Shown here one piece after another: positions 1-52,395 of a DNA stretch of 52,395 bases. Numbering within the stretch: the first letter of the stretch is position 1; each line of letters opens with the position of its first letter. Origin of the DNA: Prochlorococcus sp. AG-679-P15 (GTDB lineage: Bacteria > Cyanobacteriota > Cyanobacteriia > PCC-6307 > Cyanobiaceae); the NCBI GenBank assembly GCA_003210695.1, contig QCUW01000002.1, positions 1 to 52,395 on the forward strand. Direction: 5' to 3'. The notes under the pieces were generated by a model. It made no database searches. It saw only the letters and a list, made by a program, of their open reading frames with translations, and was not told the DNA's origin. Position numbers and translations under genes: made by a program.

Positions 1-965
1 GTTCATTAGAACGTGAAATAGAATTATTCAATAAAACTGTTTTTAAAGGTTATGAATCACTGTATTCAGAAGCTGAAATAAAGGGTATATTTTTGGAATC
101 TACCTTGGTTCAGAAAGCAATTGAAGGCCAGAAAATTTTAATTGTTCTTGATCAGACTTCTTTCTATGGTGAATCTGGCGGACAAGTTGGCGATATTGGA
201 ATGATATTTTCAACTGATCTAGAGGTGATTATTGATAATGTCGTACGAAAGAAAAATGTTTTTCTACATTATGGAGTAGTGAAAAAAGGAATAGTAACTT
301 GTGGAAAAAAAGTCCAGACTAAAGTTAATGCCTCTAATAGAGCTAAGGCGGCAGCAAATCATACCGCTACACACTTGTTGCAAGCTGCTCTTAAAAAAGT
401 TGTTAACAAAAGCGTAGGACAAAAAGGTTCATTAGTCGCCTTTAATAAATTACGATTTGACTTCAATTCTTCTCAACCAATTTCTAAAGATCAAATTTCT
501 AAAGTTGAGACTTTAGTAAATTCTTGGATTATGGAAAACTATTTCGTAGCCACAAAAAATATGGCTAAGAGTGAGGCTCTTGAGAAAGGGGCAGTAGCTA
601 TGTTTGGAGAAAAATATGATGATGAAGTAAGAGTTGTAGATGTACCAGGTGTTTCGATGGAACTATGTGGAGGAGGTTTTGTAGTTAATATTTTGCGAGA
701 AGATAACTATCAAAAAATGTTTAGACACTTTTTAAAAAGATTTACACCAGGAGCAGACAGATTTGCTGAAGTAGACATAGTTAGCAATATCGCAAATGGT
801 GGGCCAGTACTATCTGATTCTCTAGCCTTCTTAGATTGTAAGGTAAGCTCCCGATTAGAGACTCCAGATCATTGGATAATTTACGGAATAGTCGAAAATG
901 GAAATGTCTCAGATTTATCCTGTAAAACAGCTGTTCATCATAGGAAAGTTGCAAATCATTATTAA
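1..965 (+). CDS. Chimeric ORF: alanyl-tRNA synthetase middle/editing region fused to flavodiiron protein C-terminus (5' partial)
   Basis: The frame is open from base 3, so the TTG at 93 is only an internal leucine codon and the real start lies outside the window. The first ~220 codons are AlaS: the end of the catalytic half and the editing domain with its zinc motif HTATH (bases 360-374) and the block [11 protein letters not shown]. In AlaS the last motif is CGGTH. Here the cysteine (666-668) is kept, but the histidine is lost because the frame runs straight into GFVVNIL, which is flavin-reductase-domain sequence of a flavodiiron protein. It ends [12 protein letters not shown], closely matching the end of the next gene. 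Missing are the AlaS C-terminal part after the CGGTH motif, and the metallo-beta-lactamase and flavodoxin domains of the flavodiiron protein. Both halves read the same way with no stop between. It is either a ~2-kb deletion fusing neighbours or a chimeric read/contig join; the product would not be a working AlaS. Confidence 0.85.
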
Positions 966-981
966 AAATAAATCTTTAAAA

Positions 982-2784
982 ATGTCAGAAATTAATACAA
1001 GCTTACCTTTAGAAAATCAAAACTTATCAACTTTTGAAATTACTGAAAATTTTACTTGCATCAGATTTCTTAATCAAAATAAAGAAAGATTCGAACTTGA
1101 ATTTAATCTTGAAAAAGGAACATCTTTCAACACCTTTCTAATTAGAAGTAATAGAGAACTTTTTATTATTCATCCTCCTGAAAAAGAATATTCAAAATCA
1201 ATTAATAAATTAATATCTACCTTTTTTAATCAATTTGATTTAAACAAAATTAACATTATTACAGGTCATATAAATCCCAAAATTATTGAAACTATAAAAA
1301 GTATAAGTACAAAATTCAGCAACTTAACTATCACATGCTCGAACCCTGGATTTAAGCTTATTAGCGAACTTTGGAATCAAAAAAATCCAAATTTAACAAA
1401 TTTTATTGACGTTCAATTGCCCGAAATCAACGTCATAAAAAAAGAACTTAGTTTAGAACTAGAAAACAATTTGTTAGAACTTATTCCTATTCCAACTGCG
1501 CGCTGGCCTGGTGGATTAATCGTTTATGAAAGTAATGAAGAAATCCTTTTGAGTGAAAAAGTTTTTTCTGCTCATATAGCAAGTGAAGACTGGTCAGAGA
1601 AGAACCGAATGAGTACAGAAATTGATAGAAAGCATTTTTATGATTGTCTTATGGCGCCAATGTCTAATCAAATCGCAACAATTACAGAAAAAATTTCTGA
1701 ATTAGATATTAAAAGTATCGCCCCAATCCACGGACCAGCAATTGAATATAGCTTAAAAAGCTTTTTAAATGACTACATTAGATGGGGCGGGGACCTTTCT
1801 AGAAATAATCCTAAAATTGCCTTGATATACGCTAGTGCATATGGCAATACAGCTTCAATAGGAGATGCATTAGCAAAAGGTATCAATAGAACTTCGGTAG
1901 AAGTTGAAAGTATTAATTGCGAATTTACATCTAATGAGCAACTAATAAAATCCATTCAAAATGCTGATGGCTATTTAATCGGATCTCCCACTTTAGGTGG
2001 ACATGCCCCTACTCCTATAGTCAGTGCTCTTGGTAGTTTATTGTCTGAAGGAAATAGAGATAAACCAGTAGGGATATTCGGTAGTTTCGGATGGAGCGGG
2101 GAAGCAATAGATTTACTTGAAACAAAATTAAAAGATGGTGGCTTTAAATTTAGTTTTGATCCAATAAGAATAAAATTTAGTCCAAATAAACCAAAAATTA
2201 AAGAACTGGAAGAAATTGGTACTCATTTTGGTAGAAAAATATTAAAAAAAGCAAAACAAAAAATTAGAAAATCTGATACTGGAATGATATCTAGTAAAAC
2301 CGATCCAACTTTGCAAGCTTTAGGAAGAGTGCTTGGTTCACTCTGTGTTCTTACTGCTTCTAAAGGAAAAGATGAGAATAATATAAAGGGAGCAATGCTT
2401 GCATCTTGGGTAAGCCAAGCAAGTTTTTCTCCTCCTGGATTAAGTATTGCAGTGGCAAAAGACAGATCAGTAGAATCGCTTCTCCAAATAGGCGACTCTT
2501 TTGCATTAAATATTCTTGGCGAAAAAGATTTCAGGGAACCTTTAAAAAGATTTACAAAACCTTTTTCGCCCGGAGAAGATAGATTTGAAGGTTTGAATAT
2601 AGAATTTACACCTAATGAGCAAGTAATTATTCCTGAGTCTTTAGCATGGTTAGATGCTTCTGTAAAAGAAAGAATGGAATGTGGAGATCACTGGGTAATA
2701 TATGCTGAGGTTTTACACGGCAATGTATTAAAATCCGAAAGCTTAACTGCTGTTCATCACCGAAAAAGTGGAGCTAACTATTAA
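982..2784 (+). CDS. flv1: Flavodiiron protein, Flv1-type
   Basis: A 600-aa protein with the three-domain layout of cyanobacterial class C flavodiiron proteins: metallo-beta-lactamase-like domain (about 20-265), flavodoxin-like FMN domain (about 278-430, IYASAYGNTASIGDAL), and flavin-reductase domain (about 455-600). Family role: with a partner Flv it reduces O2 to water using photosynthetic electrons (Mehler-like reaction). The diiron-ligand motif normally HxExDH reads GHINPKII at residues 96-102, and the later aspartate position reads SEK, so most iron ligands are replaced, as in Synechocystis Flv1 rather than Flv3. The ATG at 982 is chosen over the track start at 898, which would overlap the preceding chimera. 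The neighbouring upstream flavodiiron gene, presumably the Flv3-type partner, survives only as a C-terminal stub. Confidence 0.88.
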   Translation: MSEINTSLPLENQNLSTFEITENFTCIRFLNQNKERFELEFNLEKGTSFNTFLIRSNRELFIIHPPEKEYSKSINKLISTFFNQFDLNKINIITGHINPKIIETIKSISTKFSNLTITCSNPGFKLISELWNQKNPNLTNFIDVQLPEINVIKKELSLELENNLLELIPIPTARWPGGLIVYESNEEILLSEKVFSAHIASEDWSEKNRMSTEIDRKHFYDCLMAPMSNQIATITEKISELDIKSIAPIHGPAIEYSLKSFLNDYIRWGGDLSRNNPKIALIYASAYGNTASIGDALAKGINRTSVEVESINCEFTSNEQLIKSIQNADGYLIGSPTLGGHAPTPIVSALGSLLSEGNRDKPVGIFGSFGWSGEAIDLLETKLKDGGFKFSFDPIRIKFSPNKPKIKELEEIGTHFGRKILKKAKQKIRKSDTGMISSKTDPTLQALGRVLGSLCVLTASKGKDENNIKGAMLASWVSQASFSPPGLSIAVAKDRSVESLLQIGDSFALNILGEKDFREPLKRFTKPFSPGEDRFEGLNIEFTPNEQVIIPESLAWLDASVKERMECGDHWVIYAEVLHGNVLKSESLTAVHHRKSGANY

Positions 2785-2797
2785 ACTTATTTAATTT

Positions 2798-3322
2798 ATG
2801 ACTCAATCAAAAGAGCTTATAATCATTTCAGCTAGTTGTGGGAAAAATCTAGAACTTTCGAAAAAATTTCAAGAGAAAAGTAGTGAACTGAATTTTACTT
2901 CTGAAATTTTAGATCTTACTACTTTTGATATTCCATTATTTAATCCACGAATTCATACAAAAGAAAAAATTCCAGTTGAAATAATGAAAATAAAAGACAA
3001 GCTTTTTGCTACTGAAAAATGGATTATATGTGCTCCTGAATACAACGGTTCAATACCTCCAATACTCTCAAATTTAATTGCATGGCTATCCGTCTCAGGA
3101 GATGATTTTAGAGATTTATTTAATGGACAACCAATTGCTATTGCAACTTTTTCTGGTGGTGTTGGGTTAGAATTACTAACCTCTTTGAGAATTCAATTAG
3201 TACATTTAGGAAGTCAAGTATTGGGAAGACAGCTATTATCATCTTTTAGTAAACCAATTGATGTAAAAACAATTGAAGATATAATTTTACGACTATCACA
3301 AATGCAAAAATTAAAAATATAA
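2798..3322 (+). CDS. NAD(P)H-dependent FMN reductase-like flavoprotein
   Basis: A 174-aa protein of the flavodoxin-like FMN_red family (SsuE/ArsH/azoreductase-like). The N-terminal strand and phosphate loop (IIISASCGKNLELSKKF) and the typical motif APEYNGSIPPILSNLIAWLS are clear. It lies 13 bp behind flv1 on the same strand, so it is probably cotranscribed and may act in flavin or electron transfer linked to the flavodiiron proteins; that link is inference from position. The family uses FMN and NAD(P)H; the real substrate cannot be read from the sequence. The gene ends about 30 bp from the convergent mrdA. Confidence 0.82.
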   Translation: MTQSKELIIISASCGKNLELSKKFQEKSSELNFTSEILDLTTFDIPLFNPRIHTKEKIPVEIMKIKDKLFATEKWIICAPEYNGSIPPILSNLIAWLSVSGDDFRDLFNGQPIAIATFSGGVGLELLTSLRIQLVHLGSQVLGRQLLSSFSKPIDVKTIEDIILRLSQMQKLKI

Positions 3323-3352
3323 GTTCCTTTTTTTAAAAATAAACATCTATAG

Positions 3353-5128
3353 CTATTTATTATTATTCCAAACTTTTAAAATTTCCTTTGCCATAGGCAG
3401 TGCATGTACAGATCCTCCTCCAGGTGTATTTTGAGCAAAAGCAACTATTAGCAACTCACTTTTGTCCGAAGGAGTAAAGCAAACAAACCATGCATGATCT
3501 GAACCTCCTTCGCCATCTTCAGCAGTACCAGTTTTGCCAGACACTGGAGGCAAATTAGAGACTCCATAATTAATGGAAACACCTGTTCCAGATTCAACTA
3601 CTTTTCTTAAGCCATTTTTTACTAACTGAATATTGTTTGGATCAATATCAATTTTTATTGGCTTATGATTGGAATAAGGTTGACCTACTTTTTTAGATAA
3701 ATGAGGGGTTACTAAATACCCCCCATTTGCAATTGCAGCATATGCACGAGCTATTTGAATAGGTGTTACTTGCACAACAAATTGACCAATTGACATACTC
3801 GCGATATCTTCTGGAACCCAAGGGGTTTTTCCTGGATCACCCCATCCTCTGCCTTCCTTAGCCCATTTACTATTAGCTACTAAGCCTATATTTTCTTGTT
3901 CAGATATTTCGATTCCAGATAATGAAGCAAAGCCAAGCTTTTTTGAAACACTATAAATTTCATCCACACCTACACCATATCCAATCTGATAAAAAAAAGT
4001 ATTGCTCGAAACTCGCAAAGCATCTTCATATCCTATTGTTCCGAAACCTAAGTCATTATGTTCTCTAAAACATTGACTGCCATATGTAATACAAGGTTTA
4101 GTTTCTAACAAAGTTTCAGGAGGGAACCTACCACTTTCTAAACCAGCGATTGCAGTAACAATTTTCCAAACACTACCTGGATCATATGCGTTTAAAGCTC
4201 TATTAAATAATGGTTTATTAGAAGAATTAAATAATTCATCATATTCTTTTTGAGGCTTAAAATCTTTTGAAAAAAAATTCAAATCAAAAGTTGGTTTGCT
4301 AGCCATTGCTCTTATTGCACCATCTCTAGGATCCATTACTATTATCGCTCCGCCAATTTTATCTTTAAGGACTTTCTCAGCAACTAATTGCAAATTCAAA
4401 TCAATTGTCAATTCAAGATCTTTTCCTTGTGTTGATGGTTTAACACCTAAAGATTTTACAAATGTGCCCAAAGAGTTTACTTCAATCATTTCTCCTCCCC
4501 ATTCCCCTCTTACATGATCTTCAAAAACAAACTCAATTCCAGTTCTTCCTATTAAATCATTCAATTTATAACCCTTTTTAGACAAAATATTAAATTCTGA
4601 ATCTGTAATGGGTTGGGTATAGCCAATCACATGAGAAGCAACATCTTTATAAGGATAATTTCTAATAATTTTTGAAGAAATTTCTAAACCATTTAGGTTA
4701 CTTTCATTTTCTTTAAATTTAATAATTTGATCTACTTTTAAATCATCTAATAAAGTTATTGCAAAATTTTTATTTTCTAAACCATTTGCATATTTCTTTT
4801 GGAGGGAATCCAATGAAATATTTAATAATTTCGAAATCTTTGATTTATATTTCTGCCATGCTAATTCATCAACGTATTGAGGCTTAATAATTAAAGAATA
4901 AGTTATCCGATTATCTGCCAAAATAAATCCATTTTTATCGATTATCCGACCTCTTATTGGTTGGGTTGCTATAAGCCTAATTCTATTTTCATCAGACATT
5001 TTTTTATAAGTTTCATTATTTATTAATTGCAAAAAAATTAATCTAAGTAATATTAATAAAAAAGTAAAACTAGTAATTAAATATAAAACCAAAGGCTGTC
5101 TATTAAATGAGGGAAACTTATTATTCAA
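3353..5128 (-). CDS. mrdA: Penicillin-binding protein 2, peptidoglycan D,D-transpeptidase
   Basis: A 591-aa class B PBP that cross-links peptidoglycan during elongation in the periplasm. One N-terminal membrane anchor (about 12-36) is followed by the PBP dimerisation domain (IRGRIIDKNG at about 58) and a C-terminal transpeptidase domain with all three catalytic motifs: SVWK (S319, K322), SSN (374-376) and KTG (532-534). Length is typical for PBP2/MrdA. The start is TTG at 5126-5128; an in-frame stop lies a few codons upstream and the next methionine is past the anchor, so TTG is practically forced. No rodA is adjacent. A possible 49-aa ORF lies just upstream on the same strand. Confidence 0.92.
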   Translation of the reverse strand: MNNKFPSFNRQPLVLYLITSFTFLLILLRLIFLQLINNETYKKMSDENRIRLIATQPIRGRIIDKNGFILADNRITYSLIIKPQYVDELAWQKYKSKISKLLNISLDSLQKKYANGLENKNFAITLLDDLKVDQIIKFKENESNLNGLEISSKIIRNYPYKDVASHVIGYTQPITDSEFNILSKKGYKLNDLIGRTGIEFVFEDHVRGEWGGEMIEVNSLGTFVKSLGVKPSTQGKDLELTIDLNLQLVAEKVLKDKIGGAIIVMDPRDGAIRAMASKPTFDLNFFSKDFKPQKEYDELFNSSNKPLFNRALNAYDPGSVWKIVTAIAGLESGRFPPETLLETKPCITYGSQCFREHNDLGFGTIGYEDALRVSSNTFFYQIGYGVGVDEIYSVSKKLGFASLSGIEISEQENIGLVANSKWAKEGRGWGDPGKTPWVPEDIASMSIGQFVVQVTPIQIARAYAAIANGGYLVTPHLSKKVGQPYSNHKPIKIDIDPNNIQLVKNGLRKVVESGTGVSINYGVSNLPPVSGKTGTAEDGEGGSDHAWFVCFTPSDKSELLIVAFAQNTPGGGSVHALPMAKEILKVWNNNK

Positions 5129-5148
5129 CTTAATTTTTCACAAGAAAT

Positions 5149-5298
5149 TTATATTCCTTTCTTTAACAAATTTTTTTCTAACATGTCAATAATCTTTTTA
5201 ATACTTTTAAGTTTTTGAACTAAATATTTATAATCTTTTGGAAAGTTACCTTTATTATATTCCAAATTCGATATATCTTTTTGATCATTATTAGTCAT
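5149..5298 (-). CDS. Possible small protein, 49 aa
   Basis: This ORF is not in the supplied track. It starts at ATG (5296-5298) and ends TAA (5149-5151), reading MTNNDQKDISNLEYN...MLEKNLLKKGI. It is highly charged and predicted mostly helical, with lysine and leucine spacing that could form a short coiled coil. It sits 20 bp upstream of mrdA on the same strand, so it could be the first gene of a two-gene unit. At this A+T content a 49-codon ORF can arise by chance, so I rate it uncertain. I do not recognise a family. Confidence 0.4.
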   Translation of the reverse strand: MTNNDQKDISNLEYNKGNFPKDYKYLVQKLKSIKKIIDMLEKNLLKKGI

Positions 5299-5411
5299 AA
5301 ATATATTGATAGGTTTAATTCAAATAAACTCCTTTTATATTATCCTAAATAAATTACGAATCATCAAAAATAATATTAAGCTTAAAAAATAATGCTATTT
5401 AATTCAGCATT

Positions 5412-6020
5412 TTAAATTGACTGATCTAGATTTTGTTCAAAATAAGGATTACAACTGTTTTTTGAAATCCCTGAAGACCAGCCAATAAAAGCCGAGATAA
5501 ATATAACGACAATTATAGGTAGTAAAGCTTGCTGAGTATTTTCAAGAATCAACCATTCTTTCCAGCTTCTAATGAATCTATCTCTTTGAAATTTTCTTTT
5601 TTCGCTTTGTTTAGCTTTAGCTTTTTTAGCAAAAGAATTTTTTACCCACTTTTCAAAAGATAATTTTTTTGTGATTGCCATTTTCCTCTCAACTTCTAAT
5701 AATTGTCCAGAATTAAGCTGAGGATGAAAAGTACTTATAAGCTCTAGAGTCTTAAGAAACATTTCTACACTTGCATCTTTTATTAGCTTTTGATCTTGAC
5801 TTAAATCAGCCCAATCAATTTCAGGATAAAACCGATTTCTATTTGACTGAATTTGCTCTTCTGACATTTGTCCAGGTTCTCTCAACCATCTATTAGTATT
5901 TTCATCAAACCTTCTCCAATATAAAAAGGGATTAATAAAAATTGTTTTGCCTGCAATTTTGACAACATCTTGTTGTAGATGACTGCTAATTTTATTATTA
6001 GAACTTTTCGGCTTAAGCAA
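5412..6020 (-). CDS. Conserved hypothetical protein with C-terminal membrane segment
   Basis: A 202-aa protein whose family I recognise only as a cyanobacterial unknown. The N-terminal part contains tryptophan-rich sequence (NPFLYWRRFDENTNRWLREPGQM, about 31-51), followed by an acidic then strongly basic helical region (KKAKAKQSEKRKFQRDR). One hydrophobic segment near the C terminus (about 165-184, ALLPIIVVIFISAFIGW) suggests a tail-anchored membrane protein with the bulk in the cytoplasm. The start is TTG (6018-6020), with an in-frame stop upstream and no ATG until residue 52. No function can be assigned; neighbours mrdA and the nuclease do not obviously explain it. Confidence 0.75.
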   Translation of the reverse strand: MLKPKSSNNKISSHLQQDVVKIAGKTIFINPFLYWRRFDENTNRWLREPGQMSEEQIQSNRNRFYPEIDWADLSQDQKLIKDASVEMFLKTLELISTFHPQLNSGQLLEVERKMAITKKLSFEKWVKNSFAKKAKAKQSEKRKFQRDRFIRSWKEWLILENTQQALLPIIVVIFISAFIGWSSGISKNSCNPYFEQNLDQSI

Positions 6021-6106
6021 AATCTGAAATTTATTCTCTACTTAAAGATTATCTTTATTTAAAAAATTTTTCCAGAAATATCTAACAATATTATTTTTCA
6101 GTTTAA

Positions 6107-6823
6107 TTAATTAAAATTTGACAACTGCCAACGCTTCTTTAAATAATTACAATATTCGCATTTTAAGGATGGTGGAGGAAACTCATTAGATCTTAATAAC
6201 TTTACTGTTTGAATCACCTTACCTTCTACCCATGATGATGAGCAATTTACCTTAATAAAATGCACGTCAAATTTTAACTGATTATTAAAAAACTTTTCAT
6301 TCTTTTTCGCATTGAAATAGAGAAGATAGGCTTCATCCGCTACTTTGAAACCATTTTTTCTAAATAACCACTGATACATTTCTAATTGTCTTTTATATCC
6401 CTTTGCATAATCATATTTATTGAAAGTTTCAAACCAATCAAAATTATTTTTTGATGTTGCTTTTACATCAACGATAATAAGCTCTCCATTTTTTTTTTGC
6501 CAGATATCATCCACCGCGCCGCCAAAATCGTAATTATGATCATAGGATTTGTATCTTATACCTTTAAAATTACTTCTCCATATATCTATATCTTTATGTT
6601 TAAAGGGTACAGCATCAATATTATGTTCAATAAATAAAGGGTGAGGCTCCTGAATATCGCGATAATAATCAAATTCATTTTTACACAAATTATCTACGGC
6701 AATATTTAAAGTAAATGGTAGTGCTGGAGGTTTTATTTTATGCTTTTTATCAAGAATGCAACATCTTGGGCAATTAATATATTTTTCAACAGTAGACCTA
6801 CTTAATTTAATAACTTCTTCCAT
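6107..6823 (-). CDS. PD-(D/E)XK nuclease family protein (RecB/Cas4-like)
   Basis: A 238-aa protein with the hallmarks of the RecB-like PD-(D/E)XK superfamily: GAVDD (catalytic D about 105), LIIVDVKAT (D119-x-K121), and the QxxxY motif RQLEMYQW (Q146, Y150). Cysteines C18, C21, C22 near the start and C222, C225 near the end resemble the split cysteine arrangement that binds an Fe-S cluster in Cas4 and AddB-type nucleases, though one C-terminal cysteine of the usual set is not evident. Family role: DNA exonuclease or end processing. No CRISPR array, cas gene or helicase partner is nearby, so its process is unknown. The ATG start gives the first cysteine motif CPRCC. Confidence 0.75.
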   Translation of the reverse strand: MEEVIKLSRSTVEKYINCPRCCILDKKHKIKPPALPFTLNIAVDNLCKNEFDYYRDIQEPHPLFIEHNIDAVPFKHKDIDIWRSNFKGIRYKSYDHNYDFGGAVDDIWQKKNGELIIVDVKATSKNNFDWFETFNKYDYAKGYKRQLEMYQWLFRKNGFKVADEAYLLYFNAKKNEKFFNNQLKFDVHFIKVNCSSSWVEGKVIQTVKLLRSNEFPPPSLKCEYCNYLKKRWQLSNFN

Positions 6824-7112
6824 AATTATTTTGTATGTTTTTTAAAAATATAAAAAATAATAAAATTATTTTTTATTCCCACTTAATTGTTCCAATTCTA
6901 TAAAACCCCTACTGAGACAGGTAAAATTTTTGCCTGAAAAAACTGTGAAAAACCAAATTATTCCTAACATTATTTAAGGGATTTTACTTGTTGCACTCAT
7001 TGTAGAGAATTCGTTAGAAATTACAATTAAATTAAATCCTTATTAAGCAAGAAATATTTTTAAAATTTTTTATAAAGACTATAATCACTTAAAGAAATTA
7101 TCTTGATTAATA
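6824..7112. other. Divergent intergenic region with a short hairpin
   Basis: This 289-bp A+T-rich gap lies between the divergent nuclease and sulfotransferase genes, so it should hold both promoters. The only structure I see is an inverted repeat at 6918-6936 (CAGGTAAA/TTTTGCCTG, about 8 paired bases with a 3-nt loop), preceded by a more G+C-rich patch, cccctactgagacagg. It could be a transcript end or part of a small RNA. No ORF longer than about 15 codons was found on either strand. Confidence 0.35.
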
Positions 7113-8597
7113 ATGAAAGGTTTTGGCGAAAAGAACCAATCAAAGAGAGAAAAAATACCAAAAAATAAACAGAAAGCAAATATCGATCAATTGATTAAAA
7201 AAGCATTCGAACTACAAACACAAGGAAAGCAATTAGAGGCTGTAAAATACTATTCAAATCTTATTAAACAAGGAATAAAAGACTATAGATTGTTTTCAAA
7301 TTATGGAGCGTTCCTAAACGAGATTGGAAAACATAAAGAAGCAGAATTAGAACTTAAAAAAGCAATATATTTAAATCCTAAATATGCAAATGCTTACTAT
7401 AATCTTGCAGTTGTATCAATTGGTCAAAGAAATTTTGAAAAAGCAGAATTAGAACTTAAAAAAGCAATAAAACTGAAATCCGACTTTGCTATTGCTTACT
7501 ACAATCTTGGATTTATTTTAAAACATCTGGGTCGATTAAAAGAGGCAGAGTCATTTAATCAAAAAGCACTAGAAATCAATCCTCAACTTACTGATGCATA
7601 TTTTTCACTATCAACTATGCAAGCAAGTGATAAAACTCAAAAATGGCACAATCATCTTTTTTCTGAAAGTCTTTTAAAAAATAAAAATAATAGAGAGTTG
7701 GTGAATATTTTTTTCGCAAGATCAAATATTCTTCATAAAGAGCAAAATTACAAAGAAAGTTCTAGATATCTTCAATTGGCAAATAGATTAAAACTTGATC
7801 TTAACCCCTCTAAACCTGAGCTGATATTTAATAAATCAAAATTATTATTTAATGAATCTAATAAAAAAGGCATCAATCAAGAAAAACAAGCAAATTACCC
7901 TGAGAGTATTTTTATTGTAGGTATGTTTAGAAGTGGTTCAACATTAGTCGAATCAATTATTAGTATGAAAACTGATGTTTATGATCTTGGTGAGATTGAT
8001 TTTCTAGAAGAATCATTCATTGAAAGTAAGAAATCTAAACAAGAATTAAATCTTGCTAATTTTTATTGGAAAAAATTAAATAATAAGACTAAATTGAATA
8101 TCACAACTAATAAAAACTTATTTAATTATCAATTTACAGGGATTATTGCTCAGAAGATACCAAACGCAAAAATTATTCATTGCTTTAGACATCCATTGGA
8201 TAATATTCTTTCAATTTACCGAGCACATTTTGCTGGTGGAAATGAATATTCCTCTTCCTTGGTTGATTCAGCAAAAGTATATTTAGATCAAGAAGAATTA
8301 ATGACTGTATATAAGAATAGATTTAGATCAAAAATATATGACTTGAATTATGACTCACTTGTCATTAATCCTAATCAAGAAATTAAATCTTTAATATCTT
8401 GGTTGGGTTGGGAGTGGGAAGATAAGTATCTATTACCACATCTCAATACGCGTTCAGTTGAGACAGCAAGCAATGTTCAGGTGCGGTCACCAATCAATAC
8501 AAAATCTTTAGGAGGATGGAAAAATTATGAGGATATGCTTAGACCTGCGATGGAAATTCTTACTCAAAAAGATAAATATAAAGATCTTAAGTATTAA
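7113..8597 (+). CDS. TPR-repeat sulfotransferase
   Basis: A 494-aa two-domain protein. Residues about 25-165 form TPR repeats (two nearly identical AELELKKAI units), and about 265-480 form a sulfotransferase domain. The PAPS 5'-phosphosulfate loop is FIVGMFRSGSTLVESII (266-282) and the 3'-phosphate site is IIHCFRHPLDNILSIYR. The C-terminal RSPINTKSLGGWKNY block is typical of the TPR-sulfotransferase group. Family role: transfer of sulfate from PAPS to a glycan, peptide or small molecule; the acceptor is unknown here. The P of the usual GMPRSGTT loop is F. It stands alone beside a methylase remnant, which suggests an accessory, possibly transferred gene, although its base composition resembles its neighbours. 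Confidence 0.85.
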   Translation: MKGFGEKNQSKREKIPKNKQKANIDQLIKKAFELQTQGKQLEAVKYYSNLIKQGIKDYRLFSNYGAFLNEIGKHKEAELELKKAIYLNPKYANAYYNLAVVSIGQRNFEKAELELKKAIKLKSDFAIAYYNLGFILKHLGRLKEAESFNQKALEINPQLTDAYFSLSTMQASDKTQKWHNHLFSESLLKNKNNRELVNIFFARSNILHKEQNYKESSRYLQLANRLKLDLNPSKPELIFNKSKLLFNESNKKGINQEKQANYPESIFIVGMFRSGSTLVESIISMKTDVYDLGEIDFLEESFIESKKSKQELNLANFYWKKLNNKTKLNITTNKNLFNYQFTGIIAQKIPNAKIIHCFRHPLDNILSIYRAHFAGGNEYSSSLVDSAKVYLDQEELMTVYKNRFRSKIYDLNYDSLVINPNQEIKSLISWLGWEWEDKYLLPHLNTRSVETASNVQVRSPINTKSLGGWKNYEDMLRPAMEILTQKDKYKDLKY

Positions 8598-8609
8598 TCA
8601 AAATAATAT

Positions 8610-8972
8610 CTAGAGAAAACCACTACCACTCATTGGGTCTATAACCAATGAGTCATTAGCTGTGTACTTATCGATTAGATAAGTGGCAATAGGAGGAGGA
8701 AACTTTCCAAAAAATCTCATCGCACCATGTGTGGCATAAGCAAGTTGTTTGTTAGTTCCCAAGGCAGTCCATGCTTCTAATTTCGCATATCCTTCTAAAT
8801 TAGCCCTTTTCATTTTTTCTATTTCATCAGGAAATAACTGACGTCTCTTTCGAACCTCAAGACCAATTTTCGTTTTTTCTAAATTGCTTGTGGAATAACT
8901 CACTATCTTATTATTATTAGTTTTTAGATTTTTTTTATTTATTAAGATATACGGGTATGCTATTACTCCCAC
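8610..8972 (-). pseudogene. DNA methyltransferase, truncated N-terminal remnant
   Basis: The 120-codon ORF ends abruptly just after KFPPPIATYLIDKY...LVIDPMSGSG, which is motif I (SAM-binding DPxxGSGTT) of an amino-DNA methyltransferase. The next residue should be T, but the frame reads F-L-stop, so almost the whole catalytic domain, including the DPPY/NPPY motif, is absent. The upstream end overlaps guaA by 10 bp (GTG at 8970-8972); a GTG at 8901-8903, giving MSYSTSNLEKT, is an alternative start. A perfect 9-bp inverted repeat (8628-8636 / 8645-8653) lies at the truncation point. It is best read as the 5' remnant of a lost methylase, perhaps from a restriction-modification locus. Confidence 0.65.
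8628..8653. repeat. Perfect inverted repeat, 9-bp arms
   Basis: ACTCATTGG at 8628-8636 is exactly complementary to CCAATGAGT at 8645-8653, with an 8-nt loop. It lies inside the last codons of the methylase remnant, a few bases before its stop codon, and about 30 bp beyond the end of the sulfotransferase gene. No T-run follows on the plus strand, so it is a weak terminator candidate there. It may mark the rearrangement end point or be chance. Confidence 0.5.
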
Positions 8973-10549
8973 TCAATTGTTCCAGGAGGCTTGCTAGTTA
9001 TATCGAAAACAACTCTGTTTACCTGTGTAACTTCATTAACAATTCTATTAGAGATTCTCTCCAAGGTTTCATAAGGAATTCTTGACCAATCTGCTGTCAT
9101 ACCATCTTCACTTGAGACACATCTCAAAACAATTGGCCAAGCATAGGTTCTCTTATCACCCATTACCCCAACTGTTTTTACAGGTAAAAGGACAGCAAAT
9201 GCTTGCCAAATATCATTATAAAGACCTGCTTTTTTTATTTCATCTCTCACTATCCAATCTGCATCTCTTAAACAAATTAGCTTTTCTTCAGAAACTTGAC
9301 CCAAAATTCTTATTGCTAAGCCAGGCCCAGGAAATGGATGCCTTTTTATAATTTCATCTGGCAATCCAAGAACCTTTCCAACTTGTCGAACTTCGTCCTT
9401 AAAAAGTTTTCTTAATGGTTCAACTAATTTAAATTGTAAATCTTTTGGCAAACCTCCTACATTATGATGACTTTTTATTTTTACTGCGATACGCTCACCA
9501 GTTTTAGGATCTAAATTCGTTCCAGCACTTTCAATAACGTCTGGATAAAGAGTTCCTTGAGCCAAGTATTGGAAAGGGCCTAGTCTATTACTCTCCTCTT
9601 CAAAAACTCTAATAAATTCTTCCCCAATAATCTTGCGTTTTTCTTCAGGATCAGTTATTCCGTTTAACTTTTGAATAAATCTTTGTCTAGCATTAATATA
9701 TTCAACTTTTATCTGAAATTTTTTATCAAAATATTCCATTAAAAATTCAGGTTCATCTTTTCTCATGAAACCCTGATCAATAAACATACAAGTAAGCTGC
9801 TTACCAATCGCTTTATTAAGAAGAAAAGCAAGAGTTGATGAATCTACCCCACCAGATAAAGCAAGTAAAACTTTTTTATCGCCTACCTGTTCCTTAATTC
9901 TCGGAATTGTTTCATCTAAAAAAGTTTCAGTGGTCCAATCGGCTTTACATTTAGAAATAGAATAAACAAAATTTTTAATTACGGTCATTCCGAATTCTGA
10001 ATGAATAACTTCTGGATGAAATTGAACGCCAAATAATTTTTTTTCTTTATTTGATATTGCAGCATGTAATGTATTCTCAGTATGAGCAATTTTAATAAAT
10101 CCATCAGGCAAGTTTTTTATAGAATCTCCATGACTCATCCACATAATAGATTTATCTTTCACACTAGAAAGTAAATCGCTTTCCAAATCAATAGTTATTG
10201 GTGCTCTACCATATTCGGCTTTATTAATTGCAGGAGTAACGGTCCCACCTAACTCTTTAACCATTAATTGCATTCCATAACATATACCCAAAACCGGAAT
10301 ACCTAAATTAAAAATCTTTTTATCACATTTAGGTGGATTATCTTCATATACAGAATTTGGTCCACCACTCAAAATAATTCCTTGAGGATTTATATCCTGA
10401 ATCTCTTTAATAGAAATGAAGTTAGTTACTACAAGAGAAAATACATTTGCTTCTCTTATTCTTCTTGCAATCAATTCAGAATATTGAGATCCAAAATCTA
10501 ATATTAATATTGAGGGATCTCTCTCTTTTTTTAGTAAATTTTTACCCAT
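8963..10549 (-). CDS. guaA: GMP synthase (glutamine-hydrolysing)
   Basis: A 528-aa enzyme that aminates XMP to GMP using glutamine and ATP in the cytosol. The N-terminal class I glutamine amidotransferase domain has the nucleophile in GICYGMQ (C90) and the partner His/Glu in [10 protein letters not shown]. The ATP-pyrophosphatase domain starts at about residue 200, with the P-loop [10 protein letters not shown], and the C-terminal dimerisation domain ends KPPGTIEWE, the canonical end of GuaA. It is full length with an ATG start. The stop overlaps the first codons of the methylase remnant. Confidence 0.97.
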
Positions 10550-10596
10550 GTATAAAAGTTACCTCAATTTATTTGCAAAAACATAAAACCCTCAAA

Positions 10597-11715
10597 TTAC
10601 AAACCTTTAAAAGTATCAATATAATCTTTACCATTATTTCCAGACCAACGTATATTTCTTTGTCTATCAAAGAGAATAGCCGCAACTTCCATATCTGTTT
10701 TTGTGTATCTATTAATGTATTCTATTGAACGCTGTTCAATAGTATCTGATAATTTATTCCAAAGTTTATTAGCCAAAGATAGACTAAAACTTTCAAGAAT
10801 TAACAACGCATTTTCAATAGTATTTGCCAGAGACAATTTTTCAATTATCTCTATTGGAACTGTTTCTTTTACCGCTAAATAAACAAGAATTTCAATCCTC
10901 GCATCCGCTAAATGATTATGAGTATGAAAAATTCCTCCAGCTAATTTAATTAATTTGCCATGATAACCAAAAAGAATTACAGTTTTAATTTTTTTTAATG
11001 CTGCATCAACTAATAATGGACCTATCCAATTCCCTACCTTAATAATAGGAAACGTAATATTGGAACTATTTGCTAGATGTAAACCATTTTCACCAATAAC
11101 AAAAATAATTTTTTCACATAATTCATTAGAAATAATTTTTTCAAGTTGAGCTTTTGCGTTTTTTAATTGATCAGGTGAAGCACTAGAAAAGGTTTCGGCA
11201 CTAGTACCTATAATTGATAATCCTTCAACAATACCAAAGGATTGATTACTAGTTCTTTCTGCCAAAAATTTTCCATTTGGTAATATGATTTCTAAATTAA
11301 GTTTGAATCCTTCAGGAATAATATCTAGTAAATTTTGAACTAAAACCTCTTTTGCGAAATTAGAAATACAAATCTCTTTAGTTTTTTGATAAACACCAAC
11401 ACCATAACCTGGAATAATATTTATTAAATCTGAAGACTTATTACTTACCTTTTCAGTCTTTTCTAAAGAAACTATTGTCCATATTTCTAAGTTTTGTGTG
11501 ATATCAAGATACAATCCAGAATCTGCAAAAGAAATTCCAAGAGCATTAGATTCTCCATTAATAAGTCCAGAAGAATGAACCTTTATTTTTATAAGATTTT
11601 TGTCTTTTGGAATTTTAATTAATTCATAATCTTCAAATGGTAATCCTATTAACTTTTTTACTGCTGATTTAGCAGCTCCAGTTACCCATAAAGGTAAAGA
11701 AAATCCTTTTTTCAA
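10597..11715 (-). CDS. cbiD: Cobalt-precorrin-5B C1-methyltransferase
   Basis: A 372-aa CbiD protein of the anaerobic (cobalt-early) route to the corrin ring of B12 or pseudocobalamin. Family features are the N-terminal GFSLPLWVTGAAKSAVKKL, IIPGYGVGVYQK, and FGYHGKLIKLAGGIFHTHN. Length is typical. The start is TTG (11713-11715): the upstream frame has a stop before any ATG/GTG, and the MKKGFSLPLW start matches the family. It is only 47 bp upstream of guaA on the same strand and is divergent from the aminotransferase gene about 60 bp away. Confidence 0.92.
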   Translation of the reverse strand: MKKGFSLPLWVTGAAKSAVKKLIGLPFEDYELIKIPKDKNLIKIKVHSSGLINGESNALGISFADSGLYLDITQNLEIWTIVSLEKTEKVSNKSSDLINIIPGYGVGVYQKTKEICISNFAKEVLVQNLLDIIPEGFKLNLEIILPNGKFLAERTSNQSFGIVEGLSIIGTSAETFSSASPDQLKNAKAQLEKIISNELCEKIIFVIGENGLHLANSSNITFPIIKVGNWIGPLLVDAALKKIKTVILFGYHGKLIKLAGGIFHTHNHLADARIEILVYLAVKETVPIEIIEKLSLANTIENALLILESFSLSLANKLWNKLSDTIEQRSIEYINRYTKTDMEVAAILFDRQRNIRWSGNNGKDYIDTFKGL

Positions 11716-11775
11716 ATCAAGTAATTGAAAAATATTTAATGACTACTAATCTTAGAATGACCTATTAATTAAAAA

Positions 11776-12939
11776 GTGGCCATACAACAAAAATTATCAT
11801 TGATGATACCTGGTCCCACACCAGTTCCAGAAAAAGTTTTAGAAGCACTAGCAAGACATCCTATAGGACATAGAAGTAAAGATTTTCAAGATCTTGTTGA
11901 AATCACTACGAAAAATCTAAAATGGTTACATCAAACGGAAAATGATGTTTTAACAATTACTGGTAGTGGAACTGCGGCTATGGAAGCAGGCATAATAAGT
12001 ACATTAAGCAAAGGAGACAAAGTTATTTGTGGTGAGAATGGAAAATTTGGACAAAGATGGGTAAAAGTTGCGAAAGAATTTGGACTAGAGGTAATTAAAA
12101 TTGATGCTGAATGGGGGACCCCACTTAATCCAGACAATTTCAAAAAAATCTTAGAAAAAGATCATAAGAAAGAAATAAAAGCTGTTATTCTTACACATTC
12201 AGAAACCTCAACAGGAGTAATTAACGATTTAAAAATGATAAGTTCTCATATTCGTAATCATAATAAAGCCCTATCAATTATTGACTGCGTAACAAGTCTA
12301 GGAGCTTGTAATGTTCCTATTGATGAATGGGAGCTAGATATTGTTGCATCAGGTTCTCAGAAAGGATACATGATCCCTCCAGGATTAAGCTTTGTATCTG
12401 TGAGTAAAAAGGCATGGCAAGCTTCAGAAAAATCTAATTTACCTAAGTTCTATTTAAATTTACAGTCATATAAAAAAAGTCTTTCAAGCAATAGCAATCC
12501 TTATACTCCAGCAGTTAATTTAGTTTTTGCCTTAGATGAATCATTAAAAATGATGAAAGATGAAGGACTAGTAAAGATTTTTCAAAGGCATCAAAGACAT
12601 AAACTAGCGGTGAGTGAAGCAGCTAAAACACTAAATCTCAAATTGTTTGCAGATGAAAAAAATTTGAGTCCCTCAGTAACTGCAATACAAACTGGAGAAA
12701 TAGATGCAGAAAACTTTAGAAAAATTATAAAAAATAAATACGATATATTATTAGCTGGAGGCCAAGATCATCTTAAAGGAAAAATATTTAGGGTGGGTCA
12801 CTTAGGTTATGTAAATGATAGAGATATAATTTCAGTAATAGCCGCTATTGGAAATACTCTAGTAGAGCAAAATAAAATTTCTACTGAGAGAGTTGGAGAA
12901 GCACTAAAAATAGCTTCTTATCATTTAAAGGTATCTTAA
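11776..12939 (+). CDS. Class V aminotransferase (serine/alanine-glyoxylate aminotransferase family)
   Basis: A 387-aa PLP enzyme that begins IPGPTPVPEKVLEALARHPIGHRS, the hallmark start of the serine-pyruvate/alanine-glyoxylate aminotransferases. The Schiff-base lysine is K196 in ASGSQKGYM, and SGTAAMEAG (about 64-72) binds the cofactor phosphate. Likely role in cyanobacteria: photorespiratory glyoxylate-to-glycine conversion or related serine metabolism; the exact amino donor is not readable. The C-terminal lid ends with the typical RVGHLGYVNDRDI. The start is GTG at 11776. The convergent 65-aa gene begins one base beyond its stop. Confidence 0.88.
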   Translation: MAIQQKLSLMIPGPTPVPEKVLEALARHPIGHRSKDFQDLVEITTKNLKWLHQTENDVLTITGSGTAAMEAGIISTLSKGDKVICGENGKFGQRWVKVAKEFGLEVIKIDAEWGTPLNPDNFKKILEKDHKKEIKAVILTHSETSTGVINDLKMISSHIRNHNKALSIIDCVTSLGACNVPIDEWELDIVASGSQKGYMIPPGLSFVSVSKKAWQASEKSNLPKFYLNLQSYKKSLSSNSNPYTPAVNLVFALDESLKMMKDEGLVKIFQRHQRHKLAVSEAAKTLNLKLFADEKNLSPSVTAIQTGEIDAENFRKIIKNKYDILLAGGQDHLKGKIFRVGHLGYVNDRDIISVIAAIGNTLVEQNKISTERVGEALKIASYHLKVS

Positions 12940-12940
12940 T

Positions 12941-13138
12941 TTAAGTACCTGGTTCCTCAACATTGCCACCTAATTCGAATATCTTTTTTCGTAGTGCTAG
13001 AGATTTTTCTTCATCGCCTTGAGTTTGGGCTACTGCAAGAGCAAATTCTAACTTTTCTAGTTGATGTCCACCTTCAAAAAAAGATAATTTCTTTTTAATT
13101 GGGTTTTTATTAACTCTATAAGAAGTGGGTGAAGCCAT
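12941..13138 (-). CDS. Conserved small cyanobacterial protein, 65 aa
   Basis: A 65-aa soluble protein with a basic N terminus (about 9-18) followed by two predicted helices (HQLEKLEFALAVAQTQ and EEKSLALRKKIFELG). The pattern of a small helical hairpin and its reappearance in this position in Prochlorococcus, as I recall it, support a real gene. Function unknown. The ATG start is clear; its stop nearly touches the end of the aminotransferase gene. Confidence 0.7.
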   Translation of the reverse strand: MASPTSYRVNKNPIKKKLSFFEGGHQLEKLEFALAVAQTQGDEEKSLALRKKIFELGGNVEEPGT

Positions 13139-13409
13139 AACAAATAATTCTTTACTTAATATTATGCCAACTAAAGTGCCTAAAATGCAGCAAAAAATTC
13201 AACCAATTTTTAAAATATTAATTTTTTAGTAAAAAATATATTATGAATTTCGTAATTTCAAAAAAATTTAAAGCCTTAATTAACAGTCTTATTTTATAAA
13301 TCCTAAATAAATTTAATAAATTTCTTAAACTATGCTAAAAAGTAAATAACAATAAATAACCAAGTTTATAAGTTTTTTCTAAATAATGTCCAATTAACTA
13401 ATTTTTTTA

Positions 13410-13922
13410 ATGACAAATATAAATTTAATTTATTATTTAATTGCGGGCTCTGCTTTTGGAGTATTCGCTCTAAAAACAGGCATCCCTGCTGCTCCTCTAG
13501 CAGGAGCTTTAATAGGAGCAAGTATTCTCAGTATCAGTGGAAAAATTGAAGCAGCTCAATGGCCAAACGGAACAAGAACCTTATTAGAAATAGGAATTGG
13601 AACCGTTATTGGAACTAGCCTTACAAAAAACTCCTTAGTTGAATTGCAAACTTTATGGAGGCCTGCGATCCTAATAACCTTTACACTTGTTTTAACCGGT
13701 TTAGCCATTGGTTTATGGACAAGCAGGTTACTTAAGGTAGATATAATAACAACAATTCTTGGCGCAGCACCCGGTGGAATAAGCGGAATGAGTCTCGTCG
13801 GTTCTGAATATGGTGTGGGACCAGCAGTTGCTACTCTGCATGCAGTAAGGTTAATTACTGTCCTTTTAATTCTACCCTTAATTGTAAAAATGCTAAATCT
13901 TTTTGGAATAATTAAATCTTAA
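13410..13922 (+). CDS. AbrB-family membrane protein, half-length
   Basis: A 170-aa integral membrane protein of about five hydrophobic helices. LGAAPGGISGMSLVGSEYGVGPAVATLHAVRLITVLLILP is the characteristic block of the AbrB duplication membrane family (Pfam AmoA-like/AbrB, not the transcription factor). Family members usually have two such repeats and about 350 aa; this protein has one, so it may work as a homodimer. Role is unclear; some relatives are proposed transporters or regulators. It is preceded by a 271-bp gap without ORFs over about 20 codons. Confidence 0.75.
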   Translation: MTNINLIYYLIAGSAFGVFALKTGIPAAPLAGALIGASILSISGKIEAAQWPNGTRTLLEIGIGTVIGTSLTKNSLVELQTLWRPAILITFTLVLTGLAIGLWTSRLLKVDIITTILGAAPGGISGMSLVGSEYGVGPAVATLHAVRLITVLLILPLIVKMLNLFGIIKS

Positions 13923-13979
13923 AGATCTCTAGACATAATGTAAATAAAAGATATTTTTTATATAGATAGTAAAATACTA

Positions 13980-14396
13980 ATGAAAAGATACAAAGTGAAA
14001 AAATTATTTTTTCTACTAGTGATATTCATTCCTACAACATTTTTTGTCTCTGAAGCAAGTGCAAGTGGATTTGGAGCAGAAATATTTTGTACTATGCGAG
14101 ACGGTGGAAATGATCATGAAAGCAGTTGGAAAGCTGCTTACAGTTATATTAAAAAACAAAAGGGGGGGCTTTTTAAGATCAAACCAAATCGAGCTGCCAG
14201 TCAAATTGTTGAAACAGTTATAAGAGAAAGGGAAAAATTCTCATATTGTGTTGAATATTTAGATCAACTTTATCCTGACAGAAAACTTCAATTAGAAAAA
14301 AATAGAGAAGAAAAAAGGAAAAAAGAGGCTAAACTTTTGAAAGAAAAAAGAAATAAAAATAACTCAGAAGAAACATTTGATAGATATAGTTATTAA
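13980..14396 (+). CDS. Predicted exported protein of unknown function, 138 aa
   Basis: A clear signal peptide (basic KRYKVKK, hydrophobic LFFLLVIFIPTTFFV, possible cleavage after ASA near residue 29) leads into a small domain with two cysteines (IFCTMRDGG and FSYCVEYLDQLYP) that could form a disulfide in the periplasm or lumen. The last third is a long lysine/glutamate-rich helix (KNREEKRKKEAKLLKEKRNK). I recognise it only as a picocyanobacterial unknown. It lies 57 bp behind the AbrB-family gene on the same strand. Confidence 0.72.
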   Translation: MKRYKVKKLFFLLVIFIPTTFFVSEASASGFGAEIFCTMRDGGNDHESSWKAAYSYIKKQKGGLFKIKPNRAASQIVETVIREREKFSYCVEYLDQLYPDRKLQLEKNREEKRKKEAKLLKEKRNKNNSEETFDRYSY

Positions 14397-14570
14397 TTCA
14401 TAAAGGTATAAATAATTACATTTACGTAACCAATTAAATATTATTTTTTAAAGTATATTTTAATACATAAAAAATATTTTACCTAATGAATAAACTGTTT
14501 ATAAAATAATCAACATTATGTTGACTTTTATAATTAATCCGGCAATATTAAATGTAATTAAATAATCTGA

Positions 14571-14972
14571 ATGCATATTAATGATGCGATCTTTTTGGAA
14601 GATTTATGTCCTAAATTCAGATTAAGACAATGGCGTAAATCAATTCATAGATTTACAGGAAAAAGTTGCATATATTGCGGAAAACCTTCGGAATCAATTG
14701 ACCACGTAATTCCTAGAAGCTTAGGAGGACTTAGTACAACAGAAAATTGTGTTCCAGCATGTCTGTCATGTAATGGAGATAAATCAGATGACAATGCTTT
14801 GTATTGGTACCGAAAACAAAAATTTTATGATCCAAGAAGAGCTATGGCTATTAGAGCGTGGTTAGATGGTGATTTAAGATTAGCTATTAGATTATTAGAA
14901 TGGGCTAAACCTAACTCAAAGAGTAAAAATAAAAATTACGAATTAAATGATAATAAATTTAATGCTGCTTAA
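14571..14972 (+). CDS. HNH endonuclease family protein
   Basis: A 133-aa protein with a zinc-type HNH domain: CIYCG (C33, C36), SIDHVIPRSLGG (D44, H45), ENC (N59) and CLSCNGDKSD (C64, C67). These give the two-cysteine-pair zinc site plus the ββα-metal core of HNH nucleases. The N terminus and C-terminal helix (RAMAIRAWLDGDLRLAIRLLEWA) are shared with stand-alone cyanobacterial HNH proteins. The target and role are unknown; no restriction or phage genes accompany it. The stop is adjacent to the stop of the convergent 78-aa gene, with no base between them. Confidence 0.85.
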   Translation: MHINDAIFLEDLCPKFRLRQWRKSIHRFTGKSCIYCGKPSESIDHVIPRSLGGLSTTENCVPACLSCNGDKSDDNALYWYRKQKFYDPRRAMAIRAWLDGDLRLAIRLLEWAKPNSKSKNKNYELNDNKFNAA

Positions 14973-15209
14973 TCACCAAATAAGACATGCCTTGGTAGAG
15001 TAATATTTCTCACATAAAACTTCAGAACTTTTTGGTGATTCAGGAAATATTAAAAATGCGCAAGATGCAAGAAGTATTGGAATAACTTTTTGATAGAATT
15101 TATAATTTGAACCAATTTTTGAATAGTTAAATTTTTCTTTTACTCTAAAAGTTGAATTATCAAAACTAATTATCTTTAGTTTTACATTAGGATGTATTAG
15201 GTTTTGCAT
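14973..15209 (-). CDS. Small putative membrane or exported protein, 78 aa
   Basis: A 78-aa ORF with one hydrophobic segment (about 42-57, VIPILLASCAFLIFP) and a short C-terminal tail with two cysteines (VLCEKYYSTKACLIW). The order of basic stretch, hydrophobic segment and cysteine tail fits a single-pass protein or a late signal anchor. A shorter version starting nearer the hydrophobic segment is possible. No family recognised. It is convergent with the HNH gene and divergent from the epimerase gene. Confidence 0.55.
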   Translation of the reverse strand: MQNLIHPNVKLKIISFDNSTFRVKEKFNYSKIGSNYKFYQKVIPILLASCAFLIFPESPKSSEVLCEKYYSTKACLIW

Positions 15210-15245
15210 TTTCTAATAATACATATGTACTAAATTTAATACTAT

Positions 15246-16127
15246 ATGATCGATTTAGCAAGTCCACTAACAATCAAAAACAAATTCATAATCTTTGGAG
15301 GAGGTTTTAGCGGAGAGTATTTTGCTAAATCAATCAGAAAACTAGGCTGCACTGCTCTAACAAGTTCTCGGTCAATAAATGATGACCCCAACAGTTTTAT
15401 TTTTAACAGCGAACAAAACCTATTACCTGAAGATTCAATCTTTGATGGAGTTACGCATATTCTTAGTTGCATACCGCCAGGCAAAAATGGTAAGGACCCA
15501 GTATTAAAAAGTCTTAAAAATAAAATAAATAGTCTACCTATCCAGTGGGTTGGATATTTATCTACCACTGGGGTTTATGGCAACACTGATGGTGATTGGG
15601 TCTCTGAAAAAGATCAACCCAAACCTTTTCAAGAAAGAAGTCAAAGACGATTAAATTGTGAAAAAGAATGGATTAATTCAAATTTGCCAATTCAAATTTT
15701 TAGGCTACCAGGTATTTATGGACCTGGGAGGTCAACTTTAGAGGCTATTAAAAATAAAAAGATCAAAGTAATCCATAAAAATAATCAAGTTTTTTCGAGA
15801 ATACATGTTGCTGATATCGCAAATGCAATTATTTACTTAATACAAAATAAAAATAAATTAGATTTTCATCAAATAATTAATATCGCTGACGATGAGCCAT
15901 GCGCACAGATTGAAGTAATAAAATATGCCTACCAATTGCTTGGACTAAAGATGCCTAAAAAAATATTATTTGAAGAGGCTAAAACAGATTTATCTCCAAT
16001 AGCTCAATCATTTTGGTTAGAAAATAGAAGAGTTTCCAATAAATTATTATGTAAAAAATTAGGTTATAAACTTATTTACAAAAACTATCAAGTAGGATTA
16101 AATAATTGTTTGACTAATTTTAAATAG
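15246..16127 (+). CDS. NAD-dependent epimerase/dehydratase family (SDR, YeeZ-like)
   Basis: A 293-aa extended-type SDR protein. The dinucleotide loop is IIFGGGFSGEYFA (about 15-27); YLSTTGVYGNTDGDWVSE carries the catalytic serine/threonine and tyrosine region, and FRLPGIYGPGRS follows as in NAD-dependent epimerases. Closest resemblance is to the YeeZ-type group of unknown substrate. The fold predicts reversible oxidation or epimerisation of a sugar nucleotide or related compound, but the substrate cannot be named. It is monocistronic between short gaps. Confidence 0.82.
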   Translation: MIDLASPLTIKNKFIIFGGGFSGEYFAKSIRKLGCTALTSSRSINDDPNSFIFNSEQNLLPEDSIFDGVTHILSCIPPGKNGKDPVLKSLKNKINSLPIQWVGYLSTTGVYGNTDGDWVSEKDQPKPFQERSQRRLNCEKEWINSNLPIQIFRLPGIYGPGRSTLEAIKNKKIKVIHKNNQVFSRIHVADIANAIIYLIQNKNKLDFHQIINIADDEPCAQIEVIKYAYQLLGLKMPKKILFEEAKTDLSPIAQSFWLENRRVSNKLLCKKLGYKLIYKNYQVGLNNCLTNFK

Positions 16128-16224
16128 ACAATCAATAATATAAATTTCATTTAATGCATTAAATAAAAATCAAATTTTAAAAGAAAAATGAGAACTGTAA
16201 TTTATAACTAATAAAATTTTATTT

Positions 16225-17265
16225 ATGAGCATTCAAAATTCTACTATTGATGATAAATTTAAAGTTATCATTAGCGTTGGAGATGATTCAGGAATTGGAC
16301 CTGAAATTATTTTAAAAGCTCTTTTTTCCAAAGAAATTCCAAATAATATTGATATTTCAATTGTTGGATCCCAAATAAACTTAGAAAATACATATAAGCA
16401 TCTTAAATCTTTAGGAGTCGAAGATATTGTAGATCCAAGCAACTACAAAATATTTGATATTAAAATTCCTTTTGAAATTAATCAACCAAAAAAAAATAAT
16501 GGGAATACAAGTTTTTTTTATTTAAAAAAAGCTATTGAAATTGTCCAAGAATATCCAAATGCAGCTTTAGTTACTGGACCTATTTGTAAAAAGTCATGGG
16601 CTTTAGCGGGTCACAATTATTCTGGTCAAACAGAATTTTTGGCAGAATCTTGCCACGCAAATAATGTTGGTATGTTGTTTACTGCTAAATCTCCAATAAC
16701 TAATTGGAGGTTTAATACATTATTAGCTACTACCCACATACCTCTTTGCGAAGTACCAAAACAATTATCAACAAAATTAATCCATAGAAAATTAGATTTG
16801 CTGGCGAAATTTTGCAGGAATTACGTTAATAATCCTCTTCTAAAAGTTGCGGGATTAAATCCTCATGCTGGTGAAGGAGGAATATTAGGAAATGAAGAAA
16901 AGGATTGGATTAATAATGCATTAGAGAGCTGGATTAAACAAAATAAAGAAGTGAATTTGATAGGTCCGATTTCTCCTGATACTTGCTGGAATTCATCAGC
17001 AAAAGCGTGGAGAGAAAAAACAGCTCCACTACATGATGGGATTCTTGCTATGTATCATGATCAAGGATTAATTCCAATTAAAGTTATTGCACTTAATTAC
17101 TCAGTTAATACAACCATAGGTTTACCTTTTATTAGAACATCTCCTGATCATGGTACAGGATTTGATATTGCGGGGAAAGGTTTAGCGCAATCTCAAAGCA
17201 TGGTAGAGGCAATAAAAACAGCTATTGATTTAACCAAAGATTCAAAGCTGTTTAACGCGCATTAA
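16225..17265 (+). CDS. pdxA: 4-hydroxythreonine-4-phosphate dehydrogenase
   Basis: A 346-aa PdxA of the DXP-dependent vitamin B6 pathway; it oxidises 4-phosphohydroxy-L-threonine with NAD+. Metal-binding histidines are in GHNYSGQTEFLAE, GLNPHAGEGG and AMYHDQGLIPIK, and the end RTSPDHGTGFDIAGKG is canonical. The N-terminal motif usually written GDPxGIGPE reads GDDSGIGPE here. ATG start. The 3' end overlaps the convergent accB by 24 bp. Confidence 0.95.
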   Translation: MSIQNSTIDDKFKVIISVGDDSGIGPEIILKALFSKEIPNNIDISIVGSQINLENTYKHLKSLGVEDIVDPSNYKIFDIKIPFEINQPKKNNGNTSFFYLKKAIEIVQEYPNAALVTGPICKKSWALAGHNYSGQTEFLAESCHANNVGMLFTAKSPITNWRFNTLLATTHIPLCEVPKQLSTKLIHRKLDLLAKFCRNYVNNPLLKVAGLNPHAGEGGILGNEEKDWINNALESWIKQNKEVNLIGPISPDTCWNSSAKAWREKTAPLHDGILAMYHDQGLIPIKVIALNYSVNTTIGLPFIRTSPDHGTGFDIAGKGLAQSQSMVEAIKTAIDLTKDSKLFNAH

Positions 17266-17748
17266 TACCTGTCCAAACTCTACAGGTGTTCCATTATCAA
17301 CAAGTATTTCTACGATTTCAGCGTTAAATTCAGATTCAATTTCGTTCATTAACTTCATAGCTTCAAGTATACAAATCGTTTGGCCAACATTTATCTTACT
17401 GCCTAACTCCACGAAAGGATCCTCTTCAGGAGCCGCAGCTCTATAAAATGTTCCAACCATAGGAGAAGTGATGTCAGTAAGACCTGAGCTCCCTGGAGGA
17501 GCCACCTGAGAGACTTCAGCGTTGCCTATAGAAGGCATATTATCAATTGGACCTGCTTGAGAAGCAATTTTTTGCTTCTGCAAAGAATTTTTTATTGTTG
17601 AATTATCAGATAAGTGATTCTTATCGAGCAGATTTCTTTTTATCTCAAGTTTAAAATCTTCTCCTTCCAGAGAAAATTCTTGAATATCACTTGTAGAAAT
17701 TTTTTCTATTAAGCGATCTAGGTCATCATGATCTAATTTCATAGCCAT
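17242..17748 (-). CDS. accB: Biotin carboxyl carrier protein of acetyl-CoA carboxylase
   Basis: A 168-aa AccB. It carries biotin between biotin carboxylase and carboxyltransferase in the first step of fatty acid synthesis. The C-terminal biotinyl domain (about 92-168) has the attachment motif ILEAMKLMNEIE with K132, and the preceding alanine/proline-rich linker and N-terminal helix are typical. The start codon ATG (17746-17748) overlaps the efp stop by one base (TAATG), indicating translational coupling in an efp-accB operon, an order common in cyanobacteria. Confidence 0.96.
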   Translation of the reverse strand: MAMKLDHDDLDRLIEKISTSDIQEFSLEGEDFKLEIKRNLLDKNHLSDNSTIKNSLQKQKIASQAGPIDNMPSIGNAEVSQVAPPGSSGLTDITSPMVGTFYRAAAPEEDPFVELGSKINVGQTICILEAMKLMNEIESEFNAEIVEILVDNGTPVEFGQVLMRVKQL

Positions 17749-18308
17749 TAGTTTTCACGTCCAAGGTAACTATCGTTACGGGTATCAACCCTAATCATTT
17801 CACCAGGGGAAATAAACAAAGGGACCATAACTTGTGCTCCTGTCTCTAGGATAGCTGGTTTAGTACCCCCACTTGCTGTATCTCCTTTAACTCCAGGATC
17901 TGTTTCTTTCACTTTTAAAGTGATGGAAATAGGTAATTCAACTTCTAAGACTTTTTCTTTGTAAAAAATCACATTAACCTCCATACCTTCTTTTAAATAT
18001 TTTGAACCTCTACCAATTTGATCAGAGGATAGTCTTGTCTCTTCAAAACTTTTCATATCCATAAAAACATAATCACCTGACTCCACATAAGTATGTTGCA
18101 AGTTAGACTTTTCTAGGATAGCTTGTTGTACTGATTCTCCTGCTCGAAAAGTTTTTTCGATCAAATTACCATTTCGAACTGATTTTAATTTTGTTCGCAC
18201 AAATGCAGAACCTTTACCGGGCTTAACATGTAGAAATTCTACGACGCGCCAAACTTGCCCATCAATTTCAATGGTGGTACCTGTGCGAAAATCGTTACTG
18301 GAAATCAT
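17748..18308 (-). CDS. efp: Elongation factor P
   Basis: A 186-aa EF-P, which rescues ribosomes stalled at proline runs. The start is set to ATG at 18306-18308 ([10 protein letters not shown]), the family start; the track's longer version adds 12 unrelated residues. The tip loop of domain I reads [10 protein letters not shown], with a lysine (K32) at the position modified in some bacteria; no modification gene is in the window. OB domains follow, ending [13 protein letters not shown]. It is the first gene of the efp-accB unit, divergent from the cyclophilin gene by 43 bp. Confidence 0.96.
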
Positions 18309-18351
18309 TCCTGTATTACATACCCAAGGATCATAAACCTGCAAGAGTGCT

Positions 18352-19443
18352 ATGCAAAACTTCTTATCAAATCAGAACAAATTTTATTTGCTTGTTATGT
18401 TAATTCTAATACAAGTTTTCTTCTTAAATTCAGGCCAAGTATTAGCTGATTTACCTACCGGAAACGCAGTAAAAGACCCTAATGCAATCCTCAGAAATGC
18501 TCTCCCTATCAAGCAAGTTGAATTACAAGAAATTCAACATAAGTTAGAAGAAACTAGTGATCTTGTAAGAGGAGGAAGATGGCCAGCCCTTTCAAAAACT
18601 GTTACAAAATGTCAATCTTTACTAAAAAAATATAAGAAAAATATTATCGAAGAATTACCCATTGAAAAACAAAAAAAAGCAGAAAGTACTTTTTTAGATC
18701 TTAAAAATGATTTTGATAATCTTCAAAACGATGCCAAATCAAAAGATAAATACTCGTTTATCGCAACTAGAAAAGAGGCATTAGATAAAATAGGCGGAGT
18801 TGAAGAGTATTTTTTGCCCTCCGATTTTCCTTATTCTATCCCAAGCGAATTTGATGATCTCCCCAGATTACTTGGTAGAGCGCGCGTTGATATAAAGACA
18901 TCAAAAGGGGATATGGAGGCAATAATAGATGGATTTAATGCTCCTCTTACTGCTGGTGCATTTATAGATTTATCTTCAAAAAACTTTTACAATAATTTAC
19001 CAATTAATAGAGCAGAAGAATTTTTTGTTCTTCAAACCGGTGATCCTCTTGGCGATGAAATTGGATATATAGATCCTGAAAAAAAAGTCGAAAGACACGT
19101 TCCTCTAGAAATAAGAATACCTAACGAAAAAGAAACTTTTTACAACGAAACATTTGAAGAATTAGGTCTTTATACAGAAACACCAACTCTGCCATTTGCG
19201 ACACTTGGTACCTTGGGATGGTCTCATTCAAGTACAGAAGTTAATGATGGATCATCTCAATTTTTCTTCTTTTTGTATGAAGCCGAGCTAAATCCAGCTG
19301 GTAGAAATTTAATTGATGGAAGGAATGCCGCATTTGGTTATGTTGTGAAAGGTTTTGAAGTTTTAGAGGAGCTTACAAAAGATGACACAATCTTATCTAT
19401 TGATGTTTTAGATGGACTAGAGAACCTTAAACTAAATGCATAA
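18352..19443 (+). CDS. Cyclophilin-type peptidyl-prolyl isomerase, predicted lumenal
   Basis: A 363-aa protein with an N-terminal signal peptide (hydrophobic about 11-30, cleavage probably after VLA). A helical domain (about 50-150) and a cyclophilin domain (about 170-360, starting [19 protein letters not shown] and containing SQFFFFLYE) follow. This layout matches the TLP40/CYP38 group of thylakoid-lumen cyclophilins, which assist photosystem II assembly. Several usual cyclophilin active-site residues are not obvious, as in CYP38, so isomerase activity may be weak. Its 3' end overlaps thiL by 8 bp. Confidence 0.88.
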
Positions 19444-20422
19444 AGAATTGTTAGAAGATATTGGCGAAAAAGAATTAATAAAAAGACTTGCCAAATTTAT
19501 GCCTAAAAATCAAATTTCTGATGATTGTGCATTCATAAAAACCACAAATAAAGATCTTTTAATTAATACTGATTCATTAGTTGAAAATGTTCATTTTAGT
19601 AATGAAACAATTTCTGCCTTGGACATTGGATGGAAAGCTGTAGCCAGCAACGTTTCTGACTTAATCTCAAGTGGTTGCAACAAAATTATCGGGGTTAATA
19701 TTGGTTTAGTAGTTCCACCTGAAACAGATTGGACTTGGATTAAAGATTTATATTCGGGCATAAATCGAGCATTGGAATATTTCGGAGGGTCAATTCTTGG
19801 AGGAGATTGCTCTATGGGAAAAGAAAAAGTAATCTCAATGACAGTTATTGGAACACAGGGAGAAATAAAATTACGAAGAAGCTCATGCAGGCCGAAAGAA
19901 ATTATTATGACAACTGGTATACATGGCCTTAGCAAATTAGGCTTAATGATAAAAAGTAAAAAAATTTTTGATAGTAATATTTATCTAACGCAAACTTTAA
20001 TCGATAGATCCATACAGCAATTTTGCAAACCAAAACTTCAACCGAAATTTCTAAAAAAAATACTTAAAACACGTCCAAATAAAAGTTTTAAAACAATTGG
20101 TTGCACAGATAGTAGTGATGGCTTATTCCAAGCCTTAAAAGATTTATCAATTGAAAGTAATTGTAAAGCAATAATTGATTACAAAAAAATTCCAAAGCAC
20201 ACAAACTGGCCTAAAGGGAATGAGTGGGACAGGTACTATTTCTTTGGCGGAGAAGATTATGAATTAGTTTTTTCTTTACCAAGAAGATGGGCTAAAAATC
20301 TTTTAAATTCAGACAAAAGGATCTCAGAAATAGGGTATTTTACTGAGGGAGTTCCCTCAGTTGAATTTAAAAATCTCAAAAATGATAAGTTTCTAACATA
20401 TAAATCTTTTTCCCACTTTTAA
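19436..20422 (+). CDS. thiL: Thiamine-monophosphate kinase
   Basis: A 328-aa ThiL, which phosphorylates thiamine monophosphate to the active diphosphate. Visible motifs are DDCAFI near residue 26, NTDSLVENVHF (metal binding), SNVSDLISSG, GGDCSMGKE and FFGGEDYELVFSLP near the C terminus. Length is normal. It starts inside the last codons of the cyclophilin gene (8-bp overlap), so the two are probably cotranscribed. Its stop touches the stop of the convergent gap2. Confidence 0.95.
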   Translation: MHKELLEDIGEKELIKRLAKFMPKNQISDDCAFIKTTNKDLLINTDSLVENVHFSNETISALDIGWKAVASNVSDLISSGCNKIIGVNIGLVVPPETDWTWIKDLYSGINRALEYFGGSILGGDCSMGKEKVISMTVIGTQGEIKLRRSSCRPKEIIMTTGIHGLSKLGLMIKSKKIFDSNIYLTQTLIDRSIQQFCKPKLQPKFLKKILKTRPNKSFKTIGCTDSSDGLFQALKDLSIESNCKAIIDYKKIPKHTNWPKGNEWDRYYFFGGEDYELVFSLPRRWAKNLLNSDKRISEIGYFTEGVPSVEFKNLKNDKFLTYKSFSHF

Positions 20423-21445
20423 TTACTCCCAATTTTTCGCTACTATCTCTGCTAAATCTACAACTCTTTGACTATACCCCCATTCGTTGTCATACCAAGC
20501 AAGAACTTTTACAAGGTTTTCACCAATACACATTGTAAGATCGCTATCAACTATAGATGATTCATTAGTACCTGCATAGTCACTTGATACAAGTGGTTCA
20601 TCACCATATTTAATAATTCCTTGCATTGATCCAATAGAAGCTTCTTTCAGAGCATTATTAACTTGATCGCTGGTAACAGATTTTGAAGATTCAAAAACAA
20701 AATCAACAGCTGAGACATTAGGAGTAGGTACTCTCATCGCTATACCAGTTAGTTTTCCTTTCATCTCAGGGTAAACTAGAGCAACTGCTTTAGCAGCCCC
20801 TGTTGAAGTAGGAACAATATTTGTGGCTGCTGCTCTAGCCCTTCTTAAATCTCTATGACTGTTATCTAATATACGTTGATCACCTGTATAACTATGAATA
20901 GTTGTCATCAATCCTTTATTAATACCAAAAGTTTGATCAAGAACTTTAACTACTGGAGCTAAACAGTTTGTAGTACAACTAGCATTACTCAAAATATCAA
21001 AATCACTATGTTTATACTGATCAGCATTTACTCCTACTACATAAGTACCAACCCCTTCACCTTTACCAGGTGCAGTAAGGATTACTTTTTTAGCTCCAAC
21101 TTCAAGGTGTTTACTTGCTCCTACATCAGTATTGAAAACTCCAGTTGATTCGATAACCAAATCAACTCCCCAATCTTTCCATGGTAAATTCATTGGGTTT
21201 CTATCTGAAAAACACTTAATTGTTTTGTTATTAATCACAAAAGTGTCATCAGTATATTGAATATCAACACCATCCAATTGTCCTAATACTGAATCATATT
21301 TAAGTAGATGCGCATTAGTTTTAGGATCTGAAGTTACATTAATACCAACTACTTCTATATTGGTATAAGCACCTCTACTTAACCAACAACGCATAAAGTT
21401 TCGCCCAATTCTGCCAAACCCATTAATTGCAACACGCAAAGTCAT
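20423..21445 (-). CDS. gap2: Glyceraldehyde-3-phosphate dehydrogenase, Calvin-cycle type
   Basis: A 340-aa GAPDH. The ATG at 21443-21445 ([15 protein letters not shown]) is the correct start; the track adds 18 residues. The catalytic cysteine is C157 in [12 protein letters not shown], and the NAD(P)-binding GFGRIGR is at 9-15. Best match is to cyanobacterial Gap2, the NADP-using photosynthetic enzyme; this is the only gap gene in the window. It is essential for the reductive step of CO2 fixation. The 193-bp divergent gap to murC should contain its promoter. Confidence 0.96.
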
Positions 21446-21638
21446 AACTAAAATTTCTGATGATAACCTAAGTTGCTGATCATACAGAATTTTGTGCAAT
21501 AAAGTAAGTGTTTTTTAATTTATTAAGCAAATAATTCTATATTTTGTATTAATTCAATAAACATAAATCAATTTTTTTGTTAAAAAAATACCAAAATAAT
21601 TACTTAGAAGTTATCTTGATTTAAGTCAAAGATGACAA

Positions 21639-23075
21639 TTGCAAACGGAATTAGTAAATAAGGAACATTATCATTTAATTGGCATTGGTGGTATTGGAAT
21701 GTCTGCAATCGCTTTAGCATTAATTAAAAAAGGATACTCAGTTTCTGGCTCTGATTTAATTCAAAATCAAGAAACACAAAAATTAAAAGAATTAGGTGCA
21801 ATAATTTTTGATTCTCAAATAAAAAATAATATTGATTTTGTAATTTCAAGATTTCAAAATAAAAAAATCAATATTGTTATAAGTTCAGCTATCAAAAATG
21901 AAAACGAGGAATTACACTATTGCCAAAAAAATAATTTTTTAATAAAACATCGTTCAGAAATTCTTGCAATGATAATGAAGTCATATATATCATTATCAAT
22001 AGCTGGTAGCCATGGGAAAACATCCACAAGTACATTCCTCTCCACTTTATTAGAATTATGTACGCATAATTCTTCTTCAATTACAGGTGGAATAATACCA
22101 ATTTATAAATCAAATGCCTATATAGAAAATACAAAATTCTTAGTTACAGAAGTTGATGAATCTGACGGAACAATTAATAATTATAATTCTAATCTTGGAA
22201 TAATTAATAATATTGATTTTGATCATTGTGACCATTTCACCAACATTAATGAAGTGCTATCTTCATTTAAAAAATATGCTTCTAATTCCAAAAAGTTATT
22301 AATAAATTATGATTGTGAAATTACGAAGAAAAATTTTACTTCAAATAATCAATGGTCAAATAAAGAAAGTGATAATATTGCCTATTCAATAATTCCTATT
22401 GAGATAAATAAAAATAATACTATTGGCAAATATTATGAAAATGGGCATTTCATTGACATGGTAAATATACCAGTTCCAGGATTACATAACCTATCTAATA
22501 TTACTGCTGCGATAGCAGCATCTAGGATAATTGGAGTACGTTTTAGCGAAATCAAAAAACACATCAAATCTTTAGAATTACCAAAAAAACGATTTGAATT
22601 TAAAGGGAAACTAAATGAAAGAATTATTTATGATGATTATGCACATCATCCTAGTGAAATTAAAGCAACAATTGCTTTGGCAAGACTATTTCTTAAAGAT
22701 AAAAACAACAATAATATTAAACCAAAAAGTAGACTAGTTGCCATTTTTCAACCCCATAGATTTACCAGAGTAAAAAAATTTATAAATGAATTTGTTAAAG
22801 AACTTTCAAAAGCAGATGTTATTTATTTAACAAGTATTTTTGGGGCTGGAGAGAAAAATATAGATAACATTAACTCACAACTAATTGCTGAACTTATCTA
22901 TAAAAATAATAAAAATGTTAAATATCTAAAAAATAATTATGAGATTAAAGATAATTTTTTTGAGTTAACACGAAAGAATGATTTTATAATAAATATGGGA
23001 GCTGGAGATTGTCATAATCTTTGGTCAATCTTAAATAAAAAAAATAACTATAATAATAAAATAACTAATGAATAA
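21639..23075 (+). CDS. murC: UDP-N-acetylmuramate--L-alanine ligase
   Basis: A 478-aa MurC that adds L-alanine to UDP-MurNAc in peptidoglycan synthesis. Motifs: HLIGIGGIGMSAIA (12-25, UDP binding), ATP P-loop GSHGKTSTSTF (123-133), and DDYAHHPSEI for the C-terminal ligase domain. The start is TTG at 21639: a TGA stop lies two codons upstream in frame and the next methionine is inside the glycine motif, so TTG is forced. It overlaps murB by 8 bp, forming a murC-murB unit. Confidence 0.95.
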   Translation: MQTELVNKEHYHLIGIGGIGMSAIALALIKKGYSVSGSDLIQNQETQKLKELGAIIFDSQIKNNIDFVISRFQNKKINIVISSAIKNENEELHYCQKNNFLIKHRSEILAMIMKSYISLSIAGSHGKTSTSTFLSTLLELCTHNSSSITGGIIPIYKSNAYIENTKFLVTEVDESDGTINNYNSNLGIINNIDFDHCDHFTNINEVLSSFKKYASNSKKLLINYDCEITKKNFTSNNQWSNKESDNIAYSIIPIEINKNNTIGKYYENGHFIDMVNIPVPGLHNLSNITAAIAASRIIGVRFSEIKKHIKSLELPKKRFEFKGKLNERIIYDDYAHHPSEIKATIALARLFLKDKNNNNIKPKSRLVAIFQPHRFTRVKKFINEFVKELSKADVIYLTSIFGAGEKNIDNINSQLIAELIYKNNKNVKYLKNNYEIKDNFFELTRKNDFIINMGAGDCHNLWSILNKKNNYNNKITNE

Positions 23076-23958
23076 TATTAATTTTGAAAAGAAAATACTA
23101 CTTTCTAAGTATACAACAATAAAAGTGGGCGGTTTTGCAGAATATTTTTCAAAACCAAATAATAAAGGTGAATTTATAAATTTAATTAAGTGGTCACATT
23201 TTAATAATCAAGAATGTCGAATAATTGGAGCTGGCTCAAATCTGTTAATAAATAATATTTTTTTAAAAGGATTAACTATATGTACCAAAACAATGAGATC
23301 TATCAAAATTAATTCTAACACTGGGATTGTAGAGGCAGAAGCTGGAGCTTTGTTGCCAACTATATCAAATATGCTTGCAAAAAATGGATTGCAAGGCGGT
23401 GAATGGACTGTGGGAATTCCCGGGACAGTCGGTGGCGCTATTTGTATGAATGCAGGATCAGGAAAATTTTCATTAGACCAGAATCTTTTGTCAGTTCAAG
23501 TGATTAATACTAAAACTCTTGAAACATATGAAATACAGAAAAAAGATATAGATTTTCAATATAGGTACAGTCCTTTTCAACAAAATAACCTAATAATAAT
23601 AAGTGCCAAACTGCTTTTTGAACCAAAAGGAAATATTCAAAAGTTATTAGAAACAACAAAGAATAATCTTAAGAAGAAAAAAGAAACACAACCATACGAT
23701 TTACCAAGCTTTGGAAGCGTTTTTAAAAATCCAATTAATAATTATGCAGGAAAATTAATTGAAGAGTTAGGATTAAAAGGTTTTAAAATAGGTGATGCAG
23801 AAATATCAACTAAACATGGGAATTTTATCGTAAACAATTCGTCCGCGAATTCACAAGAAATATTAGATTTAATAACAGTAATTCAACAAAAAGTGCTACA
23901 AAAAAAAGGGATTTTTCTTCAACCCGAAGTAAGAATGATGGGTTTTGACTATCCTTAA
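23068..23958 (+). CDS. murB: UDP-N-acetylenolpyruvoylglucosamine reductase
   Basis: A 296-aa MurB that makes UDP-MurNAc using FAD and NADPH. FAD-binding motifs [10 protein letters not shown] (about 51-60) and [15 protein letters not shown] are clear. The active-site serine lies in [11 protein letters not shown] and the glutamate in QPEVRMMG. The tyrosine insert RYSPF indicates a type lacking the long E. coli loop region. Start ATG lies inside the murC 3' end (ATGAATAA overlap). ybaB follows 20 bp later. Confidence 0.95.
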
Positions 23959-23978
23959 ATAAAGAAACATTTTATAAA

Positions 23979-24329
23979 ATGGCAGGTTTTGGACTTCCTA
24001 ACTTTGGACAACTAACAGAAGCTTTTAAAAAAGCTAAAGAAATTCAACAAAATGCTCAAAAATTACAAGATGAACTTGAAAGCATGGAAATTGAAGGTAA
24101 AAGTGATGATAATATGATTAAAGTATGGATTAGCGGAAACCAGGTCCCTCTAAGAGTTGAAGTAAATGAAGAAATTTCTAATTCCAATAAAGAAGAAATA
24201 GAAAAAAATATTTTAGAAGCTATCAAGAAAGCACATGAAAGCTCAACTTCTACAATGAAGGAGAAAATGAACGATTTAACTGGTGGCTTAAATATTAATC
24301 TCCCCGGATTAAACAATAATGACTCTTAG
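23979..24329 (+). CDS. YbaB/EbfC-family nucleoid-associated protein
   Basis: A 116-aa small protein whose helix [31 protein letters not shown], then [17 protein letters not shown] and the C-terminal helix, match the YbaB/EbfC family. Family role: dimeric DNA-binding, nucleoid-associated protein, often next to recR or dnaX; neither is present here. It follows murB by 20 bp and overlaps the convergent rsgA by 35 bp at the 3' end. Confidence 0.9.
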
Positions 24330-25212
24330 ATGATTCAATCATTTCCTTATAAAAAGTATACCTTTCAAAATTCTTATTTAAATTACAACCCTCATCATTT
24401 ATATGTAAGCAATTACGGAATTTACAATTTATTCCTTGATGGACTACTTGTTTATAAATTTCTGGATACAAATTAGGCAATTCAAGAATATCTATTTCGA
24501 GTGTTTGCATGTTAAATCCAGGAGTATCAACGATATAACTTTTACTTGATAAAGAAAATAGCTCAACATTTCTAGTAGTATTTTTTCCACGTTTTATTTT
24601 CCTTGAAACTGGTGCCGTAGTATTGTCCAAACCTGGAATAATTCTATTTAATAAAGTAGTTTTACCAACACCGGATGGGCCCATAAATATAGAGCATTTT
24701 TTTTTCTTTAACTCAGTCAACAAATTTATAAAATTCTCTGGAGTGTTCAAATTTAAAGTGATAGCTTGATATCCCCATTTATGAAATTTATCAATTAAGA
24801 AAAGTCTTTTTTGCTCTGTTATTAAATCACATTTTGTGAGCAATAGTGAAACTTCTACACCCATTTGCTCAGCAGATATTAAAAACTTATTGACTTGAGA
24901 TAAATTTAATTTTGGCTCTTCGACAGAACAAATTACATATATATTTGAAATATTTGCAACAGATGGTCTTTCTAAAAGATTAGTCCTTTTAACTAAACTT
25001 TCTATTGTTGCCCTTTTACTTTTCAAGTCAATTTGATGAAGAATCACTTTATCTCCAACAAAAACAAGTTGATTTCTAAAATTTACAGACTTTCTGATTT
25101 TGCATAAAAATTTTGTATTAAATTCCGAATTTTGATGTTCTTTTATTTCAACCAAATAAAATTCATTAAATTTTTTTATAACAAGTCCTTTAAGTTTTTT
25201 ATCAACTCTCAT
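24295..25212 (-). CDS. rsgA: Small ribosomal subunit biogenesis GTPase RsgA
   Basis: A 305-aa circularly permuted GTPase: OB domain (about 1-70), then the G motifs in G4-G1-G3 order, [17 protein letters not shown] and DTPGF, which is diagnostic. A C-terminal zinc domain has [14 protein letters not shown]. It acts late in 30S maturation. The start overlaps the tusA-like gene by 11 bp, so dnaJ, tusA-like and rsgA look like one operon. Confidence 0.95.
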
Positions 25213-25435
25213 GCAAGATTTTTAATTTTATTATTTTTTTATCTTCTTCAAGTATTTGAAAAAAATAATTCATTTCGTTTAAAGATTTTTTGACCATTTC
25301 TTCTGGTTCTCCTTTATCTAAATACACAATCAAAGTTTCATGTATTGATAACTTCTCTAATGCTAATTTACATTTCACAACATTCAAAGGGCATGGAATT
25401 GATTCCAAATCCAAAACTCTTATAACCTCCTTCAA
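25202..25435 (-). CDS. TusA-family sulfurtransferase-like protein
   Basis: A small (77-aa) TusA/SirA-fold protein: [22 protein letters not shown] carries the signature CPxP-type cysteine (C15; here CPLN). Family role: sulfur relay to tRNA or cofactors; no partner tusBCDE is nearby. The start is ambiguous. The track TTG at 25435 overlaps dnaJ by 4 bp; an alternative TTG at 25412-25414, giving [10 protein letters not shown], has a strong AAGGAGG ribosome site about 11 bases upstream and matches the family start better. The 3' end overlaps rsgA. Confidence 0.85.
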
Positions 25436-26556
25436 GATTCCTTACCAAACAACTTACTAAATAGTCCACTATTAGTGCTTGAATTCTTATCAGAATATTT
25501 AGAAGCTAAATTCTCAAGAAGAACACGCTCGTCGTCTGTAATTCGAGTTGGAAGTTTAACCTTTACTAAAACTTGGTGATAACCTCTAGCAACTGGATTA
25601 CCCAATCGAGGTACACCTTTGTTCTCTAATGATAGGGAACTGTTTGGCTGAGTGCCGCTTGGAATTTTTAAATTAACTTTTCCATCAACGGTGATGATAT
25701 CAATAGTATCTCCAAGAATAGCTTGAAGATAACTTACTGATATTTCGGAGTAAATATTGATACCCTCTCTCTTTAAGTTTGGATCATTTTTAACTTTTAT
25801 AAAAACATAAAGATCTCCAGCTGGACCACCTTTTAAACCTACATTTCCCTCTCCAGAAACTCTCAATTTGGTTCCTGTATCAACTCCTGCGGGAATATTA
25901 ATACGCAATTTTTTTCTAACTTGTTTGACGCCATTTCCACCACAACTTGTGCATGGATCTGCGATTATTTGACCAGAACCATTACAAGTTGGACATTCTG
26001 CTACTTGAGTAAAATTACCAAAAGGGGTTCTTGTTGCTCTTCTAACCTGACCGCTTCCACCACATGTTGTACAAGTAGTGGGGCCTGTTCCTGGTTTTGC
26101 TCCGGTGCCTCTACATACTTCGCAAGTTTCTAAATGAGGTATTTTTATTTCTGTTTGTTGTCCAAAAATTGCATCTTTAAAACCAATATTTAAGTCGTAC
26201 CTTAGATCATCACCTTGTTGTGGACCTCTTCTCTGTGATCTACCTCCTTGTGGAGATTGTCCTCCAAAACCGTTAAAAAAAGTTTCAAACAAGTCTGCAA
26301 AACCACCCATATCTCCCATATCTGGCATTCCAGCTGCTCCTCCTAACCCAGCCTCACCAAACTGATCATATCTAGCTCTAGTTTCAGGATCAGCTAAAGC
26401 CTCATAGGCCTTACCTATCTCTTTAAATTTATCTTCAGCTCCTGGATCTTTATTAACATCAGGGTGATATTGTCTCGCTAACTTTCTATAAGCACTTTTT
26501 AAAGTATCAGCATCAGCATCTCTTGATACACCTAGTATTTGATAAAAATCAGCCAT
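25432..26556 (-). CDS. dnaJ: Chaperone protein DnaJ
   Basis: A 374-aa type I DnaJ, cochaperone of DnaK. J-domain (1-70, with YHPDVNK), Gly/Phe-rich region (about 72-115, [19 protein letters not shown]), four CxxCxGxG-type zinc repeats ([32 protein letters not shown]), then the C-terminal substrate-binding domain. Full length with ATG start, 30 bp downstream of grpE on the same strand. Confidence 0.97.
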
Positions 26557-26586
26557 TAGATAATGCTCAACTATTCATTAAGGGAT

Positions 26587-27306
26587 TTAATTATTTTCAG
26601 AGATAGTGCTCTCTGAATCAATATCTTCTTCAACTTTATCCTTTTCTTCTGGTTCTTGTGAATTTTTTTGGCCAGGACCCATTGAAACTTTCACCAATGC
26701 ATGTCTCAAAACCTTACCCTCTAAATGATACCCTCGTTGTAGTTCTTCAGTGATTATGTCCTCATTAAACTGTTCACTTGGTTCTCTTAAAACTGCTTCA
26801 TGCAAATTCGGATCGAATTGTTGTCCAACTACCCTCATTGGAGCAACTCCTTGTTGTTTTAATACCTCTACTAATTGTTTATATAAGCCTTGGTAACTTC
26901 TATGTAGAGTTTGAGCCTCATCACTCTCAGGTTTTAATTGTTGCCTTGCCCTCTCAAAATTATCAACGATAGGCAATATTGCAGTTAAAGCTTTGGAAAC
27001 AAGTTGAACTTTTAAATCATCTTGATCTCTTGATTGTCTTTTTCTAAAGTTATCGAAATCAGCCGCAATTCTTACATATTGACTTTTTAAAGTCTGATGC
27101 TCTTTTTCTAGTTGTTCTAATCTTGCATCATTATTGGTAATCGTATTTTTTAAATCATCTGCATTAACTTTATCTTTACTTTCTTCAGATAATTCTTCAT
27201 TTTCATTAGTTTGATCTTCAATTAAAGGAGAATCTTCATTAATATTATTCTCTTCAGAAACATTCTCTTCTTTATTATTTGTATTTTCTGATTGTTCTTC
27301 AATCAT
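26587..27306 (-). CDS. grpE: Nucleotide exchange factor GrpE
   Basis: A 239-aa GrpE for DnaK. The ATG at 27304-27306 ([10 protein letters not shown]) is chosen; the track version adds 17 hydrophobic residues with no family support. The acidic, low-complexity N terminus (about 1-55) leads to a long coiled coil (about 60-125, [30 protein letters not shown]) and the beta-wing domain (NPNLHEAV..., [17 protein letters not shown]). It is first in the grpE-dnaJ-tusA-rsgA run. Confidence 0.95.
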
Positions 27307-27381
27307 TACTCTAAAATTTATTAAAACTATTGTGAATGAAATTGACGCACAAAACAAGTTGCGGAAGGCCGCACTAATTGA

Positions 27382-27876
27382 TCATTCCGCTACAAACTTC
27401 AAGGCAAGACCATTATTACAATATCTTTTCCCTGTTGGCAAAGGTCCATCATTAAAAACATGACCTTGATGTCCTCCGCATCTGGAACAATGATATTCTG
27501 TTCTTGGAACAATTAATTTAAAATCTTTTTTAGTTTCTACAGAACCTTGAATTGGATCCCAAAAGCTAGGCCATCCTGTTCCACTATCAAATTTAGTATC
27601 AGAAGTAAAAAGAGCCTGATTACAACCTGCACAATAAAAAATTCCTTTTCTCTTCTCATTATTTAATTCACTACTGAATGCTCTTTCAGTGCCCTCTTCG
27701 CGCAGGATATAATAAGATTCTGGACTAAGTTTCTTTTTCCATTCTTCATTTGTTAAATTCCAATCTTCCTCAGAAGATATAGATTTAGCGGATACTTCCT
27801 TGGGTTTAAAAATAAATTTTAAAATTGACATAGTAGGAATTAAAATAAAAGTTCTTCTGGATAAAAATTTATTCAT
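27382..27876 (-). CDS. msrB: Peptide-methionine (R)-S-oxide reductase with export signal
   Basis: A 164-aa MsrB that repairs oxidised methionine (R form). Zinc cysteines C82/C85 (YCAGCN) and C130/C133 (CSRCGGHQGH) and the catalytic cysteine C153 (GKRYCNNGLAL) are present. The first ~30 residues, MNKFLSRRTFILIPTMSILKFIF...VSAKS, look like a signal with a twin arginine (SRRTFI), so the enzyme is probably exported to the thylakoid lumen or periplasm, possibly by Tat. It is divergent from dus with only 27 bp between the starts. Confidence 0.93.
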   Translation of the reverse strand: MNKFLSRRTFILIPTMSILKFIFKPKEVSAKSISSEEDWNLTNEEWKKKLSPESYYILREEGTERAFSSELNNEKRKGIFYCAGCNQALFTSDTKFDSGTGWPSFWDPIQGSVETKKDFKLIVPRTEYHCSRCGGHQGHVFNDGPLPTGKRYCNNGLALKFVAE

Positions 27877-27903
27877 ATCTTCAATACTCTTGAATAATAT
27901 TTA

Positions 27904-28908
27904 ATGAAAAGTTATCAAACTAATTCTATAAATAATTTACACAAAATCAGTGTTGCTCCAATGATGGATTGTACAGACAAACATTTTAGGATGATAATGA
28001 GAAAAATAAGCTCAAAAGCCCTTTTATACACTGAAATGATAGTGGTCCAAAGTTTAATTTATACAGATAAAAAAGAAAAATTTTTAAACTTTAATTCAGA
28101 AGAACGCCCCTTATCAATACAATTTGGTGGAGATGACCCTAAAATGCTTAAAGAGGCGGCAAAAATTGCTCAAGATTGGGGATATGATGAAATTAACTTC
28201 AATGTAGGATGTCCAAGTCCAAGAGTTTGCTCAGGAAATTTTGGTGCTTCACTTATGAAAGAACCTAAAAAAGTAGCTAAATGTATAGAGTCTTTGAAAA
28301 ATAATTGCACCTTACCCGTAACAATCAAACATAGAATTGGAGTTGATCAGGAATATAGTTTTGAGAAATTAAATAGTTTCGTGAAAGAAGTTGCCAATGC
28401 TGGAGCAGACAGATTTATCGTGCATGCAAGAAAAGCAATCTTAAAAGGCTTAAACCCTAAACAAAATAGAACTATTCCACCACTCAAGTACGATGTGGTT
28501 AAAGAATTAAAAACAATGAATCCTGAACTGCTAATAGAGATAAATGGTGGTTTTACAAATATTGATCAATGTATAAATGCATTAAACGATTTTGATGGTG
28601 TAATGATAGGAAGATCTGCTTACAAACATCCTTTAATATGGTCTGAAATTGATCAAAAGATCTATAAAGAAAACAATAAAATCAAAAGTGCTTCAGAAGT
28701 TATATTTTCCTTAATTCCCTACATTGAAAACCATTTAAAAAACAAAGGAAATAGTTGGGATATATGTAAGCATCTTATAAATCTAGTTGAAAATATACCT
28801 AAAGCAAAAATCTGGAGAAATAAAGTTTCTAATAAATCAAAACAAAAAGAATTTAATATTGATTATTTAATCAAAATTACATCAGAACTTAGAGAAATGG
28901 GTTATTAA
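27904..28908 (+). CDS. dusA: tRNA-dihydrouridine synthase, DusA type
   Basis: A 334-aa FMN enzyme that reduces uridines in the tRNA D-loop. Motifs: SVAPMMDCTDKHFR at the start, NFNVGCPSPRVCSGNFGASLM with the catalytic cysteine, IKHRIGVD, RFIVHARKAILKGLNPKQNR and the phosphate-binding GVMIGRSAYKHP. The MMDCTD and RKAIL patterns point to DusA rather than DusB/C. The 3' end overlaps the RNA-binding protein gene by 4 bp. Confidence 0.93.
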   Translation: MKSYQTNSINNLHKISVAPMMDCTDKHFRMIMRKISSKALLYTEMIVVQSLIYTDKKEKFLNFNSEERPLSIQFGGDDPKMLKEAAKIAQDWGYDEINFNVGCPSPRVCSGNFGASLMKEPKKVAKCIESLKNNCTLPVTIKHRIGVDQEYSFEKLNSFVKEVANAGADRFIVHARKAILKGLNPKQNRTIPPLKYDVVKELKTMNPELLIEINGGFTNIDQCINALNDFDGVMIGRSAYKHPLIWSEIDQKIYKENNKIKSASEVIFSLIPYIENHLKNKGNSWDICKHLINLVENIPKAKIWRNKVSNKSKQKEFNIDYLIKITSELREMGY

Positions 28909-29354
28909 TTACTTTCCTGAGAAATTTCAGAATTGTTTACTACACTTCTTTTTCTTCTACTTCTGCCATTTTCAAATTCAGAATTTTCGGAAGAGTTTCC
29001 ATAACTTCTATCTTCCCATCCTTCTGCTCCAGAAGATTTATTAGCATAAGTTGCAGTAGGTTCAGAGTAACCGCCTCTACCGCCGCCGCCGCCTCTTCGA
29101 TTACCGCCGCCACCTCTTGGTTCTGCTTTATTAATTCTTAAAGGTCTTCCCATAAGTTCAGTTCCCTGTAACCCATCAATAGCAGCTGATTCGATTGATT
29201 CATCTGCCATCTCAACAAAAGCAAATCCTCTTTTTCTACCTGTATCTCTTTCCAAGGGAAGAGAACAATTCATAACTTCACCAAAGGGTGTAAATAATTC
29301 TACTATGTCTTCTCGCTCTGCGCGGAAAGGCAAATTGCCAACAAAAATACTCAC
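28905..29354 (-). CDS. RNA-binding protein, RRM with glycine-rich tail
   Basis: A 149-aa cyanobacterial Rbp: one RRM (about 1-80) with RNP2 IFVGNL and RNP1 KRGFAFVEM, then a glycine/arginine-rich stretch (GGGGNRRGGGGGRGGY) and a serine/asparagine-rich C-terminal tail. Relatives bind mRNA and are often cold-regulated. The start is GTG at 29352-29354, directly preceding the canonical SIFVGNLPF. A tandem A+T-rich heptamer repeat lies about 40-70 bp upstream. Confidence 0.93.
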   Translation of the reverse strand: MSIFVGNLPFRAEREDIVELFTPFGEVMNCSLPLERDTGRKRGFAFVEMADESIESAAIDGLQGTELMGRPLRINKAEPRGGGGNRRGGGGGRGGYSEPTATYANKSSGAEGWEDRSYGNSSENSEFENGRSRRKRSVVNNSEISQESN

Positions 29355-29394
29355 TTGAAACTCAACTTTAAAAAATAACCTAGATTAAAACTAC

Positions 29395-29423
29395 TAATTA
29401 ATAATTAATAATTAATAATTAAG
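29395..29423. repeat. Tandem repeat (ATAATTA)n
   Basis: Three perfect copies of ATAATTA at 29401-29421 are preceded by TAATTA and followed by A. It lies in the 125-bp gap between argH and the RRM gene, upstream of the RRM gene's start. It may be a slippage-prone promoter element or simple low-complexity DNA. Confidence 0.6.
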
Positions 29424-29479
29424 CAGTCCAAATACATTACTACATTATTCTACTTCAATACATAGCATGTTGTAGAAAA

Positions 29480-30871
29480 TTAATTGATTTTTTGTTTAAC
29501 AATTTTTTTCTGCCATTTATTTATCTCTACTTTTACTTGATCAAATCCTGTTCCACCTAAACTATTTCTGGACTTGACTACGTTCATAGGATTAAGATTT
29601 TCAAAAATATCTTCTTTAAATTCACTATGAAATCTATGAAATTCTTCCAAATCTAAATCTTTAAATAAAATACCTTTTGTTAAGCAATACTTAACAATAT
29701 CTCCCACTATTTGATAAGCCTCTCTAAAAGGAACTTTCTTCCCAACTAAATAATCTGCTAAATCAGTTGCATTAGAAAAATCATTATTGACTGAATCCAT
29801 TAACTTTTCAACATTAAACTCGATCCCCTCATTTATTAAAATTGTCATAGCTTTCAAGCATGCAGAAACAGTATCTACAGTGTCAAAAATTGGTTCTTTA
29901 TCTTCTTGGAAATCCTTATTGTATGAGAGAGGTACACCTTTTATGATTGTTAATAATGCATGCAGATTGCCATAAACTCGGCCAGTTTTACCACGTATTA
30001 ATTCTGGAACATCTGGATTTTTCTTCTGAGGCATTAAGCTACTTCCCGTAGCACACTTATCTGTTAATTTTGCAAAAGAAAATTCATCAGTAACCCATAA
30101 AATAATTTCTTCTGAAATTCTACTTAAATGTGACATTATTAAAGCAGAAGTTGATACAAATTCAATGCAAAAATCTCTGTCGCTTACAGCATCAATACTA
30201 TTATGATAAATATTTTCAAATCCTAATTCTTCGGCAGTAAAGTATCTATCTATCTTTATTTTTGTACCTGCTAGAGCTGCTGCCCCTAAAGGGGAAATAT
30301 TTACCCTAGCTCTAACTTCTTTAAGCCTTTCACGATCTCTTTGAAACATCTCAATATATGCTAAAAGATGATGAGCTAAAGATAATGGTTGTGCTCTTTG
30401 CATATGGGTATAACCAGGAATTAAGGTATAAATATTTGACTCTGCAATAGAAAGTAAAGAATATTGTAATTCTGCAAGTTGACTGTCAATTATATCAATT
30501 TTTTTCCTCAACCATAGTCTGATATCTGTTCCTACTTGATCATTTCTACTCCTGCCAGTATGTAATTTTTTACCCGTTTCACCAATTAAATTAATAAGCT
30601 TTTCTTCAATACTATAATGAATATCCTCAGATGGAGCTTCAGGAGAAAATTTTCCCTCAATAAAATCTTGTTTGATAGACTCTAAGCCCTCAATAATCTC
30701 TATAGATTCACTATTAGACAAGACCTTTGTTTTACCTAGCATTTTTGCATGAGCAATAGAACAATCTATATCTTCAAAAATTAATGTCTTATCAAAACTT
30801 ATTGAAGCATTAAACCCCTCAATAAAAGGATTCAAACTGCTATCAAACCTATTACTCCAAACTTTAGACAT
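29480..30871 (-). CDS. argH: Argininosuccinate lyase
   Basis: A 463-aa ArgH, last step of arginine synthesis (argininosuccinate to arginine and fumarate). The fumarase/aspartase signature [20 protein letters not shown] is exact, and the other conserved blocks ([24 protein letters not shown]) are present. The ATG at 30869-30871 (MSKVWSNRF) is preferred over the track's TTG three codons earlier. Same strand as the rsbU-like gene, which starts about 1.4 kb upstream. Confidence 0.97.
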
Positions 30872-30931
30872 ATTATTCAAAAACTTTAATTACTTCTAAT
30901 AAAGCATTTTTTTATATAAGTGACAAAAAAT

Positions 30932-32275
30932 CTAATCTATCTGAAAAACTATCATTGAAGCATCGTCCTCTAATTGTCTGTTTTTACCTGTAAATGCATC
31001 TAGGGTTTTGAAAATTGTATGTAAAATTTCTTTAGATTTGAGTGATTTTTTACATAGCTTTGAAAAGGATTTAATTAAACGTTCTTCATCAAATCTTTCT
31101 CCTAAAGCATTAGAAGCATCAGTGACTCCATCAGTATAAAAAAGAATTGCATCATTTTTTTTAAGTTGAATTTGACTACATTTATATTCAGCATCATTTT
31201 GTAAACCAAGGACAAAACCATCAGAATCCAACTTTACAATTTTTTGCTCAGAACTTTTCCAAAGCAAAGGGGGGTTATGTGCTGCATTAGCATACCTTAA
31301 TTTCTTTGTTCTAGGATCATAATCTGAATAAAATAAAGTGACAAATCTATGAGACTGATCTAAATCATAAATAGTTAGCTGATTTAAATCGTGTAATATT
31401 CTATCTGGAGGCAAACCTGTCAAAACCTCTGCTCTAAGCATTCCACGTAACATAGTCATTAAAAGGCCTGCTGGAATTCCTTTACCCATGACATCACCAA
31501 TAACTAAAGCCCACCTCGCCTTTGCCCTTCTTTTTTCAGAAATGTTTGTTTTTAAGGACATAAAATCGTAATAATCTCCTCCTAGTTGAAGTGCTGGTCT
31601 GCAGTGAGCGGCTAAATCAACTCCAAAAATAATTGGGCAATAATCCGGTAAAAGTTGCGATTGAATTTCTGCTCCAATAGAAATTTCTCTATCTAATTTT
31701 TCATGCTTTTTTTTTGTTTTAGTTAGCCAATAATTTTCTAAACCAACCGCCAAACAATTAAGAATAAAAGTTAAATTTCGTTCATTTATAAGAGATTCAT
31801 TTAATATTTCTTGGTTGAATGTGTAAACAAATCCTCTACATTTCCCTCTTGACAAAATTTTATAAGACTTAATTTTATATTCTTTAAATTTATTATTTAA
31901 AGCTTTTTCAAAAGAATCAATTTCTTTAAGTCTATGATTTTTTGAAAAATCAAAATTTTTTAGATAACTCTTAATTTGGCAATCTATTTTTAAATTTTTT
32001 GTATACCCCGAAAACTTGATATTATCTTTCCATATTTCACCGTTTTCATTTAAAGGAATAATTAGACTTAATTGTTGGTTGAAAGTATGTTTTAAGATTA
32101 AAGAAATATAGTCTAGAAATCTTTTAATATTTGAGAAAGATTTTAAATAATAAGATAACGAAGATGCTATCTCAATAAATTTATCTTTCTTATCAAGTGA
32201 AAATTGATATTCACTTTCTAAAAATTTTTGAATTACCTCATTAGAGAGTAATTTTTCTTTTTGATTATTAGACAA
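30932..32275 (-). CDS. SpoIIE/RsbU-type PP2C serine phosphatase
   Basis: A 447-aa protein. The C-terminal PPM phosphatase domain (about 205-445) has metal aspartates in GGDYYDF, VIGDVMGKGIPAG and FYTDGVTDASN. The N-terminal ~190 residues look like a degenerate GAF-like sensor domain followed by a short linker helix. Family role: dephosphorylation of an anti-sigma-antagonist in partner-switching regulation. No anti-sigma or STAS gene is adjacent. Start is TTG at 32273-32275, with no clear alternative. Confidence 0.88.
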   Translation of the reverse strand: MSNNQKEKLLSNEVIQKFLESEYQFSLDKKDKFIEIASSLSYYLKSFSNIKRFLDYISLILKHTFNQQLSLIIPLNENGEIWKDNIKFSGYTKNLKIDCQIKSYLKNFDFSKNHRLKEIDSFEKALNNKFKEYKIKSYKILSRGKCRGFVYTFNQEILNESLINERNLTFILNCLAVGLENYWLTKTKKKHEKLDREISIGAEIQSQLLPDYCPIIFGVDLAAHCRPALQLGGDYYDFMSLKTNISEKRRAKARWALVIGDVMGKGIPAGLLMTMLRGMLRAEVLTGLPPDRILHDLNQLTIYDLDQSHRFVTLFYSDYDPRTKKLRYANAAHNPPLLWKSSEQKIVKLDSDGFVLGLQNDAEYKCSQIQLKKNDAILFYTDGVTDASNALGERFDEERLIKSFSKLCKKSLKSKEILHTIFKTLDAFTGKNRQLEDDASMIVFQID

Positions 32276-32339
32276 AACAAATTAAATGTATAGGTATGTT
32301 TTAACACTAAAAATACATTTTTAAAAAATTAATTACATT

Positions 32340-33620
32340 TTATCTATCAGCAAGTAGAGCCTCAACAAATTCAAAACTATTAAAAGGCCTTAAATCTTTA
32401 ATACCCTCTCCAGCTCCAATGAATCTTATGGGCAAATTCACTTCTGCAGAAACAGCTAAAGAAACCCCACCTCTTGAAGTGCCGTCCAATTTAGTAATAA
32501 TTGCACCACTTAAATTTGCAGATTTTGCAAAACTTTTTGCTTGCTTTAATCCATTTTGTCCCTGGCTAGCATCTAAAACTAATAAAGATTCAATAATTGC
32601 ATCAGGCACTTTTTTATCAATAATTTTTTTAATTTTTGATAATTCGTCCATAAGATTATTTTTAGTTTGCAACCTACCCGCAGTATCTACAAGTAATAAA
32701 TCACTATTACGTTTTTTTGCTGCATTAATAGCATCAAAAACAACTGCTGCAGGATCTGCATTCTTTGATTGATTAGAAATAACATCAACCTGACTTCTAT
32801 CGCCCCATACCTTTAATTGTTCTACTGCTGCTGCTCTAAAAGTATCTGCTGCTGCTATTAAAGTTTTATAATTACTTTTTGATGATAAATAAGCAAGTTT
32901 TCCAAGAGTTGTAGTTTTACCAACACCATTAACTCCAACTATTAACCAAACATTTAACTTACCTTTTTTTGGAACAAGAATATTTGATCCAGAATTTTTT
33001 ATTGGTTCTTCAATGATTGCTTGTAATTCATTTTTTAAAAACTTTATCCCTTCTTCTCCTCCAACAACTTCTTCATTTAATTTTTTCCTAAGAGAATCAA
33101 TCACCTTATTTGTTGAATCCATGCCAACATCTGCTCTTATTAATAAAGTTTCTAAATCATCTAAAGACTCTGGTGTGAGTGGATCATCTCCTAATTTATC
33201 TAATAATTCGGTTACAAAACCTTTTCTTGTTTCTTCTAATCCTCTACGCAATTTACTTAACCAATCTATTTCGTCCGTGGAAATTTCATTTATTTTTTTA
33301 CCTTGTGCAGCCAACACCATCGCTGACCAAGTAAATTCATCATCAAATTCTCCTAAATTGGCTGCAGTTTCATATGTAACATTTGAAAAATCTTTCTTAT
33401 AAACCTCTTCTTTAATCTGCTCTTCTTCTTTAATCTGCTCTTCTTCTTTAATCTGCTCTTTTTCTTTAATCTGCTCTTTTTCTTTAATCTGCTCTTCTTC
33501 TTTAATCTTCTCTTTTTCTTTAATCTTCTCTTCTTCTTTTTTTAATGCTTGTTTTTGTTTTAATAAAGCATAGGCTTGAGCAGCCCATTCACGAGATGTA
33601 TCGGAATCATTATTTATCAT
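32340..33620 (-). CDS. ftsY: Signal recognition particle receptor FtsY
   Basis: A 426-aa SRP receptor GTPase for co-translational membrane targeting. NG domain (about 125-426): P-loop GVNGVGKTTTLGKLA, DTFRAAAVEQL, LLVDTAGRLQTK and ITKLDGTSRGG. The N-terminal acidic A-domain contains about seven copies of a charged hexapeptide (EEEQIK/EKEQIK/EKEKIK; about 30-72), encoded by an 18-bp tandem repeat. This kind of insert is usually variable between strains. The ATG start and family length are fine. Confidence 0.95.
   Translation of the reverse strand: MINNDSDTSREWAAQAYALLKQKQALKKEEEKIKEKEKIKEEEQIKEKEQIKEKEQIKEEEQIKEEEQIKEEVYKKDFSNVTYETAANLGEFDDEFTWSAMVLAAQGKKINEISTDEIDWLSKLRRGLEETRKGFVTELLDKLGDDPLTPESLDDLETLLIRADVGMDSTNKVIDSLRKKLNEEVVGGEEGIKFLKNELQAIIEEPIKNSGSNILVPKKGKLNVWLIVGVNGVGKTTTLGKLAYLSSKSNYKTLIAAADTFRAAAVEQLKVWGDRSQVDVISNQSKNADPAAVVFDAINAAKKRNSDLLLVDTAGRLQTKNNLMDELSKIKKIIDKKVPDAIIESLLVLDASQGQNGLKQAKSFAKSANLSGAIITKLDGTSRGGVSLAVSAEVNLPIRFIGAGEGIKDLRPFNSFEFVEALLADR
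33403..33546. repeat. 18-bp tandem repeat inside ftsY, about 7-8 units
   Basis: Units of the form TCTTCTTCTTTAATCTGC repeat every 18 bp, with single-base differences (TCTTTTTCT and CTTC variants). The first and last units are degenerate. Because 18 is a multiple of three, copy-number changes keep the ftsY frame and add or remove a charged six-residue block. It is the strongest tandem array in the window. Confidence 0.9.
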
Positions 33621-33681
33621 AAATATTTTTTTAAATCGTATTTAATTAAATTATAAAAAATTATTGATTTATATCCAATAA

Positions 33682-34308
33682 TTATTTTACTTTAATTCTT
33701 TGCAACCTCCTTAAAACACCATTAATCATTTTTCTACCTTGAATATCGCTATATTTATTGGCTAAATTAACAGCCTCATCACATGCAACCGCAACAGGAG
33801 TATTTAAAAAATGAATATCAACATAAGCTAAACGCAAAATATCGCGATCAATTCTAGGTAATCTCTTTAATCTCCATCCATCCATTACCGCATCAATTTC
33901 ACAATCAATTCTTTGAAAATTTTTAATTATGCTTGAAATTCTATTATTAACATCTTTTCTAATATCATTTTGATTGCTTGAAACAACCAATTTAGGAAAA
34001 TCTAAAGTAACTGAAACTGAATTCATTACAGATTCAATTTTATGAAAAGCTTTTTTGAATTCATCTCTAACATTGCCAAAAGAAGAATTGCTTCCTTCTT
34101 TTAATTCAATGTCTAAAAGATTTTGCGATACATTTTCTAAATCTGCTTCACAATCATCTAACTCATCTCTGCAGTAGTTTATTAAAGAATCTAAAGCAGA
34201 TTCAAAAATCTCATCTATTTCTAATTTATTTAATTCTAAATCTCCTTTGTCATTAATAAGGCCTAATGAAAGTAATGATAATTCTCTAGAAAGCGATCTA
34301 TTATGCAT
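33682..34308 (-). CDS. nusB: Transcription antitermination factor NusB
   Basis: A 208-aa NusB. The conserved ending INYCRDELDDC... and the C-terminal core VMDGWRLKRLPRIDRDILRLAYVDIHFLNTPVAVACDEAVNLANKY match the family; cyanobacterial NusB carries a longer middle than the ~140-aa E. coli form. It binds boxA RNA with S10 in rRNA antitermination. ATG at 34306-34308 is preferred to the TTG one codon before. It lies directly after the DUF502 gene (same strand). Confidence 0.92.
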   Translation of the reverse strand: MHNRSLSRELSLLSLGLINDKGDLELNKLEIDEIFESALDSLINYCRDELDDCEADLENVSQNLLDIELKEGSNSSFGNVRDEFKKAFHKIESVMNSVSVTLDFPKLVVSSNQNDIRKDVNNRISSIIKNFQRIDCEIDAVMDGWRLKRLPRIDRDILRLAYVDIHFLNTPVAVACDEAVNLANKYSDIQGRKMINGVLRRLQRIKVK

Positions 34309-34311
34309 CAA

Positions 34312-35049
34312 TTAAGTAGATGAAATATTTGAAGAAGCTCTTAGTTGAGAAAATAATTTCGAGAAAGTGGGATTTGTAGAATTAACTTTTTCATCTGGAT
34401 TAACAATCCCAACTGAAATAATTGTTCTAAAAGCATCTTCAACTGAAATATCTAGGTCTTTCACAGAAGATTCAGGAACTAATGTATACCAACCAGTTGT
34501 TGGGTTAGGAGCAGTAGGTATAAAAACACTTAATAATTTCTTATCTAATTCTGATTGCAGTGATGGGCCAACATCACCAGTAACAAAACCAACACTAAAT
34601 AATCCCTCTCGTGGATACTCAACTAAAACAACTCTTCTAAACCTATTAGACTTATTACTTAAAAATGTTTCAAGTAATTGTTTAAGAGTTTTATAAACTG
34701 CTCCTGCTACTGGAATCTTTGATAAAGTACCTTCTCCGAATTCTAATAACCACCTTCCTACAAAATTTCTAGCCATCAAACCAATAAGTAAAATAGCTAA
34801 TAAAGGGACAGTTAAACCTAAGGTTAAATTAATTAAATCTTGTAATAAAGGGTTTAATGTAATGAATGGATTTAGTTGTTTTGGTACCGAAGTGACTAAT
34901 GTAAGAACAAATTTACTAACGATAGAAGATAGCCAAATAGTTGTTGCTAATGGGATAACAACTAACAATCCAGCTATAAGATCATTTTTTAAATCTTGTT
35001 GGAGCCTAGTACCTAGGTTCGAATCTTGACTTTGAGTTGATTCAACCAA
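34312..35049 (-). CDS. DUF502 family membrane protein
   Basis: A 245-aa protein with two N-terminal membrane segments (about 25-48 and 68-90) and a soluble C-terminal part. The block GEGTLSKIPVAGAVYKTLKQLLETF, the VVLVEYPREGLFSVGFVTGD strand and FIPTAPNPTTGWYTLVP are DUF502 signatures. Function unknown. The start is TTG at 35047-35049; no in-frame ATG is seen upstream. It is the first gene of the DUF502-nusB-ftsY run, and the 147-bp divergent gap to queG should hold promoters. Confidence 0.9.
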   Translation of the reverse strand: MVESTQSQDSNLGTRLQQDLKNDLIAGLLVVIPLATTIWLSSIVSKFVLTLVTSVPKQLNPFITLNPLLQDLINLTLGLTVPLLAILLIGLMARNFVGRWLLEFGEGTLSKIPVAGAVYKTLKQLLETFLSNKSNRFRRVVLVEYPREGLFSVGFVTGDVGPSLQSELDKKLLSVFIPTAPNPTTGWYTLVPESSVKDLDISVEDAFRTIISVGIVNPDEKVNSTNPTFSKLFSQLRASSNISST

Positions 35050-35196
35050 AATTAAAATTCCTAATTTTATACATTTTACTAATAATTTAACTAGTTTTAC
35101 TAGATAGGGATATATCTATTTTTGAAAAATTAAAACTATATTATTAGTTTCCTTTTTAAAGATACCATTTTTTTCAATCTAAATCATAATATAGTA

Positions 35197-36141
35197 ATGA
35201 AAGATGTAAGTCATAAAAACGAAGACTTAAGTTATAAACTAAAAAAAAGAGCAATTCTTGAAGGTTTTGCTGTGTCTGGCATAGCATCAATACCAGGGAG
35301 TACCCGTCTCAAATTAAGAACTAAAGCATTAGATAGATGGCTTGCAAATAATTATCATGGTGAAATGAAATGGATGGAATCAGAAAGGAGAAAGGATATA
35401 AAATCTCTCTTAAACGGAGCAAAAAGTGTTTTAGCTGTTGGTTTTAATTATTTAAGTGAAGAAAACAAACAAAATTCAAAATTTAAAATTGGAAAATTTG
35501 GCCAAGGAGAAGATTACCATAAAGTTATTTTTAAGAAATTAAAAAAGATAGGTCAATGGATTAATAATGAAATTCCAGATTGCAAATGGAAAATTTGTAT
35601 TGACACCTCTCCACTTCTAGAAAAAGCTTGGGCAGAGGAAGCAGGATTGGGTTGGATAGGAAAAAATAGCAATATTATTAATCAAAAATATGGCTCATGG
35701 TTAACTTTAGGTTTTTTAATTCTTACTAAAGATTTTACACCTGATGGTTCATCTGAATCTCTTTGCGGGAAATGTGAAAAATGTATTGAACAATGTCCCA
35801 CAAATGCCATAACAGAACCTTTTGTTGTAAATTCTGAGTTATGCATTGCTTATCACACTATAGAAAATAGGAATAAAACTTTTCCAGAACACATTGAAAA
35901 AAATCTAAATGGCTGGATTGCTGGTTGTGATATTTGCCAAGATGTATGTCCATGGAATAAACAAGTTCCTCTAAATAAAAGTATTGAAGCTATCCCAAGA
36001 GAATGGATTAAAAATCTTAACGTTGAATCATTAAGTTGGAATAAAAAAAAATGGGAATCATATCTAAAAGGAACTACATTAAAGAGAATAAAACCTTGGA
36101 TGTGGGAAAGAAATATAAAAGCAGTCCTCAAAACAAAATAA
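35197..36141 (+). CDS. queG: Epoxyqueuosine reductase
   Basis: A 314-aa QueG, the cobalamin- and Fe-S-dependent last step of queuosine synthesis in tRNA. Two ferredoxin-like clusters are plain: CGKCEKCIEQCPTNAI and CDICQDVCPWNK. The N-terminal DUF1730 domain includes AVGFNYL and DTSPLLEKAWAEEAGLGWIGKN. The C-terminal HEAT-like tail of longer homologues is absent, as in other short QueG proteins. B12 need links it functionally to cbiD in this window. The TPR gene follows after 4 bp. Confidence 0.94.
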   Translation: MKDVSHKNEDLSYKLKKRAILEGFAVSGIASIPGSTRLKLRTKALDRWLANNYHGEMKWMESERRKDIKSLLNGAKSVLAVGFNYLSEENKQNSKFKIGKFGQGEDYHKVIFKKLKKIGQWINNEIPDCKWKICIDTSPLLEKAWAEEAGLGWIGKNSNIINQKYGSWLTLGFLILTKDFTPDGSSESLCGKCEKCIEQCPTNAITEPFVVNSELCIAYHTIENRNKTFPEHIEKNLNGWIAGCDICQDVCPWNKQVPLNKSIEAIPREWIKNLNVESLSWNKKKWESYLKGTTLKRIKPWMWERNIKAVLKTK

Positions 36142-36145
36142 AAAA

Positions 36146-37000
36146 ATGAAAAAATCCATAGTAAAATTATTATTTTTTTCAATAATAAGTGGCCATATTT
36201 TTAATATGCATAATTTAAAAGCTATCGTACCGCATTATTATTTCCCAGAAACAAAATTTTTAAAACAAGAAGCTCTATCAATTGGGAAACAGGCCTATCA
36301 AATTTTATTTTTTGGTCAAGTCAAAGATAGCTTAAATATGGCCAAATTAGCTGTAAAAATTGATGATAAAAATGAAATATTATGGACGATTCTTGCTGAA
36401 ACACAAATAGCCAGCAAATTATACAATGATGCTCTGATTTCTTTAAATAATGCCCACAAAATCAACCCTAAGATGGCTGAAGTATATTTTGCAAAAAGTA
36501 CTATATATTTAAAACAATCAAAAATAGAAAAAGCAAAAATCTCCTTACAATCAGGTATCAAAATCCAACCGAAAAACTTTAATGCTATTTTTCAATTAGG
36601 AAATATTTATTTAATGGAAAAAAATTATGAAAAAGCTTTAGAAGAATTTAATAAGGCAATTAAAATTAAAAAAGATTTTTGGCAAGCTATCAATAACAAA
36701 GGTTTAGCATATTTTGAGCTAGACAAAACAAGTCTTTCTATTATCTCTTTTGAAAAAGCTATTTCTATAAAAGAGAACGCAGAATCACTGCTAGCATTAG
36801 CTACATGTTTAAGAACTAAAGATATTAATCAAGCAATAATAATTGCAAAAAAAGCTTTAATTAAAGATCCGAATTACGTCGAATATAATTACAGAAAAGA
36901 ACAGCTTTGGGGTGAGAAACTGCAAACTTCTACTGAAAAACTTTTTAATAATACTGAACTTAAAAAAGAAATATTATTTGCAAAAACAAAATTAAATTAA
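36146..37000 (+). CDS. TPR-repeat protein with signal peptide
   Basis: A 284-aa protein with an N-terminal signal-like segment (about 1-26), then four to five TPR units (about 60-230; for example FNAIFQLGNIYLMEKNYEKALEEFNKAIKIKKDF). Probably lumenal or periplasmic and a protein-protein scaffold; the partner is unknown. It lies four bases behind queG, so it is probably cotranscribed, and is conserved at this place in Prochlorococcus as I recall it. Confidence 0.85.
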   Translation: MKKSIVKLLFFSIISGHIFNMHNLKAIVPHYYFPETKFLKQEALSIGKQAYQILFFGQVKDSLNMAKLAVKIDDKNEILWTILAETQIASKLYNDALISLNNAHKINPKMAEVYFAKSTIYLKQSKIEKAKISLQSGIKIQPKNFNAIFQLGNIYLMEKNYEKALEEFNKAIKIKKDFWQAINNKGLAYFELDKTSLSIISFEKAISIKENAESLLALATCLRTKDINQAIIIAKKALIKDPNYVEYNYRKEQLWGEKLQTSTEKLFNNTELKKEILFAKTKLN

Positions 37001-37020
37001 ATTTCATAATTATTAATACT

Positions 37021-37038
37021 GGTAAATATTTATTTACC
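37021..37038. promoter_or_regulatory. 18-bp inverted repeat upstream of the gyrA-like gene
   Basis: GGTAAAT-ATTT-ATTTACC has perfect 7-bp arms. It lies 20 bp after the TPR stop and 50 bp before the topoisomerase start. No T-run follows, so it is not a classic terminator; it could be an operator or the end of the queG-TPR transcript. Evidence is symmetry and location only. Confidence 0.35.
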
Positions 37039-37088
37039 TATTAATCTTAATTTAGTTTATGAAAGGACAAAGTTAATTTCCTAATTAA

Positions 37089-39530
37089 ATGACTAAGGAA
37101 AAATTCACTTCAATATCGCTGCAAGAGGAAATGCAACGTTCTTATCTGGAATACGCAATGAGCGTGATAGTAGGACGTGCTTTACCTGATGCTAGAGATG
37201 GCCTAAAACCAGTCCAAAGAAGGATTCTTTTCGCGATGCATGAATTAGGGCTTACTCCAGATAGACCCTTTAGAAAGTGTGCAAGAGTTGTTGGAGATGT
37301 GCTAGGAAAATATCATCCTCATGGAGATCAAGCTGTCTACGAAGCCTTAGTTCGGTTAGTTCAAGATTTTTCTACAAAATATCCAACTCTTGATGGACAC
37401 GGAAATTTTGGATCCGTTGATAACGATCCACCAGCTGCAATGAGATATACCGAAACTCGGCTAGCACCAATAGCTAATGAATGTTTTCTTGAAGAAATTG
37501 GATCTGATACTGTAAGTTACTCAAATAATTTCGACGGTTCACAACAAGAACCTGACGTATTACCTGCAAAGTTACCCTTCTTAATGTTAAATGGTTCCTC
37601 AGGGATTGCCGTTGGAATGGCTACAAATATTCCTCCACACAATTTAGGTGAGATAGTAGATGGCTTAATTGCTTTAATAAGAGATAAAGAAATAAGTGAC
37701 TCAAAATTATCTAAAATTATATTAGGCCCTGATTTTCCTACAGGAGGAGAATTAATTCATAATGATGCAGTTAAAGAAGTTTATGAAAGTGGAAGAGGAT
37801 CCATAACAATAAGAGGTGTTATTAAGAGGGAAGAAATTAATTTAGGAAAAGGGAAACATAAGAAAAATGCACTAATAATATCAGAACTCCCTTACCAAAT
37901 AAGTAAAGCTGGATGGATTGAGAAACTTGCCGAATTAGTAAATTCAGGAAAAATTGATGGTATCTCTGACATTAGAGATGAAAGTGATAGGGATGGAATG
38001 AGAATAGTTATTGAATTAAAGAAGGATTCAAATCCTGAAATTGTAATATCAAATTTATATAAAAAAACCACATTACAAACAAATTTCGGTGCAATATTTT
38101 TAGCTTTAGTAAATGGTAAACCTATTCAACTTACTTTAAGAAAGTATCTAGATTATTTTTTAGAATTTAGAGAAGCAACAATTAAAAAAAGAACACAATA
38201 TTTTTTAAAAATTACATCTGAAAAACTCGAAATATTAAAAGGTTTTTCAATAGCAACTAAAAATATAAAAAATATTATTGAAGTTATTCAAAACTCATCA
38301 AATGCAGCTGAAGCAAAATCAATATTAATGCCAAAATTTATTCTGAATAATATACAAGCAGATGCAGTTTTAAGCATGCCTCTTAAAAAATTAACAAATT
38401 TAGAAAGAAAACAAATAGAAGTTGATATGAAAGGATTAATTGAAAAAGAGGAAAATCTTAGAAATCTTCTCGATAATAGAAGTTTATTACTTGAAACTTT
38501 AATTAAAGAACTTACGCTTTTGAAGAAGAATTTTAATACAAAAAGAAAAACAAAAATCTTGAAAGATGTTAATGAAGCTGCAGAAATAGACACTATAAAT
38601 AATCAAATATTAGAAGAACTTATAATTAAAAAAACCAAAATATCAATTGATAATAGATTCTATTTTAAAAAATTAATTTATTCTAATTACAGAAAATTAT
38701 TAGAAAATGAAAATAAATTTATTGAAACTAAAAATGTTCAAAAGTTTATATGCAACATAAAAAAAAGCTTGAAAATCATCGGAGTTTCATCCTCTGGAAA
38801 AATACTTCAAATAGATTGGAAATCCAATATAAATTACGACTATAAATTAGATAAAAAAGTTTTAGGAAATATAGATCCAAAAGAAATTATAAATTTTCAT
38901 CATCTAGACAGTAATTTAAATAATTATTTATGCATTTTAAGTTCAGATGGAAAGTTTAAGAAAGTTTTATTTGATGAAGAGATGCTTAAAAGTAATAGGA
39001 TATTTTCAATTGCAAAATTAAAAAATTCTACGAAAATTGTTGATTCATTTATTTGTAGCGAAGAACATAAAGTAATAATATTAACTTCAATTGGTAGAAT
39101 TTTTAAATTTGATTTGTCAAACAAATACTTGAAAGCAAGTACTAAACAATCACAAGGAATTTTGTTAGTAAAACTTTTACCTAAAGAACAAATAGTTTCT
39201 TGCTGTAAAAGTAAAGAGAAAGATTTACTTTTTTTAGTTTCTAAAAAAGGAAAATTTTTTAAATTAAGAACTAATGAAATTTATGATTCTTATAATTCAA
39301 AATTAGGATATGTAAATGAAAAAATTCAGCTTAGTAATGATTATTTTATCAAAGTTCTTCTTGATAATGAATATATTGATTTTGAAACAAATAAAAATAA
39401 ATCTGCAAGAATAAATTTAACTAAATTCACGTCAAAGCCTGATAAAAATATTCTTAAAGTTGATTTTCTGAATCTAGAAAAAGATGAATATATTGAGAAT
39501 TATTCCTGTCTAGAAAATCTTATAAATTAA
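37089..39530 (+). CDS. gyrA/parC: DNA gyrase/topoisomerase IV subunit A-type protein
   Basis: An 813-aa type IIA topoisomerase subunit. N-terminal breakage-reunion domain with catalytic tyrosine Y120 in [12 protein letters not shown], the [13 protein letters not shown] helix and the GKYHPHGD loop. The C-terminal beta-pinwheel (about 530-800) is divergent, and the GyrA-box, normally QRRGGxG, reads KQSQGIL, so DNA wrapping may be reduced and the gene may be closer to ParC. No partner B subunit is in the window. It overlaps the convergent purF by 4 bp. Confidence 0.88.
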
Positions 39531-40987
39531 GATTTATATTCATTTTCAACCCATTTTAAATACTCTTGATTTACAGTTCCCGTAACGTAAGAACCGGTAA
39601 AGCAACTCATCTCTAAATCTTTAACACGAGAATCATTAATTATTGATTGCCTCAAATTATCAACACTTTGATATACAAGATTATCAATTTCAAGCTTTTT
39701 TGCTATTTCAGTGATTGTTCTATCATGAGCTATTAATTCATCTCTATTAGGCATATTAATTCCATAAACATGAGGAAATCTAACTGGAGGGGCAGCTGAA
39801 GTAAAAAAGACTTTATTTGCTCCGGCATCTTTTGCCATTTGAACTATTTGTTTTGAAGTTGTGCCTCTAACTATAGAATCATCTACTATTAATACATTTT
39901 TGTTTTTAAATTCTGTACTCATAGCATTCAACTTTTGCCTAACCGATTGTTTACGTTTTTGATGACCAGGCATTATAAAAGTCCTTCCAACATATCTATT
40001 TTTAAAAAATCCCTCTCTATACTCAATACCTAATTGTCTAGCTACTTGCATTGCAGCAGGTCGCGAAGAATCCGGAATAGGCATCACAACATCAACATCT
40101 CCTGAATTGATTTTTTCCTTAATTGTTTGTGCTAAGTAGTCGCCCATTTTTAAACGTGCTTTGTATACAGAAATTCCATTCATCACGGAATCTGGTCTAG
40201 CTAAATAAACGTATTCAAATGCACAAGGAAATAAACGTGGATTTTCTGAACATTGCTTTGAATAAAATTCACCATTATGAGTTATAAAAATTGCCTCACC
40301 TGGTTCAACGTCTCTTACAACTTGATAATCATTATTTTCTAATACTAATGATTCACTTGCCACCATCCATTCTTCTTTTTGAGTAGTAAAAGAAATTCTT
40401 TTTCCAATTACTAAAGGTCTTATACCAAAAGGATCTCTAAAAGCTAATAACCCATGACCAGAAATAAGTGCAATTGATGCATAAGATCCTTGAATTCTCT
40501 TATGTAGGTTTTTTACTGCATTAAAAATAATTTCTGGCTGTAAGTCTTGATTATGTATTTGTTCTTGTAATTCAGTTGCAAATATATTTAACAACATTTC
40601 TGTGTCACTTGAAGAATTTGTATGGCGTTTATCTACAATAAATAATTGTTTTTCTAAATCTCTAGTATTAGTAAGATTTCCATTATGAATTAAAACTATT
40701 CCATAAGGTGCATTAACATAAAAAGGTTGTGCTTCTTCAACACTTTCAGCTGATCCTTTTGTTGCATATCTGACATGACCTAACCCAATTTTTCCAATTA
40801 GATTCCTCATATCTCTTGTTCTGTAAGCAGTATTTACTTGTCCTTTCGCCTTATGTAAATGAAAAACAGTATTTTCCATTGTAGCTATGCCCGTAGAATC
40901 TTGTCCTCGATGCTGTAGTAACAAAAGACTGTCATAAATTTGTTGATTTACATCATCTGAAGAAACTATTCCAACAATTCCGCACAT
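39527..40987 (-). CDS. purF: Amidophosphoribosyltransferase
   Basis: A 486-aa PurF, first committed step of purine synthesis (PRPP + glutamine to phosphoribosylamine). The start MCGIVGIV gives the N-terminal nucleophile Cys2 after methionine removal, fixing the start. GATase domain 1-235; phosphoribosyltransferase domain with PRPP loop [16 protein letters not shown]. The order dnaN-PRC-purL-purF on one strand suggests an origin-proximal purine operon. Full length. Confidence 0.97.
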
Positions 40988-41035
40988 AATTTAACTTCTA
41001 AAATTTTTGAAAAGTTGCATACATTTCTTCATTAA

Positions 41036-43375
41036 TTAAAAGCAACTAGAAATACTATTATTAAATTTTTTAGCTAATTGATCAACCCTAAGATTGCAAA
41101 TTTCATCGTCTTCAATAGATATATTAAGATTTTCTTTAGAAACAAACCCTATTTTTTTGACATATAAATTTTTATCAAATTTTTTCATATTAAAATCTAC
41201 AAAATCTAAAAATTTTAATTCTTGTTTTTTATTAATTGAAAATATAATTCTTGATCCTCCCTCACTAAAAAACAAGTTATCTTTGCGAATATTATTCCCT
41301 TCTAAGTTTACAGTTGCTCCCATAGAAGACAAAATACAACATTCTGCTAGGGCGATCGCTAAACCTCCATCACTAACATCATGAGAAGAAATAATAAAAT
41401 TTTTTAAAATAGCTTCTCTTAAAAAACTTTGACAATATTTTTCATCTTTTAAATCAATTTTTGGAGGTCTACCAGTAACTAAACCATGGAAATATTCTAA
41501 ATAAGAACTTGCTGCTAGTGTCGATTCAGAGGATTTTGAACCAATTATCCAAATTTGATCATTGATATTTTTCCATCCAGAGCTAATAGCTTTATCTACA
41601 TTTTTAATTGTCCCTACCATTCCGATCACAGGAGTAGGTTTAATAGGAGTTAATTCGTTCTTTTGATTTTTGGATTCATTATATAAAGAAACATTACCTC
41701 CAGTAACAGGAGTTTCTAAAGCAATACAAGCCTTAGAAATCCCATCACAAGCTGATGCAAGTTGCCAATATCCTATTTCAGTCTCAGGCGATGAAAAGTT
41801 TAAATTATTAGTTATTGCTATTGGTTCAGCCCCTATACAACTTACATTTCGTGCTGATTCAGCAACAGCTGCAATACTTCCCCTAAAAGGATCTAATGAA
41901 ACCCATCTACTATTACAATCTACAGAAGCTGCTACGCCAGAAAAATTTTTATTTTTGTTTTTATCATCTTGCCTTCTAAGTCTTATTAATGCAGCATCTG
42001 ACTCTCCTGGCTTAAATACGGTATTTGATTGTACTTGAGAATCATATTGTTGATACACCCATCTTTTAGAAGCAATTGAGGGTTGTGACAAGAGTTCTAA
42101 TATAATTTCAGCCAAAGAATATGATTTTTGATCTTCTAAGGAAAGAATTCTATTTTTACTTACTAATGGTAAGTTATCTTCTGTCCACTCCCATTTCTTT
42201 ATTAAATAGTTGGGTGGCTCTTCAAGTACCTTATGAATATTAATCGGAGTTTCATCAGATAAGGCAGAAGTAGGTATTTGAGCAACAATTTGATTATTTT
42301 GAGAAATAACAACCTCTTTTTTAGGTATCACTTTTCCAATAACATTTGCGAAGAGCCCCCACTTTTTAAATTGCTTGATAAGACTATTTAATTTTTCTTC
42401 TTTAACAACAAGTAGCATTCTCTCTTGAGATTCTGATAACAAATATTGATAAGCAGTCATATTATTTTCTCTTGCTGGGACCAAATCTAAATTAATCGAT
42501 ATTCCTAAACCTCCATTTGCAGCCATTTCAGCACTACTACATGTAAGACCTGCAGCTCCCATATCTTGAGCGGCAATTACATCTCCTGTTTTAAAAGCAT
42601 CTAAACATGCTTCAATAAGGCTTTTTTCTATAAATGGATCTCCTACTTGTACCGCAGGTCTATTATCTAAAGACATAGTAGTTAGTTCAGAACTAGCAAA
42701 ACTAGCTCCTCCTACACCATCCTTACCTGTTGTATTCCCTACATATAAAACAGGAGAACCTACTTTTTTTGCTCCTGAACATACAATTTCATCAGTTTCT
42801 AACAAACCTAAAGCCATAACATTAACTAAAGGATTACCTGAATAACTATCATCAAAATCTATTTCTCCACCCACAGTAGGAACTCCAACACAATTACCGT
42901 AATGAGATATTCCAGCAACAACACCTTGGAGAAGAGAGATATTAGATGAATTATCTAGATTACCAAATCTTAAGGAATTTAAAACTGCTATAGGTCTAGC
43001 ACCCATAGTAAAGATATCTCTTAGTATCCCACCGACTCCTGTTGCAGCTCCTTGAAAAGGTTCAATTGCCGATGGATGATTATGACTTTCTATTTTAAAA
43101 ACAAGTTTCTGATCGTTTCCAACATTAATGACACCTGCATTCTCTCCAGGACCAACTAATATATTTTTTCCTTTGGTAGGAAAATTTGCTAATAACGGTT
43201 TAGAATTTCTATAGCAGCAATGTTCAGACCACATTACTCCAAACATACCTAGTTCTGTTCTATTTGGTTTTCTTCCTAACCTTTTGCATATCTCCTGATA
43301 ATCATCACTAGTTAAGTTTTCGACTTTCAGTGATTGATTGATGTTATAAATATCATTTTTTGAAGAATCTATCAT
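41036..43375 (-). CDS. purL: Phosphoribosylformylglycinamidine synthase subunit PurL
   Basis: A 779-aa small-type PurL, which needs PurS and PurQ from elsewhere. Motifs: [57 protein letters not shown] and [14 protein letters not shown] start at 43375. It is 48 bp upstream of purF and 3 bp downstream of the PRC-barrel gene, so the set is very likely cotranscribed. Confidence 0.97.
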
Positions 43376-43378
43376 TAA

Positions 43379-44086
43379 TCAAATCCAAGGGTCATCATAT
43401 TTTTTATTACTTAAAAAACTTTTTTTTCCATCATTATTATAAAAAGTATTTTGTTTAAATTCTGATTTTTGGTTTATATCTTCATCTTCTTCGAGCCAAT
43501 CCTCCAATCTATTTGTCGCAGTATTTTTCATCTCATCAAAACGATCAAAAATTTTTCTTCCTTTCTTTAGAAACTGATTTTTGAGACTTGACTTAATTAA
43601 AGGCAGATCCTCTAAGGAAATGGAAGAACAAAAAACTAATCCAGGTTGCTGATCAAGAATATCATCTATATTTAATTTCCACCTACTTGAACCCGGTATT
43701 CTTGGATTAGAGCGAGAAATCAAATAAAATTTTATGTTACCAGTTTTCATATCAAACAAAAAATCTGCAATTACTCCTATCTTTGAACCCTCGGAATTAA
43801 TTAAACTAGCTTCTATTAAATTAGGAAATCTATTCAATGTTGCTAGATCTGAAATAGCAGGATCTCCTTTCACAAAAATATCATTATCTATTATTTGATT
43901 AATTTGATTTAACTTCCAAACATTTCTCTTTAAATCGAAATTCGATGGACGAGAATACCAACCTAAAATTCTGTGAACAGGAGGATGCATCCAAACATTT
44001 TCACCATTACCATAATTTAAGGCTGCATTACCCTTAACGTTATGGTTAAGTAATTCGCTTAATAAAAATTCTTTTGGTAATTCCAA
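43379..44086 (-). CDS. PRC-barrel domain protein, cyanobacterial
   Basis: A 235-aa soluble protein. The central part (about 70-165; ASLINSEGSKIGVIADFLFDMKTGNIKFYLISRS) is a PRC-barrel-like beta domain, followed by a C-terminal acidic tail (LEDWLEEDEDINQ). It occurs beside dnaN in picocyanobacteria but has no known role; PRC-barrels elsewhere bind RNA-processing or photosynthetic partners. Start is TTG (44084-44086), two bases after the dnaN stop region; no in-frame ATG precedes it. Confidence 0.82.
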   Translation of the reverse strand: MELPKEFLLSELLNHNVKGNAALNYGNGENVWMHPPVHRILGWYSRPSNFDLKRNVWKLNQINQIIDNDIFVKGDPAISDLATLNRFPNLIEASLINSEGSKIGVIADFLFDMKTGNIKFYLISRSNPRIPGSSRWKLNIDDILDQQPGLVFCSSISLEDLPLIKSSLKNQFLKKGRKIFDRFDEMKNTATNRLEDWLEEDEDINQKSEFKQNTFYNNDGKKSFLSNKKYDDPWI

Positions 44087-44087
44087 A

Positions 44088-45245
44088 CTAAGAACGGACT
44101 TGAACTGGCATAACTAAATAAGTAAAAGCATTAACACTATCTTCTGGAACCAGAACAGCTGGTGTTGTAGGAAGATTACATTTAAAAATTACATTTTGAC
44201 TTGAAATAACTTTTAAGCCCTCTAAGAGATACCTTACATTAAAAGCAATATCAAACTGGTCAAAATCAAAAGATACAGGTACAGTTTCATATGCGTTACC
44301 AATATCTTGAGCCTCAGCACTAATTAAAGCTAAATCCTTTTCTTCTAATTTGATCTTCACAACACTACTTTGTTGGTCTGCCAACACTGCTATCCTTTCT
44401 AATGCTTCGATCAATTTTTTTGTATTAAAAGTAAAAATTTTGGAAAAACTATCAGGTATTAATTGAGGATAATTTGGATAAGAACCTTCCAAAGTTCTAG
44501 TAGTAATTATTTGATTAGATGAAATAAAAACTACCTGACCTTTATCATAAAAAAGTTTAATTGAATTTTCAGATGACCTCAAACTTACCAGTTTTTCTAT
44601 TTCTCTTAAAGATCTTGTTGGAATAGTAACTGATAAATTTTCTTGATCATTTGAATTGGATTCTTTATCATATAAATTTTCTTCATTACCTACCAAAACA
44701 ACAGCTAATCTATGACCATCCGTTGCTGCTGATTCCAAATATTTTAAGTTAAAAGTAAAATTCACTCCAGTCAATAATTGCTTAGAATCGTCAGTGCTAC
44801 TAGCAAATATAGTGAGTTTTAAAGCTTTTAAAAAAGAACTTGGATCAATATTTAAAGAGGTACCACTTTCAACAAATGGTAAATTAGGATAATCATCTGA
44901 TTGAATTCCTTTTAAATTAAAAGAACCCCTATCGCTTTTAATTAAAATATTATCTGAACTCTCATCTACCTCAAGAGAAACTGGAGTTTCACTTGGTAAT
45001 TTATTAACAATTTCAGATAAAAGTTTTGAAGGAATAGTGATAGCACCACTCTTATTAACATTTGCTTCAAAAGAAGTTTGTATTCCTAAATTCAAATCAA
45101 ATCCTGTCAAACTTATTTTGTTAGTTCCTTGGTCAGCTGTTAGAAGTAAGTTTGCGAGAATAGGATGAGTTGGTCTTGTAGAAACAGCTTTACTAACTAA
45201 TTGAATAGCATAATTAAATTCATTTTGGTTACAAACAATATCCAT
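44088..45245 (-). CDS. dnaN: DNA polymerase III sliding clamp, beta subunit
   Basis: A 385-aa beta clamp. ATG at 45243-45245 (MDIVCNQNEFNYAIQLVSKAV) is the family start; the track adds 24 residues. Three clamp-fold domains are present, ending AFTYLVMPVQVRS, with the conserved hydrophobic peptide-binding cleft. It encircles DNA for processive replication. Its upstream side faces the putative origin, as in other cyanobacteria, where dnaA is not adjacent. Confidence 0.97.
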   Translation of the reverse strand: MDIVCNQNEFNYAIQLVSKAVSTRPTHPILANLLLTADQGTNKISLTGFDLNLGIQTSFEANVNKSGAITIPSKLLSEIVNKLPSETPVSLEVDESSDNILIKSDRGSFNLKGIQSDDYPNLPFVESGTSLNIDPSSFLKALKLTIFASSTDDSKQLLTGVNFTFNLKYLESAATDGHRLAVVLVGNEENLYDKESNSNDQENLSVTIPTRSLREIEKLVSLRSSENSIKLFYDKGQVVFISSNQIITTRTLEGSYPNYPQLIPDSFSKIFTFNTKKLIEALERIAVLADQQSSVVKIKLEEKDLALISAEAQDIGNAYETVPVSFDFDQFDIAFNVRYLLEGLKVISSQNVIFKCNLPTTPAVLVPEDSVNAFTYLVMPVQVRS

Positions 45246-45317
45246 CTGATTTCGTAACTTTATTTCTATATTAGGTCTATTTTCTAAATTATTGCAATTA
45301 AAAATAATTCTTTTCAA

Positions 45318-45587
45318 CTTTGTTTTTCTAATAAATATTTTTCAAGTAAATAATTAATATAGTTATAGTAGTTTATGTGGAAACTGTGGATAAAATAAAA
45401 AATTACTTACGGTAACTTAGAAGGAGAAAAAATTTTTTAGTGGAAAAAAAAATCATATTGTGGAGGTTTATCGATTATTAGAATTTTTTAAAAATTTTAT
45501 CAACAATATTTAAATTGTTTTAATGATTAATCAACAGATTTTAGTTAGTTTTAAACTATTTCCACAGCCACTTTTATTTTTGGATGT
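45318..45587. other. Putative chromosomal replication origin (oriC) with DnaA-box cluster
   Basis: This very A+T-rich gap beside dnaN holds many DnaA-box-like 9-mers. Exact: TTATCCACA on the minus strand at 45385-45393, directly abutted by GTTTCCACA at 45376-45384. Near-consensus: TTTCCACTA (minus, 45438-45446), ACCTCCACA (minus, 45459-45467), TTATCAACA (45497-45505), TAATCAACA (45528-45536), ATTTCCACA (45558-45566). An A/T run near 45480-45520, including AACAAT-ATTTAA-ATTGTT, could be the unwinding element. The cluster and its dnaN neighbour support an origin; DnaA binding is not shown. Confidence 0.72.
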
Positions 45588-46691
45588 TTAGTATCCTAAA
45601 ATCTTAGTTATATTTTTTAACGATGGTTCTATATTTTTTCGGAATATAGCATCATTATTCTTAATTGCACAATCCGGATCTTTTAATCCATTACCCGTTA
45701 AAACACAAACTATAGTTGATTCTTTTTTTATTCTATTTTTATTTTTAATAAGTCCTGCCACTGATGCTGCACTTGCTGGTTCACAAAAGACACCTTCTTT
45801 AGCAAGGATTTTATACGCTTTAATAATTTCCTCGTCTGTAATAGATTGAAAATCACCTTTGCTTTCTTTTTTTACAACTTTTGCTTTATCTCTATTTACT
45901 GGATTTCCTATTCTAATTGCAGTTGCAATCGTTTCAGGATTTTCAACTATAATGTTTTTTACTAATGGAGCAGATCCTTCAGATTGAAATCCCATCATGA
46001 TTGGTAATTTTATATTTTTTCTTTTTTTTGAATATTCATTAAAACCCAACCAATAAGCGGTTATGTTACCAGCATTTCCCATAGGTATACAAAGCCAGTC
46101 AGGGGCAAAGCCTAAGTCGTCTATGATTTCAAATGCAGCTGTCTTTTGACCTTGTATTCGGTAAGGATTTACAGAATTTACAAGATTAATTGGATATTGT
46201 GAAGATAATTCTCTTACGATTTTTAAAGCTCTATCAAAATTTCCTTGTATTGAGATGATTTCTGCTCCATACATTAAAGCTTGAGCAAGTTTTCCTTGAG
46301 CAACAAAACCATCAGGAATTAAGACATAAGATTTTAAACCACCTCTTGAAGCATAAGCAGCAGCAGCAGCGGAAGTATTGCCTGTACTAGCACAAATTAC
46401 CGCTTCACTTCCTTCTTCTTTAGCTTTACTTATAGCCATAGTCATTCCCCTATCTTTAAATGATCCAGTAGGATTTAAACCGTCATATTTTAAAAAAACT
46501 CTTGTTTCGTTTCCAATCAAATCGCTTATTGATTTACTATAAATTAATGGAGTATTTCCTTCATTCAAAGAAATAATGGGAGTGCTTGAAGATACAGGTA
46601 AATATTGTTTATATGCATTAATTAATCCTGGCCACCTTTTTTTTCTGTAATTAAAATGAAATTTATCTTTGAGTTTATTTATTATTTTCAT
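45588..46691 (-). CDS. thrC: Threonine synthase
   Basis: A 367-aa PLP enzyme converting O-phosphohomoserine to threonine. PLP lysine K79 in [32 protein letters not shown] binds the substrate/phosphate. This is the short class of ThrC, of normal length for it. ATG start at 46691. Its 3' end borders the origin region. The gene order thrC-DUF1400-ubiB on one strand suggests a transcript running toward oriC. Confidence 0.96.
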
Positions 46692-46697
46692 AATTAT

Positions 46698-47270
46698 CTA
46701 ATTGTTTTTAATTTTTTCTAATGGCTGGTTTGTGAAAAATTTTAATAAATCTGCTATTGATTCTACTTTATCCATTACTTTACTTAAAGCGTTGACATTT
46801 AAAATAACAGTTTTAGTTGGATAAGCTTCAAAAAATTTTATAAGGTTTATTTTGCCATCTCCTAAATAAATACCTTTTACAAGGCTTGATCTTAGCGCTA
46901 ACATACCAGTTCTTTCATCGTTTGCCTTAGGGGTATGAAGTATAGAAGACAGCCTGCTCAAGAAAACATTTCCTATTTCGGAATATACTAATTTGCTTGC
47001 AAGAGTAATAGGTATTTCAAAACTTTTATTTAATGCTGATCGAATTTCTTCATCAGAAGAACCAGTTGCTTTTAAAATCCTTTTTAATTCATTTGATGAT
47101 TTTCCTTTATTAGCAAAATTTTTTAAAGATTCGACAGTTAAGGTTCTTGAAAATATGCTGTAGACTATTTTTATATTTTCTGCAGATTTAACTTTTGGAA
47201 TATTAAAGAAAAATTGGTTAACTATCAAAATTAAAAATATTTTAGGCAATAAAATCTTAGAAAATTTCAT
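46698..47270 (-). CDS. DUF1400 family exported protein
   Basis: A 190-aa protein with a signal peptide (about 1-29; hydrophobic LLPKIFLILIVNQFFFNI). The mature start AENIKIVYSIFSRTLTVESLKNFANKGK is the DUF1400 signature; in larger cyanobacterial proteins this domain precedes an alpha/beta hydrolase, but no hydrolase domain is present here. Role unknown, probably in periplasm or lumen. It sits 2 bp from the ubiB-like gene and 6 bp from thrC on the same strand. Confidence 0.83.
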   Translation of the reverse strand: MKFSKILLPKIFLILIVNQFFFNIPKVKSAENIKIVYSIFSRTLTVESLKNFANKGKSSNELKRILKATGSSDEEIRSALNKSFEIPITLASKLVYSEIGNVFLSRLSSILHTPKANDERTGMLALRSSLVKGIYLGDGKINLIKFFEAYPTKTVILNVNALSKVMDKVESIADLLKFFTNQPLEKIKNN

Positions 47271-47272
47271 TA

Positions 47273-49129
47273 TTAGATATTTGAACCAGCTGCAATTTTT
47301 ACAAGTCTGACTACGCTTTTCTCCGTTACTTTTTTTGCTATTTCAAAACCCATTTTTTTTGTGTAAGGTTCGTTTATAAGTCGTGGTACTTGTTTAAGAA
47401 AGATATCGATTGAATATCCTGGTACTTTTTGAATTATATTTAAAAAATTTCTGAAAGGTTCTATATATAAAATTAAATTATTAATATCTTTGTCACTTCT
47501 AGCGATATTTAATTTGACACTTTTTGGAAGGTAATTATTGACACTTTTTAATAACTGAAAACCTATCAAATCAATTTGGTTACTAAAACTTTGAACAATT
47601 TCATTTCTTAAGAATCCACCTTTTGGAGAAAAAAGTAGATTAATAACTTCATTAAGAAGTTTTTCTAAGTCAAGATTAGTTTGTTTTGCTGCATTAGAAA
47701 GTAAATCTTCTAATCTGTCCCATTTAAATTGTTTATTATCAAAAAGCATTTCTTTTAAACTCTCTCTTAATTGGGGATCAGGGTCTTCCATTAATCTTCT
47801 AGCAAAATATGGATAAGCAGCACCGAGTATCTTAAAGTTAGGATCAACACTTAACGCAATTCCTTCCAAAGTTAGTAGAGATCTAATTATAAGAGCATAG
47901 TATGGAGGTAATTTAAAGGGAAATTTGTACATTACTCCTGACATGTCGTCAGTTACGCTTTTGAAATCCATCTTTGAAACTCCAAGTTCAACTGCATTTA
48001 CAAATACATCTTGAAAAGCTGGAACAATAGGTTTAAGGTTTACCTCTTCTGAAAGAAAACCCAATTTAACAAAATCTTGAGATAATTTATCAAAATTTTT
48101 ATTCACAAGATGAACAACTGCTTGGATCAAACCTGATCTAGAACTTTTTGTAACTTCACTCATCATCCCGAAATCTAAGTAGCATAATCTTCCATCTTCC
48201 AAAGCTAATAAATTCCCTGGATGTGGGTCAGCATGAAAAAATCCATGCTCTAACAATTGCTCTAAACTACATTGCACACCTATCTCAATCATTTTGTCAG
48301 GATCAATACCTAATTTCTTAAAACCTTCAAGATTTGTTAACTTTGTTCCATCTATCCATTCCATCGTTAATACTCTTCTTGAAGTAGTTTCTTTATAAAT
48401 TTTTGGTACAGCAATTTTCGAATTATGTAAATGCATTTTTCTAAATTTTTCAGCATTTGCAGCTTCATTTAAATAATCCATTTCTTCAAAAACTCTTTTT
48501 CCCAATTCATCAATTAAAGCAACAAGATCGCTTCTAATAATTCCAATATTATTTTTCAGCCAATAAGCTATATTTCTAACTATGTATAAATCAAGCGTAA
48601 TTTGTTCTCTCAAACCTGGTCTCTGAACTTTTACAGCTACAACTTCTCCATTTTTAAGAACAGCCTTATGTACTTGTCCTAAAGAGGCAGCAGAAATTGG
48701 TTCTTTATTGATAGTTAAGAAAATATCTTCAATTTTTCTGTTTAAATCTTCTTCTATCAGATCCATTGCTTTTTTGCTATCAAATCCTGGCAATTGATCT
48801 TGAAGTTCAGATAACTCATCAAGAAGAATGCTAGGAATAATGTCAGGTCTAGTTGATAAAGCTTGTCCTGCTTTAACAAATGCAGGACCTAATTCCACTA
48901 ACAAATTTGTTAGTTGCTTAGCTCTGAATTTTGCTATTGATTCTTTTTTTAGTCGCCCCGTTAATTTATCCCATCCAACCGAAATTATATAAATAAATAT
49001 TGGAATTAATGTTTGCCAAAGCCTTTTAAAAAGTCGTTTGGGATTTTTTTGATAAATTTTTGAAATTATTTCTGGATCATATTTTAGTAATCCTGATGCT
49101 TCAATAAAATCGGTATAATCTTCATTCAT
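47273..49129 (-). CDS. ABC1/UbiB-family atypical kinase
   Basis: A 618-aa ABC1K protein. Family motifs: PAFVKAGQALSTRPDI (KxGQ), AASLGQVHKAV (A-rich loop), VAVKVQRPG (ATP lysine), HADPHPGNLL and YLDFGMM (catalytic aspartates). A hydrophobic stretch at about 41-52 may associate with membrane. In cyanobacteria and plastids these kinases regulate prenylquinone or tocopherol metabolism; the substrate here is unknown. Full length, ATG start, divergent from recN by 69 bp. Confidence 0.93.
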   Translation of the reverse strand: MNEDYTDFIEASGLLKYDPEIISKIYQKNPKRLFKRLWQTLIPIFIYIISVGWDKLTGRLKKESIAKFRAKQLTNLLVELGPAFVKAGQALSTRPDIIPSILLDELSELQDQLPGFDSKKAMDLIEEDLNRKIEDIFLTINKEPISAASLGQVHKAVLKNGEVVAVKVQRPGLREQITLDLYIVRNIAYWLKNNIGIIRSDLVALIDELGKRVFEEMDYLNEAANAEKFRKMHLHNSKIAVPKIYKETTSRRVLTMEWIDGTKLTNLEGFKKLGIDPDKMIEIGVQCSLEQLLEHGFFHADPHPGNLLALEDGRLCYLDFGMMSEVTKSSRSGLIQAVVHLVNKNFDKLSQDFVKLGFLSEEVNLKPIVPAFQDVFVNAVELGVSKMDFKSVTDDMSGVMYKFPFKLPPYYALIIRSLLTLEGIALSVDPNFKILGAAYPYFARRLMEDPDPQLRESLKEMLFDNKQFKWDRLEDLLSNAAKQTNLDLEKLLNEVINLLFSPKGGFLRNEIVQSFSNQIDLIGFQLLKSVNNYLPKSVKLNIARSDKDINNLILYIEPFRNFLNIIQKVPGYSIDIFLKQVPRLINEPYTKKMGFEIAKKVTEKSVVRLVKIAAGSNI

Positions 49130-49198
49130 AACTTTATCTACTTAAAACCCTTTATTTTTTTAAAAAAGAAGCTAATTTTCTTGTATAAAAGAATTACC

Positions 49199-50878
49199 AT
49201 GTTAATACAATTAAATTTAAAAAATATTGCCTTAATAGAAATTATAGAAATTAATTTCGAAAAAGGTTTGAATATTTTTACAGGAGATTCAGGTTCAGGA
49301 AAATCTCTGATATTAGATTCTTTAAATGTCTTATTTGGTGGAACTAATATACCCATAAAGCATTTAATTCGTCCAGGAAAAGAGGAATGTGTAATTGAGG
49401 CGAAATTTTCTAATACTTTAAAAGTATCTGATTGGTTATTTAGAAATGGTTTTACTAAAAATTCAGATGAAATAGTTGTAAAAAGAAAATCCTATAAAAA
49501 AAACAATAAAGTAATCTCAAAATATACTATCAACAATTTAAATATAAGTAAGAAACTTTTGGAAAATTTAGGTTTATTATTAATAGATTTTGCAGGTCAA
49601 TCTGATTCCTTTTTATACGATAGTCAAGAATATAGAAGATTGATAATTGATGAACTTGGTCCTAAAGAATTAAATAAGATAAATTTTGAAATTAAAAATA
49701 AGTGGCATGAAGTTCAGATTTTAAAAAAAAGAAGAGAAGAAATTCTACAATCTTTTAAAAAGAAAGAAGAGAATAATTTTGCAATTAAAGAAATGTATAA
49801 AATGTTGAAGGAAGCAAATTTAACTTCTGGCGATGAAATTATAGAATTACAATTGAAAGAATCCAGACTTGCAAACAATTTTGATATTAGTAAGTCTATT
49901 TCATTTTTACTTGATAATTTAAATAATTATAAAAATGAGGTTCCATCGGTAAGTGCTTTAATTACTGAATCAATAAAGGAATTAAGTAAGGTTTGTGAAT
50001 ATGATTTTAAGATTAAGAATTTTTATCTAAATTTAATAAATATTCAAAGTGATGTAGAAAATTTAATTTTTTCTTTAACAGAGTATCTAAATGGAGTTGA
50101 GAACGAAGATATTAGTTTGGAAGAAATTCAAAAAAGATTATTTTATTTGCAAAATTTAGAAAGAACATTTTCTTTAGAACTACCAAAATTGATCCTAAAA
50201 AGAGATGAATTAAAAAAGTTTGTAGATAAAAATTTATACGAGGATGAGATTATGAAGTTAGATATTCAAATCAGTCAATCAACATCAAATTTAGAGACTC
50301 TTTTTGAGATTCAGTCCACTCAAAGACGCAAAACAGCTAATCAGCTCCAAGAGTCTGTTATTTCTATATTGAAAAATCTGGGTTTAGAAAATGCAAATTT
50401 TTTAATTGACTTCACAAATGCTATTCCTTCTGCTGAAGGTAAACAAAATATAGATTTTCTTTTTTCTGCAAATCCTGATCAAAAGTTAGCACCGCTTTCT
50501 AAAGTTATTTCAGGTGGTGAAATGTCAAGGTTTTTGTTAGCAATAAAGTCTACTATTTCTAAAAAACCTGATACTTTTTTCTTAGATGAAATCGACAATG
50601 GTTTAAGTGGTAAATCTTTGCACTCTCTAGTTGATTTAATAAAGCTAACTGCACAACAAAGGCAGGTTTTGTGTATTACGCATCAGCCCTTTTTAGCAGC
50701 AGCAGGAAGTACTCATTTTAAAGTTAAGAAAAATGTTATTAATGGAATAACCTTTACTTCTATTTCTAAATTAACAACAAAAAAAGAAAAACAAAATGAG
50801 CTAATTGAACTTATTGGCGGACGTTTTAATGAAGCAAATAATTATGCTTCAAAACTAATAGATATGGCAGCCGCATAA
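49199..50878 (+). CDS. recN: DNA repair protein RecN
   Basis: A 559-aa SMC-like ATPase for double-strand break repair. The ATG at 49199 (MLIQLNLKNIALIEI) matches the family start; the track TTG adds six residues. Walker A GDSGSGKS (29-36), central coiled coil (about 150-340), signature VISGGEMSRFLLAIKS and Walker B FFLDEIDNGLSG are all present. No LexA-type palindrome was evident upstream. Confidence 0.94.
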   Translation: MLIQLNLKNIALIEIIEINFEKGLNIFTGDSGSGKSLILDSLNVLFGGTNIPIKHLIRPGKEECVIEAKFSNTLKVSDWLFRNGFTKNSDEIVVKRKSYKKNNKVISKYTINNLNISKKLLENLGLLLIDFAGQSDSFLYDSQEYRRLIIDELGPKELNKINFEIKNKWHEVQILKKRREEILQSFKKKEENNFAIKEMYKMLKEANLTSGDEIIELQLKESRLANNFDISKSISFLLDNLNNYKNEVPSVSALITESIKELSKVCEYDFKIKNFYLNLINIQSDVENLIFSLTEYLNGVENEDISLEEIQKRLFYLQNLERTFSLELPKLILKRDELKKFVDKNLYEDEIMKLDIQISQSTSNLETLFEIQSTQRRKTANQLQESVISILKNLGLENANFLIDFTNAIPSAEGKQNIDFLFSANPDQKLAPLSKVISGGEMSRFLLAIKSTISKKPDTFFLDEIDNGLSGKSLHSLVDLIKLTAQQRQVLCITHQPFLAAAGSTHFKVKKNVINGITFTSISKLTTKKEKQNELIELIGGRFNEANNYASKLIDMAAA

Positions 50879-50894
50879 ATCAAACTATTTCCAC

Positions 50895-50900
50895 TATAAT
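50895..50900 (+). promoter_or_regulatory. Possible -10 box of uvrA
   Basis: A perfect TATAAT lies 33 bp before the uvrA start codon in the 54-bp recN-uvrA gap. No convincing -35 element is visible at the right spacing, since it would fall in the end of recN. Support is sequence match and position only. Confidence 0.35.
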
Positions 50901-50932
50901 AGTAATTCTTTAAATCAATTATAGATTTAAGC

Positions 50933-52395
50933 ATGGTCAAAAAAAATAATTCTCTTGATAAAAGTAATGCAATAAATATTAGAGGTGCTCGCCAGCATAA
51001 TTTAAAAAATATAAACCTTAGCCTTCCAAGGAATAAATTTATTGTTTTTACAGGTGTAAGTGGCAGTGGTAAAAGTTCTTTAGCTTTTGATACTATTTTC
51101 GCTGAAGGTCAAAGGAGATATGTAGAAAGTCTCTCTGCTTACGCAAGACAGTTTTTAGGTCAGGTTGATAAACCTGATGTAGATAATATTGAAGGCTTAT
51201 CACCTGCTATATCTATTGATCAAAAATCAACAAGTCACAATCCTCGATCAACCGTCGGCACAGTAACTGAGATACAAGATTATTTGAGATTATTATTTGG
51301 TCGAGCTGGAGAGCCACATTGTCATCATTGTGGTCTGCCAATTGCTCCTCAAACAATTGATGAAATGGTTGATCAAATTGTTTTGTTACCTGAGGGAACA
51401 AGATATCAATTACTTGCACCTGTTGTAAGGGGTAAAAAAGGAACCCATGCGAAATTACTAAGCGGATTAGCTGCTGAAGGCTTTGCGAGAGTAAGAATTA
51501 ATGGTGAAGTTAGAGAACTTGCAGATAGTATTGAATTAGATAAAAATCATATTCATAATATTGAAGTTGTAGTTGATCGATTGATTGCTAGAGAGGGAAT
51601 TCAGGAAAGATTGAATGACTCTTTACAAACTTGTCTCAAAAGAGGAGATGGACTTTCAATTGTAGAAGTTGTGCCTAAAAAAGGAGAAACTTTACCTCCG
51701 AATTTAGAAAAAGAAAAGTTATATTCAGAGAATTATGCATGTCCAATTCATGGATCAATTGTTGAAGAATTGTCCCCACGATTATTTTCTTTTAATAGTC
51801 CCTATGGTGCCTGTCCTGATTGTCATGGTATTGGTTATTTAAAAAAATTTACTGCAGATAGAGTTATACCTGATACTTCTTTACCTGTTTATGCTGCTAT
51901 AGCTCCTTGGAGTGAAAAAGATAATACTTTTTATTTTTCTTTACTTTATTCGGTTGGTCAAGCATATGGTTTTGAATTGAAAACTCCATGGAAAGATCTT
52001 ACTGATTTGCAAAAAAATGTTTTACTATCAGGCTCTGATAAGCCAATTTTAATTCAAGCGGATAGTCGCTTTAATACTTCTAGTGGTTTTGAAAGACCTT
52101 TTGAAGGGATTCTGCCAATTTTAGAAAGACAATTAACAGAATCTAATGGGGAATTAGCTAAACAAAAGCTTGAAAAATATTTAGAGTTAGTACCTTGTAA
52201 AACATGTTCTGGTAAAAGATTAAAACCAGAGGCACTTGCTGTGAAAATTGGACCATATAACATTACTGATTTAACTTCAATCAGCGTATCGAAAACTTTA
52301 TTTCATATTGAGAAAATAATGGGATTAAGTAAAAACGTTGAAGAAAATATTACTTTATCTGAGAAACAAAAACAAATAGGCGAATTAGTGTTAAA
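50933..52395 (+). CDS. uvrA: Excinuclease ABC subunit A (3' partial)
   Basis: The frame from ATG at 50933 stays open to the window end (487 codons); the track omits it because no stop is reached. It is the first half of UvrA (~960 aa), the damage-recognition ATPase of nucleotide excision repair. Visible: Walker A FTGVSGSGKSSL (39-50), EGQRRYVESLSAYARQFLGQ, CHHCG, and the zinc region CPIHGSIVEELSPRLFSFNSPYGACPDC, where the second cysteine is His, as in many UvrAs. Then KPEALAVK begins the next part. Confidence 0.96.
   Translation, partial: MVKKNNSLDKSNAINIRGARQHNLKNINLSLPRNKFIVFTGVSGSGKSSLAFDTIFAEGQRRYVESLSAYARQFLGQVDKPDVDNIEGLSPAISIDQKSTSHNPRSTVGTVTEIQDYLRLLFGRAGEPHCHHCGLPIAPQTIDEMVDQIVLLPEGTRYQLLAPVVRGKKGTHAKLLSGLAAEGFARVRINGEVRELADSIELDKNHIHNIEVVVDRLIAREGIQERLNDSLQTCLKRGDGLSIVEVVPKKGETLPPNLEKEKLYSENYACPIHGSIVEELSPRLFSFNSPYGACPDCHGIGYLKKFTADRVIPDTSLPVYAAIAPWSEKDNTFYFSLLYSVGQAYGFELKTPWKDLTDLQKNVLLSGSDKPILIQADSRFNTSSGFERPFEGILPILERQLTESNGELAKQKLEKYLELVPCKTCSGKRLKPEALAVKIGPYNITDLTSISVSKTLFHIEKIMGLSKNVEENITLSEKQKQIGELVL

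Follow-up and report, generated by a model that had tools for sequence, protein, structure and literature searches.

The replication origins of Prochlorococcus, predicted by GC skew, are flanked by dnaN and the threonine synthase gene, with DnaA boxes in the vicinity, according to the excerpted account of 2010 (PMC2836286). In most cyanobacteria, dnaN lies beside the origin together with TTTTCCACA boxes (PMC4674748). The separation of dnaA from dnaN has also been described for this phylum, and in S. elongatus initiation at the dnaN-side oriC depends on DnaA (PMC7198777). The DnaA-trio, a 3'-GAT-5' repeat, forms together with a pair of boxes the basal unwinding system, in which the trios have the form 3'-NAN-5' and the first of them most often lies 10-13 bp from the stronger box; in vitro, the DnaA of S. 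elongatus is able to open the boxes and trios of its own origin (PMC8287927). Coverage gradients of Prochlorococcus ecotypes are reported to be bidirectional (PMC9589681).

The window that we analyzed (52,395 nt, the whole stretch of DNA under study) corresponds to contig C2 in a draft assembly of Prochlorococcus, which has 68 contigs and totals 1.08 Mb. The gap between the thrC stop codon and the dnaN start codon (45246-45587, 342 bp) is, judging from its sequence and that of its relatives, very probably the chromosomal oriC of this Prochlorococcus. It has a cluster of DnaA boxes above chance expectation, with dnaN and conserved neighbors next to it. The skew of three complete relatives switches at their orthologous gap, and a predicted DnaA is encoded in the window's own genome. 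An origin between thrC and dnaN is of an already described kind and is already known for Prochlorococcus. The neighbors, the boxes in the gap and the skew switch are the same as those reported in 2010, and we see no difference in kind. The box-by-box anatomy and the trio given below are absent from that account, as excerpted (PMC2836286). The likeness to the oriC of S. elongatus PCC 7942 lies in the adjacency to dnaN and the TTTTCCACA box of a DnaA-dependent origin (PMC7198777, PMC4674748). As far as the excerpted accounts go, that origin has eleven repeats with tested function, whereas the Prochlorococcus gap has seven box positions that are known from sequence.

The gene dnaN, encoding the DNA polymerase III beta clamp (385 aa), occupies 44088-45245 on the minus strand with an ATG start. 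Its product is nearest to named Prochlorococcus proteins, and the best relative among the matches listed is 96% identical. The list of open reading frames gave a TTG at 45317 as its start, which fits the interval taken by the sequence-only reading. We dropped this start in favor of the ATG at 45245, because nearly all relatives align in full from the ATG, and the gap is therefore 45246-45587. On the other side, thrC (threonine synthase, PALP family, 367 aa; 45588-46691, minus strand) is read toward the origin. No RNA family of Rfam was matched in the window.

Two forms of the DnaA box were accepted, the E. coli-type TTATCCACA and the cyanobacterial TTTTCCACA, which can be written together as TTWTCCACA. 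The sequence-only reading had described an exact and a near-exact box that abut each other, and both are there on the minus strand: the exact TTATCCACA at 45385-45393 (position 6, the upstream member of the tandem pair) and GTTTCCACA at 45376-45384 (position 7). The former is the only exact E. coli-type box in the window. The latter differs by two mismatches from TTATCCACA and by one from TTTTCCACA. Further from dnaN, the minus strand carries position 5 (TTTTCCACT, 45439-45447) and position 4 (ACCTCCACA, 45459-45467). The plus strand carries position 3 (TTATCAACA, 45497-45505), the weak position 2 (TAATCAACA, 45528-45536) and position 1 (ATTTCCACA, 45558-45566). Mean column identity across 27 gaps was 0.92 at position 1, 0.85 at positions 2 and 5, and 0.77 at position 3. 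Position 4 is degenerate here, and ACCTCCACA (at about 45459) can be recognized as a box position only because relatives keep a box-like sequence there in register. Thus, the statement that at least five more sites accompany the abutting pair stands if the three-mismatch ACCTCCACA is included; a limit of two mismatches leaves four.

Between the tandem boxes and dnaN lies a DnaA-trio element that had been missed before, CTA CTA TAA CTA (45360-45371, minus strand), whose complement carries 3'-GAT-5' repeats. It is separated by 4 bp from box 7 and by 13 bp from box 6; box 6 is the stronger one, and its spacing to the first trio falls within the reported 10-13 bp peak (PMC8287927). The criterion applied for a basal unwinding system was three or more 3'-NAN-5' trios no further than 16 bp from a DnaA box. 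The first, second and fourth of the four repeats fit; if consecutive repeats are required, two are intact. Tandem boxes followed by 3'-GAT-5' trios, with the stronger box upstream at 13 bp, are shared with the basal unwinding system of Bacillus subtilis and others, while the third trio is degenerate in this genome and unwinding here is a prediction (PMC8287927). It seems that the tandem boxes and the DnaA-trio complete a candidate basal unwinding system in this gap. The sequence-only reading had pointed to an A+T-rich core in the cluster. What matters for unwinding, however, is probably not this A+T-rich middle but the DnaA-trio, which sits between the tandem boxes and dnaN.

By analogy with other bacteria, DnaA, which is encoded elsewhere on the chromosome, would bind the tandem pair (45376-45393) as well as the boxes that flank it. 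An ATP-DnaA filament would then grow from the tandem pair onto the single strand that carries the 3'-GAT-5' trios (the complement of 45360-45371). This filament would stretch the trio strand and open the A+T-rich DNA toward dnaN. According to the model of the basal unwinding system, the A+T-rich stretch between the trio and dnaN (45318-45359) would be the first DNA to be unwound. Helicase loading and the establishment of two forks would follow, again as in other bacteria.

The conservation of these elements was surveyed in 27 same-genus gaps of 334-357 bp, including the window's own gap. All seven box positions are in register across the 27 gaps. The mean column identity of the boxes and trio exceeded that of the rest of the gap by 0.265, while the maximum in 350 circular shifts of the mask was 0.169. 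The trio sequence CTACTACTACTA is exact in 21 of the 27 gaps; this genome has CTACTATAACTA (45371-45360, minus strand). The third trio is thus degenerate here (TAA for CTA), and four perfect repeats are found in those 21 gaps. We also searched for a signature of tandem boxes, 4 bp and CTACTA, TCCACADTTYCCACANNNNCTACTA, with at most one mismatch. Of the 88 genomes of the genus, 76 had it, each of them once, and the backward control gave no match. Wherever dnaN positions were listed for the same genomes, the matches were just upstream of dnaN. Of the 12 genomes that lack the strict signature, three were looked at: in G039 and G295 the trio is intact and the second box slightly altered, and the contig of G072 ends too early to tell. 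A strict pattern found the CTA repeat in nine of another 20 family genomes, of which 19 belong to other genera and one to the same genus.

As our own genome is a draft in 68 contigs, skew was measured on three complete relatives (G015, G326 and G237), each represented by 20 stretches of 20 kb. The dnaN of G015 is 91% identical to that of the window, and G237 belongs to another genus. For the closest complete relative, the noise in raw GC skew was too strong at the scale of 20-kb stretches; a strand-corrected skew, in which the keto skew at third codon positions was regressed on gene strand and replication arm, resolved the switch. A skew switch located elsewhere had been named as grounds for giving up the candidate. 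The strand-corrected keto skew switched at this gap in all three relatives, and the candidate stands as far as this check goes. On a 20-kb grid, the best origin was 0 kb from the dnaN gap in G015, about 10 kb in G326 and about 1 kb in G237. The records of G326 and G237 do not start at dnaN, so the switch is not an effect of the record start. The F values of keto skew at dnaN were 96 to 319, a statistic that ignores the correlation between neighboring genes. In G015, GC skew alone was ambiguous and did not favor dnaN in a half-and-half model, while keto skew and TA skew favored dnaN. Within the window, keto skew is negative to the left of the gap for both gene strands and positive to the right, where it rests on four genes only.

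After gene strand was removed, the low-G+C Prochlorococcus genomes G015 and G326, which their base composition suggests to be high-light strains, showed a clear replication-strand effect at third codon positions. No perceivable strand asymmetry was described in 2010 for the codon usage of high-light Prochlorococcus (PMC2836286, as excerpted). Strand-corrected skew is weak but clear, and the gap between our result and that account, as excerpted, may come from the correction for gene strand.

Could the boxes be near-consensus sites that gathered by chance in an A+T-rich intergenic region? Such sites are abundant, with 226 in the whole window at two mismatches or fewer against 214 expected. Since this window-wide count is close to chance, the local cluster is what counts. 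The gap contains five sites within one mismatch of TTWTCCACA, where 0.26 are expected. Simulating the gap 2000 times with a first-order Markov model gave 0.26 sites on average and four at most; five were never reached. These five sites, within 270 bp, also form the densest cluster of the window, where 60 simulations of the whole window gave a largest cluster of four. With the same positions also kept in 27 gaps, a chance origin of the cluster is hardly credible.

An origin at or near dnaA would be a more familiar arrangement, as origins adjacent to dnaA are common in bacteria. The earlier observation that dnaN stands here without dnaA is right, and it is normal for these organisms: dnaA is about 0.5 Mb away in complete same-genus relatives. 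The gene stands at 532 kb in G015 and near base 1 in G237, and in G326 it is at 320 kb with dnaN at 828 kb. In the draft genome itself, dnaA is intact (463 aa, with PF11638, PF00308 and PF08299 representing domains I, III and IV). As the skew switched at dnaN, away from dnaA, in G015, G326 and G237, we consider it extremely improbable that replication starts at or near dnaA. The boxes might instead make up a DnaA-regulated promoter region of dnaN, with replication starting elsewhere. They do lie directly upstream of dnaN, and Synechocystis 6803 and Nostoc 7120 replicate independently of DnaA and oriC (PMC7198777). However, the skew switches at the gap in three complete relatives, the trio is conserved in the correct orientation and spacing, and a regular V-shaped skew accompanies clades that include the DnaA-oriC-dependent S. 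elongatus (PMC7198777). A promoter with replication starting elsewhere is therefore very unlikely; it is possible that the boxes have a regulatory role for dnaN on top of their function in the origin.

The directions of the genes around the putative oriC had been given correctly: dnaN, a PRC-barrel gene, purL and purF on the left and thrC, a DUF1400 gene and ABC1/UbiB on the right are all on the minus strand. It had been added that the right-hand genes run against the fork, which holds for three genes (45588-49129); the next two, a RecN/SMC-like gene followed by uvrA, are the first on that side to run with the fork. This RecN/SMC-like ATPase gene and uvrA, which is open at the contig end, occupy 49181-52393 to the right of ABC1/UbiB and represent repair genes near the origin. 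The view that head-on genes are unusual beside an origin has to be abandoned in this family, since a head-on thrC is part of its conserved gene order. In 27/27 same-genus gaps and in all of the 20 further family genomes, dnaN is preceded on its own strand by thrC; among these 20, the gap measures 337-494 bp in 19 and 1565 bp in one.

While looking for rival origins in the same genome, we met a second array of boxes outside the window. It has the form TTTTCCACA-N12-TTTTCCACG-TCC-ATATCCACA, all on one strand, and is located between the cbiX and DUF2811 genes (G000:C43:792-833, L112). With the exception of this conserved array, other paired-box sites in the genome were near background (five versus three in the backward control). 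In a family-wide set of 200 genomes, the pattern TTTCCACAN{8,14}TTTTCCACGN{1,5}WATCCACA was found exactly once in each of the 38 same-genus genomes, and neither in the other 162 genomes nor in the backward control. In all 14 genomes examined from 11 other genera, the best DUF2811 match is preceded by two same-strand box-like sites with a spacing of 21-22 bp. In G015, 617 kb separate the array from the origin and about 85 kb separate it from dnaA. The same intergenic region (703-1032 of contig C43) has further blocks conserved in the genus, including AGTCTNAATAGACT, ATGAGTCTCATTTGATAA and TCAACATT...TTGAC. No Rfam family was matched at the array, and literature searches, both for cyanobacterial DnaA sites away from the origin and for DUF2811, gave no paper describing it.

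The array could serve to titrate or recharge DnaA, act as a promoter under DnaA control, or be the target of another protein whose motif is similar. We tentatively suggest, from the conserved arrangement, that the DnaA of Prochlorococcus and its family might act at two conserved sites, oriC and this array, in which two or three boxes share a strand and the first two are spaced by about 21 bp. The array would then serve either for titration or recharging, like datA/DARS of E. coli, or as a DnaA-controlled promoter that ties DUF2811 to the cell cycle; such a two-site arrangement is a possibility that we would not yet favor. The array may matter more than the origin, as we found no paper on a DnaA control site outside oriC in cyanobacteria. 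The origin described here does not change views on how origins work. It supports the known origin site of an abundant ocean phototroph and adds a base-level map of the boxes and the unwinding repeat, a map that is useful for deriving growth rate from metagenome coverage.
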